From contig OZ020246.1 in NCBI GenBank assembly GCA_963971285.1, positions 17,901,217 through 17,965,216 on the forward strand: a stretch of 64,000 bases of DNA, written 5' to 3'. The position numbers and the translations under genes were made by a program. Of this stretch, positions 1 to 64,000 are shown piece after piece. Each line of letters starts with the position of its first letter. The first letter of the stretch is position 1. Origin of the DNA: Astropecten irregularis (Eukaryota > Echinodermata > Asteroidea > Paxillosida > Astropectinidae). The notes beneath the pieces were generated by a model. It saw only the letters and a program-made list of their open reading frames with translations. It searched no databases and had not been told where the DNA came from.

Positions 1-2424
1 CATGATCAGAGATGGAGTGTCTGGGATAGATGATCAAGCACTGATCATACTATCAAGGTGAGGGGAATGGAAACCAATGATGTATGTAGTACTGGTGGTG
101 TGGTGCACCTGTTATTAGGAATGAGACAAATGAATAAGAGAATTTAAAGCTCGTAATTTTAAGGTTACCACAGTAAAGTCTTTACAACGAACCCTCTAGC
201 AAACTCACGCTGTTCTGGGTCTCCCAATATTTTCAGAGTACTACACCAATGAATGTCACTAGGACAATTGGACATGTCCTAGCTTCCTTATAAATCTTAG
301 TCCCAAGAGTATGCAGGGATGTCATGATCATGAGTGGCCACAACAAAATCTGAAAACACCAAGGGAAATTAAAAGCTGAAATTTAAAAGTTCCTATACTT
401 CTGTACAGAGCAAGGTGTACAAAAAAGCTGAAATTCTGAGTTAAAATATTTAAACCAAACAAATCTGAAGTCTCACATCCCTGAGTATGAGCCTACTATC
501 TGGCACATATGTAAAATGTGCGTGTATACTCTGCAGGGCTAGTGACTGAAATACGTAGGACATGTAGGAAGTTCATGATCTGGCTTTGAACAACTTGTTA
601 CAATCTCTGGCATGTCTGGGAAGTTTTCTCCTGAACAAATACATGTAAACAGCATGCAATGTGACAGAATCCTAGAAACTATCATCCTATTCATCAGAAA
701 TCAATTTCTAAACCATATTCACTTACAAAATAAAAGTATTTGTCTAATCCAGCATGTACATGTGCACTGTGTACATGAAATTAAAAAACCTGTGAAAATT
801 TGAGCTCAGTCGGAAATTTGAGTCACGAGAAAATACAACAGCCGACTCAATTTTTCTTATAAAACATAAAGAATGGTGTTGATCTCAACCCGAGATCAAA
901 ACTGTTTTTGGTTTTTGTTTCACTAATTTCTGGATAAATACAGCATTTCAGGCGTAAACATTTTAACGGTATGTTTCAACCAGCACCATCTTTATACTCT
1001 GAAAGTTATGCATAAATCTGTGAACATTTCTGTTTGGGTACACCAATCCTGTACTGTACAATACATGTACAGTACCTTTAAATAGAATTTAGTAAGCAAA
1101 TCAAAATGTGACAATAGAAAATGACTTTCCTATGATGTTTGAAATCTTGTGCCATTGTTCAAGTCTAAATAATTATACACACAGTCTCCTGAGTGTGTGT
1201 AAATTCTGCTTGCCTTCCTGGCTTTCACTTTTACTAACGAACGTTGTTTTCTTTCCAATCACAAAACAGAACCCACATTTCCTATCTAAACCCTGGAGTT
1301 GTGTACACAATAATTATGTAAAGCACAGTCTGAATATAAACCTACTTGTACAGTGTACATGTACTTTAAATACATCAACTGGAGTGCATTGTACATGATT
1401 TTTTTCTACGTATGCATACGATACAGAAGATAATTAATCTTTCAAATCACAGTTAATCACTGTGCCCATACTACAGTTGTACATGCAGTACAAATTGTAC
1501 ACGTACAATACGTGTGAAGAACAAATTATCATAAAACTAATACAAGAAGGGCCTAATAATACAATATCATAAAACTAAACGCAACCATGGTAACTGTACA
1601 GCACTGCACGCCACAATACAGTTAGTAGGATTAAACCTTTGTATATGGTCTAGAAGATTAAGATCTACAAGTGCATCTATAATTTACAAGTGATCTTATT
1701 TGATGAAGAGAGTGTGGTTCTGAATAAAACCATTCTCTCTCCCGAACTACATCATGGTACATGTACTAACATGGCTGCCAACAGCAAAATTAATTATAAT
1801 GTAAATCTCGCTCTTAATACAAATGCAAAGCTTATTTAACCATGCATGTCCTCTGTTTGACATTTGTAGTAGCACTCCACAGTAATAACACTTTTCTACT
1901 GAGTTTTAAAGCCCTGCTTATATTTCATGCATATTTAATGCAAAGTGAATTTTCTTGTGGGGAAAACAGAGCATGCATAAATACAATACATGTATATTGA
2001 TTGCTGCATCATCAAAATCTGCTTCGCATTACAATTCGCAGGATTTACATAAATTATACACACGTGTACAGTACGATCAGTTTTGATTTGGAACACTGAA
2101 AAGAACCAAGTAAACAACATTTCAAAATATATAAAAATAAAACCAATACCTTGTTTTTTTAAGTCCAGTTTTCCCAGCTCATCCCAATCTAGGTCTGACA
2201 ACAAGTGGTGTACTAAAATCCTGACTGCTGGAATTTGCCATCTTTTCGCAAATCGTTTTAGAGATTGTGTTTTATTTCCTGTTGCATTATGGGTTCAGTC
2301 TTCAAAAAATGGAGTGTCTTACATTTGTGGAGGAAAAAAAAAAAATCTTTTGTGATGAAGGAGGTGCGTCTTAAGGATTGTGTGAGAAGAGAAGTACATA
2401 ATTGCCTGATCTGAAGAGCTTAAT
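1..2424. other. AT-rich non-coding DNA, no gene seen
   Basis: I see no exon with good splice sites or a recognisable protein. The stretch is AT-rich and full of TACATGTA-type palindromes. It contains a truncated copy of the TTAA-flanked MITE at about 895-1045. Confidence 0.5.
895..1045 (-). repeat. Truncated MITE copy (TTAA family)
   Basis: About 150 bp match one half of the elements at 30319-30664 and 59038-59402. The shared run covers the phrases CTGGATAAATACAGCATTTC and ATCTGTGAACATTTCTGTTT. The other half and its terminus are missing. It reads in the same sense as the 59 kb copy and opposite to the 30 kb copy. Confidence 0.6.
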
Positions 2425-2823
2425 TTGGAGATGATAACTCAGGCAAGCTCTTCCACAAAAGCAGAGGGTGTTTTCGTCAATGTGGCAAATCACAACTGCG
2501 AACAAAAGACCTGCCACACTGGTGAATCCGATGGAGAAGGGACGCTAACAATACCTGTACATCATATGTCCCCCTCGTCGGACACTTTAATCCATGCCCG
2601 GCGGCTTGAAAGGCTTAGAGAACTCCCCGGGACACAGAAGTGGACTTTGTCTGGCAAGATTCCCAACCCCCACAGCACTGTTCATCTAGGCCTTTCAAAC
2701 AATTTAAGCCGGACAAACCATGTAAGAATTTCACCTCACAACAACAAAAGGACCTTCATTGAGACTACACGAGTCTCTGGTCACAACCTCCCAGAATTCA
2801 TCTTCCTTCATGTTATATTGTGA
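2425..2823 (+). CDS. Hypothetical ORF, weak
   Basis: A 132-codon open frame starts at an ATG in a stretch that is less AT-rich than its surroundings. The product would be hydrophilic, with no signal peptide, membrane segment or motif that I recognise. No matching splice sites or neighbouring exons were found. It could be an exon, part of a UTR or a chance ORF; the first option is only slightly supported by the local composition. Confidence 0.15.
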   Translation: MEMITQASSSTKAEGVFVNVANHNCEQKTCHTGESDGEGTLTIPVHHMSPSSDTLIHARRLERLRELPGTQKWTLSGKIPNPHSTVHLGLSNNLSRTNHVRISPHNNKRTFIETTRVSGHNLPEFIFLHVIL

Positions 2824-5800
2824 ATCAGGAAATAAGGAAGGAGGTTACAGAGGGAATGGACAAGACTCATAAAACATCCGAGAGGGGGGGAAAAAACACC
2901 CAAACACCGAGCTAATAATCGGGCTTTTGTCATCAGATTATTCTAGTAACAGTATAAACCTTTCTTGAGGGGCTGTAAAGACGGATCTCTAAGCTGTTCA
3001 AACTCAAAGGAACTGACAAAAGCTCCGAGGTTGAGAAACCTCTGGCAGAAAGCGGCAGAGATGTTATTTAGTTACACGATGCTGCCCAGACTTGCGCTTA
3101 ACAATGGGAATTTTTTACCAAAGGCGTTTTGGACAAAGAGGTTATTAACAAAATAATCCCACAGAGTTTGCAAATTATCAGTCATCATTTCTGAGAATGG
3201 TTTTATAGTACAAACAGCATGACAATTCTGTTTTTAAAAGGTGTCTACCGTTTCCATTTTATTTTTTAAATTATACGGCTACCTTTTCACACACCTTCTA
3301 AAAGGGAATGTACACATATGTACCAATGACATCATATAAAAGTTGTGATGAGGAAATAAAGTATCAAAAGTTACTTGAGCTTGGAAATATCCAATGTGAC
3401 CTCACAATTATAAATCATGATAGGGGGCCTGTGTCACATCGCTAAACTGAACATCATCCTTGACTCCCAATTTTTGTGTACAAAATTGAACATTGTTCTA
3501 CATCAGTCTATTAGGCCTATATACTGACCAGTTCAACCAATACATGTAGACCTACAGTGTATCTGGTAACCAACAATTTTTGTGGATACTGCAGTATTCA
3601 TCATAACAGCATTCAAGTTCACTGTGCATGCAGTGACTAGTGTATAATGCATGATGTAATGTGCACAGATTATCAGATACAGAATTCACTGACATGTATG
3701 TAATCTCAGCTAGATTAGTGCTTATAAAAGATGGTTAAGGTGTCCTAAGACTCAGGTTTGAATCCCACCTGAACTGAAACACCTGTGTCGCTTTTCTTCA
3801 TGGGCATTCAAAAGTACAGTACCAAGAATAACACTGAGAGGTAGGGCCTTGATGTCAAAAACCTCACAAAAGAATGACGAGATAGGATTCAAATTGTTTT
3901 CTTCTGAAGAAAAGTCCCACAACAAATTCATGAACTCTGACGTGAACTTTATGAAATGCAATTAACTCTAATATTTATTTTTTCAACTGCTGGTGACTGA
4001 ATTGGTGATGTGGAATTGAGACAATACACAAGAAAATGTATCAACCTAGTAGGCCTATATTATCTGGAATAAAATTCAGAGCATGTGTGCGGACATCAAA
4101 CAGACATCAATTCCTGGTACACTGTACAATGTTTCAAACCACCAGGGACTGAAGAATAGGTGAAATGAAAAATGAGATGACAGGGAAGTAAATGTACTAT
4201 TACACTGTACCTGTACCAACACGTGATGTCGTGAGCATATAACACATCTGGAGTACAAATTCAGTGCACATGTGACACTTCCTATTAAAAAAATGATCAA
4301 ACAAAGAATACAACAGAAACTTCTCGCTGGATCCAAGTTTTTTTCAAATTGGTTGGACCAGTCCGGTGATATTTCGTTCCTTTCTGAGTACCATGACCTA
4401 CATGTACATGTACTGTACTATACTAGTCCACAGGGAGGTTTAATGCATTTTCATTATGGGCAAGCCAAATCCTGCACAAAGGCCACAGCAATTCACAATT
4501 TCTGAGAAAGTGTTCCTCATTCAGTTCTGTAAACTGTTTTTAAGAGATTCCACACATGAAACCGAATCTCTGAAATGGAATCAGTTTCCATAACTGGGAA
4601 AAAAGACAATACATGTACTTGACATGAAATGCAAATTTTGCCATTTGATATTCTGATGATAGATAGTGGATTGCCATCCATCTAGGAGTCAAGTTGAGTT
4701 GTTTTTATCACTTGAGTTGGGAATAGGACTATAAAAGATTTCATTACAGTGTCTGGGTGAAAGGAAAATATACACGATGTGTACTTGTTACATGAGGGGA
4801 AAATCATTTCTCCCTTACGTGACTTTTCTAATTAATACCATTGAGACATTTCTTAAATTCTCACTAGACGTAATTTTTTAACAACAATACACAATAATGT
4901 GAGCAATCTCCTTATCAGCAAGGAGGGCTTTACACGAATAATGGGAGTTCACAATCGTGTACATATGCTTTTTTGTATGTCCATACATATAGGCCTAGAT
5001 ACATACATTTTCATGTATGCATAATGTGAAGAAAACAAATTGAAAATGTACAGTGTATGGCTGATAATTGAGCAATTTGCAGCAGTTTTATCACTTGTTA
5101 AATAGTGAAAAAATTATGCTTATTAGGCCTACATGTATACTGTCAGTGTACACTGAATAATGAGCTTTTAAGACAAATACTGCAAATGGCTCGCATTCAG
5201 ACAGATGCATTCTACTTCAGTGTACACACCCTTTACATAAACTATACTAATTGAACTACGTGTATTACAAATACACATATATGCAGTAAAACAAAAATCT
5301 GTATTTCTACCTATACTGATTGTTCAAAGAAATTGCCAATGTCTTTTTCCAGTCAGACCTTACTTCAATTAAATGCTTATTGTGCATCGTGGAGGAGATG
5401 CTTTTTCTCATTTCTGGTATTGATTTATTTTACATGTATAGTACCAAATAAAACGTTCTGGTCCAGTGACATTTTGTAGCAGTGGTTTCACCACATGTGG
5501 GTTGTCATTGCCAGCTTGCTTAATTAATGGTTTCTTCCGAAATGTGAGCCTCCAAGAGCATTTCTACCTCCTTGGTCACACCAGGGCCTTGTCAATTACT
5601 GAGTGTACAGGCATGACAGGTGATTATAATTGTGAATACGTGCCCAATTCTGGACGAGTGAAGAAAGGAAAACATTGGGTGCATGACATGAAGTGTACAA
5701 ATTGCCTCTGAGTGATGCTAAAACACAGGCAGGCCCTAGCTGACATCCACCCTGACCATGCTGACACGTACATTGTACACAATGCAACAAGCACAAAGAC

Positions 5801-7309
5801 ACAGAAAAGCTTATTGCATACAATAGTGTGCCGCACTAATGACGTCACACCATGCATGCACGCGCACACATGATGCCCCACTCACCACACATTTGCATGG
5901 CCAGTTGCAATGTTTGTCTGAGGTTTGGAGTGATTTTTGTAGCGCAAGTGCGCAGTGCTATTGTGCATGGTTAACAAAACACACAGGATTGCATCGAGCT
6001 TGGAAATAATACAACAAATTGTACATGTTGGCCTACATGTACTGCCAATATTTGCATCGAGTATGGAACCGACCTAATTACTCCACGGTATTTGGCATAG
6101 GGCCTATAAATAGGCTGAGTGCCAACACTATACCTCATAAATATTCATGACCTATAGCCGAATCACAATTGGTCAATTCACCATCAAGTGCCTCGTTCAT
6201 TATCATGTGATATTTTTTATACTGTACAACATGTACCACTCTGTACAGGTGGACAATAAATATTTATTTTATGGGAGTCATCACACGAGTCTTTGAAATC
6301 TCTCCTTAAAGTGGTCAGTTATCTAAATATTGATTCTGAAAAGCAGTGCATCTGCATAATGCGTACATACGTACATGTAGTAAATGTATACTGACTGTAT
6401 GATGTTGAACTGAAAGTCAACCAATATGCACACTTTGTGTATTATAAGACTTTGTACACACACCACTAGCACTTGCAGACAGTACCATAGTTACTGCTAT
6501 CGTGGAATAAGGAGATGTACAGTTTACCTCCATGACCAAATTTAGGTACAGAGTGTATAGGGCCTACACTAGTCACTCTACATAATAGTACTATGTACAT
6601 GTACTTGACTAAACACAGAAGTGTAGGCCTACAATTTTGTACATGTATGTAGAACCCTCAAATATTGTACTTTTTAAAACATTAAAATTATTCTGAAATC
6701 TTAGATTGTTTCCCCTTTTGTTGTTGCTTTGTAATCTAGGCCCCCTATACTCTTCACTAACACTACAGTGAAGACATGTAATTTGTAGCAAAGTCATTGA
6801 ACCAATGAGCTGGTGCAAGTTTGTTATTGAGCACATTAAAAAATAGACTAAATAGCGTTACAGACAAGTCGGTAATTATAGAGAGCAAACGGGATACCAT
6901 GCAGCACTGTATATGTGGCAAGCACAGTTCTACTGCCAATTTTATGGAAAGCTCGACCATTCCCACCCGTGACCAAAATTTTGGCTTTTAAAAATAATTG
7001 CATCTTTCACTTCGCCGGGAATTGAACAAACATTTACATGTACATGTTCACAATAATTTATTATATAAAAAGCCGGTTATTTAAAATATTTTAAATCTTG
7101 AATTCTGGTGGGCCATTTTGGGAATCTAGATTCAGCTAAGCAACCCTCCCTACTCAACAACACTGCATCCACCACCATGTGACCAAGTACTATGACATTG
7201 ACAGACCAACCATCATGACCATACACTGTACACTGTACATGTAGAACAATTGGCTGATTGGGGCCGGCACATTTTGATGAGAAGACTACCATAGTACCAT
7301 ACCTGTACA
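2824..7309. other. AT-rich non-coding DNA, no gene seen
   Basis: Only short chance ORFs are present. TACATGTA and GTACATGTAC palindromes, CA/TG-rich runs and AGGCCTA words recur throughout. I found no bounded element and no exon here. Confidence 0.5.
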
Positions 7310-7733
7310 ATACACAATGCACAGCCCTGTGAATTCACACAATTGAACGTCATGATACATTATTAAGGTATTATCTCTAGACTGACATTGTTCCATTACA
7401 TGTTGGTAGATAAATGCTGTACACAACATTTCTCACGATACACTTGCACAGCACTGTGAATTCACACAATAGAACATCATGACACATTATTATTATCTCT
7501 AGACTGACATTGCTCCATATAATTAGATCAACTTGAATGCTGCAACATTTTTAACAATACACAAATGCACTTCACTGTGAATTCACATAGAACATCATGA
7601 CACATTATTATTATCTCTAGACTGACATTGCTCCATAGATCAATGCTGTCAAATAAACATTTCTCACATACACTTGCACAGCACTGTGAATTCAACAAAA
7701 GAACGTAATAACACATTATTATTATCTCTAGAC
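7310..7733. repeat. Tandem repeat, unit about 120 bp
   Basis: About four imperfect units recur. Each contains CACTGTGAATTCACA, then ACATTATTATTATCTCTAG and ACTGACATTGCTCC. Spacers between these blocks vary in length. The array is cut by the transposon at 7734-8069 and resumes at 8070 with CTCTAGACTGACATTGCTCC, so the array is older than that insertion. Confidence 0.75.
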
Positions 7734-8069
7734 TAAGGTGACCAGACGTCTCGATTTCCGGGGACAGTCCCCTATTTGACAGTGCCGTCCCCGATGAAAA
7801 ATTGTCCCCGAAAATTTCCCCGATTCGACGAAATGCCCCGAAAATTCTAATATTGTCCTAAATAAAATAAAAACTGAACTGAACCCAAATGCTGTGCTGA
7901 AGAAGATCAATTCTTTAGAGACGTATGCGAAGACAACCATAGATGCCACCATTTTGCATGTAGGCACCATCTGGATAAAAAAAATTTCAAAATTATACAT
8001 GTACAGTACCTCTCCCCCAGGACACAGACCACTGTCCCCGGATCATCTCAACAAAATATGGTCACCTTA
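7734..8069. mobile_element. Non-autonomous hAT-type transposon, 336 bp
   Basis: The ends are TAAGGTGACCAGAC and, inverted, ATGGTCACCTTA. The 8 bp CTCTAGAC precedes the element (7726-7733) and is repeated exactly after it (8070-8077). An 8 bp target-site duplication with short TIRs is the hAT hallmark. The interior has GGGGACAGTCCCC-type inverted motifs near both ends and no transposase. The insertion sits inside the ~120 bp tandem array. Confidence 0.85.
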
Positions 8070-8120
8070 CTCTAGACTGACATTGCTCCTTATATAATTA
8101 CAAACATTTCTCTCATTAAG

Positions 8121-9008
8121 CATGTTAAGCATGCAGCCCTGATAAAAATTCATTTTTAAGGCGGTAATTTGGGGACAAATAGCTAGAATGCCCATGGACT
8201 GAATGCATGTGAAATGTACAGGTGTGCATTTTGGCATGGATTGTCAACAGCTACCGGTATTATAAGTAAGTATGCCCTGCACTGCACTCATGTAAAGTCT
8301 GTTTCTTCAACATGCACACACCTGCATTGATTAAAATACAAAGTGATCCATACCCTTGCAGGAAGTGGTTTTTTCCAGGCATTTTGAGCGCTTCTTTAAA
8401 TTCCAAAACACGTCCTACAGGTCCAAACATCTGTTGAATCTAGGCCTAATTATTTGTAATCTACATATTGTATCTCTATCGCACCCAATTTGTTTGAATA
8501 GCAATGAGATTTAACATGTTAACAAATGGTTGACCCAGTTGCACACCCAAAACATCTTCGATGTAATTCAAACCAGTAAAACAAATGACACCTAGATACT
8601 AAACGATGCTGTTGAGTAGACCATAAAATGCGTAAATTTACATGTAACTGACAGTTATCAAAATACGCAAGATTTGTTCAAAATACAATTTACATGGAGA
8701 TGTAAGACTATTCGTTAATGGTGTTAATCACTGTATGTAGACTGTATAACATGTAGCTGATATAATTAAATGAAAGGAATTAAGAGAGACAAAGGGGGGA
8801 AATATATTGCACAGAGCGCCCATTCAAGCATGTCACACAATAATGAAATTAACAAACATGATGTGAAATGGAGCTCCAAGGAAGTGCATACATGGAGGCA
8901 TTTACCACGCTCGACTGGCTCGAGTAAGGGAAATCAATGATTTTGCCACACAGATGATGTTAGCTAATGACACTGAATGAGGTGCTGTGGTCTAGTGGTG
9001 GTCAATCT
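8121..9008. other. Non-coding DNA, nothing recognised
   Basis: AT-rich sequence without exon signals or bounded repeats that I can define. Confidence 0.45.
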
Positions 9009-9152
9009 ATGGGAGACTTTGGAAAGTCGGTCTTGAGTCAACAGCGCACGCGCAAACCATGCTTGCGCAATTGTGAGCATGCGCACGACCGCGCGTTGTA
9101 TTGCACGCGCGTGCGCTGTTGACTTGAAGACCGGTTCTCCAAAGTCTCCCAT
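9009..9152. mobile_element. Palindromic MITE, 144 bp (ATGGGAGACTTT family)
   Basis: A long imperfect inverted repeat starts ATGGGAGACTTTGGA and ends TCCAAAGTCTCCCAT. The arms extend inward through a GTCAACAGCGCACGCGC-type block, so the whole element can fold into a hairpin. Related elements with the same ends lie at 28099-28199 and 56269-56849. No clear target-site duplication was seen. Confidence 0.75.
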
Positions 9153-9204
9153 TGTGGCTTCAAATCCAGAGCGGTGCTTGTTGTCCTTGGGCAAGAACGC
9201 ATTG

Positions 9205-9262
9205 TCACGTATTGTTTCTCTTCACCCAGGGGTAAATGAGTACCTGTGAGGGTTGAGATGGC
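9205..9262 (-). repeat. Fragment of an interspersed repeat also found upstream of RSPRY1
   Basis: On the minus strand this reads CCCTCACAGGTACTCATTT then CCCCTGGGTGAAGAGAA. It matches 57661-57705 with few changes and is followed by a TTCTTGCCCAAGGACA phrase typical of a common invertebrate interspersed repeat. Confidence 0.55.
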
Positions 9263-12200
9263 TTTGTGCTTGATTAAGCCTTTGTGTGCCTTACAGCAGA
9301 CAGGGCAATATTGAAGTTTCAAGAATTGTGCCCCAATAACCATGGATACGTGTAATAATAAAGAACACATGCACTGTGATATAAAAGCGTTTATTGTTAT
9401 GATAATTATTCTATATCTGGCCTTAATCAAATTATACACACAGTGTACAAAACAAGTCCAAAGTACATGTTGGCTTGATCACCTCACATTTAGTGCTTGT
9501 ATTTTAAATTGATTACTTGCTGATCTGTAAAGCTTTAATCCACTACTGTTGGACCCAACCCAAAACATTTTAATCATAATTAAAGAATAATAATAAATGT
9601 TATTAAAACAAAAATCATTAAATAGCCACAAGGGAAAATGACTGGATTAATTGTAAGTCACTGAAAAGTGAACAAAGAAAAATAGAGAGGAGCGGGACAT
9701 ATTAAAAGATATTAAAAATACACAGATTAATAAGTAATATGAACAGCCTCTCTATTAATAGAATGCAAGAAGAATTCCTTTTAAATTTACATTAACAAAA
9801 ATCCTTGAAAATATTGATTTTTGTCAAATCTCTTCTCTGTCATAATTTATATAATAACAGAATTGAAGTGATATTTTTTCGCACAATAAAAATTAAATTT
9901 TTTTCATTTTAAAGTAGGAATTTTTATTCCGAACACGAGGCAGGCAAATGTAGTTTGGATTGCTCAATTTATTAGAGATGCATTTAATGCCAGCCTGTTA
10001 ATATATTGTGCATGTGTGTATATAAAGTAGTATACTGTGTGCAATCTGGTACAGTCACATTATTCACGGTTGACGGGCTCACAGCTGACGCTATATTAAC
10101 ACAAAGTGAGTCAATCCACCGTACCTGAAGTGAAGTATTGATTGCATCTCAATCAATCAATGAAAAAAAACCTACTGTATGAAAACTGACGCATAGCTTC
10201 TCGGTTTTTTTCTACTATAGGCCAACTCATTTCTTTGCTTCATCATACTACTGTTGCAAAATATCTTTCAATTGGCATAATGTGAATTCTCTAAAAGAAC
10301 ATCAGGAAAAATCTTGACAATTGAAAGTTTTGTGGGTGTGAATGTGTGATTGTGCACTTTCCTTAAATGCAAGACAGGAAATTGACTACCTTTGTGGATG
10401 TGACCATATTTTTTTGGCTTTTAAAATAAAAAGTTAAAAAAAGCCAAGGCATAAGGTTTTAATCAGAGTAGTAACAACAGCATCTTTGTGAAAATTCTGC
10501 TCTATAAGATACAGTAGGGCCTATCCTGTTTCATTTGCACTAAAACATGATGAGGCAAACTGTGAATGAAATACATCCTAGAGCAAATCTGATCAAGAAT
10601 TATAAACCATATAATAGTTGGACTAACGTACATGCACAGTGTACATGTAGTCAGAACCTTACATGTAGCTGGTTAATATTACATACAGTGGACCGGTCTA
10701 GCACGTTAACATTTTGGAACCAGGCTCTGGAGGTTGGTTGACAATCTTGGTTACCAGCACTCATGTCTGATACTAGTGATAGCAAAGTGCACAAGAGAGT
10801 GCTGACAGATGAAGAAAACTAAATACCCAACAAATTAATGATTCACAAAAGCAATTATTTGCTCACATTGTTTGCAATCTGTCAGTATTTCCTAAAGAAG
10901 TGACAAGCGGCGGGTAGTTGCCAGTTGGGGCGTGGCATTTGTGCCATCCACCATAGCCACTGAATCTTCTCCCAGGAGTTGCTGGAAGGTGGGCATCAAT
11001 TGCCCACACCATATACCTGGCTCCCCCACACTCCAGCCTTCCCCCTTCAGCCCACCCCTCCCTTGGATATTACATAATTTATTCTTAAACATACACTGTA
11101 TTGTAACTGTAACACCTCATATTCTTAATTACTGTTCAACTTGCATCACAATGCCTTTGAATTAAATGACCACATTAATTAATTGAAATTTTTTGTTTTT
11201 GTGTGTTGCCTTAATACACCTTATAATTCATAAGGCTAACAGTAACCACTCCCTTTTTGTTACTTTGTAATCTATAGGCCTATGTGTACATTATGTGTTC
11301 CATTTTTCAGTGAAAAATAACGTTTTCATTTGAAAAGTCAAAAAAAGTCTTGGTATTCCTCTGGGCTGTTGACACTTAATCCATCCATGGACATGATGGA
11401 AGTAAGCATGGCCACCATCATTTGATGTGGAAGATGATGCTTGAATCAACCACTTGAGGCTTAATCATTGATCAAATTTGCTAAGAGATGCTCTGTACTG
11501 CAGAGCTAGCCAAGTTATAAATTTTAGTATCGAACACAGGCTACAACATGTGTAGATGTACACGTACATGTGTACGTGTATGAACTTATATACTTATATG
11601 AACGAAACACTCACAAATTTGACACAAAAATATTCACAATTGTACAGAAAAATGCTGGTAGTTTTATGTACGTACATGTACATGTATATAAGCCTGTTTT
11701 CATCCCGCAACAACCCCCTTGGAATCTACATTTTATTGATGGTAATGTTAGCCATTTTTTTTTTACAAGCTGAAAATGAATTCATATTAATACATAATAT
11801 TCACCTGCGAGATGCATCAACTTTATTTCTCCTCCTAATTTCTGTTTCCTTGTGTGACTATGACGTGTATCAATTGACTGAGTAGGTAACCTGCAAAGTG
11901 CAAACCTGTGAGAACAAACAAGCTTTTGTTCTCTGAAACTTTGAAACTACATGTACATGTATGCAGGACTCATAAACATGTTAAATAATCATCTAAAAAG
12001 ACATCTATGATACATGTACAGTATGTAAGAGGTAATGATACAAAAACTAGAAGCAATTTACAAGTTTGATTCATAGATCATGTTGTCCATGGGTATTTTT
12101 AGTGACGGTATAAAATTAATTTACAACCTTTATAGTATGTACGAGTGTGTATTTTATAACTAGTCAATTCATAGTACAGAGGGAGGATTTCAATAAACCG

Positions 12201-12589
12201 TGCAGTACAATGCAATAAAGGCTCAATATTCAACAAGGTTGACTAGGTTTTATGTACAGCCTCAGGGCAGGCCTGATATTTGGTTTAAATGCAGATATCT
12301 GAGGAAATATCCCAAAGGCACTTTAGGAAAAACAATTAACAGAGTCAAGGCCAAACAACAAAACTGTTGCTAAAAAGACTGCCTCACTTTTTGGTAAGCA
12401 AAGGTGAAGATGTGGACTGAATGTGTCTGTACTCTACTCTCAAAAGGAATCAGGCCTGGGCCTACATTTCAAAATACATGCACGTCACACAAGGATTTAA
12501 ATGCATAAATTAAAACTCATCCATTATGAACAGACCTGTCTTTGTTGGTTTTCTTTTCTTTTCCCATTTTCTTCTCTAACAAAATGTGA
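9263..12589. other. AT-rich non-coding DNA, no gene seen
   Basis: Long A/T-rich runs and TACATGTA palindromes. A GC-richer patch at 10892-11092 has a 66-codon minus-strand ORF, but no motif or convincing splice context, so I do not call it a gene. Confidence 0.45.
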
Positions 12590-12960
12590 ATACCGGTTTG
12601 AATCCTGCTCCAGTCAAATTGTCTTTGTTCACTTTTCAATGACTTTAAAATTCAGTCAGTTTCCCTTTTGGTTATTTGATGATTATATTAATAACAACAA
12701 AGCTGTATCCTCTTTCAGTGATTCCCAGGTTGCAGCATTCCTGTGTGTATTGGTGAAATGATCCTTAGTGTATGGCGGTGTGTGCGTGGTTTCATGGCTT
12801 CTGACTGCCAAACGAACAAAGATAATTGACTATTGGAGTCACCACCAACGTAGGGCTGGATGGCTCAGTTGGTAGAGCGCCTGTACGGTATTCAGGAAGT
12901 CGCCGGTTTGAATCCTGCTCCAGTCAATTTTTCTTAGTTCACTTTTGTGGTTATTTGATA
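12590..12960 (+). repeat. tRNA-derived SINEs, tandem pair
   Basis: The second unit has a tRNA-like head: A box TGGCTCAGTTGGTAGAGCGC near 12861 and B box GGTTTGAATCC near 12905. A CTCCAGTCAATTTTTCTT tail follows. The first unit, from 12590, keeps only the B-box half and its tail (CACTTTTCAATGACTT, then GTTATTTGATGATTAT). The conserved leader ATTGACTATTGG..ACCACCAAC precedes the second head. The same order recurs near 52440-52950, so the dimeric layout belongs to the family. Confidence 0.8.
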
Positions 12961-13952
12961 ATCAAAATGTGAATATGGCGGTCTTCCAGTCCCAATTATC
13001 TTTTGGGCAACAATTGGTCACACCACAAATGGCATCAATAAATTGTTTGGTGCTGCAAATTGAAAATTTCAAAATGTACAAAAATTATGCAACTTTTTAT
13101 GGCAACTTTACAAGTTACAATTTATATGTATCAAGCACTAGCAAAATGACAGATTGATACAGTATTAACCCAGGGTTACTTTGCATTTAAACTTATCCTA
13201 TAAGGAAGTTTACAAATGACATTAGTTACATACAGATGGGGATCCCAATAATAACCAGTAGTTGACGTAAAATATCACTGACTTGTGACACTGAGGTTGT
13301 CACTTGGAAATATGCGAAAATGCCAAATAGGTCAGATTTCAGTGTATCGACCATTGTGTTTTTTCTGAAGTCCGCCTAAGGCTAAGGTTATTAAATAAGG
13401 CAGAAAACATAAAGTACTGGCTGGATACAATACAATTTTAAGGCTGCATTCCCCTGTAGACATGGTAGACGTACACTAAAGAGTAAAGTAAATTATGTGC
13501 ACTGATTGACAAGGATTGATCCAGACCAAAGTTTTTTGGTGGAAACCAATATTAATAGAACTTAAAGCAAAAATTGAAGAGGGGAGAAAATTGCTACTCT
13601 CCTAGTACCCCTAGTGTTTTCAAAAGAATGAAAATTTTGGATTACAATTTAGTTCACTGAATCTTATTAGAACATATTCAACAACATTGGGGCCTAATTA
13701 CATACAGTGTATATTACGCAGACCTGTCTAACCATGGACTGGAGAAATGATTTATGTAACTTAAGACAACAAAAATGGAAAGAGTTCTGCAGGTTACTGT
13801 AGACCTGTACATCTCCTCTTCTAAATCAAACTCTCTATAAAAATAAAAATGATGGTTAACTTCTTTGGGATTTGCATCTAAGGCCTACATGACAAACAGA
13901 TGTTGTAAAATAGTCATCCTAAATTACATGTAAAACCGAATATAGGATTACA

Positions 13953-14710
13953 AGTCAACTCGCCCCCTAGCCGACTCGCCCCTTACCAACTCACCCCCTT
14001 GCCAACTCGCCCCCTGATCGACTCGCCTCTTACCGACTCGCCTCCTAGCCAACTTGCCCCCAGGCTGACTCGCCCCCTGACAGACTCGCCCCCTGGCCAA
14101 TTCGCCCCCAAACTTATTCAGAAATGATTAGCATCATAATTAATACCCAAATGCTTCTGACCCTTTTGTAGGGCCTACTAGGGTATGTGTTTTTGTCGAA
14201 CATTTTATAATCAAGTACAAAAAATGCACAAAGTCCACACACAAACTCCTGGTTCGATTGCAGTTCAAGCAATTTAATATTTCCTTCGCAGAACCAAAAA
14301 CATCCAAACTTCAAAAACACAAGTTAAAAACAAGAAAAACAAGTAGGCCTAAACAACAACACTTCAAACAATAGACCATAGAACAAAACATATCGTCAGA
14401 ATAAAACAAGTCTACAAAAACAATTATAACACCTAAAGTTAAAGCATATAGGCCTATAGCTCCATAGTTAAAGCAAGACATTTTAAAATAAAATGATCAA
14501 AACATAATCAAACCAAAAATAGTTATTACATATCAAAGAGTCACAAAAACTAAAAAAAAGCATAGTCCTAATTACAGAAACACAAAAGTCAGCAAGGGGG
14601 CGATTCGGCCAGGAGGCGAGTCGGCTAGGGGGCGAGTCAGGGAGGGGGCGAGTCGGCCAGGAGGTGAGTTGGTAAGGGGTGAGTTGGTCAGGAGGCGAGT
14701 TGGCAAGGGG
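13953..14710. mobile_element. Fold-back element A with inverted short-repeat arrays
   Basis: The left array (13953-14112) has about ten units of 15-16 bp of the form CRACTCGCCCCCTNGC. The right array (14594-14710) has seven to eight units of the reverse complement, GGGGGCGAGTCGGC. The 481 bp centre is AT-rich and lacks a transposase. This structure, tandem short repeats forming long inverted ends, is the fold-back layout described for TU elements of sea urchins. I could not define a target-site duplication. Confidence 0.75.
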
Positions 14711-15537
14711 ACTGTTTATATAAAATAAGGCAATGGTTTACAATGTACCATGGAGGTAGAATCTATTTCTACCTCCATGCATGTACCAAGGCTTAAGCTG
14801 GATATTATAATATTATTATTATTAATAAAAGGCCTATAATATTATTAGGGTGGCAAACGTTCAGACAGATCGAGTGAAGGATTTTCAGCGAGTTCGTGTT
14901 TTGCCTCTGGTCGATACGCGCGTGTGATAAATTATCCCAATTTCTGCCACTTCCTTCCGTTACTCAAAATCACATATAGGCCTAGGCCTATGCAATACTC
15001 CAATAATATTAGCATGCAATCAAGCTAAGAAAGAAGATGAGATTGAAATTTTGATCGGTAGCAACGAAACGAAAGAGATTGCTATTTTACAGAATATTTC
15101 GTCCGAACAGAACGTGGTACTAGTTGTGCGAGGAACTAGGCCTATCATGACTAGAGGTAAAGGTATATTTACAATTTTTCAGATGGAGAACAATTAATCA
15201 ATTGATTACCTTCCTATCGTCCCTGTCCTTCCTCGATCCGCGCCGTATCAGTACAGTACTGCATGTTGTTGCGCTGTGTGCAGTACGTGCATGCACTGGC
15301 ATTAGCACTAGGGACTATAAGCACCTATAGCTTCCGGTCATAAATACGTACATTCATATGGAGAGCAAGCGAAGAGATCCGGCGGCTGATACTATCTTTT
15401 GTACAGCATTTCCGGTACCAAGTTACGTCAACCTACTAAGGGGAAAGATTAGAGTCCCTTAATACAAAATGTGGGATAATCAGAGACTGCAGAGGGCGCC
15501 CTAGTAGTAGTAGATGAGCAAATAATCGAGTACCAAA
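14711..15537. promoter_or_regulatory. Presumed TRAPPC2L upstream region
   Basis: This stretch lies between fold-back element A and the TRAPPC2L start codon. Its 3' half has more CpG than the flanks, for example around 15225-15290 and 15370-15385. No TATA box or other specific element can be defended. A promoter role is inferred from position only. Confidence 0.3.
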
Positions 15538-18474
15538 ATGGCAGTCTGTGTGGCGGTGATAGCAAAGGAGGTAGGAATAAACTGATAATTAATCCGATGT
15601 TTTCGCTGTAAATCGTACCTTGCGCCGCAAATTGAAGGGAAGAAGAATGTAGATCATACTGCTATAGTGGATTATGCTGAGTGCTTAGGTTATGTAATAC
15701 AAATTACTCTATCTTTTCCTTCCTACACAGGCCAGGGTGTAGCCTACATTATACATAACTAAACGAATGCTGGTCAACTCGTACGCCGACCAACTCGTAC
15801 GCCCCAACTCGTACGCCGACCGACTCGTACGCTAACCAACTCGTACGCCAACCAACTCGTATGCTGACCAACTCGAACGCCACCGGCATACATCATAATT
15901 GTAGCCTAGTTTGTAATACCGAAATGAATGACTTTTTTGAGGGACTGGTTTTCTTTTTTTGTGTGGTATGCAGTGCACCGTATGGGATTGGTACTCCTGT
16001 GTGAGAGGATCGTAAGATGTGGGGAGCTCATTTACGTAACATACTTTTCCTTATAATGTTTTCCTTTTATTTTCACAAATGATATCCAATTCCACATACA
16101 GAATGTTTCCTTTGTTTCCGTTTATTTTATAAAATAAAACATGTCAAAATCGTCTACTGAAGAAAAAAACGGCCAGAGTTTACAAACTACAGGCTTAATT
16201 ATACGTGGCGTACGAGTTGGTTGGCGTACGAGTTGGCTGGCGTACGAGTTGGTTGGCGTACGAGTTGGTCGGCGTACGAGTTGACCAAACGGCGTACTAG
16301 TTGGTCGGCGTACGAGTTGGTCGGCGTACGAGTTAACCAGCTTCGAACTAAACTAGTGTAACAACAACACTTACTTTTGTGTCGTGTAAAGTGTAACTTG
16401 TAAGTGTTGTTGTTACACTCTCAGTGAACACTGAACACAGTGACATAAATGACACAATGTCAGACTAGTACTTAATTATAGAAATCCGGCGATTGTAAAG
16501 TTCGGGACCCCCCTATGTTTTTATCACTTGCACAGGCCACAGTACTCAGTAGGTGCAACGGAACTATTTATGGTCGTTCTGGCGGCATGTGGTAAAAACG
16601 CAGAGCCTCACAGAGGGGTCCCAAACTTTACAACCATCAAAATCCAATAGTAGTTGTGTCCTTGTACAATATTGTTTGTGGGTTTGCCTTCAAATCTGTT
16701 GAAGTATTTAGCATTAACATAACTGTTGATTAAATCTGCTTTTAATTTCTTCCTGTAGAATTATCCATTGTACATCAGCACCATTCCAACAGAGAATGAA
16801 CTCAAGTTCCATTACACGGTGCACACATGCCTAGACGTCATCGAAGAGAAAGTATCGGCAGTTGGGAAGAGCGTGAATGATCCCAGGGAGCTGTACCTAG
16901 GCCTACTCTACCCAACAGAGGACTACAAAGTCTACGGATATGTGACAAACACCAAAGTCAAGTTTGTGATCGTCGTGGAGTCGTCCAATATGCAGCTCAG
17001 GGACAATGAGATAAGAAATGTTAGTCCTGGATGTCATGTGATCACGATCTCTAACCTGTATCTGAATGAGAGTGCAAAGATTATTTATCACAGATTTTGA
17101 AATGGTAGCTCCGGCTTTGGCTTTTTAGCCATTTCATACACCCAATATAAAGTAAATAAAGGCTTTCGGCTATGGTTTAGAATGTACTTATCTTGACAAC
17201 AAAACAAAGCTTCAGCTTCATCAAGAAAATACATCATTTAGGTTTTAGAACTGTTGTTGGATGGCAGAGCCGGAGCCAAGGTTTTGAAGTAACCTTTAGT
17301 TGCAACTAAATACTTGTGCATCTGTTAGATGCCTTGTTTTCTGCCATGGATATACTCTTCCAATGTGTTTACCCAATGAAATATGGACCACATCATCTGT
17401 AATTTCAGTAGGGCACCTCGGACTGGAGAATAAAAGAAACTCATTGGGGTGTCCTATGTGCCACATGACATAGCCATGCAGTTTCCCTTGTTTCATCATC
17501 AATTCGCTCAGCTAAGATGTCAACATCATGGTATCAAAGCACTGTCCTAGCCACGCCCCCACTTTCCACGCCCATCCTCATCCTCAATGGCCAAATGATC
17601 AAGAACTATGTGAATTGCTTCATTGAACATTGTATCATCTATCTTGTTTCAGATGTTCAAGACATTACACAATGCCTATGTGGACATGCTGTGCAATCCT
17701 TTCTACACGCCCGGAGAAAACATCAAATCAAAGTAAGAACCATATTGTTGCGACGGTTTTTGTTATTTTGGAAGACATTTATTTCCCCTTTATGACAGTA
17801 CCGGTAAGTTATGCAAATATTACAGGAGAAAATATCACAAAACAGTAGTATTGGCTGTTAAACATGACACGCACAAATACTTACCGTAATAGCTACAACA
17901 GTGCTGTAGTCAAATGGTAGGTTTCTCCATACAGCAGAGCCAATTGTACCCTTGCCCAGTTGCCTCAAAAAATGCAAATAGCTATGGAAACATTTCAAGG
18001 GCCACTGGGTAAAAACAGTGGTGCTACCTCCTTTAAGTTGAAATTTCATGTCATTGATGAGAACAAAGTCCAAATGTTTGCGATAACCCCATCTGAAAAT
18101 TAGCGCCGGTATGGTATTCTGAAGATAGCTGGTTTAAATTCCGCTCCAGTCAATTTTTCTTTGTTCACTTTTCAATGACTAAAAAATCTTTGAGTTGAAC
18201 AAGTTTATAAAGCGTAGGAAGCTTACTCCACTCTCCTTAATTCTGGGAATTATTCTGACACTTTAATGTAATATGAGAGATCCTGGATCTGTATGATGGA
18301 GAGATATTTATTCCAGGTTCTGGAACAAAAGAGTTGAAGGAAATCTGAGGAAATAGTGCCGAAAGCAACCAATTAAAGCAGAATTGCATTGCTTCCATCC
18401 TAAGATCCGTTTGTTACTTTTCTTTGACTAGGACATTTGACAACACAGTGATGCAGATGATGGTGCAAGATTAA
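15538..18474 (+). CDS. TRAPPC2L: TRAPP complex subunit 2-like protein, four exons, complete
   Basis: Exons are 15538-15570, 16759-17019, 17653-17732 and 18432-18474; all junctions are GT-AG and the frame is continuous. The product is 138 aa, about the usual length, starting [11 protein letters not shown] and ending MVQD. The family's hallmark run is clear: [20 protein letters not shown] in exon 2, followed by [11 protein letters not shown] and LRDNEIR. The protein is a longin/sedlin-fold subunit of the TRAPP tethering complex, which acts in ER-Golgi and Golgi traffic as a Rab exchange factor. The start codon context, AAAATGG, is favourable. Intron 1 contains fold-back element B and a perfect hairpin; intron 3 contains a SINE fragment. 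Identification by sequence family is firm; function is from known orthologues. Confidence 0.95.
15764..16345. mobile_element. Fold-back element B with inverted short-repeat arrays, 582 bp
   Basis: The left array (about 15770-15883) has seven units of about 15 bp like CAACTCGTACGCCGAC. The right array (16206-16340) has eight units of its reverse complement, GGCGTACGAGTTGGTC. The extreme ends match, CGAATGCTGGT against CGAAGCTGGT, and AACTAAA flanks the element on both sides (15757-15763, 16346-16352). The 320 bp centre has no coding potential. It lies in TRAPPC2L intron 1. Confidence 0.8.
16356..16418. repeat. Perfect hairpin, 19 bp arms
   Basis: GTGTAACAACAACACTTAC at 16356-16374 is repeated as its exact reverse complement at 16400-16418, with a 25 bp loop. 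It begins four bases after the right-hand flanking repeat of fold-back element B. It may be a separate short palindromic insertion. Confidence 0.7.
18103..18180 (+). repeat. tRNA-derived SINE fragment
   Basis: The B-box half (GGTTTAAATTCCGCTCC) is followed by the family tail CAGTCAATTTTTCTTTGTTC and CACTTTTCAATGACT. The A-box head is lost apart from GCGCC and a GGTATTCTGAAG remnant. It lies in TRAPPC2L intron 3. Confidence 0.7.
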
Positions 18475-18915
18475 CCACAACCAAGTACCTCCATGTAGCT
18501 CCTTGACACCAGTCTCCACTATCATAAACGAGACCAAGTTGATTGGTAGCTTGGTGCTACTTCTTGCTAGGTGCTGCTCAGTAATGGCTGTATCTGTGGA
18601 CATTCTGAATGGTTGGAAGCCATTTGCAGATTGGAATCTATGACCACCTACTTAGTAAATGCAGATGATGTACCAGCTAGACTGCCAAGCTCATCATGGT
18701 CAACTGAAGGATTTTAATCTCAGCAGTACATGTACAGATGAATCAAACTTCATTGTATATTAGCTCTCTCAAGGCAGCTTAAGCTTCGCGCCATTCCAGT
18801 CTACACAACCCAACCAACCTACCCATACGACTGGAAAGTCGGCACTCGGCAGTGTGATGGCCCCTGCTAGCATTCATCCTAAGTTGTACCCCGATTACAG
18901 GGGGGGGGCATCTTA

Positions 18916-19035
18916 GGGCCTGTTTGTTTAACGCAAAGGATCCCAGATTTAAGGATCAACGTCCTATGCAGGGTACGCTAAAATGGGATCCAGATCCGCA
19001 GAATCTGTGATCCTGTGCATTAAACAAACAAGCCC
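18916..19035. mobile_element. MITE, 120 bp, TIR GGGCCTGTTTGTTTAA
   Basis: The left end GGGCCTGTTTGTTTAACGCA is mirrored on the right by TGCATTAAACAAACAAGCCC, with one or two mismatches. The dinucleotide TA flanks both ends. It is short and non-coding. TIR length and a T(T/A)A-type flank would suit PIF/Harbinger or Tc1/mariner; I cannot decide. Confidence 0.7.
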
Positions 19036-19279
19036 TAGGGACCTAGATTTTTGAAGTCACAAGCTCCTGAACTATTTTCTAATTCTCGCAATTTTGGGGA
19101 GGAAAAAATCAATATTTTAATTTGGTGGGACTTGGGAAATAATAGGCTTTTAAATGAACTGATCCCAAAGCAATAATCCATCAATTTTAAGGGTTTTTTT
19201 TTTTACTAAATATTTCTGCATGAGCATGGTAAATTATCATGGAAGTTATAATAATTATAAAATCATTATACATGTAATA

Positions 19280-19631
19280 TCACACTTAGGTAGCAGACCG
19301 AAACAGAAGTTCTCCACAGATTCACATATTGTTTTACTTAAAGTATAAACTGTCAAGATGGTGATGGTAGAAACACTGTAATTCTTCTGCCTGAAATGCT
19401 GTGTTTATCCAGAAAGAGTAAAACCAATTGACCAAAAACAATTTTAGGATGATCAAAACTCCAGAGAAAAGATTAGAAAATACAGTGGGAATTGTTCACT
19501 GTTTTCTCAAAAAGTGGGCAACAATGGGACACTACAGGAAATTTCACAGATGACTATTACTGTATCTTCCTTGATATTTTTGCCCATGATCTGCATTTCT
19601 TTGACAAAAAAAATTAATATGAAAACTACCT
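19280..19631 (+). repeat. MITE copy (TTAA family)
   Basis: It aligns along its length with 30319-30664. Shared phrases include AGATGGTGATGGTAGAAAC, CTCAAAAAGTGGGCA and CTTCCTTGATATTTTTGCCC. The right end ACTACCT is followed by TTAA. The left end is diverged. Confidence 0.75.
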
Positions 19632-20841
19632 TTAAACAATGTTAGACAAAAGACATTTCTCACACTTGTCACAAAAAGACTCGTATAAAAACACATATAT
19701 GTACCTTCACCGCTATTTATTATGTCTTTTTTCCAGTTACATAGGAAACGCAGTCTACAGCTAGCTTCTGGCATTGTGGTTTTCAGGAAGAAAAATGCAA
19801 TTTATATACTTAACCATTACAGCCATTAATTTGTTTTTAATTCCTCCAAAGAAACGGATGGTTCAAGTATTATTTCCCCCCCAGAATTTTAAGATTTTTT
19901 CCCTACAGCAGTTCTGAAATGTGGAACTTAAAAATGTACAAAGATAAAATAAATAAAACAAATTAAAACAAATTCCATTTGCATGGCTTTGTCACTTTTG
20001 TAACATCCGTATTTCTGTTTGTCACTGATGTCTCGGGTAATATTTAAGGAGAAAAAACAAAACACGGGGAAAAACCCAACTGAACATGCCATTGAAGGTA
20101 GATATTTGAAATAGTAAGTCTACATCTGGTAACAATTAATTATTATGTGATGTCTAAAATCTTCTGAAATTTTGAATTATCCTCGAACAAAATTAGTTAT
20201 CTAACTGTTAAAAAACAACTTGAAGAAGATTTCAAAAAATAAATAAATGCACATTCATTTCAATTGCGATGCAAAGCTATGCAAAACAACATGGCCCTTG
20301 CCCAAAAAAAAGGGTCGAACAGGTTGCTTGGAAAGTATACAGTTTTATCCCGACATTTTTCGCAATATTAACAGATTTTTGCCACATACATGTACCAGTG
20401 GTATTTCAATTGTAAAATTAAGTTGCTGGGCCACAGACATCCAAAAAGGCCGATATTTATGTGATTTTCAAATTAGGCAGACTTGCTTTTCCGAGAAGGA
20501 AATAACATTTAAAATCAAATCCAGCACAAGTCAAGTCAACCGTAAATAAAACAGTCGCTTTGTCAATGGAGAAATAATTTAGCAGAAATCAGTCTATGGT
20601 AAGGGTGTCTGGCTGATAAGGGAAGATGGGGAAGAACGGAGGTTGAGGCTTGCAATCAATTTCATACAACAGTGGTCCACAGTTTACGTTTTCATGTAAG
20701 GAGGCCACTCACAACATGACCCTACTTAATTGGATAATCGGAAAGTAAGTTTGAATGCACTGGTTGATTATAACATGAATGTTATAACAACCACAGATGT
20801 TTTGCCTCAATTACTTTGTGTGTTTTTTTTTAATAAATTGT

Positions 20842-20847
20842 TTTATT
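20842..20847 (-). terminator. Likely PABPN1 polyadenylation signal AATAAA
   Basis: On the transcript strand GCAATAAAAC lies about 95 bases after the PABPN1 stop codon, and an A-rich run follows at 20823-20832. Position and sequence suit a poly(A) signal, but there is no direct evidence of use. Confidence 0.5.
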
Positions 20848-20941
20848 GCTTACACTTCTTTTTCATGAGTGGGTCAAAATTCAGAGATATTTTTTTTACC
20901 TAAGAAGTTGCAGATGCCAAAAAACAATACGTACAAATATC

Positions 20942-23900
20942 TCAGTAAGGGGAATACCTGGTGTAGCGTCTTGGTCTGTAGAGAGAAAGAAAGAAATAGT
21001 TTAATCACGCTGAAGTCAGAGATAACCAATGTGACATCGAGCAGAAATAATCAAGAAGAGCTGCCTCAACCACACAAGCATCGTTGATCAGAATATACAA
21101 ACCAGAAGGAGAGCCTGCATCTCAGCCCGAGTTTGGGCAAAATTACAACGCTCTGCTAATGAAAGTTTACTATACTTTCACCTTTAAATCATCAGATTTT
21201 AAAAAAAAAATCGGTATTAAAAAAATTAAATCAAAGCACAAATTGACATGTTTTTGTCTTTAATAACCATGATATGAACCATGAATTTTCAGTTAAAGCT
21301 TTCACACACCATACCAATGTGTCATTTATTGTTCACTTCTTTATTTCTTTTGCACTGTTAAAAGTCACAGCTAAACATCTTTCTTGGTTCCAGTTAATTC
21401 AACCTTCTTGAATTCAGAGATTTCTTTACAGTCTCCTCTAGAGATTCATTTCCCAAGATCACCTTCTCTGCTCCAGAAGAAGAATGTTTGATTACTTACC
21501 ATTTCTGAATCTATATCGCCCAGCAATCCCGAGTTTTGACGAAGATTCACCTGGACCTACATTTTCTTTTCTTTTTTCTCTTTTTTTTCTTAATTTATTC
21601 TTTATCCTTTTTTTCTTCTCTTTTTTTTCTTTATGTTCTTTATTTTGTATTCTTTATATTTTTTTATTTATTTATTTATCTTTATTTTTTATTTTTTTTT
21701 ATCTTTTTATTTTTTTGTAAAAGAACAAGAAATTGCAATTAAAAGACAAATAAGACAATCCACAGCAAATAAATAAATAAAATATGACTAAAAACTACAA
21801 AACATCAAAGTTCAAAGGAAAAAATATGAAATAATTTTCATGCTTGGCATTCTATTAGTGTTTTGTTTCCGACTAAATAAAGTAACCTGCATAAATAAAG
21901 CTGGATGAGGATGCTTGGAGATGGTCAAAATTACTTTCTTGTGGACAAAATTCAAAATTCACTATTTATTCAGAATACAAGGTGTGCTGACTAACTATAA
22001 CATGGTGGAAATCTGACTCTTATCTGTATTACATTCTCTAGAAGGTAGTACTACTGAAGATCTAGGATAACCTCTGGGAAGACATAGTTCTGTTGACTTT
22101 AGTCCTAATAGTATTTTACAGGCAGCTGTCAGCTAAAAACATGCCATCGTTTTAATTTCTTTCTGCTTTTAGTCTGAATGTACGTACACGGACTGCATCC
22201 GATCCACTGACCATTTGTCTCACACTTAACAGTTATCATATGCACATTGTGAAATACTGAAATGTTAGATTTCTATTACAATGTCTTTGAAGACTTGCTT
22301 GAAGCTTTTATCCGTCCCTCACTGTCTTTAACAATACCAGACTCTTTAAGACTGATGTCCACCACTGTATACTCTATACATTCCATGAGTACCTGTGAAA
22401 GCAATCCAATTATAAGCCGTTTAGGGTACTGTTAAATGATAACCCTTCTCTCTTACCTGAATCTTCTTGGTCGGGTGTATCCAGAGTAGGCATTGCCATA
22501 GGGACTGTAACTGATGCGGAACGCCTGCCTACCAGCACCACGGAATCGTGACCGTCCAGGACGGTCTGTTGTGGAGATGCCGGGACGATTTGTACGCTTC
22601 GCATTCACCTTGAAATTATGGTAGAGAAAATTTTTAATAAACCTGGCCTTTAAACTTTAAAAAAGAATTATGTAACATGTTGGGGTAACATTAATCCTAA
22701 CCTACCTCCACACCACAATTTATCACACATTGTTTTTTCTGTTGTAAGTGTAGTATCCTGTGGTAATGCGTCATTTATGGTGCAGTTCCCTATGGTACTG
22801 TGTGGTAAACAGCTCTTGACTTGTGTGGAAAGTGCAGACCGTTAGGCTTAAGAAAATGAAAAGAATTACTTTAATAGAATATAGAGAGTAATGATTTAGC
22901 ATTATCTGTTTACCTTAATTTGTCTTCCTTTGAAGAGGGAATCATTCAACAATAAAGCAGTCTGTACCATATCCTTGTCAGAAAATTCAACGTAGGCAAA
23001 TCTGTACACAAAACAAAAACACAAACAATCACATTACATTGAAATGCCACTAAGCAAAAAGAAACATTTGGCTTTACTGAACCATTCCCAAATTGTGCAT
23101 ACAAAACCAACTTTTAACTGGTAAATGTGAAATCTCAAAATCTGCATCAGCATACTTCAACCATTCTATTATGGGTCAGTCTCAGTCCACCAGGTTGGGA
23201 CAGGATTTGTATGGTGTCCATGTAGCATCAGCAGACTTGTACCATTCTTTTACAGAAGTCCATCAGGTTGGGGCGGGAGCCCCAGTCTGTTGTACAATGC
23301 ATGAGCAATGTTCTCCAATGTTTGACAGCAGTCAGTCTATGCACTAAAAACCAGTAAAAGGCTGGTCTAATAAAGGAGTATTACAAATACAAACAGTATA
23401 CAAACAGCTGCTGATGCCACAGACACTGTACAAATTGTGCCCCAAAAATGAATTCTTACCCTTTTGGATGGCCTGTAAACTTATCACAAAGGATTGTTAC
23501 TCTATTAATCGATCCACACCCATGGAAGTGACTCTCTAATTCCTCAGCTGTCGTTGAATAGTCAACCTGGAGGAGGAAATATGAATGAAACAAAAAAATT
23601 AATATTCATATGGAGATGACAGAACAGCCAAGTGTTTATACCTGCAGTGACGTCAACTTGTAGGTCAAATTACGTGGTCACCTGTTTCATGCCATCATGT
23701 AGGTATGAGAGCATGTTTGCATAGTATGCATGTATTCCTACCATGCGCATATTTTGCATTATATACCCATATTAGACACCAAGCACTTTTAATATTGTAA
23801 ACACTGAGAATATGTTGCACGAACATTGACCCAGACCTGATGCCAACACAAGGATATATTTTGATTCCAAAAATGACACCATTTGCAAGGAATCTATAAA

Positions 23901-26900
23901 GAGCTTCAAACCAATAGGACAGGCCAACTAATTTCATACTATTTACAAGCACTGACTCAATCATCACATCCAAATGATTGAAAAGTGCTTTACCTACAGC
24001 TATACAGGAATCATAATCACCAGATAAGCTAGCATAACAGTGAGGCTAGTTAGGGGTTGTTGAGTGCACTTTAAATGATCCTTTTGCATAGAGTTAAATA
24101 AAAAACTAGAGTGCGCGCTTCGTATTCAATGTGCGTGCTCTCGGCACTCTGGCACGGACGCGCAGCCGCCATTTTAGTTGGGGTGACTGAGCAACCGCAG
24201 TAGAGTCCAAAAACGGTACCCGATGTTACTCGAAGAACTGCGCGCACTGTGCGTGACGCGACGTATATTTTATGCACAGTGCTGCGCGCACGAACCGAGG
24301 TAAGACTATGTATGCACAATTTGAAACGGGACGCGCGCGTTTTCCCTTGTTTCCTTAATGCAATGGCGCTGGCCATGGTTCGAGCAACAGAGTTTTTTAT
24401 TTAACTCTATGTCCTTTGGATATTGTGACATGTGAGTGGTTTCGTGACTTTAGATTTGCAACATAGGCCTAAGGAGGCCTGGAGAACTCAGTTGGCTGAG
24501 CACCCATACAGTATTCTGTAGGCCTGGGCAATTAACTCGATTAATCGATTAATCGCGATTACATTCCTGTGTCGATTACTCGATTAGTAAATTCTGAACT
24601 ACTCGATTAATCGTGCCAGCGCGATTAGTGCCTTCGAGTTGCGATTAATTCCATGAGTTACTACTCATTCTCAGTCGATCAATAGCCATGCCGTGTGTGT
24701 TGCATGGAGCAGCTGCATAGACTTGATGACAAGCCGTTAGACATTCGTGTTTTGTCCGTCCATCTGTCAAGGAACAATCATTGTGCAATGTGCATCATGC
24801 ATCATGCATCGTTCGTATAGTGAGGCAACGCAATCTTCAATAGGGGTCGAGGGTGTATATGTGCCGCGGTCGCGTCCCCGCATGTTGGACATTATGCAGG
24901 ACGTACACAGTGTAATATGAACACGCACACCGTACCCCTGGTGTTGCGGTAAAATTACCGACTTGATATCAAGTCTGCCTGCTGCACGTGCACCGGAAGC
25001 CCGCCCAATTGTGACAGCACCATGACAACATTTTGAGATACTGCCTTATATGGTCAACGTGGATAAGACATGAATGAGGGCTATACCATTTCGTTGTTTA
25101 TTGAGGTATGAGGTACATTTAGTATGTTGCATTTTCAATGAATACTATTTATCTCACTTAGTAATAAAACGAAAGGTTGTCGCACACAAACATGATTTAT
25201 TGGATACATAAGGTTTAAACGTGTCGGGGTGAATTTTTATTCAAGCCTGACAGCTGACAACGAAGTTTTTCTCAACCTATTGGCCCACGTGTTTACAATG
25301 GATTCGGCTACCATGGCCGGCCAGCGAGGCTTGGCGCATGGCGCATGCATGGCGCGATGCATCATTCAACTACTCGAGTACGGACGCTACTCGAATAGAC
25401 GATTACTGTATTGTATCGTATGGTATAATAATCGTGAAGTGAACATGTGGAGTAATCGTGAACTCGAAAATAATCGCGATGTGTGTAGTAATCGTGAGCT
25501 GTGTAATAATCGTGTTCACTGTTCAGTAATCGTGAACTGTGTAATAATCGTGTTCACTGTTCAGCCTACGTGGGGTGTACATTGTGTCATCGTGTACTAT
25601 ATCGTTGACCTGTACATGTATGTCTGGGTGTACGTACGTGAGGCAGTAGCTGCATGCCTTGTCGGCCAACACTTTGCGAAATTACCCTACTTTATTGAAG
25701 GAATACCAATAATTATGGACGATATAAGCTTCACGAATTCTGCATTATACCTTATCAGAACAAAAATGGCATAGGCTCAATGCCTCGGATATCGGAACTG
25801 ATCGCTGTTGAAACTTGTAAGAATCAATGCATTACGCTAGTGCAGTTTACTGCAGTGCCGCTATGATGAAAACAAGGTACGTGCTGCTTGTATAGTCACT
25901 TCCGGGTAATCGTGATTAATCGATTAATCGCGATTATTTCCTCCGCGATTAATCGATTAGTGAAAAGCACTAATCGCCCAGGCCTAGTATTCTGTAGGTT
26001 GCAGGTTCAAATCCCGCACCAATCAATTTTTTTTTGCATCTGTCAACGACGAGAAAGACACTGTTCAGCCAACTTACATTTCCAACATAAACTGATCTGT
26101 TGTCAGCTTCTTGCTTGTCCTCCGGGGACAATGGTCCGGATGGAGGTGGGGAACTCATGTTCATTTGTTTCTCCACTTCATTCTGTAATTCCTTTAGCTT
26201 CTCTGCTTCTTCTTCCATCTCCTGTACACGAGCTTTGATTGCCTCCAACTCCTACATACATCAAGGACAAACACAGGATGAGATTATTGTGTTCAATTAC
26301 AAGACGTTTTGGCCTGGGCCCAATTTTACAGCACTGCTAAGAAGATAAGTCACAATCTCAACTATTTTTTGTAGCAAGTCGGCACATAAGGGCATGTGTC
26401 CAGCTAACTTTCCCCTGCATACATGTTGAGACTTGATTATCATTCTTCATGTCACTGGATCTCCTCATAATTTCCCCAAAACTCAAAACCCTGCCAACTT
26501 TCCAAATCTTTACTTAGCTTGTTGACATCAAAATCATAACAAACATTGACAAACAGGGCGATTGTGGGTTGACGGGATCCCAAAACACATTGATTTTTTT
26601 GGCTCTGAACTAACTTCTACTCCTCAAAAATGATACTTTTGACTTTCAGCAAATGTTCCTGGGTCCTTAAAAGCCTAGATTGAAGAAATTTGTTAAACAT
26701 TTCAGGGTTAAAATTCAATTTTCTTACGCACTTCTTGTAAACTTTAAAACAGACCGTCTGATCGCGTGAGGCCATTTTGTCTGGTCTGGTTAGTCTAGTG
26801 CCCAGACCCAACAGATCAAGAGTCCTCAAAATGTCAGAGTGGAAACCAGACTATTCTCGTCTAGTCTGCGGCCGTCCGTGCAGCGGTGAAATGTTACAAT

Positions 26901-27528
26901 CTTGCCAACTGTTTTTACCCCATAATTTCCCTCAAAAATCAAAGCCCTGCCCTCTTTCCAAAAAATTAACCTTGGTAATATAGAGGAGGAGACCAACAAA
27001 GTATATGTAGGTAAGTTACTTTTCAAAAAGTAGTTTCCTTTCCTTTATAGTTTTAGGACCCGTCAACCAACAATGACAATCCCCACAAACAGTTCATCAT
27101 CATGTGAGTTTTTGCAACATTTAAGTCTCATTCTCTTTTCTTATATAACTTACAGGAATAGGGTGCTATAGAAAACCAATGCCTGGTGTCCTGTTGAACA
27201 AAGAGAAAGCAAATCTGTGGGCCTATTTGAGTAGTGTAGGCCTACTGTTACTAGTGTTAGCTAGTGTAGTGGAGTGCCTTGTCAGTTGTGGAAAATTAGG
27301 GACTTCCAATAGTTCCAAGTTGATACACATTTTGGTTGAAAACGATCGCCTTGAAACTAGTTCAATCAAGTACAAGTAGGAAATACTCACGGCATCTTCG
27401 ACGCCTGTTTCGTCCACACCCGGAGACTGAAGCCCTAATCCCGTCGAAGGATCATCATCGGGTCCAGCAAGTAGTGCGTCTTCGGCATGCTCGTCAAGAA
27501 ACGAACCGTCATGATCTAGGTCTGCCAT
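20942..27528 (-). CDS. PABPN1: Nuclear poly(A)-binding protein 1 (PABP2), six exons, complete
   Basis: Exons in transcript order are 27528-27391, 26251-26078, 23566-23460, 23001-22914, 22608-22457 and 20975-20942; all are GT-AG and in frame. The product is 230 aa. It has an acidic N-terminus ([17 protein letters not shown]), a coiled coil at about 47-76 rich in E/K/L, and one RRM at about 99-175 with RNP2 SVYVGNV and RNP1 KGFAYVEF. An R/G/Y-rich tail contains [13 protein letters not shown] and ends YSPY, as in vertebrate PABPN1. The protein binds nascent poly(A) in the nucleus and stimulates poly(A) polymerase and tail-length control. The polyalanine and long glycine-rich N-terminal stretches of mammalian PABPN1 are absent. 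The terminal intron is A-rich on the transcript strand. Introns 1 and 2 carry several transposons. Confidence 0.96.
21551..21719 (-). repeat. A-rich tract (T-rich on +) in PABPN1 terminal intron
   Basis: About 170 bp of almost pure T with scattered C, A and G on the + strand, hence A-rich in the PABPN1 pre-mRNA. The ORFs it yields on + are low-complexity artefacts. It may be a decayed poly(A)/AT microsatellite. Confidence 0.8.
24087..24411. mobile_element. hAT-like MITE, 325 bp, TIR CATAGAGTTAAAT
   Basis: The left end CATAGAGTTAAATAAAAAAC is mirrored by GTTTTTTATTTAACTCTATG on the right. The flanks are TCCTTTTG (24079-24086) and TCCTTTGG (24412-24419), seven of eight matching. The interior is much richer in CpG than the surrounding intron and has no transposase. 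It lies in PABPN1 intron 2. Confidence 0.8.
24450..26045 (+). repeat. tRNA-derived SINE split by a hAT insertion
   Basis: The left part (about 24450-24518) carries the A box region AACTCAGTTGGCTGAGCACC. The right part (25987 onward) carries the B box GGTTCAAATCC and the tail CACCAATCAATTTTTTTTT. Removing 24519-25986 and one copy of the duplicated GTATTCTG brings the two halves into the normal SINE layout. The right end lies about 30 bp from the 5' splice site of PABPN1 exon 2. Confidence 0.85.
24519..25986. mobile_element. Non-autonomous hAT transposon, 1468 bp
   Basis: The ends are TAGGCCTGGGCAATTA and, inverted, TAATCGCCCAGGCCTA. An exact 8 bp duplication, GTATTCTG, flanks it (24511-24518 and 25987-25994). 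Both subterminal regions are packed with CGATTAATCG-type palindromes, probably transposase-binding repeats. A central stretch (about 25430-25560) repeats TAATCGTGAACTGTG. The longest ORF (25229-25774) is largely derived from these repeats and resembles no transposase, so the element needs an enzyme from elsewhere. Confidence 0.88.
26569..27090. repeat. Possible MITE with imperfect inverted ends, PABPN1 intron 1
   Basis: GATTGTGGGTTGACGGGATCC at the left has a diverged inverted partner around 27055-27085 (GGACCCGTCAACC, then ACAATCC). The phrase AATTTCCC..AAA.TCAAA.CCCTGCC occurs at both 26469 and 26927 as a direct repeat. The boundaries are uncertain. Confidence 0.4.
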
Positions 27529-27833
27529 CTTGAAATTTATTGCGGGGAAATATCGAAATATCTCGTCAACAAATAACTAAATCAACACAATCTTGCAGGT
27601 ATAGCAATCTTAAATGTATGATTTATAAAAATCATTGCTCAAAACGAAATACTTACCATCGGTTTTGGTGATGTTACTTGATTGAAAATAACATCAAGCA
27701 GACGCCGACGACACTCAAATTGTAAACAAAAACCGTTTTCGTACGTACGTCCTGCGAGCGAGCCGTCGACGCGTCGTAGAGGGCGCTTATATACTTTTAA
27801 AACTAGACTTGTACCAAGTCATATCTAATTCGA
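27529..27833 (-). promoter_or_regulatory. Presumed PABPN1 promoter / 5' UTR region
   Basis: Immediately upstream of the PABPN1 ATG, the segment 27700-27790 is strongly CpG-rich (CGTACGTACGTCC, GTCGACGCGTCG) against an AT-rich background. No TATA box was identified. The start codon context AAGATGG is favourable. Confidence 0.4.
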
Positions 27834-27841
27834 TTTGACAC

Positions 27842-27882
27842 CATAGAGCTATTATTAAAATTAATTTTAATATAGCTCTATG
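27842..27882. mobile_element. 41 bp palindromic insertion with 8 bp target duplication
   Basis: The segment starts CATAGAGCTAT and ends ATAGCTCTATG, with a near-perfect palindrome of A/T between. TTTGACAC flanks it exactly on both sides (27834-27841, 27883-27890). Its CATAGAG terminus matches the 325 bp element at 24087-24411, so it looks like a minimal derivative of the same family, reduced to its ends. Confidence 0.8.
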
Positions 27883-28098
27883 TTTGACACCAACTGTGAA
27901 AAAATAAACTTGTTGTATGAAGTTACCATTGAGTAACTTCAATGGAAGTTACTCAAATCCAATAAACTACCGTTTATGTCCTCTTTTTTTTTTACTGTGT
28001 ATGGTGTGTTCAACTGTCTGTTATTTTACCTTCAATCAAACTAACACTCGGGTAAAAATAAAATGGCCACAATACTACAGTTGAAATGAATGACATAT

Positions 28099-28199
28099 CA
28101 ATGGGAGACTTTTGGGAATCGGTCTTCATGTAAACAGCGCACCTGCACGCAATTGTGAGGCTGTTGACATGAAGACCAATTTTCAAAAGTCTCCCATTG
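28099..28199. mobile_element. Palindromic MITE, 101 bp (ATGGGAGACTTT family)
   Basis: It begins CAATGGGAGACTTTTGG and ends AAAAGTCTCCCATTG. The inner arms GGTCTTCATGT and ACATGAAGACC also pair. It is the shortest of three related elements in the window. Confidence 0.8.
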
Positions 28200-31100
28200 C
28201 ATAATAATATTTTCAATTATGAAAATAAGTTTGAAAAGTCAAAAACACACAATAATGAAACATTGCAATTTTTTTTTTTGCAGTTATATATTTTTTATTA
28301 ATTATTTACAACTCAGGGTCGAAAGTCATTGATTTACTATGACGACAAAAAAAGTGTGTTACAACCAGTAGTTTACAACGCAAATTTGGCTAACTTTAAC
28401 TCACAGTTTTCAGATTTGAGGTTGAACAAATCATTTGTTCTTCCTTGCATGGTAGTTTCAGGTCAAAAAATACCTCTATATATTTCATCATTTAATTTCA
28501 ACATTTAGTAAAGAAGAAACAACTGGAAACAACAAATGAATCAAGCAGCATATTAATATTTTACATGAGTGGTAGTAGTTGAGGATAGGAGTGGACTGAA
28601 AGAAAAACAAACATTATAATTAATATAAAGCATCACATGCCAGGTTTGCCTGATAATATTATTCATACAGAAGATATTCTTCAGTGTGCAGCAAACTACT
28701 ATCACCATGGTAAATTACACAGGCATATTTTTGCGATGGGATCCTGTTAATAAGTAATCCATGCACTGGTTCCTAGTCTAGATGTAAGCTTTTGAACAAA
28801 AGCAAACCAACATTTGTATCGATCACTGGTCTGAATCTGTGTGATATTATAAGCATGCCAGATTTAATGGCCACTTCTTGCCATTAGTGTAGCATGAATT
28901 GGCAGAGGCACTTTATACGGACACTGAAAATTCTAAGCTTACACGATTATATTCATGCGTTTATTCTGTTGTGCACGTGCATAGTTTGCTTAACTAATAT
29001 AAGGATTTCTCACTTACTCAGCTAGCAGACTGTACAAAGTCAGCACTGAATTCTGTTTTAAGCAAAGAATGAGCTAAGGATCTTAGGTGCCGTAAGCAGA
29101 GCCATGAAATTAGGCCCAGGTCCCATTTAGGCACTGACAACGGTTCCTTTCTGCAGAATAAACACAAGACAAAGTACCAGGCACTGGTCTGTGCCACCGT
29201 ACTGCAGCCTGTATCCAATTTTCGCTTATTACATGTACTTATTCTCTCCACAATTCAATCATGGAACATAGATTACTCTAATTGCAAAGAATACAATAGC
29301 AATGGCTCACTCATAGGACTACTCAAAAAAATTTCCACTCATTGCCAATACCGATTCCTATGATTTCAGCAAACAAAATGTAATTACCAGAAATTCTTTC
29401 ACCTTCCAATTTGTGTGATGTGCACATTTTCATTGAATAAGATTTGTTTTGTGACCAAGTGAAACTTGTTAGAACATTATATAATTAGCAACTGACAAAT
29501 ATATACATTATACAAATAGCTGTTATTCTGTGTTACATGTATATCTACATACAAAGTATTTACTGTGTCATATACCCAAAATGCCCATCACCTAGCTCTG
29601 TAATGATTATTAAATGTACAAGGATGATACGTGCACTGTATGCCATATCTACAAGGCGGGTTTGAAAATTCTAAGGAAATACTGCCCTTGCTTGCCCAAA
29701 CTAGTGTAGCACATCCCATATACATGTATAGGCACTAGTATTTTTTCAAAGAGATTCAAAAACAGTTTGACAGCGTTTTTATGTAGAGTGCATTGAAACA
29801 AAAAAAAAGAATAGGTTGCAAATGAAATATTAAGCAAAATACATGTAACAACTTAATAAAATGCATGATAATTATTTAATTTTTAAAGACCCTACAAATC
29901 ACCTATAAGTGTGCTCTTACTGTTCTGCATAACTGTCAATCAAACTTCCTTTTTATCCTTTTCAAAATAATGTACAAGCTGAGTCCCGCAAAAGTGGAAC
30001 AATTATTTTTTCAATTATTTATCATTTAATTCAGACAGTAAAATCCTTAGTTCTTTAACAGCAAAAAAACAAAAATTCAACCAGATGCACCAAATTATTA
30101 CAAATTATGATATTTAAACCATCATAAAAAGAACCTTAGGCATAATTATGCATGTGATTTCCTCACAATCCTCTTTATACTGTAACAGCTTAAATATGTG
30201 CAAGTATCTTATACTTGTATATATGAATAAACACCATTGGGGCATTGGGCAAATCATTTTTTCATGCATATCTATTGAGCTTCTGTATATCTCTAATTAT
30301 GATGAAGTGGCTACTTAAAGGTAGTATCATACTACCAAAACAGAAATGTTCACAGATTTACATATAACTTACAGAATATGAAGATGGTGGTGGTAGAAAC
30401 CTACCGTTAAAATATTTCCGCCTGGAATAATGTATTTTTCCAGAAATTTGTTAAACAACGACCAAAAATCTTTTTGATCTTTTAAAAGATCAAAAATAAA
30501 AGAGAAAAGACTGTAGGAATACTGTGGCCATTTTTCACGATTTCCTCAAAAAGTGGGCACCGTATGGGACTGAAATTTTCAAAGATGACTGTAACTGTAT
30601 CTTCCTTGATATTTTTGCCCATGAATCTGTACTTCTTTGACAAAACCAAAGTATGATACTGCCTTTAATTAACTTTGACATCAAATCATGGTTCATGTTA
30701 ATAGTGTTTGATTTGCAGTCCCTCCCCGAAAAAAAGGAAAAAAAGAAAGTCGTAATTTGGGCCACTCAAATAAAGGAAAATCATACAGATTGATTTGAAT
30801 TTCTGTAATCTGTATTATACACACAAAATTATTCTCTTTTTATAAATGACGATTCCACTTTTGTTTGGTGCTCGCAAAATTGAAAATGTTTTCTCTGTTA
30901 AGTGCTGAATTGCATTGTCACCAAAGTAGACCTTAGGCTTAGTAGAGGGCAATACATCAAGGAAAAGGCAATTACCTATATGTATGTGGCTGTGCACGTG
31001 ACAGACCAATGTGCGAATTTCTACTGATGTCTAGCTGAGGGAACCCTATTGAAATGACGTCATGTACATGTACATGTGGAGTTACATGTAACTCTATGAG

Positions 31101-32300
31101 TACAGTACATGTGGTACGTACAAATGCTGGTGAATATTGATGTGCATACAAGATAAGAATACAGCAACTGAACATTTTACAAGTGGTTGTTTTGTTACAT
31201 TTTTCAACTTAAATATGGAAAAAGCCAGACATAAAGTTTAGTTTGGCCGTGAAATAATCATATTTTACAGCCAAACTAAATTTCATACTGCCAGAAATGG
31301 CCAAATGGCAACCCTTAATTGTGTGGTGGGGTGGTAATAAGTCTTTCCTAATCCATTCAATGTGGTAATGTGTGGTGGGCAGCTCTTGTATTGTGTGGTA
31401 GATGGAAATATCATTCAAATATCCAGTTATAGAAGTCACAACAGTTGATTGGTTGCATGTCTGAAATTTGCTACCAAGGGGAGAGCAAGCAAATCTTTGG
31501 TTGTCAACTGATTTGGTAATTTTCACTTTTGGTAAAAACATGATAAAAAAAAACCATCCCATTAATCTGAAAAAAAAATATTTTGAGAACAGAAGTCATC
31601 ACTGTACTACGCATCTGTATAAATCACAAGAATCATACAAAATTAACAAAATGTGGGTCGGAGTTGTGAATGCAAAAAGACAATTCAAAATAAGAGTGAT
31701 CCTGCTTTGAACTGATACTGAGTTGTATGCAATTCCGCACTAATGGGTCAAAAAAGACAACTCTGCAAGGTAAGGAAGAAATGAAAGCAAGTAATCCCAG
31801 TCTTTTCCAGTACTGTTTCCTGCTGTGACATGATTCCTACATTTTTGTCTATCATTAGGTTGTTGGCAAAGTGTCATCAGTAACAAATGAGAGATTGACA
31901 GAACTATGTTTTATAGCCTGTTGTTTTATTACTTGAAACATAAAAAAAAACTGGGCAAATGGTTTCACTTTAGATTTACGAATTTATTATCATTATGCAT
32001 AGAAAATTTGAAAATTATTTCGTCCAGTTTCCTAAAACATGTAGACATAAGCCTAATTCTTTTGAAAGCAAAATCCTTTGAATACACACAGGTACTAATT
32101 AATGACAAGAAAAAGCAATCTGATTGTCCATCTTCCTTCCCGTGTTGCACATTATGCGACCATTTAGTGCGGAATGACCCATATGGTAAAAAAATAAATT
32201 CATTAAGAATACACATATAAATGTAATGTCACATCATGAGTGTTGTATTTCTTATGTGCCCCTAGTATCAAAAGTTCTTGGGAAAGGAACGAAAGACAGG
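28200..32300. other. Intergenic region between PABPN1 and the PPxY gene
   Basis: AT-rich DNA containing the MITE at 30319-30664. A 117-codon minus-strand ORF at 31209-31562 has no recognisable features or splice support and is not called. Confidence 0.45.
30319..30664 (+). mobile_element. TTAA-flanked MITE, 346 bp (best copy)
   Basis: The ends AGGTAGTATCATAC and GTATGATACTGCCT are inverted with one mismatch. TTAA flanks both sides (30315-30318, 30665-30668). A TTAA duplication is typical of piggyBac and Kolobok elements. Other copies lie at about 19280-19631 and 59038-59402, with a fragment at about 895-1045. No coding capacity. Confidence 0.85.
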
Positions 32301-32367
32301 GAGAATAAACTCTGAAAGAGTTTCAGTGAAAGAAAGGATAAAGAACATAAACAAAAAAACAACCCAA

Positions 32368-34733
32368 CTACATCTGATTATTGTTACTTGGAATGGTGGT
32401 TGCATTGGTAGGTGTGGTAGAGACACAATCTCCACTGGATATTAAGGGGGACTCGGCCGCAGCATGTGTAGCCTGAGGAACTGCGCACTGTGGGGCTGGA
32501 CCAGGAAGAGCTGTGACTTGGATGGAATTGCAGCTGGGATATGCAGGAGGTGGGATTAGAACCTGGGCACTGGCAGGCATTTCTTGCACGTATTCACCTG
32601 GCTGTACAGCTCTGGCCATTTCTGTCATTCAAATCAAATTAAAAAGAAAAACAAAGATTGAGCATTCCCCATTATTAGTACCACTAGTAGCCTCTTCAAA
32701 GCAAAAACACTGCACAACTGCCGGGCCCGTTTTAAATTTGCATCACAAAAACATAAATTAATAATGCATTCAATAACACAGCATGTCAGCATGACTGAAG
32801 TCCTAATTTGGGACCACTTTTGCTGCCAAATTCACTCTGATCCCAGCATCCAAAAAAAAAGACCTGCAGAAATTCTCCTATGAAATCATTGTATGTGTTT
32901 ATGATTATTAAAAAGTGGTTTGTCTCTAAAGGGCTACATGTTTGTTTGTATGGTCCAACATGGGACATACATTGCTCATTGCTTTAAGATGGTTATCCTA
33001 CCTTCTATTTCAGACAAAATATCACTGATAGCCTACCTGGCTCTTCTGTGGAATATGGTGGGGGCATACCAGCCACTTCTTCATACTTGGGCAGCTTCCA
33101 CTCGCGGCTGTTGTAGGCCGGGGGACCAGTGAACTGACCCTGAGCATTCACACTGCTTCCAAAGTGAGGCTGAACTGGATATTCTACCATTCCTTGGTTG
33201 TCATAAGGAGACAATGAATCTGCCTGTGGCAAATTCTGCACATAAACAAAAAAACAAAAAAACAAATAAACCTCAAGTACTTACCACAATACAACACAGT
33301 GTGGTTTTCATGGAAATGCATGGATTACGATTCAGTCGCTCTGGGGATAATGCGTAGTAAACATCTCAAGTGTTGTGTAGCATGTGCAGAGGATGAATGA
33401 AAAAGGTTGTGTACATTCACAACAAATGTGCATCATGAAGATAATTGGCTATTTGGGACACTACCAACATAGTGCTGGATCGCTCAGTTAGTAGAGCGCC
33501 TGTACGGTATTCGGGGGGTCACCGGTTCGAATCCCACTCCAGTCAATTTTTCTTTGTTCACTTTTCAAAAAATGTGCATTAGATTGACACCCCTTCTTGT
33601 TTTTACCTGTCTTTCTTCAGGAGTGTTGTTATGGGAGCTTGATGTCTGGTGCACTCTGCCTTGAGCTGTGATAACAGCGCACCGTGTAGATCCATCAGGC
33701 ATTAGAATACGTACTTCACGCGCATGTGACCTCCGTCTGACCTGGTACCAGCATAGGTACACAGTCAGCTTCAGCACAATTGCAAAGATCAGGATTCTGC
33801 AATGGAAAATGTAATAAATGGCTGGACAGACTGAATTCGAATATCAGAGAATTCTTGAGTGTACAGAGCTAACTACATACATGTACTGTTGCCAATAGAC
33901 AAATGTGTTCTATGCTCACTGCCATGGTTGAGGCCAATTAACATAATACAGTGGAACGTCGATATAACGAACACCACGGGATGCACACAATTTGTTTGGT
34001 ATTAGTGGTCATTTGAAGGCGGTGTTCGGCAGATATTTCCATAAAGCACCCTCTTGTTCAATGAAATACGCCCTCTTTTGATTGGTTATTTTCACACATG
34101 TAGTACATGTTTGCCGCTGTACGTATGTTCATGTCCAAATAAGCTTTCATAATTTTCAAGAATTACAAATGGCCAAACAGCATTTTTTTTATTTACCCAG
34201 TAAACATTTCCAGTTTCTGTAAAATCTTTTGATTTTTTTTTTCCAACAGGAACGTTGGGACAATTGGGAGTCAAGGATGATGTTCGGTATGTCTGAATGT
34301 TCGGTAAACTGAAGTGGTGCTTGTGATATTGGCGTTCCATTGTAGCTCCAATGGTGGTCAATCATTGCAATATTGGAAATATTTGAAGATTGTTTGATGC
34401 TTTGAAAATGCCAATGAATTCTACAGAAAATCCTTGAGGTTGCCTGCAGGCTGTGGAATCTCTTGACCTCATAATACAATCACCAATATTATTATACATG
34501 TGTAATGATATACCGGTAATCAAATAATTATTTATATCACACATTTTGCCTTTTTTTTTTAATGTTTAACAAATTAATGAATGAATTAACAAAACATCCC
34601 TGACACCGAATGGCCAATGACATTTAAAAGAGGACTGAAATGAAATAAATAACAAACATCAACTTATCACACAACAAAACAACTTCTACAATCAATTATA
34701 GGGAGATACTCACACATAGAAATAATACTCCAT
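32368..34733 (-). CDS. Single-pass membrane protein with three PPxY motifs, four exons
   Basis: Exons in transcript order are 34733-34714, 33796-33607, 33235-33037 and 32621-32368; all are GT-AG with phases that fit. The product is 220 aa. A stop codon is in frame just upstream of the ATG, supporting this start unless an upstream coding exon exists. The first 25 residues (MEYYFYVILIFAIVLKLTVY...) form one membrane segment followed by RRR, so the long C-terminus is predicted to be cytosolic. That tail carries PPAY, PPPY (in GMPPPYSTEEP) and PPAY (in IPPPAYP), the ligands of WW domains such as those of Nedd4-family ubiquitin ligases. I do not recognise the exact family; it resembles WW-binding adaptor membrane proteins in layout only. 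A pogo-like MITE sits in intron 1 and a SINE in intron 2. Confidence 0.75.
33439..33567 (+). repeat. tRNA-derived SINE
   Basis: Leader GATAATTGGCTATTTGGGAC, A box region CGCTCAGTTAGTAGAGCGCC, B box GGTTCGAATCC and tail CAGTCAATTTTTCTTTGTTC are all present. It is the best-preserved single copy in the window. It lies in intron 2 of the PPxY gene, antisense to it, and ends about 35 bp from the 5' splice site at 33606. Confidence 0.85.
33949..34342. mobile_element. Pogo-like (Tc1/mariner) MITE, 394 bp
   Basis: The left end CAGTGGAACGTCGATATAAC is typical of pogo/Tigger-type TIRs. The right end, inverted, reads CAATGGAACGCCAATATC, several changes away. TA lies on both sides. The inner part is diverged and non-coding. 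It lies in intron 1 of the PPxY gene. Confidence 0.65.
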
Positions 34734-37262
34734 TGAGTCGATGAGTTTCTGTTACAACATTAAAACAGATGTTTGCAACGTCTACTAAGAAAGTGAAGCT
34801 CTTCACTTAATTCAAATGATTTAGAATCAGATATTCTGTAAAAGCATCCTTGATGACAAGCTGGAGAAGAAAAAGCACATAAAAAGATAATGTTATTCAA
34901 AAACTAAAACAGCAACGTTATGTACATAATAGGTGCATACTGTTGATTACTACAATAATCAACAAAAAAGTTTTAATAAATGACACAAAACATTCAACTA
35001 TTTGATATTAACAGAGCCTTAATTTACTTTGCTGGAGCTCTATTTATTCTTCATTAATGATTACAGACTTGATGGCATGACTGATTTGGTTGTCAACTCA
35101 ATGCTAGGACGAATACACCTAATCCATGACGTGACACCACGCCATGTGCAAATACTTTACTGTATGCACAGCGAAAAATCCCTTACACGAATTGGCACGA
35201 AACGGCCGCAAGAGGGCGTCACGATCATCTCATTATGTGACGTCATTGCACTGACCAAAAATGGAAGTTTTCATGAATGAAACTGACGCGCATGGGCATA
35301 TACTCAGCGATGCCCACTCCAACCATAGTTACTTCGACAGACCTCGCTACGATCTTTCGAATGGTACCAAAAACATACAAATTTGTACATTTCTTCGACC
35401 TTTTGACCATTTTTTGTGGTGTCACCCGACGTTCGAGAACTCACAGACACCGCAGTCGTATTTGAACTTTGGTGAGCTGTATTTTTGTTGTCATTTTACC
35501 GCGAAACCGCGCCACTGTCTGAGTGTTATTGTTGGGACGTTGAATATTCATATAACATGTGTTGGGTTGTGTATGCTGAGAGCGCCACATGAATATGCAT
35601 AGAATTGCATGGTCACCCGGAGATGTCGTACGGCCGACTGTTGATCGTTTCGTAGTCGTACACCGCGTGTGTTTGCATAGGCACATCGCGTGATGCGTGC
35701 TCCGTACGTGCCTACAACGGCATTGCGTGCGTGCGTAACGAGTTGGGCAAGCACATGGTTCCCGTGACGTCACGAGCACGGCCTTGCGCGTTGATCAATC
35801 AGCGCGGCGCTTGTCACACACAGCACTGTTTACATCCGTGTTACAGTACATATGGGGAATTTTTCGCTGTGGTATGGTGTGCTTATTCAAGTACAAATTC
35901 AATCATTATAGAGTTAACTTTTTGGATACAAGTCATGATGAACTTCAATCTCAGGTGTGTAAAACTGGGGTAGGATATCTGAAAAGTGAGTTTTAGAGTT
36001 TTTTTACCTACAAATTGTACACTTCCAATACAGTGGCAGCCATTTTCCACAAAACCCCTCAGCCCTCTGTTGATTCCATACATACAATTCAATACAATAG
36101 AGTTGTGCACAAATGATGGTCGTCAGTGGAAATTGAATTCTTTCCTGAGTAGGCAATCACCGAGTCAGATCTGCAGATGGTACACACCAAAGATCCTATA
36201 GGCCTATCTTTGACTTTGGTACACAATACGGTTTACCATGCGCTACTGCTGCTGCACTAGTTAGTTATCATTCATGGTTATCAAAACTAGTGGCAGTGCA
36301 GCAGCGCAGCACAGCGCATTATGCTATCCTTTGTGCAGTTTTTTAGCAATCGACTAAATCTTTCTTACAAAACGTTCCCTTGAAACATTCACCGTATGCC
36401 AATGCAAATCTTTAAAAAATGTGTCCACAGTATAAGAACAGACTTTATACTCACCACTGACCATATCCTACATTTGATCAAACTTCATAAAATCAAGTTA
36501 TAACCATCGTTTTTATTTCCCAAAGTGTTGATCATTTACTATCACTCTGTTTCCTTGATGTCATAATAATGTCGGGAATCGAACTGGTTCCCGTCAACCT
36601 ATTGCATTGAAAGTATTGATGACGACCATGTAAACCAGTGTTTGACGTCATCTTGTAACATGAATAGACTAGACTGGTCACCGTACCCCAATGCAGTTAT
36701 AATTATGTAAATTTAAAGGTTCTATGCAATAGGAATAATATTATGGCTGGAACATGTGCCAAAAATAAATTGTTACATGGGCCTTTGGTTTTACCCACTT
36801 CCGCACACTGTTTCAAAGTTAACAGCAGGTTTTTTTTGTATGCTAATAAGTATTTCGATATTCATGAGCAAGGCTTTGTGCATGCACAAACAGTTGGGTT
36901 TGTTTTATAGGTTTTCTGCTGACAAACCTTTTCCCCTCAATGGGTTTTATTGTGTTGAATATGTTCCTTTCACTCAACTGGTGGTGTAATTTTTTTGACC
37001 AACCATTTCTGTGTATGTGGGTCATGTTTGCCTCTTCATTTGTTTATGTTTTTTCATTATATTTTGGCTGTTGGGTCCCTACATGAGTAGCCTATGCATG
37101 AAAATCCTCCATTTTTCCGAAGCCGTTCAAAAGAAACCCAAATGCTGGTTTGAACTTTGAAACCAAAAATAAGACTTGCCATTTATTATATGTCAGTATA
37201 TTCTCTGTCTGAAGGCAATAAAATAACCTGCCTGAAAAAAAAACACTGCATGAACCCTATAA
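34734..37262. promoter_or_regulatory. Upstream region of the PPxY gene with a CpG-richer stretch
   Basis: Between about 35100 and 35850 the DNA is clearly CpG-richer than its surroundings and contains two full CRE palindromes, TGACGTCA at 35238-35245 and 35765-35772. This may be a promoter for the PPxY gene (-), for a + strand transcript, or both. The ORFs here (for example 35261-35602) have no recognisable domain. The rest is AT-rich and empty. Confidence 0.35.
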
Positions 37263-37778
37263 TACGGAGCCCCTAAAGGGACATTCAATTTTTTTTTTTT
37301 TATCTCGTGCGCACGACATATTATCTCGTGCGCACGACATATTATCTCGTGCGCACGACATATTATCTCGTGCGCACGACATAATTATCTCGTGCGCACG
37401 AGATAATTATGTCGTGCACAAAAGACGAGGAGTCAGCTGTTCAACTTGCATGTTCATGCCGTTCACAAGTACAACACCAAAAAGAGGTCATATCTCTAAC
37501 AAATACAGGTATAGTTTCCATTGTGTTTATTTGTATTGAATACTTCTTTATCCCTTTGTTAGATAATTAAAAGACATTTTTAGTATCTCGATCGGGCAAA
37601 ATGTTCGATGTGAAGTTCGATGTGTAAAGTTAGTTACCAATTACATGTACAAAGGCTAATGTGAAACCCTGCTGAGTGCTACAACGTAGGCTTCTACAAC
37701 TACTTCTAACCACTTAACCCCAACCCATGTATACAAAAGATGACCACCAAAAAAAGTGTAATTTGTTTTTGGTTTCAG

Positions 37779-38756
37779 ATGATAACAATGAATGCTGATG
37801 ACATGACGGCGAATTGTTTGGATGTATGCCTACAACACGTCCTCGGATCCCCGGATCCCCGGCTCATTGGGGGATACTTCATGGAAGCTGTGGAATCTCT
37901 GTCTGGATGCCCAAAGTTCGTTCGGGTGATCATGGCACAGAGAATGGCTATGTGAAAGATATACAGACATTTCTACGGATGGAGGACAACAATGAAGATG
38001 TTGACAGTAGCTACCTGGAGGGCCCAAGCACGGCAAATCAAAGGATTGAATACATGTGGTCAATTTTGCGGCGAGAATGTTCAGACTACTGGATTTGCCT
38101 CTTCCAGGATTTATAGTTGATGAAGGGGAATTTGCTGGTAACTTTCTTGATGTGAATCTCATTCAGTTCTGCTTCATGCATCTTAATCGGGTGGGTACAG
38201 TTAATTTGTATGTTGTAACCTAGGTTATTGATGGCAAGGGTTTTTTGACAGGGAGGGGCCATGATTTCAGTAGGGGTTGTGGAATCCCCTGAAACTATTA
38301 TTTCATTGGGTATATTAATTGATATGAACATATTTGTATTTTTTAATTTTTCATATTGTGATCACCTTATACTTCAACCAATCCCAATAATAACAAGTGA
38401 TGTTTTTCTTTTCTTGGTCCACAGGAAGAGCTGGATGAAGTTGTCAACACTTAGAATCGGCACTTAATCCGACCATCAAGAAATGCCCGGGTACCCTTCG
38501 GCCGTCCCAATATAATGTACTTCTTGCCAGGACTTTATGCCTATCTGCAGATTTCCTCTGTAATACATCCCCAGAGCGAGTTCGTATTGCCAAGGAAGAA
38601 TGTAGATACAGAAAGCGAATCCCTTGTGATGAAGATGTGCATGAACTGTGCTGTTCTCTCATGGCTAACAATGGTTATGAATTTCCCAAAGACTCAGAGT
38701 CAGCTGTAAACCTGTACACAGAACTCAGAGACACAATTTCTCAAGTGTTGATGTAG
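37779..38756 (+). pseudogene. Decayed integrase-core-domain transposase gene
   Basis: Fragments in three frames line up with the animal integrase-core family found in many transposon-derived genes. In order: PRLIGGYFMEAVE (about 37850), then a frameshift, then RSGDHGTENGYVKDIQTFL and STANQRIEYMWSILRRE (37920-38090). Another frame change leads to GNFLDVNLIQFCFMHL (38130-38185), then an apparent intron, EELDEVVNT followed by an in-frame stop (38426-38454), IRPSRNARVPFGRPNIMYFL, and finally EECRYRKRIPCDEDVHELC to a TAG at 38754-38756. GDHGTEN probably carries a catalytic acidic residue. Only the C-terminal half is recognisable, and several frameshifts and a stop prevent expression. It occupies the middle of transposon C, as expected for its transposase. 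Confidence 0.75.
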
Positions 38757-40183
38757 TACATGTATCAATAATAAGCCTGCATCAGTGAATCCGGCTCGTT
38801 ATGGGGGCATTTTGTTCTAAAGGCCGGGTACAATTTCCTTCCATCTGTAAATGTTTCCCCCTATTTGTACGGGTGGTGTAAGATGAGTTAACACCTCAAT
38901 TTCAAAATTACAACTGCTGTCAAGATAGTGTGTCAAGAACAAGAATGAAATGATTTAAGCTGCTCACTATTAACATCAAATTACCTTCCAACAAAGGCAA
39001 TTTTTGTATTGGTTAATAAAAACTGTTTCATTAATCTGTTTCTTTAGAAACTTTTAAAATGACCAGGAAACTTGACCTTTCATGTATGTGAACTACATGT
39101 AGCAATTGAGCATAATTCTTTAAAGAATCGTTCTGGAACTCATTTGTTTCAATGTGAAAAAGGATGAAACATTTTGATACAAATATAGCGTTTGATGAAT
39201 GTTTCAAAAGGCCCATGCAGGATTTTATTGTACGTCTTAGTGATTTCCAAAAGCATTGATCAAAGTAAGATACTGTAATACATGTACCTTATTAATGACG
39301 TCCTTGTGATGTCAGTTCTCAATAAAATGTAAACACATGCTAAAGAAAGATTCTTATTATCTGGATGAGCAGCTGATCCCCATAAACTTTTCAAAATATT
39401 TTTGGCAAAAATACCTACAATTTGATTGAAACATTCCATGCTTGGCAAGGCTGTCTCTTGATGTCACTTGCTTGATGTCACTTACAGATTGTGTTAAATT
39501 TTCAAATAAAACTTATGATTCACCGGAATAAAGTTGTTCTTTAAAAGTTCTTTTCATTCCCGTCCTGTCTTCTTCTTTGCTAGCGTTCCACTGGTATGAT
39601 TTTGTATGAATCTGGTTGATTGAAATTTTCTGACTGTTTTATATACAAGCATAGAGGTAGAAATAGAGGCAGAGGAACACCCCTGTTCTTCTCAGTTGAA
39701 ACGTCAGTTAGCTGTTTTCACTACCATAAATCATGTTAGTTCCGCTGGTCCCCCCCCCCCGGTGTCCACCGCCTGTGTTTTAGCTATATTGGGGCGTCGT
39801 AAGTTTGTTAGACTGCTGGTGCGGGCACATTTCTTCGCCTTTTTTCCTTTCTCACCACGACCCTCTCCCATCCCTACCCATCTTCCACCCCCTCCAACCA
39901 CCTTCCACCATCTAAAGAACTATACTATGCCTCAAAGTTTGTTTGAGCTCGATCACACTAATAATTATAAGCTTTCAACTTCTAAGAGAGCAGTCCGGTT
40001 TTTCGTTTTTCTGAGCTATCATGGAGGTAGAAAAAGAAAACAAAGATGACTCTATAACTATGTATGTGTCCGTCATTTTGTTTGCATTGCGGTAAGACGT
40101 ACCATTTGGGTCCGCTCTCCTGACATGATTTGTGTAACCACGGCTACATGTATGATTTTGCCTTTCTCTCCCCACACATAATT
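38757..40183. other. Non-coding right half of transposon C
   Basis: No convincing ORF. An inner segment has a C-run and CT-rich DNA (39750-39905). The 117-codon ORF at 39696-40049 is low-complexity and not called. Confidence 0.4.
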
Positions 40184-40589
40184 TTGTCGTGCGCACGAGA
40201 TAATTATGTCGTGCGCACGAGATAATATGTCGTGCGCACGAGATAATATGTCGTGCGCACGAGATAATTATGTCGTGCGCACGAGATAATATGTCGTGCG
40301 CACGAGATTAAAAAAATTTTTAGATGTCCCTTTAGGGGCTCCGTACTTTAACTACGTATCCTCTATGTTTTATTAATTACAGGTGTAGTAATAATTTCTT
40401 CAGCGTGACTGCCTCCGCGTTCCATGTAAAACGTTGAATTTTTAGGAGTACGGTGTATAAGTGTATTTGGTTTGGTTTTGTTATTCATGTCTTTTTATCA
40501 ACACAAGTAATTAAACTGAAACTACTCCTCAGCCAAAATAATGTCCTGAAATTTCAAGAAATGCTTGGCGTTAGGATCGAGGGCCTGAC

Positions 40590-40649
40590 GCGTTTCGATC
40601 TTAGTATTAGCAGGATCTTTATCAAAATCCTGCAAGAGGATCGAAACGC
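40590..40649. repeat. Inverted repeat at the duplication edge
   Basis: GCGTTTCGATC (40590-40600) pairs with GATCGAAACGC (40639-40649), and GCAGGAT pairs with ATCCTGC inside it. The left boundary of the duplicated block (about 40645) falls within its right arm. Confidence 0.7.
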
Positions 40650-42388
40650 TTCGCCGAGCTCTCCTTTATCAACATTACCGGTAGAAAGTACTAGCTGAAA
40701 AATAGACGTATTGATGGCCGCGCAAATGCCCCGCGGGCATATTTAGGTGTCGATTTCTTTTCATTATTGGGGGGGGGGGGGATGATTGGTGTTTTTTATG
40801 CGAGGGAGGCTGTGGGAGGGGGTATACCCCCTCCCAAACCAGGGATTTTTTAATAAAAACAGAGACGAAAAGTCGCATTTTGGAGCTTTTAAAAACAATA
40901 TTCAGAAGAATGAAACACTGCGAAGACTAGAAAAAAAAAACAAGGATCATGTCATATTTCTACACAATAAACTTGAATGACATTCAACCTCGAAATATTG
41001 TGTGGGGGGGGGGGGCGTGATAATACTCGCCATCCCCTCCACCTCAAATATGGGGGGGGGGATATATGCTTATACCTAATATCCATAGCCTTTACCAAAG
41101 TGAGCACTGCTCACCCAAGCATGAATTATTTTCGGACTTTTTTGGTGTCATAATGAAAGTTGAGTGTATGGGATTTCCAAAGTTTCCATCAACCTGTCCC
41201 CCAGAATTATATTTCTTATTTGGCAGCTATTTCAAAAGTGTAAAGTGGTATTTTTTAGACACCCTGTATAACCTATTTAAACTCCTAAAATCGAAAAAGA
41301 ATATTATGCATAGCAGACACTAAAGATTTCCTTCAAGTTTCACGCATTTATTTCACCTCAGTAATATTAACATCCACCCACATATCACAATATTTCTCGT
41401 TCAATAATGATTACTTTATTTGTTTATAATTACGATATTTACTACAACTGTCTATTTTCTAAGCCAAGAAACCATAAGCCTTAAACCATGGATACAAAAG
41501 TACTGTAATAATTGACAGTCATTTTTATCAAGGTCGTGAATGCATGGCTTGGATCTATCGTGGAGGAAGAAATAGATTTCTTTCTCCATGGATCTATACA
41601 CAAGTGTATGGGATGTGGTGGCAGCCATTACAATAAACACACGTCGGGTGCAATTACAAGCAGAAGCCAACAACATGCTACCAACAACTTTGGATTGGAG
41701 TCAGTAAGTCAAAGTGTATACCTCCTGAACGTCCATTACTGATACTTTTATTTCAAAAATTAAACCATATTTGTTCTAAATTGTCGACTTCATTCATTCT
41801 CTTCTGCATCGAAACATTTCCAGCTCTTACGATTGTGGCTGCACTATGAACTATATACCTAACATAATGATATGAGTAAATACTAATTATTATACAATAT
41901 AATGTAGGCCTATATCAGGATATACTTTTAATTTGATTATAATATTCCCATAAACACTATAAAAGTATATGTTGAGATTTAAACTTCTCTGAACAGTCTC
42001 GACGTTCCGGCCAGAGTACACTGTATGGCCGAAACGTCGTATTATATTCTCACCGGTTCTTTTCAGAACCACACATCTATAAAAGAGATCATGTGTCTCC
42101 GCAAGCTTACTTTATCATGTTCTTCCACCATGCAAAGCTTCAAATCCTACCTTCTCTGAACAGAGTAAATAAAAGCAAAATTTATATTCAATATGTTTCA
42201 AAGATTGATCTAAAAGACCCACAACCAGTAAACAAACCCAACTTTCCCCAAATTACAATTATTAGATATAATGTGTTGTGCATTATACTCACACTAAGGC
42301 TAACCCTATATAAGAATGAATTCCCTGCAACTTTCTCTCGAATACAACATCCAAGCACCTACCAAAATAGCACTCACTTTCCATTACT

Positions 42389-44123
42389 TCACACCATTTT
42401 AAAAGGTTCCATATATAAGAAACCCATGATACATAAAGCCAAAATGTGAACATAACTGCAAGGCACAGAGCTGGCAGAATTTACTTGGCATTCGAGACCA
42501 TTTCCCTCAAAGACCGGACAGGTGTCAAAGTCTCCCAGACAACGCATCATCTTGTTAGCCTCGCGCTCTCCAGAATCCAATCCCCCAGCTATATAGCCGG
42601 TAAGGGCAACGGACGTCGCTTCACCTCCGAAGAAAAGACGACCAACCCGGCTTTGAAGCTTGTAACGACAACTGAACGGGACCTCCACGGGGACGTTGGA
42701 GTAGGCGCCCATGGTGAGCGGGTTTTGGGACCAGCCCGACACAAGGATACCGGTGGCTTCTGGAATTCCGTCGCCGTACAGGTTGCGGAGCACCGCCTGA
42801 ATCTCAGCTTTAGTCTCGGCCGAACTTTGTGCCTCAACTCGTCGGGATTCGTCACCTTTACGTGCAAAGAAAATAAAACAAATATTTATATTATACTCAC
42901 GTTGAAGAAAGACACAACCAGTTAATCGTGTAGTTTCTGTAGTACATTCAAGAATCCCGATCGCAACCGGATCATAATGCTATATAGCGGGATCTTTCAC
43001 TTTACGCATTGGTTATTTTAGAGACCCCTCCACCAAGAGGTATGATGATTTTCTCACCAGCAACTGTGACCATCATCAAAGGTGTACCTCCAGGAAACAG
43101 ACCTTCTGCCTGGTAGTTGAGAAACAGTGGATAGTAACCCCTTCTGTCGTTGGCATGGAGAATCCACTCAGTGTCGTCCCAAAACTTGCTGGGAAAGCTG
43201 ACGTAAATGTTGGAGTAGTCAGCCATTTGGAATTTATTGATCTCAACAACTTTCCATTCAGGAAGAGGTGGGATGAACTGGATCGAGCCGTGCTGTAAGA
43301 CACCGATACTGAAGGTCATCAGAACGTATTCGCCGACGAAACGAGTACCATCATCACAGGTAACAGTGACAGATATGTCATTGGAGTAGTCGATGGATGC
43401 AACTTTCTTATTCAGACGAGTGTGGTTGACATACTTTGGGGTTTGTAGAAAACCGGCAACATCGTCGAAGATTCGTCCGTATCCTCTCTGATCTGTGATG
43501 AAGTCTATGACTTGTTCATCTGTGGTCTCGACAGCTGATCGGACCGAAGATACCTCGGGAGACTCCCCATACTCGAAATCGTACTCGAACCATTCTATTG
43601 CTTTGTCAATTGCACTATTTGGCTGCCATCCGCCAATTCGGAGAGCTGAGCGTTGTGACATATCTGGTATTTCGGCATTTTTATTTAGAGATGCCCTCAG
43701 TTCTTGTAGTTTGCTGATTCCTTTCTCCAGTAGTTCGTAGTTTGCATCTGCTTCATTGGTGACATCGTGTCCTGTCCCGTTGCGAATGGTCAGGCTGTTA
43801 TAGTTGCTCTGATGGCGACTCAGGTTGAGTTTCTGTACGATTTGGTCAGTTTTGGAATTCTCTGGTGCTGCCCACAACGCACCTAGTCCCACAGTCATGC
43901 CAGCGAATTGGGTACTGTGAACACGCCCGCCGATTCGGTCGGCTGCCTCAATGATGATGAAGTCGTCATGGCCGGCATCATGGAGTGTCCTGGCCGCTTG
44001 CAAACCAGAGGCACCGGCGCCTAGAATCAAGAATCTAGCTTTGTTTTCAGCTTGATGGTTTGATGCGTGAGCATACAAACAAAACACGGTGAAAAGAAGG
44101 TAACGACGGGTAAGGAATAGCAT
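42389..44123 (-). CDS. Secreted flavin-containing polyamine oxidase, copy 1
   Basis: There are two exons: 44123-43058 and 42855-42389, joined by a GT-AG intron in phase 1; product 510 aa, about the length of maize polyamine oxidase. A signal peptide spans about 1-20. The Rossmann FAD motif is G35-A-G37-A-S-G40, with E59 positioned for the ribose and RIGGR at 63-67. The C-terminal FAD motif is GRLFFGGEATS (about 427-437) with GYIAGGLDSGE. The region from SFPSKFW and NDRRGYYPLF to KAEIQAVLRNL follows the plant/animal PAO pattern. The last 22 residues are hydrophobic and might be a membrane or lipid anchor. The enzyme would oxidise polyamines or a related amine, releasing H2O2, outside the cell; the exact substrate cannot be read from sequence. 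Copy 2 encodes the same protein. Confidence 0.9.
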
Positions 44124-44666
44124 GGTGATGGCATGTACATGTAATGTAATTGAAATATGACCCCAAAGTTCAAATGACCACAGTTTCTGCCGTGAGAAAA
44201 CTTTGCTGAACTCTGGCTATGGGCTGCCTTATTGTTACTGAGCTTCAGACTGGCGATTACGGATCGACACTGGCGGCGCATAAATCCATATGTGGGATTG
44301 CCGGAACAATACACATACACAATTGTAACCGTACCAATATGGATCTGTGGGACCATGGACTACAAAACAACTCCGAGTCCATGATTGGACCACTGGCCTC
44401 CAGCTCCATCTGACCATGGAGCTATCAAAAGGACTCCATGAGGCATGATCGGACCCAGTCCGGTGAGCCGTATCGCCTTGCGATCTGGGCCCAATTTCCA
44501 AAAACTGTTAAGCACAATTTTTATGTGCTAAGCATGACATTTCTATCTGTCTTAATAAAAAAGGATTAACAACCAAATTTCCACTCGTTGTGTAATGTGT
44601 ATCACTTGTTCTTTTGCTGTTGTTTGCTGAACATGAATATCAAATGGAATTTTCAATGGTGGTTTG

Positions 44667-44978
44667 CAGGCGCGGTTCTAGAACCAAAAAATATTTGGGG
44701 GGCCGAGAATAGCCATTATTATTTTTTTTTTGGGGGGGGGGGGGCTAGAAGACCCAATATTTTGGGTTCTTCTAACACTCGCTTCTGCTATGTCTTCACT
44801 TAGGGGTCGAAAAACATGCACATTATAGGCCACACATGGCGTTTTTTGTATGTAATTGGCGCTTAATAACTGAAAAAATCCAGTAGTTTCAAGAATTTTT
44901 TTTTGGGGGGGGGGGCTAGACAAAATTTTTGGGGGGCTACAGCCCCCCCCCCCCCCCCCCCCCGTAGAACCCCGCCTG
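44667..44978. mobile_element. hAT-type MITE, 312 bp (duplicate copy 1)
   Basis: It begins CAGGCGCGGTTCTAGAACC and ends GTAGAACCCCGCCTG. GTGGTTTG flanks it exactly on both sides (44659-44666, 44979-44986), an 8 bp target duplication. Long G and C runs inside it resemble many animal hAT MITEs. It lies upstream of the polyamine oxidase. Confidence 0.85.
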
Positions 44979-45691
44979 GTGGTTTGTTTTATCGGGCGAG
45001 ACATTTTTGTGCTAAGCAAATGTTTGAGTGCTTATCAGTTTTATGAAATTGGCCCTTGGGCTAGATCTTTGTTAATACTTAACAATAACATTGTGACTGG
45101 ATCATACCAACATTATTGTGACTGTCATGGCCAGACGATTGTCAATGACTTGTATGGCATAACCTCGGTACAATTTGCAAGCTAGTCTAGCTGTGTTTAG
45201 ACTGCAGAGTACACACACGGCTTGGTCAAGGTAGACCATAACACAATATTTTGCTTTGAGTTTGACAGCCGACGCGTATTTCAAAAGAATTGTGAAAATA
45301 TCCAGTAGCGCAGCACACACACCTTGGAGTCTCGTCAGGAAAGAAAACAATATGCATGCAGTAGTGTAGACACGTCCTCAGACCTGGGGGATTGATCTTG
45401 TAGCGTGGGTCGTACTTCCATATACAGTACGTTTGTGCACAAAATCATTTTTTATATTATATAAAAAGTGAAAACCTGGGGGGGGGGGGGAGGGGGTTGC
45501 AACCCCCCCTAGCCCCCCGGGATCTACGCCCATGTATGCATGTACTGATATTGATAAGCAGTTAAGCACACGCTGATGATGTATGCCTGGCTGTGTGCAT
45601 CATTGATAATGTTTAATACTTTTTTATATTTAATAGGCCTACCGATATAAAAAAAATTGTTACATACAAAAAATGTCAAAATGTAGTTGGG

Positions 45692-45891
45692 NNNNNNNNN
45701 NNNNNNNNNNNNNNNNNNNNNNNNNNNNNNNNNNNNNNNNNNNNNNNNNNNNNNNNNNNNNNNNNNNNNNNNNNNNNNNNNNNNNNNNNNNNNNNNNNNN
45801 NNNNNNNNNNNNNNNNNNNNNNNNNNNNNNNNNNNNNNNNNNNNNNNNNNNNNNNNNNNNNNNNNNNNNNNNNNNNNNNNNNNNNNNNNNN
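45692..45891. other. Assembly gap (200 N)
   Basis: Exactly 200 N, probably a gap of unknown true size. It joins the end of duplicated block 1 to the middle of a C-type lectin exon. Confidence 1.
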
Positions 45892-45893
45892 AG

Positions 45894-46529
45894 CCTGATG
45901 AAGGAATGTTCGGTAATTCCTGCTACAAACTGCTGAACGGGGTGATGTCGTGGGATAATGGACTGACAATCTGCAATGACATTGGCGGTAGCTTGGCAGT
46001 ACCCGACTCCGCCGATGAGCTTAACTTCATCTGGGAGATGTTCATCGCAGCCGGTCGAGGCGGAAAACTTTGGATCGGATGCAGCGACAAGGAAGAGGAA
46101 GGGAAGTACGTCCAGCCTGGTGTCGAAAGGCGCAACTGTAGTTACACAAAGTGGGCACCAGGGGAACCTAACGACAAAGGGGGCCAGGATTGTATTCAGT
46201 TGAGGGGGTATGATGGCGGTCGCTTCGATGACAGTGTATGTGGCAATCGTAGGTCCGTGATATGTGAGCTACCTGATGTTATGACATTGTCCTGCTTAAA
46301 GGACTTCAGTGACGGTGGCTCCTTCAAGGTTACTTGCCAGACCAGTCATTTCGTCAAGGATTTCGCCAATAAGAGTGCCATCGCATGGGGTTTGGTGTGC
46401 CGTGACGAGCCACGTTGCCGTTCCTTCAGTCTCCGACAGGGAAGCCGTGGACAGACGATCTGTCGACCGCGACATTCTCTCACCGGGATGAGCACTGGAA
46501 AGCCCACGTCCTGTGAATTATGTCTATGA
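45894..46529 (+). CDS. C-type lectin domain protein, 3' part only
   Basis: The frame is open from the gap to TGA at 46527-46529, 211 codons visible. A C-type lectin domain comes first: NSCYKLLNG, WDNGLTICNDIGGSLAVP, LWIGCSD, then KWAPGEPNDKGGQDCIQL, FDDSVCG and SVICE. The EPN triplet is the mannose-type calcium-site signature. A second cysteine-rich part follows (CLKDFSDGG, WGLVCRDEPRCRSFSL, TICRPRH, SCELCL), which looks like a PAN/apple-type module, though weakly. The 5' end, with any signal peptide, lies in the gap or is absent. Such secreted lectins are numerous in echinoderm and other invertebrate genomes and often act in immunity; that role is inference. Confidence 0.8.
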   Translation, partial: PDEGMFGNSCYKLLNGVMSWDNGLTICNDIGGSLAVPDSADELNFIWEMFIAAGRGGKLWIGCSDKEEEGKYVQPGVERRNCSYTKWAPGEPNDKGGQDCIQLRGYDGGRFDDSVCGNRRSVICELPDVMTLSCLKDFSDGGSFKVTCQTSHFVKDFANKSAIAWGLVCRDEPRCRSFSLRQGSRGQTICRPRHSLTGMSTGKPTSCELCL

Positions 46530-47346
46530 TGATCAGTTTCCTTTGTAATCACCAAACAGGAGTCAATGACCAACTAATGCAAACATGCCGTTCAGTTGCT
46601 TTACCGATACCAATCCACGTTACATTCGGCAGAGCAAGACGTGAGAACTATTTATGACTGCTCATCAATGATCATCTGTGATTGCTCAAACGTTCATATT
46701 GACGCTAAGATAACAACGTTTCACTCAATGTTTGATGGTGAAGATTACCAAACTACCGCGACATCACGTGAGTTGTTTTGTCTCTGAAAATAACGCCAAA
46801 AGTCTAGCAATTTGAACAGTTTACAAATTCACACATGTTAAACTAGTCTGAAGCTTCATACCACAGTGTATAATAATTGCTATAGATTTCAAAACGTTTA
46901 AGCACCATCATAAATTTATACACATTAACTGTTTACAAAACATTGAGGGAAATGTATAGATAGTGCGATATTTCAGATTTTTCCCCAAATGTTTAAATGC
47001 ACAAAGTTGGTTGACAAAATAATTACGTGCCTTAAATGCATAGTTTACCATTAAATTGTCATTTTTGCTTTTTTCTTAATGAAAGTGTTTTTTAACATTT
47101 TAGTTTTACAAAATTAATCTTTACCTCTGAATATTTCATCAAATAGTTACAGTTACGCGGCAAATTTTTGCATTTCTTCATACTACTTTGGTATTACGGT
47201 AATTCGATTTCGTCTGACTGCAGTCGTACTAGTAGTAAAGTGATGTTTCTTTTTTCCTACGTTTACAATCTGTTGCGTTTTTGCACGTTGCAAAACATAT
47301 TCGAATGCGCGTTTTTGTAAATACGCCAAGATAACAACGTTTCACT
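46530..47346. other. Spacer between lectin exon and duplicated block 2
   Basis: AT-rich, no exon. Its last 24 bases (about 47322-47346) repeat 46702-46725 (ACGCTAAGATAACAACG, then TTTCACT) with one change, directly at the edge of copy 2. Confidence 0.6.
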
Positions 47347-49090
47347 AACGCTTCGCCGAGCTCTCCTTTATCAACATTACCGGTAGAAAGTACTAGCTGA
47401 AAAATAGACGTATTGATGGCCGCGCAAATGCCCCGCGGGCATATTTAGGTGTCGATTTCTTTTCATTATTGGGGGGGGGGGGGATGATTGGTGTTTTTTA
47501 TGCGAGGGAGGCTGTGGGAGGGGGTATACCCCCTCCCAAACCAGGGATTTTTTAATAAAAACAGAGACGAAAAGTCGCATTTTGGAGCTTTTAAAAACAA
47601 TATTCAGAAGAATGAAACACTGCGAAGACTAGAAAAAAAAAACAAGGATCATGTCATATTTCTACACAATAAACTTGAATGACATTCAACCTCGAAATAT
47701 TGTGTGGGGGGGGGGGGCGTGATAATACTCGCCATCCCCTCCACCTCAAATATGGGGGGGGGGATATATGCTTATACCTAATATCCATAGCCTTTACCAA
47801 AGTGAGCACTGCTCACCCAAGCATGAATTATTTTCGGACTTTTTTGGTGTCATAATGAAAGTTGAGTGTATGGGATTTCCAAAGTTTCCATCAACCTGTC
47901 CCCCAGAATTATATTTCTTATTTGGCAGCTATTTCAAAAGTGTAAAGTGGTATTTTTTAGACACCCTGTATAACCTATTTAAACTCCTAAAATCGAAAAA
48001 GAATATTATGCATAGCAGACACTAAAGATTTCCTTCAAGTTTCACGCATTTATTTCACCTCAGTAATATTAACATCCACCCACATATCACAATATTTCTC
48101 GTTCAATAATGATTACTTTATTTGTTTATAATTACGATATTTACTACAACTGTCTATTTTCTAAGCCAAGAAACCATAAGCCTTAAACCATGGATACAAA
48201 AGTACTGTAATAATTGACAGTCATTTTTATCAAGGTCGTGAATGCATGGCTTGGATCTATCGTGGAGGAAGAAATAGATTTCTTTCTCCATGGATCTATA
48301 CACAAGTGTATGGGATGTGGTGGCAGCCATTACAATAAACACACGTCGGGTGCAATTACAAGCAGAAGCCAACAACATGCTACCAACAACTTTGGATTGG
48401 AGTCAGTAAGTCAAAGTGTATACCTCCTGAACGTCCATTACTGATACTTTTATTTCAAAAATTAAACCATATTTGTTCTAAATTGTCGACTTCATTCATT
48501 CTCTTCTGCATCGAAACATTTCCAGCTCTTACGATTGTGGCTGCACTATGAACTATATACCTAACATAATGATATGAGTAAATACTAATTATTATACAAT
48601 ATAATGTAGGCCTATATCAGGATATACTTTTAATTTGATTATAATATTCCCATAAACACTATAAAAGTATATGTTGAGATTTAAACTTCTCTGAACAGTC
48701 TCGACGTTCCGGCCAGAGTACACTGTATGGCCGAAACGTCGTATTATATTCTCACCGGTTCTTTTCAGAACCACACATCTATAAAAGAGATCATGTGTCT
48801 CCGCAAGCTTACTTTATCATGTTCTTCCACCATGCAAAGCTTCAAATCCTACCTTCTCTGAACAGAGTAAATAAAAGCAAAATTTATATTCAATATGTTT
48901 CAAAGATTGATCTAAAAGACCCACAACCAGTAAACAAACCCAACTTTCCCCAAATTACAATTATTAGATATAATGTGTTGTGCATTATACTCACACTAAG
49001 GCTAACCCTATATAAGAATGAATTCCCTGCAACTTTCTCTCGAATACAACATCCAAGCACCTACCAAAATAGCACTCACTTTCCATTACT

Positions 49091-50825
49091 TCACACCATT
49101 TTAAAAGGTTCCATATATAAGAAACCCATGATACATAAAGCCAAAATGTGAACATAACTGCAAGGCACAGAGCTGGCAGAATTTACTTGGCATTCGAGAC
49201 CATTTCCCTCAAAGACCGGACAGGTGTCAAAGTCTCCCAGACAACGCATCATCTTGTTAGCCTCGCGCTCTCCAGAATCCAATCCCCCAGCTATATAGCC
49301 GGTAAGGGCAACGGACGTCGCTTCACCTCCGAAGAAAAGACGACCAACCCGGCTTTGAAGCTTGTAACGACAACTGAACGGGACCTCCACGGGGACGTTG
49401 GAGTAGGCGCCCATGGTGAGCGGGTTTTGGGACCAGCCCGACACAAGGATACCGGTGGCTTCTGGAATTCCGTCGCCGTACAGGTTGCGGAGCACCGCCT
49501 GAATCTCAGCTTTAGTCTCGGCCGAACTTTGTGCCTCAACTCGTCGGGATTCGTCACCTTTACGTGCAAAGAAAATAAAACAAATATTTATATTATACTC
49601 ACGTTGAAGAAAGACACAACCAGTTAATCGTGTAGTTTCTGTAGTACATTCAAGAATCCCGATCGCAACCGGATCATAATGCTATATAGCGGGATCTTTC
49701 ACTTTACGCATTGGTTATTTTAGAGACCCCTCCACCAAGAGGTATGATGATTTTCTCACCAGCAACTGTGACCATCATCAAAGGTGTACCTCCAGGAAAC
49801 AGACCTTCTGCCTGGTAGTTGAGAAACAGTGGATAGTAACCCCTTCTGTCGTTGGCATGGAGAATCCACTCAGTGTCGTCCCAAAACTTGCTGGGAAAGC
49901 TGACGTAAATGTTGGAGTAGTCAGCCATTTGGAATTTATTGATCTCAACAACTTTCCATTCAGGAAGAGGTGGGATGAACTGGATCGAGCCGTGCTGTAA
50001 GACACCGATACTGAAGGTCATCAGAACGTATTCGCCGACGAAACGAGTACCATCATCACAGGTAACAGTGACAGATATGTCATTGGAGTAGTCGATGGAT
50101 GCAACTTTCTTATTCAGACGAGTGTGGTTGACATACTTTGGGGTTTGTAGAAAACCGGCAACATCGTCGAAGATTCGTCCGTATCCTCTCTGATCTGTGA
50201 TGAAGTCTATGACTTGTTCATCTGTGGTCTCGACAGCTGATCGGACCGAAGATACCTCGGGAGACTCCCCATACTCGAAATCGTACTCGAACCATTCTAT
50301 TGCTTTGTCAATTGCACTATTTGGCTGCCATCCGCCAATTCGGAGAGCTGAGCGTTGTGACATATCTGGTATTTCGGCATTTTTATTTAGAGATGCCCTC
50401 AGTTCTTGTAGTTTGCTGATTCCTTTCTCCAGTAGTTCGTAGTTTGCATCTGCTTCATTGGTGACATCGTGTCCTGTCCCGTTGCGAATGGTCAGGCTGT
50501 TATAGTTGCTCTGATGGCGACTCAGGTTGAGTTTCTGTACGATTTGGTCAGTTTTGGAATTCTCTGGTGCTGCCCACAACGCACCTAGTCCCACAGTCAT
50601 GCCAGCGAATTGGGTACTGTGAACACGCCCGCCGATTCGGTCGGCTGCCTCAATGATGATGAAGTCGTCATGGCCGGCATCATGGAGTGTCCTGGCCGCT
50701 TGCAAACCAGAGGCACCGGCGCCTAGAATCAAGAATCTAGCTTTGTTTTCAGCTTGATGGTTTGATGCGTGAGCATACAAACAAAACACGGTGAAAAGAA
50801 GGTAACGACGGGTAAGGAATAGCAT
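49091..50825 (-). CDS. Secreted flavin-containing polyamine oxidase, copy 2
   Basis: Exons are 50825-49760 and 49557-49091. Every base that I compared, introns included, equals copy 1 at 42389-44123, so the 510 aa product is the same: signal peptide, G-x-G-x-x-G FAD site, RIGGR, and C-terminal GRLFFGGEATS. Identity that extends into the intron and flanks means either a very recent duplication or one allele assembled twice. Substrate and function are as for copy 1. Confidence 0.88.
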
Positions 50826-51368
50826 GGTGATGGCATGTACATGTAATGTAATTGAAATATGACCCCAAAGTTCAAATGACCACAGTTTCTGCCGTGAGAA
50901 AACTTTGCTGAACTCTGGCTATGGGCTGCCTTATTGTTACTGAGCTTCAGACTGGCGATTACGGATCGACACTGGCGGCGCATAAATCCATATGTGGGAT
51001 TGCCGGAACAATACACATACACAATTGTAACCGTACCAATATGGATCTGTGGGACCATGGACTACAAAACAACTCCGAGTCCATGATTGGACCACTGGCC
51101 TCCAGCTCCATCTGACCATGGAGCTATCAAAAGGACTCCATGAGGCATGATCGGACCCAGTCCGGTGAGCCGTATCGCCTTGCGATCTGGGCCCAATTTC
51201 CAAAAACTGTTAAGCACAATTTTTATGTGCTAAGCATGACATTTCTATCTGTCTTAATAAAAAAGGATTAACAACCAAATTTCCACTCGTTGTGTAATGT
51301 GTATCACTTGTTCTTTTGCTGTTGTTTGCTGAACATGAATATCAAATGGAATTTTCAATGGTGGTTTG

Positions 51369-51684
51369 CAGGCGCGGTTCTAGAACCAAAAAATATTTGG
51401 GGGGCCGAGAATAGCCATTATTATTTTTTTTTTGGGGGGGGGGGGGGGGCTAGAAGACCCAATATTTTGGGTTCTTCTAACACTCGCTTCTGCTATGTCT
51501 TCACTTAGGGGTCGAAAAACATGCACATTATAGGCCACACATGGCGTTTTTTGTATGTAATTGGCGCTTAATAACTGAAAAAATCCAGTAGTTTCAAGAA
51601 TTTTTTTTTGGGGGGGGGGGGCTAGACAAAATTTTTGGGGGGCTACAGCCCCCCCCCCCCCCCCCCCCCGTAGAACCCCGCCTG
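51369..51684. mobile_element. hAT-type MITE, 316 bp (duplicate copy 2)
   Basis: Same element and same GTGGTTTG flanks (51361-51368, 51685-51692) as in copy 1, a few bases longer in its G runs. It was therefore present before the duplication. Confidence 0.85.
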
Positions 51685-52439
51685 GTGGTTTGTTTTATCG
51701 GGCGAGACATTTTTGTGCTAAGCAAATGTTTGAGTGCTTATCAGTTTTATGAAATTGGCCCTTGGGCTAGATCTTTGTTAATACTTAACAATAACATTGT
51801 GACTGGATCATACCAACATTATTGTGACTGTCATGGCCAGACGATTGTCAATGACTTGTATGGCATAACCTCGGTACAATTTGCAAGCTAGTCTAGCTGT
51901 GTTTAGACTGCAGAGTACACACACGGCTTGGTCAAGGTAGACCATAACACAATATTTTGCTTTGAGTTTGACAGCCGACGCGTATTTCAAAAGAATTGTG
52001 AAAATATCCAGTAGCGCAGCACACACACCTTGGAGTCTCGTCAGGAAAGAAAACAATATGCATGCAGTAGTGTAGACACGTCCTCAGACCTGGGGGATTG
52101 ATCTTGTAGCGTGGGTCGTACTTCCATATACAGTACGTTTGTGCACAAAATCATTTTTTATATTATATAAAAAGTGAAAACCTGGGGGGGGGGGGGAGGG
52201 GGTTGCAACCCCCCCTAGCCCCCCGGGATCTACGCCCATGTATGCATGTACTGATATTGATAAGCAGTTAAGCACACGCTGATGTATGCCTGGCTGTGTG
52301 CATCATTGATAATGTTTAATACTTTTTTATATTTAATAGGCCTACCGATATAAAAAAAATTGTTACATACAAAAAATGTCAAAATGTAGTTGGGGACCAG
52401 CATTAAAACTAGGACGTTTTTCAGTCCTGACAAAGTCCT

Positions 52440-52950
52440 GATTAGTCGCTCGTTTCATGTATTTTTCTTTGTTCGCTTTTCAATGACTTAAAATTCAGTC
52501 AGTTTCCCTTGTAGTTATTTGATGATTATCCTCTTTGAGTGATCCCCACAGTGGCGGATCTAGCTTTTTGGTAAGGGGGGGGGGGGGTTTACCCAGAGTG
52601 AATTTTTCTAGCCAGGTACTGCGATTGCGGGTGGGGGTAGGTGTGTAGTCACCCCCCCCCTAGATCCGCCACTGCCCCATGTACTGTTATCTCAGGATGT
52701 AGCATTGTGCTGCAGCTAGCAGGGCGAATGATAAAAATGCAAATAATTTAATTATTTAAATAACAATTATTGTGCATGGTTTCATGGCTTCTGACTGCCA
52801 AAAGAACATTATATACAAATATAATTGACTATTAGGGGCACCACCAACATAGGGCTGGAAAGCTCAGTTGGTAGAGCACCGGTAGGATATTCCGGAGATC
52901 GCTGGTTCGAATCCTACTCCAGTCAATTTTTCTTTGCTCTCTTTTCATAA
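52440..52950 (+). repeat. tRNA-derived SINE, dimeric copy carrying a MITE
   Basis: A tail part (TTTTTCTTTGTTCGCTTTTC, then AATGACTTAAAATTCAGTC) is followed by the leader ATTGACTATTAGGGGCACC, an A box (AGCTCAGTTGGTAGAGCACC at 52861), a B box (GGTTCGAATCC) and the CTCCAGTCAATTTTTCTTTG tail. The order matches 12590-12960. The MITE at 52549-52674 interrupts its first part. Confidence 0.8.
52549..52674. mobile_element. MITE, 126 bp, TIR CAGTGGCGGATCTAG
   Basis: The 15 bp ends CAGTGGCGGATCTAG and CTAGATCCGCCACTG are perfect inverses. CCCCA flanks both sides; a full 8 bp duplication is not preserved. CAGTGGCGGAT is a widespread hAT-type terminus. The inside is G-run-rich and non-coding. Confidence 0.8.
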
Positions 52951-53339
52951 TCGACTCGTTATTGTTTTGTCTGATCCACAAACTTGCCTTAGTACAGCGC
53001 CCTCTTTGGCGGACAACTCAACGTCATTGGGCGAACTCCACAATACTCACACGACTGAATGCCAGTCTATAATAAAATCTGACTATCGTATTTAACGTAT
53101 ACACATATTGTATATATTCAGAAGACAGGATTCCAGACCAAGACGTCACAGCGAGTCAAAGAGCGGAATCGTCTGTGGGTGAGAACTTTAACTAATTTCG
53201 TAAGTTGCTTTTGTAGAAATAAAGCCTACTTAGTAAAATATATGGATTCCACTTCTAACACTCTTATTCCACCGCTGTTCATTATTGATTTGTGGACCAT
53301 TATTGTTCGAATTGTTCAAAGAGAAGAAAGTAGATAGTA

Positions 53340-55137
53340 TCGTGGCCCTGAAGGGACATTTTTTTCACGACTTGTCGTGAATTTTTTTGCGACTAGGCCT
53401 AGTCGTGAATTTTTTGCGACTAGTCGTGAATTTCTGCGACTTGTCGTGAATTTTTTGCGACTAGTCGTGAATTGTTTGCGACTAGTCGTGAATTTTTTTG
53501 CGACTAGTCGTGAATTTTTTTGCGACTAGTCGTGAATTTTTTTGCGACTAGTCGTGAATTTTTGCGACCAGTCGTGAATTTTTTTGCGACCAGTCGTGAA
53601 ATTTTTGCGACTTGTCGCGAATTTTTTTTTAGTTTGCTGGGTGGTCGGGGACTGGTTTTCTGAAAATCTCAGGGCCAACCACGGAAGTGTAAATAGTTCC
53701 CGTCGGTGGGGCCAACTACGGTAGTGTGTAAAGGGGGAGCAAAATCATACATGTGGCATGTGGAAAGCAAAAAAGGAGAGACAGGTCCCATTCGTCTATA
53801 AACCACAAGGCAAACAAATTGATGGATAAATATAATGGGGAGACATCTTACTTTATTTATTTGTAACACAGAAAATTAGAAGAACCGGAATGCGCTCCAA
53901 AGTTTATTCAGAAGCTTTTATCCGTGTGGTGTAAACCAAGAGAGGCATCATAATTCTAGATCTATTTGAAAATGGTTAACGGCGGTGGGAGTAAGGGTGG
54001 GATGGGGTGGGAGGAATGAAGGAAGGGGGAGGAGAAGACAGGTATAGGACGACGGGAAGGGGAGGTAATGCTAGGGGTAGGGTTGGGTATGTGAGGGGGA
54101 GGAGGAAGAAAGGTGGATGGGAAAGAAAAAGGGAGAGGGGGAGGAGAATAATGGGTGAAAAGGAAAGGTTTATAGGTAGAGGTGAGGTGTAGGTGGAGGG
54201 TGGGGGGAAGTGAAAGGAGAAGGGGGTGTGTGGAATGAGGGTGAAGGGACAAGGAGGGGAAAGGGTAGATGTAGAAGTACGGACGGTGGGGTGGGTGGGT
54301 GGGTTAGGTTATAGGAGAAAAGGAAAGAGGAAAGAGAAAGGGTTGAAACAAGAAAACAAGGGAAAGAAAGGAAAGACGGGGATAGGAAGGAAGGGTGGAG
54401 TCCTGAAATATGTGATATCACTTTGTTCAAATATGACAAAGATATAGCATTGCGCTATCAGGACTTGCTCAAAAACTGACTTCGCACAGTAAAACTGCCA
54501 AAACTTACCATCTTTAACCCCCCAGGTACGGAGGTTTAAAATACATTTCTAGTTTAATTTAAACACTATCCTTTAGAGGAATAATTGATCTTTATTTCGG
54601 CGAGCGAACAAAATTAATACGTTAAGCAGAAGTTGAGATATGAGACTGGAAACGTCAAAAATAGGCTATTTTTCTAGGCTTTTGGAGACGATTTCCGCTG
54701 TTTGAGTATAGTTGCTCGCTTAGGTTGTACAGACAAATTCATATGTCGAGTTTCGACCTCGAAAAGGCATGCACAGTGACCAACGCAAATTACAATGTAT
54801 AGCATGCACAAAGTACATGTAGGCCTACTATGTACGTGAGACGTGTGTGGCCCTACCAGGCCTGGCAGGGCCGGCCGACCCCCTAGCCAACTGAACAATT
54901 ATTCATGTCTAGTTGCAAAAAAATTCACGACTAGTCGCAAAAAAATTCACGACTAGTCGCAAAAGAATTCACGACTAGTCGCGAAATATTCACGACTATG
55001 TCGCAAAAAATTCACGACTAGTCGCAAAAGATTCACGACTAGTCGCAAAAAATTCACGACTAGTTGCAAAAAATTCACGACTAATCGCAAAAAAATTCAC
55101 GACTAGTCGTGAAAAATATGTCCCTTCAGGGCCACGA
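53340..55137. mobile_element. Transposon D, 1.8 kb, 22 bp TIRs and inverted arrays
   Basis: Perfect 22 bp inverted ends lie at 53338-53359 and 55118-55139 (counting the flanking TA), reading inward GGCCCTGAAGGGACAT. The left array (53366-53630) has about a dozen ~21 bp units of GCGACTAGTCGTGAATTTTT. The right array (54903-55112) has about ten of the reverse complement. Layout and TIR match transposon C (17 of 22 TIR positions). No transposase is left inside; the centre holds a G/A-rich tract at about 53980-54400. It is probably a non-autonomous relative. Confidence 0.85.
53980..54400. repeat. G/A-rich strand-asymmetric tract
   Basis: About 420 bp of mostly purines on + (GGGGAGGAGG, GAAAGGAAAG type) with very few C. 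The ORFs on both strands here are low-complexity products. It lies in the centre of transposon D. Confidence 0.8.
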
Positions 55138-55139
55138 TA

Positions 55140-56268
55140 AGATAGCCATAACTCAACTCAAGCTCCTCCAACCATGGACTTCCAGTTCCATAGTCCATGC
55201 ACTGTTACTGTACCAAATGACGAGGCACAACCGGCAAGGCAAATGAAATGTGTAACTTGTTGAAGACTATGGACTTACACTAGGTTGTGCATGCCAATTC
55301 TTTTTTAACAGTAACAATGATAATGTAACATTAGGCTACGCATAATTTTAAAGGCATTCGTGTGCATTATTACTCCACTCTCTGCCCCTCTTGTTACTAG
55401 TCTGGTAGTGGTAGCCTACACTAATCCATCAAAGATAATAAAATAATAAGGTAGGCCTAGGCTAGGCCTACTCTGTTTTTTACTCACCTAAATGTATGCG
55501 ACTCTTCATCTTTTGGGTCTGGGTACGAGACTAACCAGAGTGGACTACTGCACATGAATGCCACTATAGATCAGCGCGGACATCCGGGTACTTTCATTCT
55601 CATAACTTGACAACCGAGGAAAACTAACGTGTAGGTGGCGCAAGCTACGGACAAATCATGCACAGACTGTCCGTCGTCAAGAATTGTTTCCCAAATATTT
55701 TTGTCAAGAAGCAGAAATCGTGTTCTGTACGACTTTCATTGTCTAGTCATAGTTTTTCCCCAGACAATAATCCTTCTTTGAAATACCTTATACAAAGATT
55801 AAACAATCCTGGCAGCTTTTTGTCATGTACAACTTAATGCTTTGTTTTCATCGGCTCCAAGGTCGACAAGTTGGAATGACGTCACTCCACGCTGATAAAG
55901 GGGAGCAAGTATCTAATCACTGTCATTGAATTTAAATGCCCAGTTTCCAGATAGAATTTTGTTTTTCCAGTTAGTACCGGGTAATAAACCAAAATAGGGT
56001 GATTGTGTAAATTACGCCGCCATTTCATTATAAGGAAATAAAAACCTTTTTTTTGTAAGTGTAACCCTAACTCACAATTATTTACAATAAACTGTATTGT
56101 GAGTTATTTTACAAAAGAAATAACATACATGTACGTTGGTATTGATTTACTCTTGAATAATTAGGTTAGGTGGGTAGGGAATTTCCCTTTTTTCCCCAAT
56201 TTGTGTATAATGTGTACAGAGGCATATGCATGTAGTCAAGGGCTCAAGGCTAATAATAACCCCGATAG
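55140..56268. other. Non-coding DNA, no gene seen
   Basis: No exon or bounded element recognised between transposon D and the THAP-bearing MITE. Confidence 0.45.
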
Positions 56269-56849
56269 AATGGGAGACTTTTGGAGAGGGCTGTCGATAG
56301 AGGGCAGCAAACTACCAGGCTTCTTGAAACTTTTTTATACGCTGTAAGTACGGCGGTTTTCCAAAAACTCACCGGAAGACGCAGGAAAATACTGTGAACA
56401 TTAAATTCAGACCATTTACAATTATTTTTTATATTCACAACAGCCGCCCACCACGATTTCAATGCCCGAAAACACAAAGTTAGGTGAAATTCTGATGTTT
56501 GGCGAGGAATAATGTGATAGGCTTCGCTTGCAAAGTAAAAACACTATGCACAAAACTGAATGCTGTTTGCCGTGGGCCACCGTGATCATTTGTAATTCGC
56601 CCTTTTTGTGGCCAATCTCCACAAATTTTGCATTTGTTTGTTCTTGGGGAACTCATGTCCTCCCCTGTCACAACAACCGGACACTGCACAGTATTTACCA
56701 GGCATTTTCATTGCGATTATTTACGCCTGTTGTGTTTACGATGAACATTCGTGCACAAAAGCAATGACAACAAAATCAAGACAATTTTCCCGAGCCTGGT
56801 GAAGCGCGCCCTCTTGTGATTAACAATGGTTAGACAAAAGTCTCCCATT
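56269..56849. mobile_element. MITE-like element, 581 bp, with THAP relic
   Basis: The ends AATGGGAGACTTTTG and AAAAGTCTCCCATT are inverted and match the ends of the 101 bp and 144 bp elements at 28099 and 9009. The interior carries a broken THAP-domain ORF on the minus strand. The flanks do not show an obvious target duplication. Confidence 0.7.
56500..56705 (-). pseudogene. Broken THAP-type zinc-finger ORF
   Basis: From the ATG at 56705 the frame reads MPGKYCAVSGCCDRGGHEFP, then NLWRLATKRANYK, and ends at TGA (56588-56586). The C-x4-C pair, the HEFP and the following W are the N-terminal half of a THAP finger. After the stop the same frame continues RWPTANSIQFCA, a second stop, then CF, where the second zinc-ligand pair should be. 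THAP fingers bind DNA and occur in P-element and Kolobok-type transposases as well as host regulators. Two in-frame stops make this copy non-functional. It lies wholly inside the TIR-bounded element. Confidence 0.7.
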
Positions 56850-57440
56850 GTTAGGGCCACAGCCCCAAAATAAGGTCTCTCTTGGGTTAACGAAAGCAGA
56901 ACTTTTTTTTGTCTTAATTAAACTGAGCCTCAAATTTGTTTGGTTTCCGCTCTTATATTGACCACTCAAGTGACACAAGGTTTTTTTCAAGTGTGCAACA
57001 AGCGCGAGTGATAAGAAAGTTGCAGAAAGTCACAAATCTCATTTTGGAACTGTAGAAGCTATTTTAAGAACTTAAAATATTCTACATATTAAGCATGTTT
57101 TAGGTGGCCTTAACTACACAATCGCCCAAAATAGATTATCATTGATCACAGATTATGGGTGTAAAACCTTTCCAGAAGTTATTCACAATCACATGATTTG
57201 TAATTTCTATGATAAAATTTAAATTTGCTTTCCCTTCAATTGTTGAGTATTACACCATGTTTTACATATAATATTTTCCAATTACAGATTGGGCAGTTAT
57301 ATTGATAAACATCATGAGGAGATGCACTGATCTAAGCCTGGATTTGTTTTGCCTTGACCGATGATAGTGACAGTTTGGGCAGCTTATCTCCTGTTGCCAG
57401 ACCCACGGGAAGTATTTGTACATGCCTGGAGCCCCTTAAA
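56850..57440. other. Non-coding DNA, no gene seen
   Basis: No exon or repeat boundary recognised. It may include the distal upstream region of RSPRY1. Confidence 0.4.
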
Positions 57441-57710
57441 CGCAAGTTTGGTTTGCCTCGCTCGAGGAATAATAATAATAATAATAATAACCGGCATTTT
57501 GAAACGCTCTTTTTAGTAAACTAAATCACAGCGCTTACAATTATTATTATCCCTGGTCATCGGGCCCCACAAACATTCCTGAAACAATCTCAGCTCCCTG
57601 GGGAGTATACAGCCCCCGGCTGCCTGTTAAGCGCACAAGGGCTAATCCAACACACATCCATCTCTACCCTCACAGGTACCCATTTTACTCCTGGGTGAAG
57701 AGAATACTCC
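57441..57710. repeat. Interspersed repeat reaching the RSPRY1 start codon
   Basis: It contains a short (AAT)n microsatellite (57469-57491), CGCTTACAATTATTATTATC, CAGCTCCCTGGGGAGTATAC and CCTCACAGGTACCCATTTT..CCTGGGTGAAGAGAA. The last part recurs, inverted, at 9205-9262. It ends within a few bases of the RSPRY1 ATG. Confidence 0.6.
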
Positions 57711-57712
57711 TC

Positions 57713-63861
<6,149 letters not shown>

Positions 63862-64000
63862 TAAGTCACGTCCATGTTATCTCATGAGTAGTCTGTGTAA
63901 CAATGTCTGTTTTGCAGTGAATTTGTGCACATTCCTATTATGTTTTTATTTGGCATTGCTGCATTTGAAACCAGCCGTTGCTTTTTTTGGAGGTATTCAA

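Follow-up and report, generated by a model that had tools for sequence, protein, structure and literature searches.

The mobile DNA element at 37263-40345 in a stretch of Astropecten irregularis DNA raises three questions: what kind of transposon it is, which protein moves it and what the arrays of short repeats at its ends are for. The stretch, here called the window, comprises 64,000 nt of the forward strand (GCA_963971285.1, contig OZ020246.1:17,901,217-17,965,216); copies and relatives were sought in 475.7 Mb of the genome (168 contigs). The ~3.1-kb element (locus L001) is non-autonomous and has perfect 22-bp terminal inverted repeats (TIRs; TACGGAGCCCCTAAAGGGACAT) at 37263-37284 (plus strand) and 40324-40345 (minus strand). 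Near each TIR lies a subterminal array, the left one at 37300-37417 (unit core TCGTGCGCACGA, period 21-22 bp, 5.5 copies, 96% match) and the right one, inverted with respect to the left, at 40185-40308 (5.8 copies, 97% match). The period given by TRF is 21, and 11 units match TCGTGCGCACGA with at most one mismatch. An earlier sequence-only reading of the window had described perfect 22-bp TIRs and palindrome arrays at both ends, and both descriptions hold; the span it gave, 37265-40343, was right to within two bases per end and is corrected here to 37263-40345. The TIR is well beyond chance, given that its pattern, with up to three mismatches, has 348 genome matches (178 + 170), compared with a single one (0 + 1) for the pattern read backwards.

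The flanking TA, formerly considered as the target duplication, proves to be the end of the TIR itself, and the target-site duplication (TSD) is 6 bp long. The element lies between CTATAA (37257-37262) and CTTTAA (40346-40351), which differ at one position. Across the window and related families, 32 of 41 end pairs are flanked by an exact 6-bp repeat, compared with five at 2 bp and one at 7 bp; at 3-5 and 8-10 bp, no pair is exact. These pairs are those with both ends retrieved, a non-random sample, and the test covers lengths up to 10 bp. Among the nine remaining pairs, four have one mismatch by eye (L001, L007, L041 and L089), L087 repeats 7 bp and no TSD is present in the L076/L077, L085, L095 and L098 pairs, with L076/L077 being two neighbouring copies that were mispaired. 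L089 was counted with its outer end; if the inner end is used instead, an exact 6-bp repeat can be seen by eye, and the figure of 32 was left unchanged. Within the window family, 10 of 12 copies (11 long copies and the L034 copy discussed below) have an exact 6-bp TSD, and in the other two, the window copy and L007, the repeats differ at one position. TA-inserting elements with 2- or 3-bp TSDs (Tc1/mariner, Harbinger) are rejected on these counts. A search for empty sites of both window elements (the second is described below) found no place in the genome with both flanks joined. The left flank (37120-37262) is itself a dispersed repeat, present at 38 other places at 86-90% among 40 scored, and 29 of these 38 copies stop exactly at the element insertion point.

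The interior of the element carries a decayed gene on the plus strand. The relic of its first exon (37783-38220, start approximate; tblastn pieces 37807-38220) has a broken frame, and a fragment of it (37802-38113) matches the Pfam integrase-core family rva_4 with an E of 2.3e-4 and 21.3 bits, below the cut-off of 26. An intron-like gap parts it from a stop-broken relic of the second exon (38425-38756, boundaries inferred by reading), which corresponds to the C-terminal WNxHxIRPSRN..GRP part and has visible homologues in L025, L017, L022, L031, L033 and L039. The relic pieces are 72-92% identical (tblastn) to a frame in L034 (C15:18173952-18175661). This copy is 1.7 kb long, shares the arrays and, apart from one mismatch in one of them, the TIRs of the window element, and is flanked by an exact 6-bp TSD. 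The L034 frame is open (293 aa), lacks the second exon, matches rva_4 with an E of 4.8e-23 and has all three acidic residues; in the alignment of the transposase families, these D, D and E positions correspond. A PDB search returned one weak integrase match (E 0.98). The presence of an open rva_4 frame between the same TIRs and arrays indicates that the protein belongs to these ends. The sequence-only reading had recognized a decayed integrase-core gene between the TIRs, tied its protein to these DNA ends and proposed a genome search for full same-TIR copies with an intact integrase-core ORF. The Pfam fragment and the identity to L034 bear out the first claim; L034 bears out the second, as do the arrays that accompany all nine families of the clade described below; and, since L034 carries the ORF, the objection that other copies of the TIR pair never contain it is rejected. 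That the ORF lies within an unrelated nested element is rejected, since L034 and the long copies carry it too.

The family appears to have multiplied by means of a transposase made elsewhere. In none of the 11 long copies examined, among them the window copy, is there homology to residues 1-158 of the transposase; in each it starts at residue 159 of 293 of L034. The missing N-terminal stretch takes in an HTH-like part as well as the first catalytic Asp. In Pfam, HTH matches of the transposases are below cut-off. The window copy carries further breaks beyond the common deletion. The ten other long copies occupy further genomic sites; nine of them have an exact TSD and one has a single mismatch, and the deletion is common to all. 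Long copies with TSDs of their own and a common deletion imply that the family spread after the deletion and was moved in trans. One locus, L040, contains ~1.1 kb of additional sequence peculiar to it. No complete two-exon gene lies between exactly the window TIRs among the matches listed (~100 of 348), and L034 is the only examined rva_4 locus with a window-family TIR nearby; others with located ends have ends of their own. C97 (L039) is rejected as the autonomous partner, as it starts at the contig end and its first 12 kb contain no match to the TIR or the palindrome. At ~C97:2315-8013 (L039/L100), frames matching P2RX7_C, a MULE-like domain (below cut-off) and THAP stand beside a truncated relative, apparently as part of another transposon.

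The right part of the element is shared with other families. A ~660-bp module (39520-40176) begins where C97 (L039) homology ends; it recurs, at 74-87%, in non-autonomous families with other ends or arrays (L041-L046) and in dispersed copies (L051-L056) where no such ends were found. A module common to other families that starts where the C97 homology stops indicates that the window element is a mosaic, in which a deleted transposon is combined with this module.

Another non-autonomous element in the window (53338-55139) is built in the same way, with the TIR TATCGTGGCCCTGAAGGGACAT, an exact 6-bp TSD (AGATAG) and arrays of 21-22 bp with CGACTAGTCG at 53361-53627 and 54901-55117. Four further near-full copies of it (96-98%) are found on C18, C9, C27 and C8. 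As a small control, 16 tiles of 3.5 kb each were taken from the window; one of them has such an array, which is that of this second element. A diverged short array around ATAATCGTG (25439-25560, period 18-20) is not closely like the element arrays. Elsewhere in the window, two pairs of ORFs (159 + 373 aa) at 42446-44123 and 49148-50825 read alike and form a tandem duplication ~6.7 kb apart; the 373-aa ORF resembles flavin amine oxidase by eye.

Related transposases are numerous in this genome, and a subset of them is consistently accompanied by arrays. The genome search with rva_4 gave 61 matches, merged by hand to 50 loci, of which 30 were examined, each with flanks of 1.5 kb. A tree of 15 representatives groups nine families (L017, L021, L022, L025, L027, L028, L031, L033 and L034) with support of 80/94, at a node that lies outside the starred nodes and with a warning of long branches from the tree program; L016, L020 and L037 fall outside this clade, and L009, L011 and L013 are far away. 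All 18 examined loci of the nine families have an array of period 21 or 22 (4 to 38 copies, 70-97% match), which in every one of the 18 stands 5' of the transposase gene. None of the 12 other examined rva_4 loci has a 20-22-bp array with four or more copies within the 1.5-kb flanks. Among these related transposase loci, L016 has a 31-bp array and L037 a 53-bp array, equivalent to ~3 and ~5 helical turns. Array units are specific to the family, such as TCGTTCGAACGA in L033, TTAGGGCGTTATAACGCCCTAA in L025 and AATTCGTTTTAACGGATT in L022, with one containing GCGGCCGC in L017 and one containing ACGTACGT in L031. All located element ends begin with TA (TACGG, TACGA or TATGA, with TATCG also among the termini); an end of the L027 family and the right end of L033 were looked for and not found. 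In the sister pairs L025/L028, L031/L033 and L021/L022 the ends are alike by eye; the array units are alike in L025/L028 and L021/L022, but not in L031/L033.

Full-size elements could be located in three of the families, with a TIR and an array at both ends and lengths of 7 to 13 kb, and one C15 pair spanning 25.5 kb; nine of ten such pairs have an exact 6-bp TSD. Their size accounts for the outcome of a 14-base TIR and TSD scan within 1.5-kb flanks, which recovered only L034 and one doubtful L021 pair. In two full-size interiors (L061 on C9 and L102 on C21) and beside the L033 transposase (L057 on C1), a long frame occupies the strand opposite to the transposase. The L061 frame matches Pfam HECT (E 2.2e-9). 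The L102 frame has no Pfam match at E 0.01 and is 28% identical to the L061 frame over 284 residues (E 1.3e-37), and the L057 frame is 33% identical to it over 348 residues (E 1.4e-60). Searching the genome for the L061 protein yielded 43 matches, which merging by hand reduced to 32 loci. At a chosen pairing distance of 12 kb, 22 of these 32 HECT-like loci lie near an rva_4 locus, compared with ~0.25% expected by chance. Nearest pairing places 21 of the 22 in convergent orientation, and for the last of them the convergent partner is the second of two closely spaced copies. Ten HECT-like loci have no rva_4 partner, six of them short matches on C11; conversely, 22 of the 50 rva_4 loci have a HECT partner and 28 have none within 12 kb. 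Partners occur in seven of the nine array families (L017, L021, L022, L025, L028, L031 and L033), and no HECT match was found near L027 or L034, nor in the window or the other examined copies of the element's family. HECT pairing also occurs at L014/L015/L036, where such arrays are absent within 1.5 kb.

The window element is very probably a non-autonomous member of IS3EU/GingerRoot, an assignment made from termini, TSD and transposase kind. According to the text of Kojima and Bao, TA..TA termini are found in every complete IS3EU family, the TSD is usually 6 bp, and the IS3EU/GingerRoot transposase is an IS3/IS481-like DDE enzyme without HHCC (PMC10045372). The same three marks are found here: TA..TA termini, a 6-bp TSD and open transposase frames that, where scanned, score above the rva_4 cut-off and show no HHCC N-terminal zinc finger by eye. 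The group had been put forward as undescribed or poorly described; the first of these terms does not stand, as these are the marks of published, if little-studied, IS3EU/GingerRoot elements. Termini here include TATGA, TACGA and TATCG besides TACGG, and the ~21-22-bp subterminal arrays are a further difference from IS3EU as described in the texts searched. As described in the text on rust fungi, TET-bearing IS3EU have ends TAYGG..CCRTA and an alpha-kinase gene opposite to the transposase, whereas the second gene here is HECT-type (PMC12730594). An ancestral IS3EU with two proteins is proposed in the text on the fungal element Styx (PMC10853768). The word 'subterminal' is absent from these three articles as far as their main texts go (PMC10045372, PMC12730594, PMC10853768). 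Within the body of papers searched, none joins IS3EU with HECT, or the HECT domain with DNA transposon terms; searches on subterminal arrays found Galileo, with no IS3EU by title among the matches listed, and those on IS3EU and amphioxus yielded nothing with IS3EU among the matches listed.

Other groups with related enzymes fit less well. Ginger1 and Ginger2 share an integrase-related DDE transposase, but they are rejected because their TSDs, given in the text as 4 bp and as 4 or 5 bp respectively (PMC10045372), match none of the 41 pairs, which favour 6 bp. IS481EU, with TSDs of ~4, 15 or 25 bp, is likewise not supported, with none of the 41 pairs exact at 4 bp and 32 at 6 bp, in a test that covers lengths up to 10 bp; its TNT..AYA termini would fit the TAT..ATA families here, but not TACGG. 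It is very improbable that the integrase-core ORF is captured cargo and that an unrelated transposase moves these ends. Such a reading could draw on the missing N-terminal half in all 11 long window-family copies examined, but in nine families whose ends differ, the ORF adjoins an array and has the D, D and E positions; TSD length and termini also fit IS3EU.

The reading we favour, and consider probable, is that this is an element of the IS3EU/GingerRoot kind, moved in trans by an rva_4 transposase, with arrays that are predicted phased binding sites for that enzyme. Another copy would supply an rva_4 DDE transposase, which would pair both ends, cut at the TA..TA termini and insert the element with a stagger of 6 bp. 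Most likely, the arrays are putative transposase-binding sites in phase; they would act as rows of sites for dimers, probably bound by the N-terminal HTH-like part. With units spaced by about two helical turns, bound dimers would lie on one face of the DNA, and rows of them could give short sites greater avidity and specificity. Lying 5' of the transposase gene, an array could also serve self-regulation. Full-size relatives would carry convergent transposase and HECT-type genes between array-bearing TIRs, and the window copy would be an internally deleted derivative. Several observations weigh against this reading: HTH matches fall below the Pfam cut-off, no two-exon gene was seen complete between these TIRs among the matches listed, L027 and L034 lack a HECT match nearby as do 28 of the 50 rva_4 loci, the node of the nine families is supported at just 80/94 and no empty site turned up.

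Rows of short subterminal protein-binding motifs also characterize En/Spm (CACTA) elements. There, TNPA binds the subterminal repeats; the transposase is another one, the TSD is 3 bp and the motif is a non-palindromic 12-bp sequence. Galileo/Foldback elements have a THAP-domain P-type transposase and are, to our knowledge, unrelated by sequence to the elements described here. Within the P superfamily, they offer a likeness in their long ends, whose tandem repeats hold several transposase-binding sites; as reported in the text, the Galileo THAP domain binds multiple sites in the element ends, which provides a precedent for arrays as transposase-binding sites (PMC3688188).

That palindromy is not shared by all units also counts against the favoured reading. 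Among 14 units of 19-22 bp, nine reach a level of palindromy that no more than 65 of 2000 shuffles equal, and four are weakly palindromic (L017, L027, L028 and L031; 107-170 of 2000). The unit of L096-L099 is non-palindromic despite a nearly window-type TIR; of the longer units, the 31-bp one of L016 is non-palindromic (1418 of 2000 shuffles) and the 53-bp one of L037 is matched by 79 of 2000. The arrays could instead be passive minisatellites that lengthened through slippage within the ends and were carried along as the element spread, in keeping with a unit number that ranges from 4 to 18 per complete long copy of the window family and with the non-palindromic unit of one family. This is quite unlikely, as nine families with different units keep the same 21-22-bp period and the palindromy of nine of the 14 units is seldom reached by shuffling.

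A somewhat less remote alternative, which is still unlikely, is that a second protein, either the HECT product or a host repressor or activator, binds the arrays in a TNPA-like manner, so that their role would lie in regulation or protection and not in recognition of the ends. The place of the array 5' of the transposase gene in all 18 array-clade loci and the pairing of a second gene with the transposase would suit such a role, as would some short TSD-bearing copies with only one or two units: TRF detects arrays in 13 of 16 short copies and none in L087, L088 and L089, which have one or two recognizable units, yet a TSD that is present or nearly so. These copies with few units also weigh against the favoured reading and lower our confidence in it. 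Arrays at both ends of full-size elements and in those 13 short copies speak against it and for a role in movement, as does the finding that sister transposases have similar ends and, in two of three pairs, similar units. Binding by the transposase stays the preferred reading. The 150-bp L086, with a single array of four units between its TIRs and an exact TSD, suits a palindromic unit that is neutral to orientation. Two other short copies with the window TIR, L084 and L085, have a longer palindrome (TTTCGTGCGCACGAAA); in L085 its units are spaced by 19 and 23 bp, which shows that the 21-22-bp period, too, has exceptions.

More tentatively, this IS3EU-type lineage may be a two-gene system of a transposase and a convergent, ubiquitin-ligase-like HECT gene, with family-specific 21-22-bp operators that would hold rows of transposase dimers at two-turn spacing; the 31- and 53-bp outliers would keep the helical phase. 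The HECT product, whose role is inferred, might act on host or transposase proteins in a way that favours transposition. Two features may be new: the 21-22-bp arrays with family-specific units in all 18 clade loci examined, and the HECT pairing in seven of nine families. Animal integrase-core (rva_4) genes, familiar to the sequence-only reading mainly as lone genes, are tied here to defined transposon ends. Several families in one genome have a common layout of TIR, ~two-turn array, transposase and convergent HECT gene, and their different operators on one spacing form a natural series for following how a transposase and its binding sites change together.
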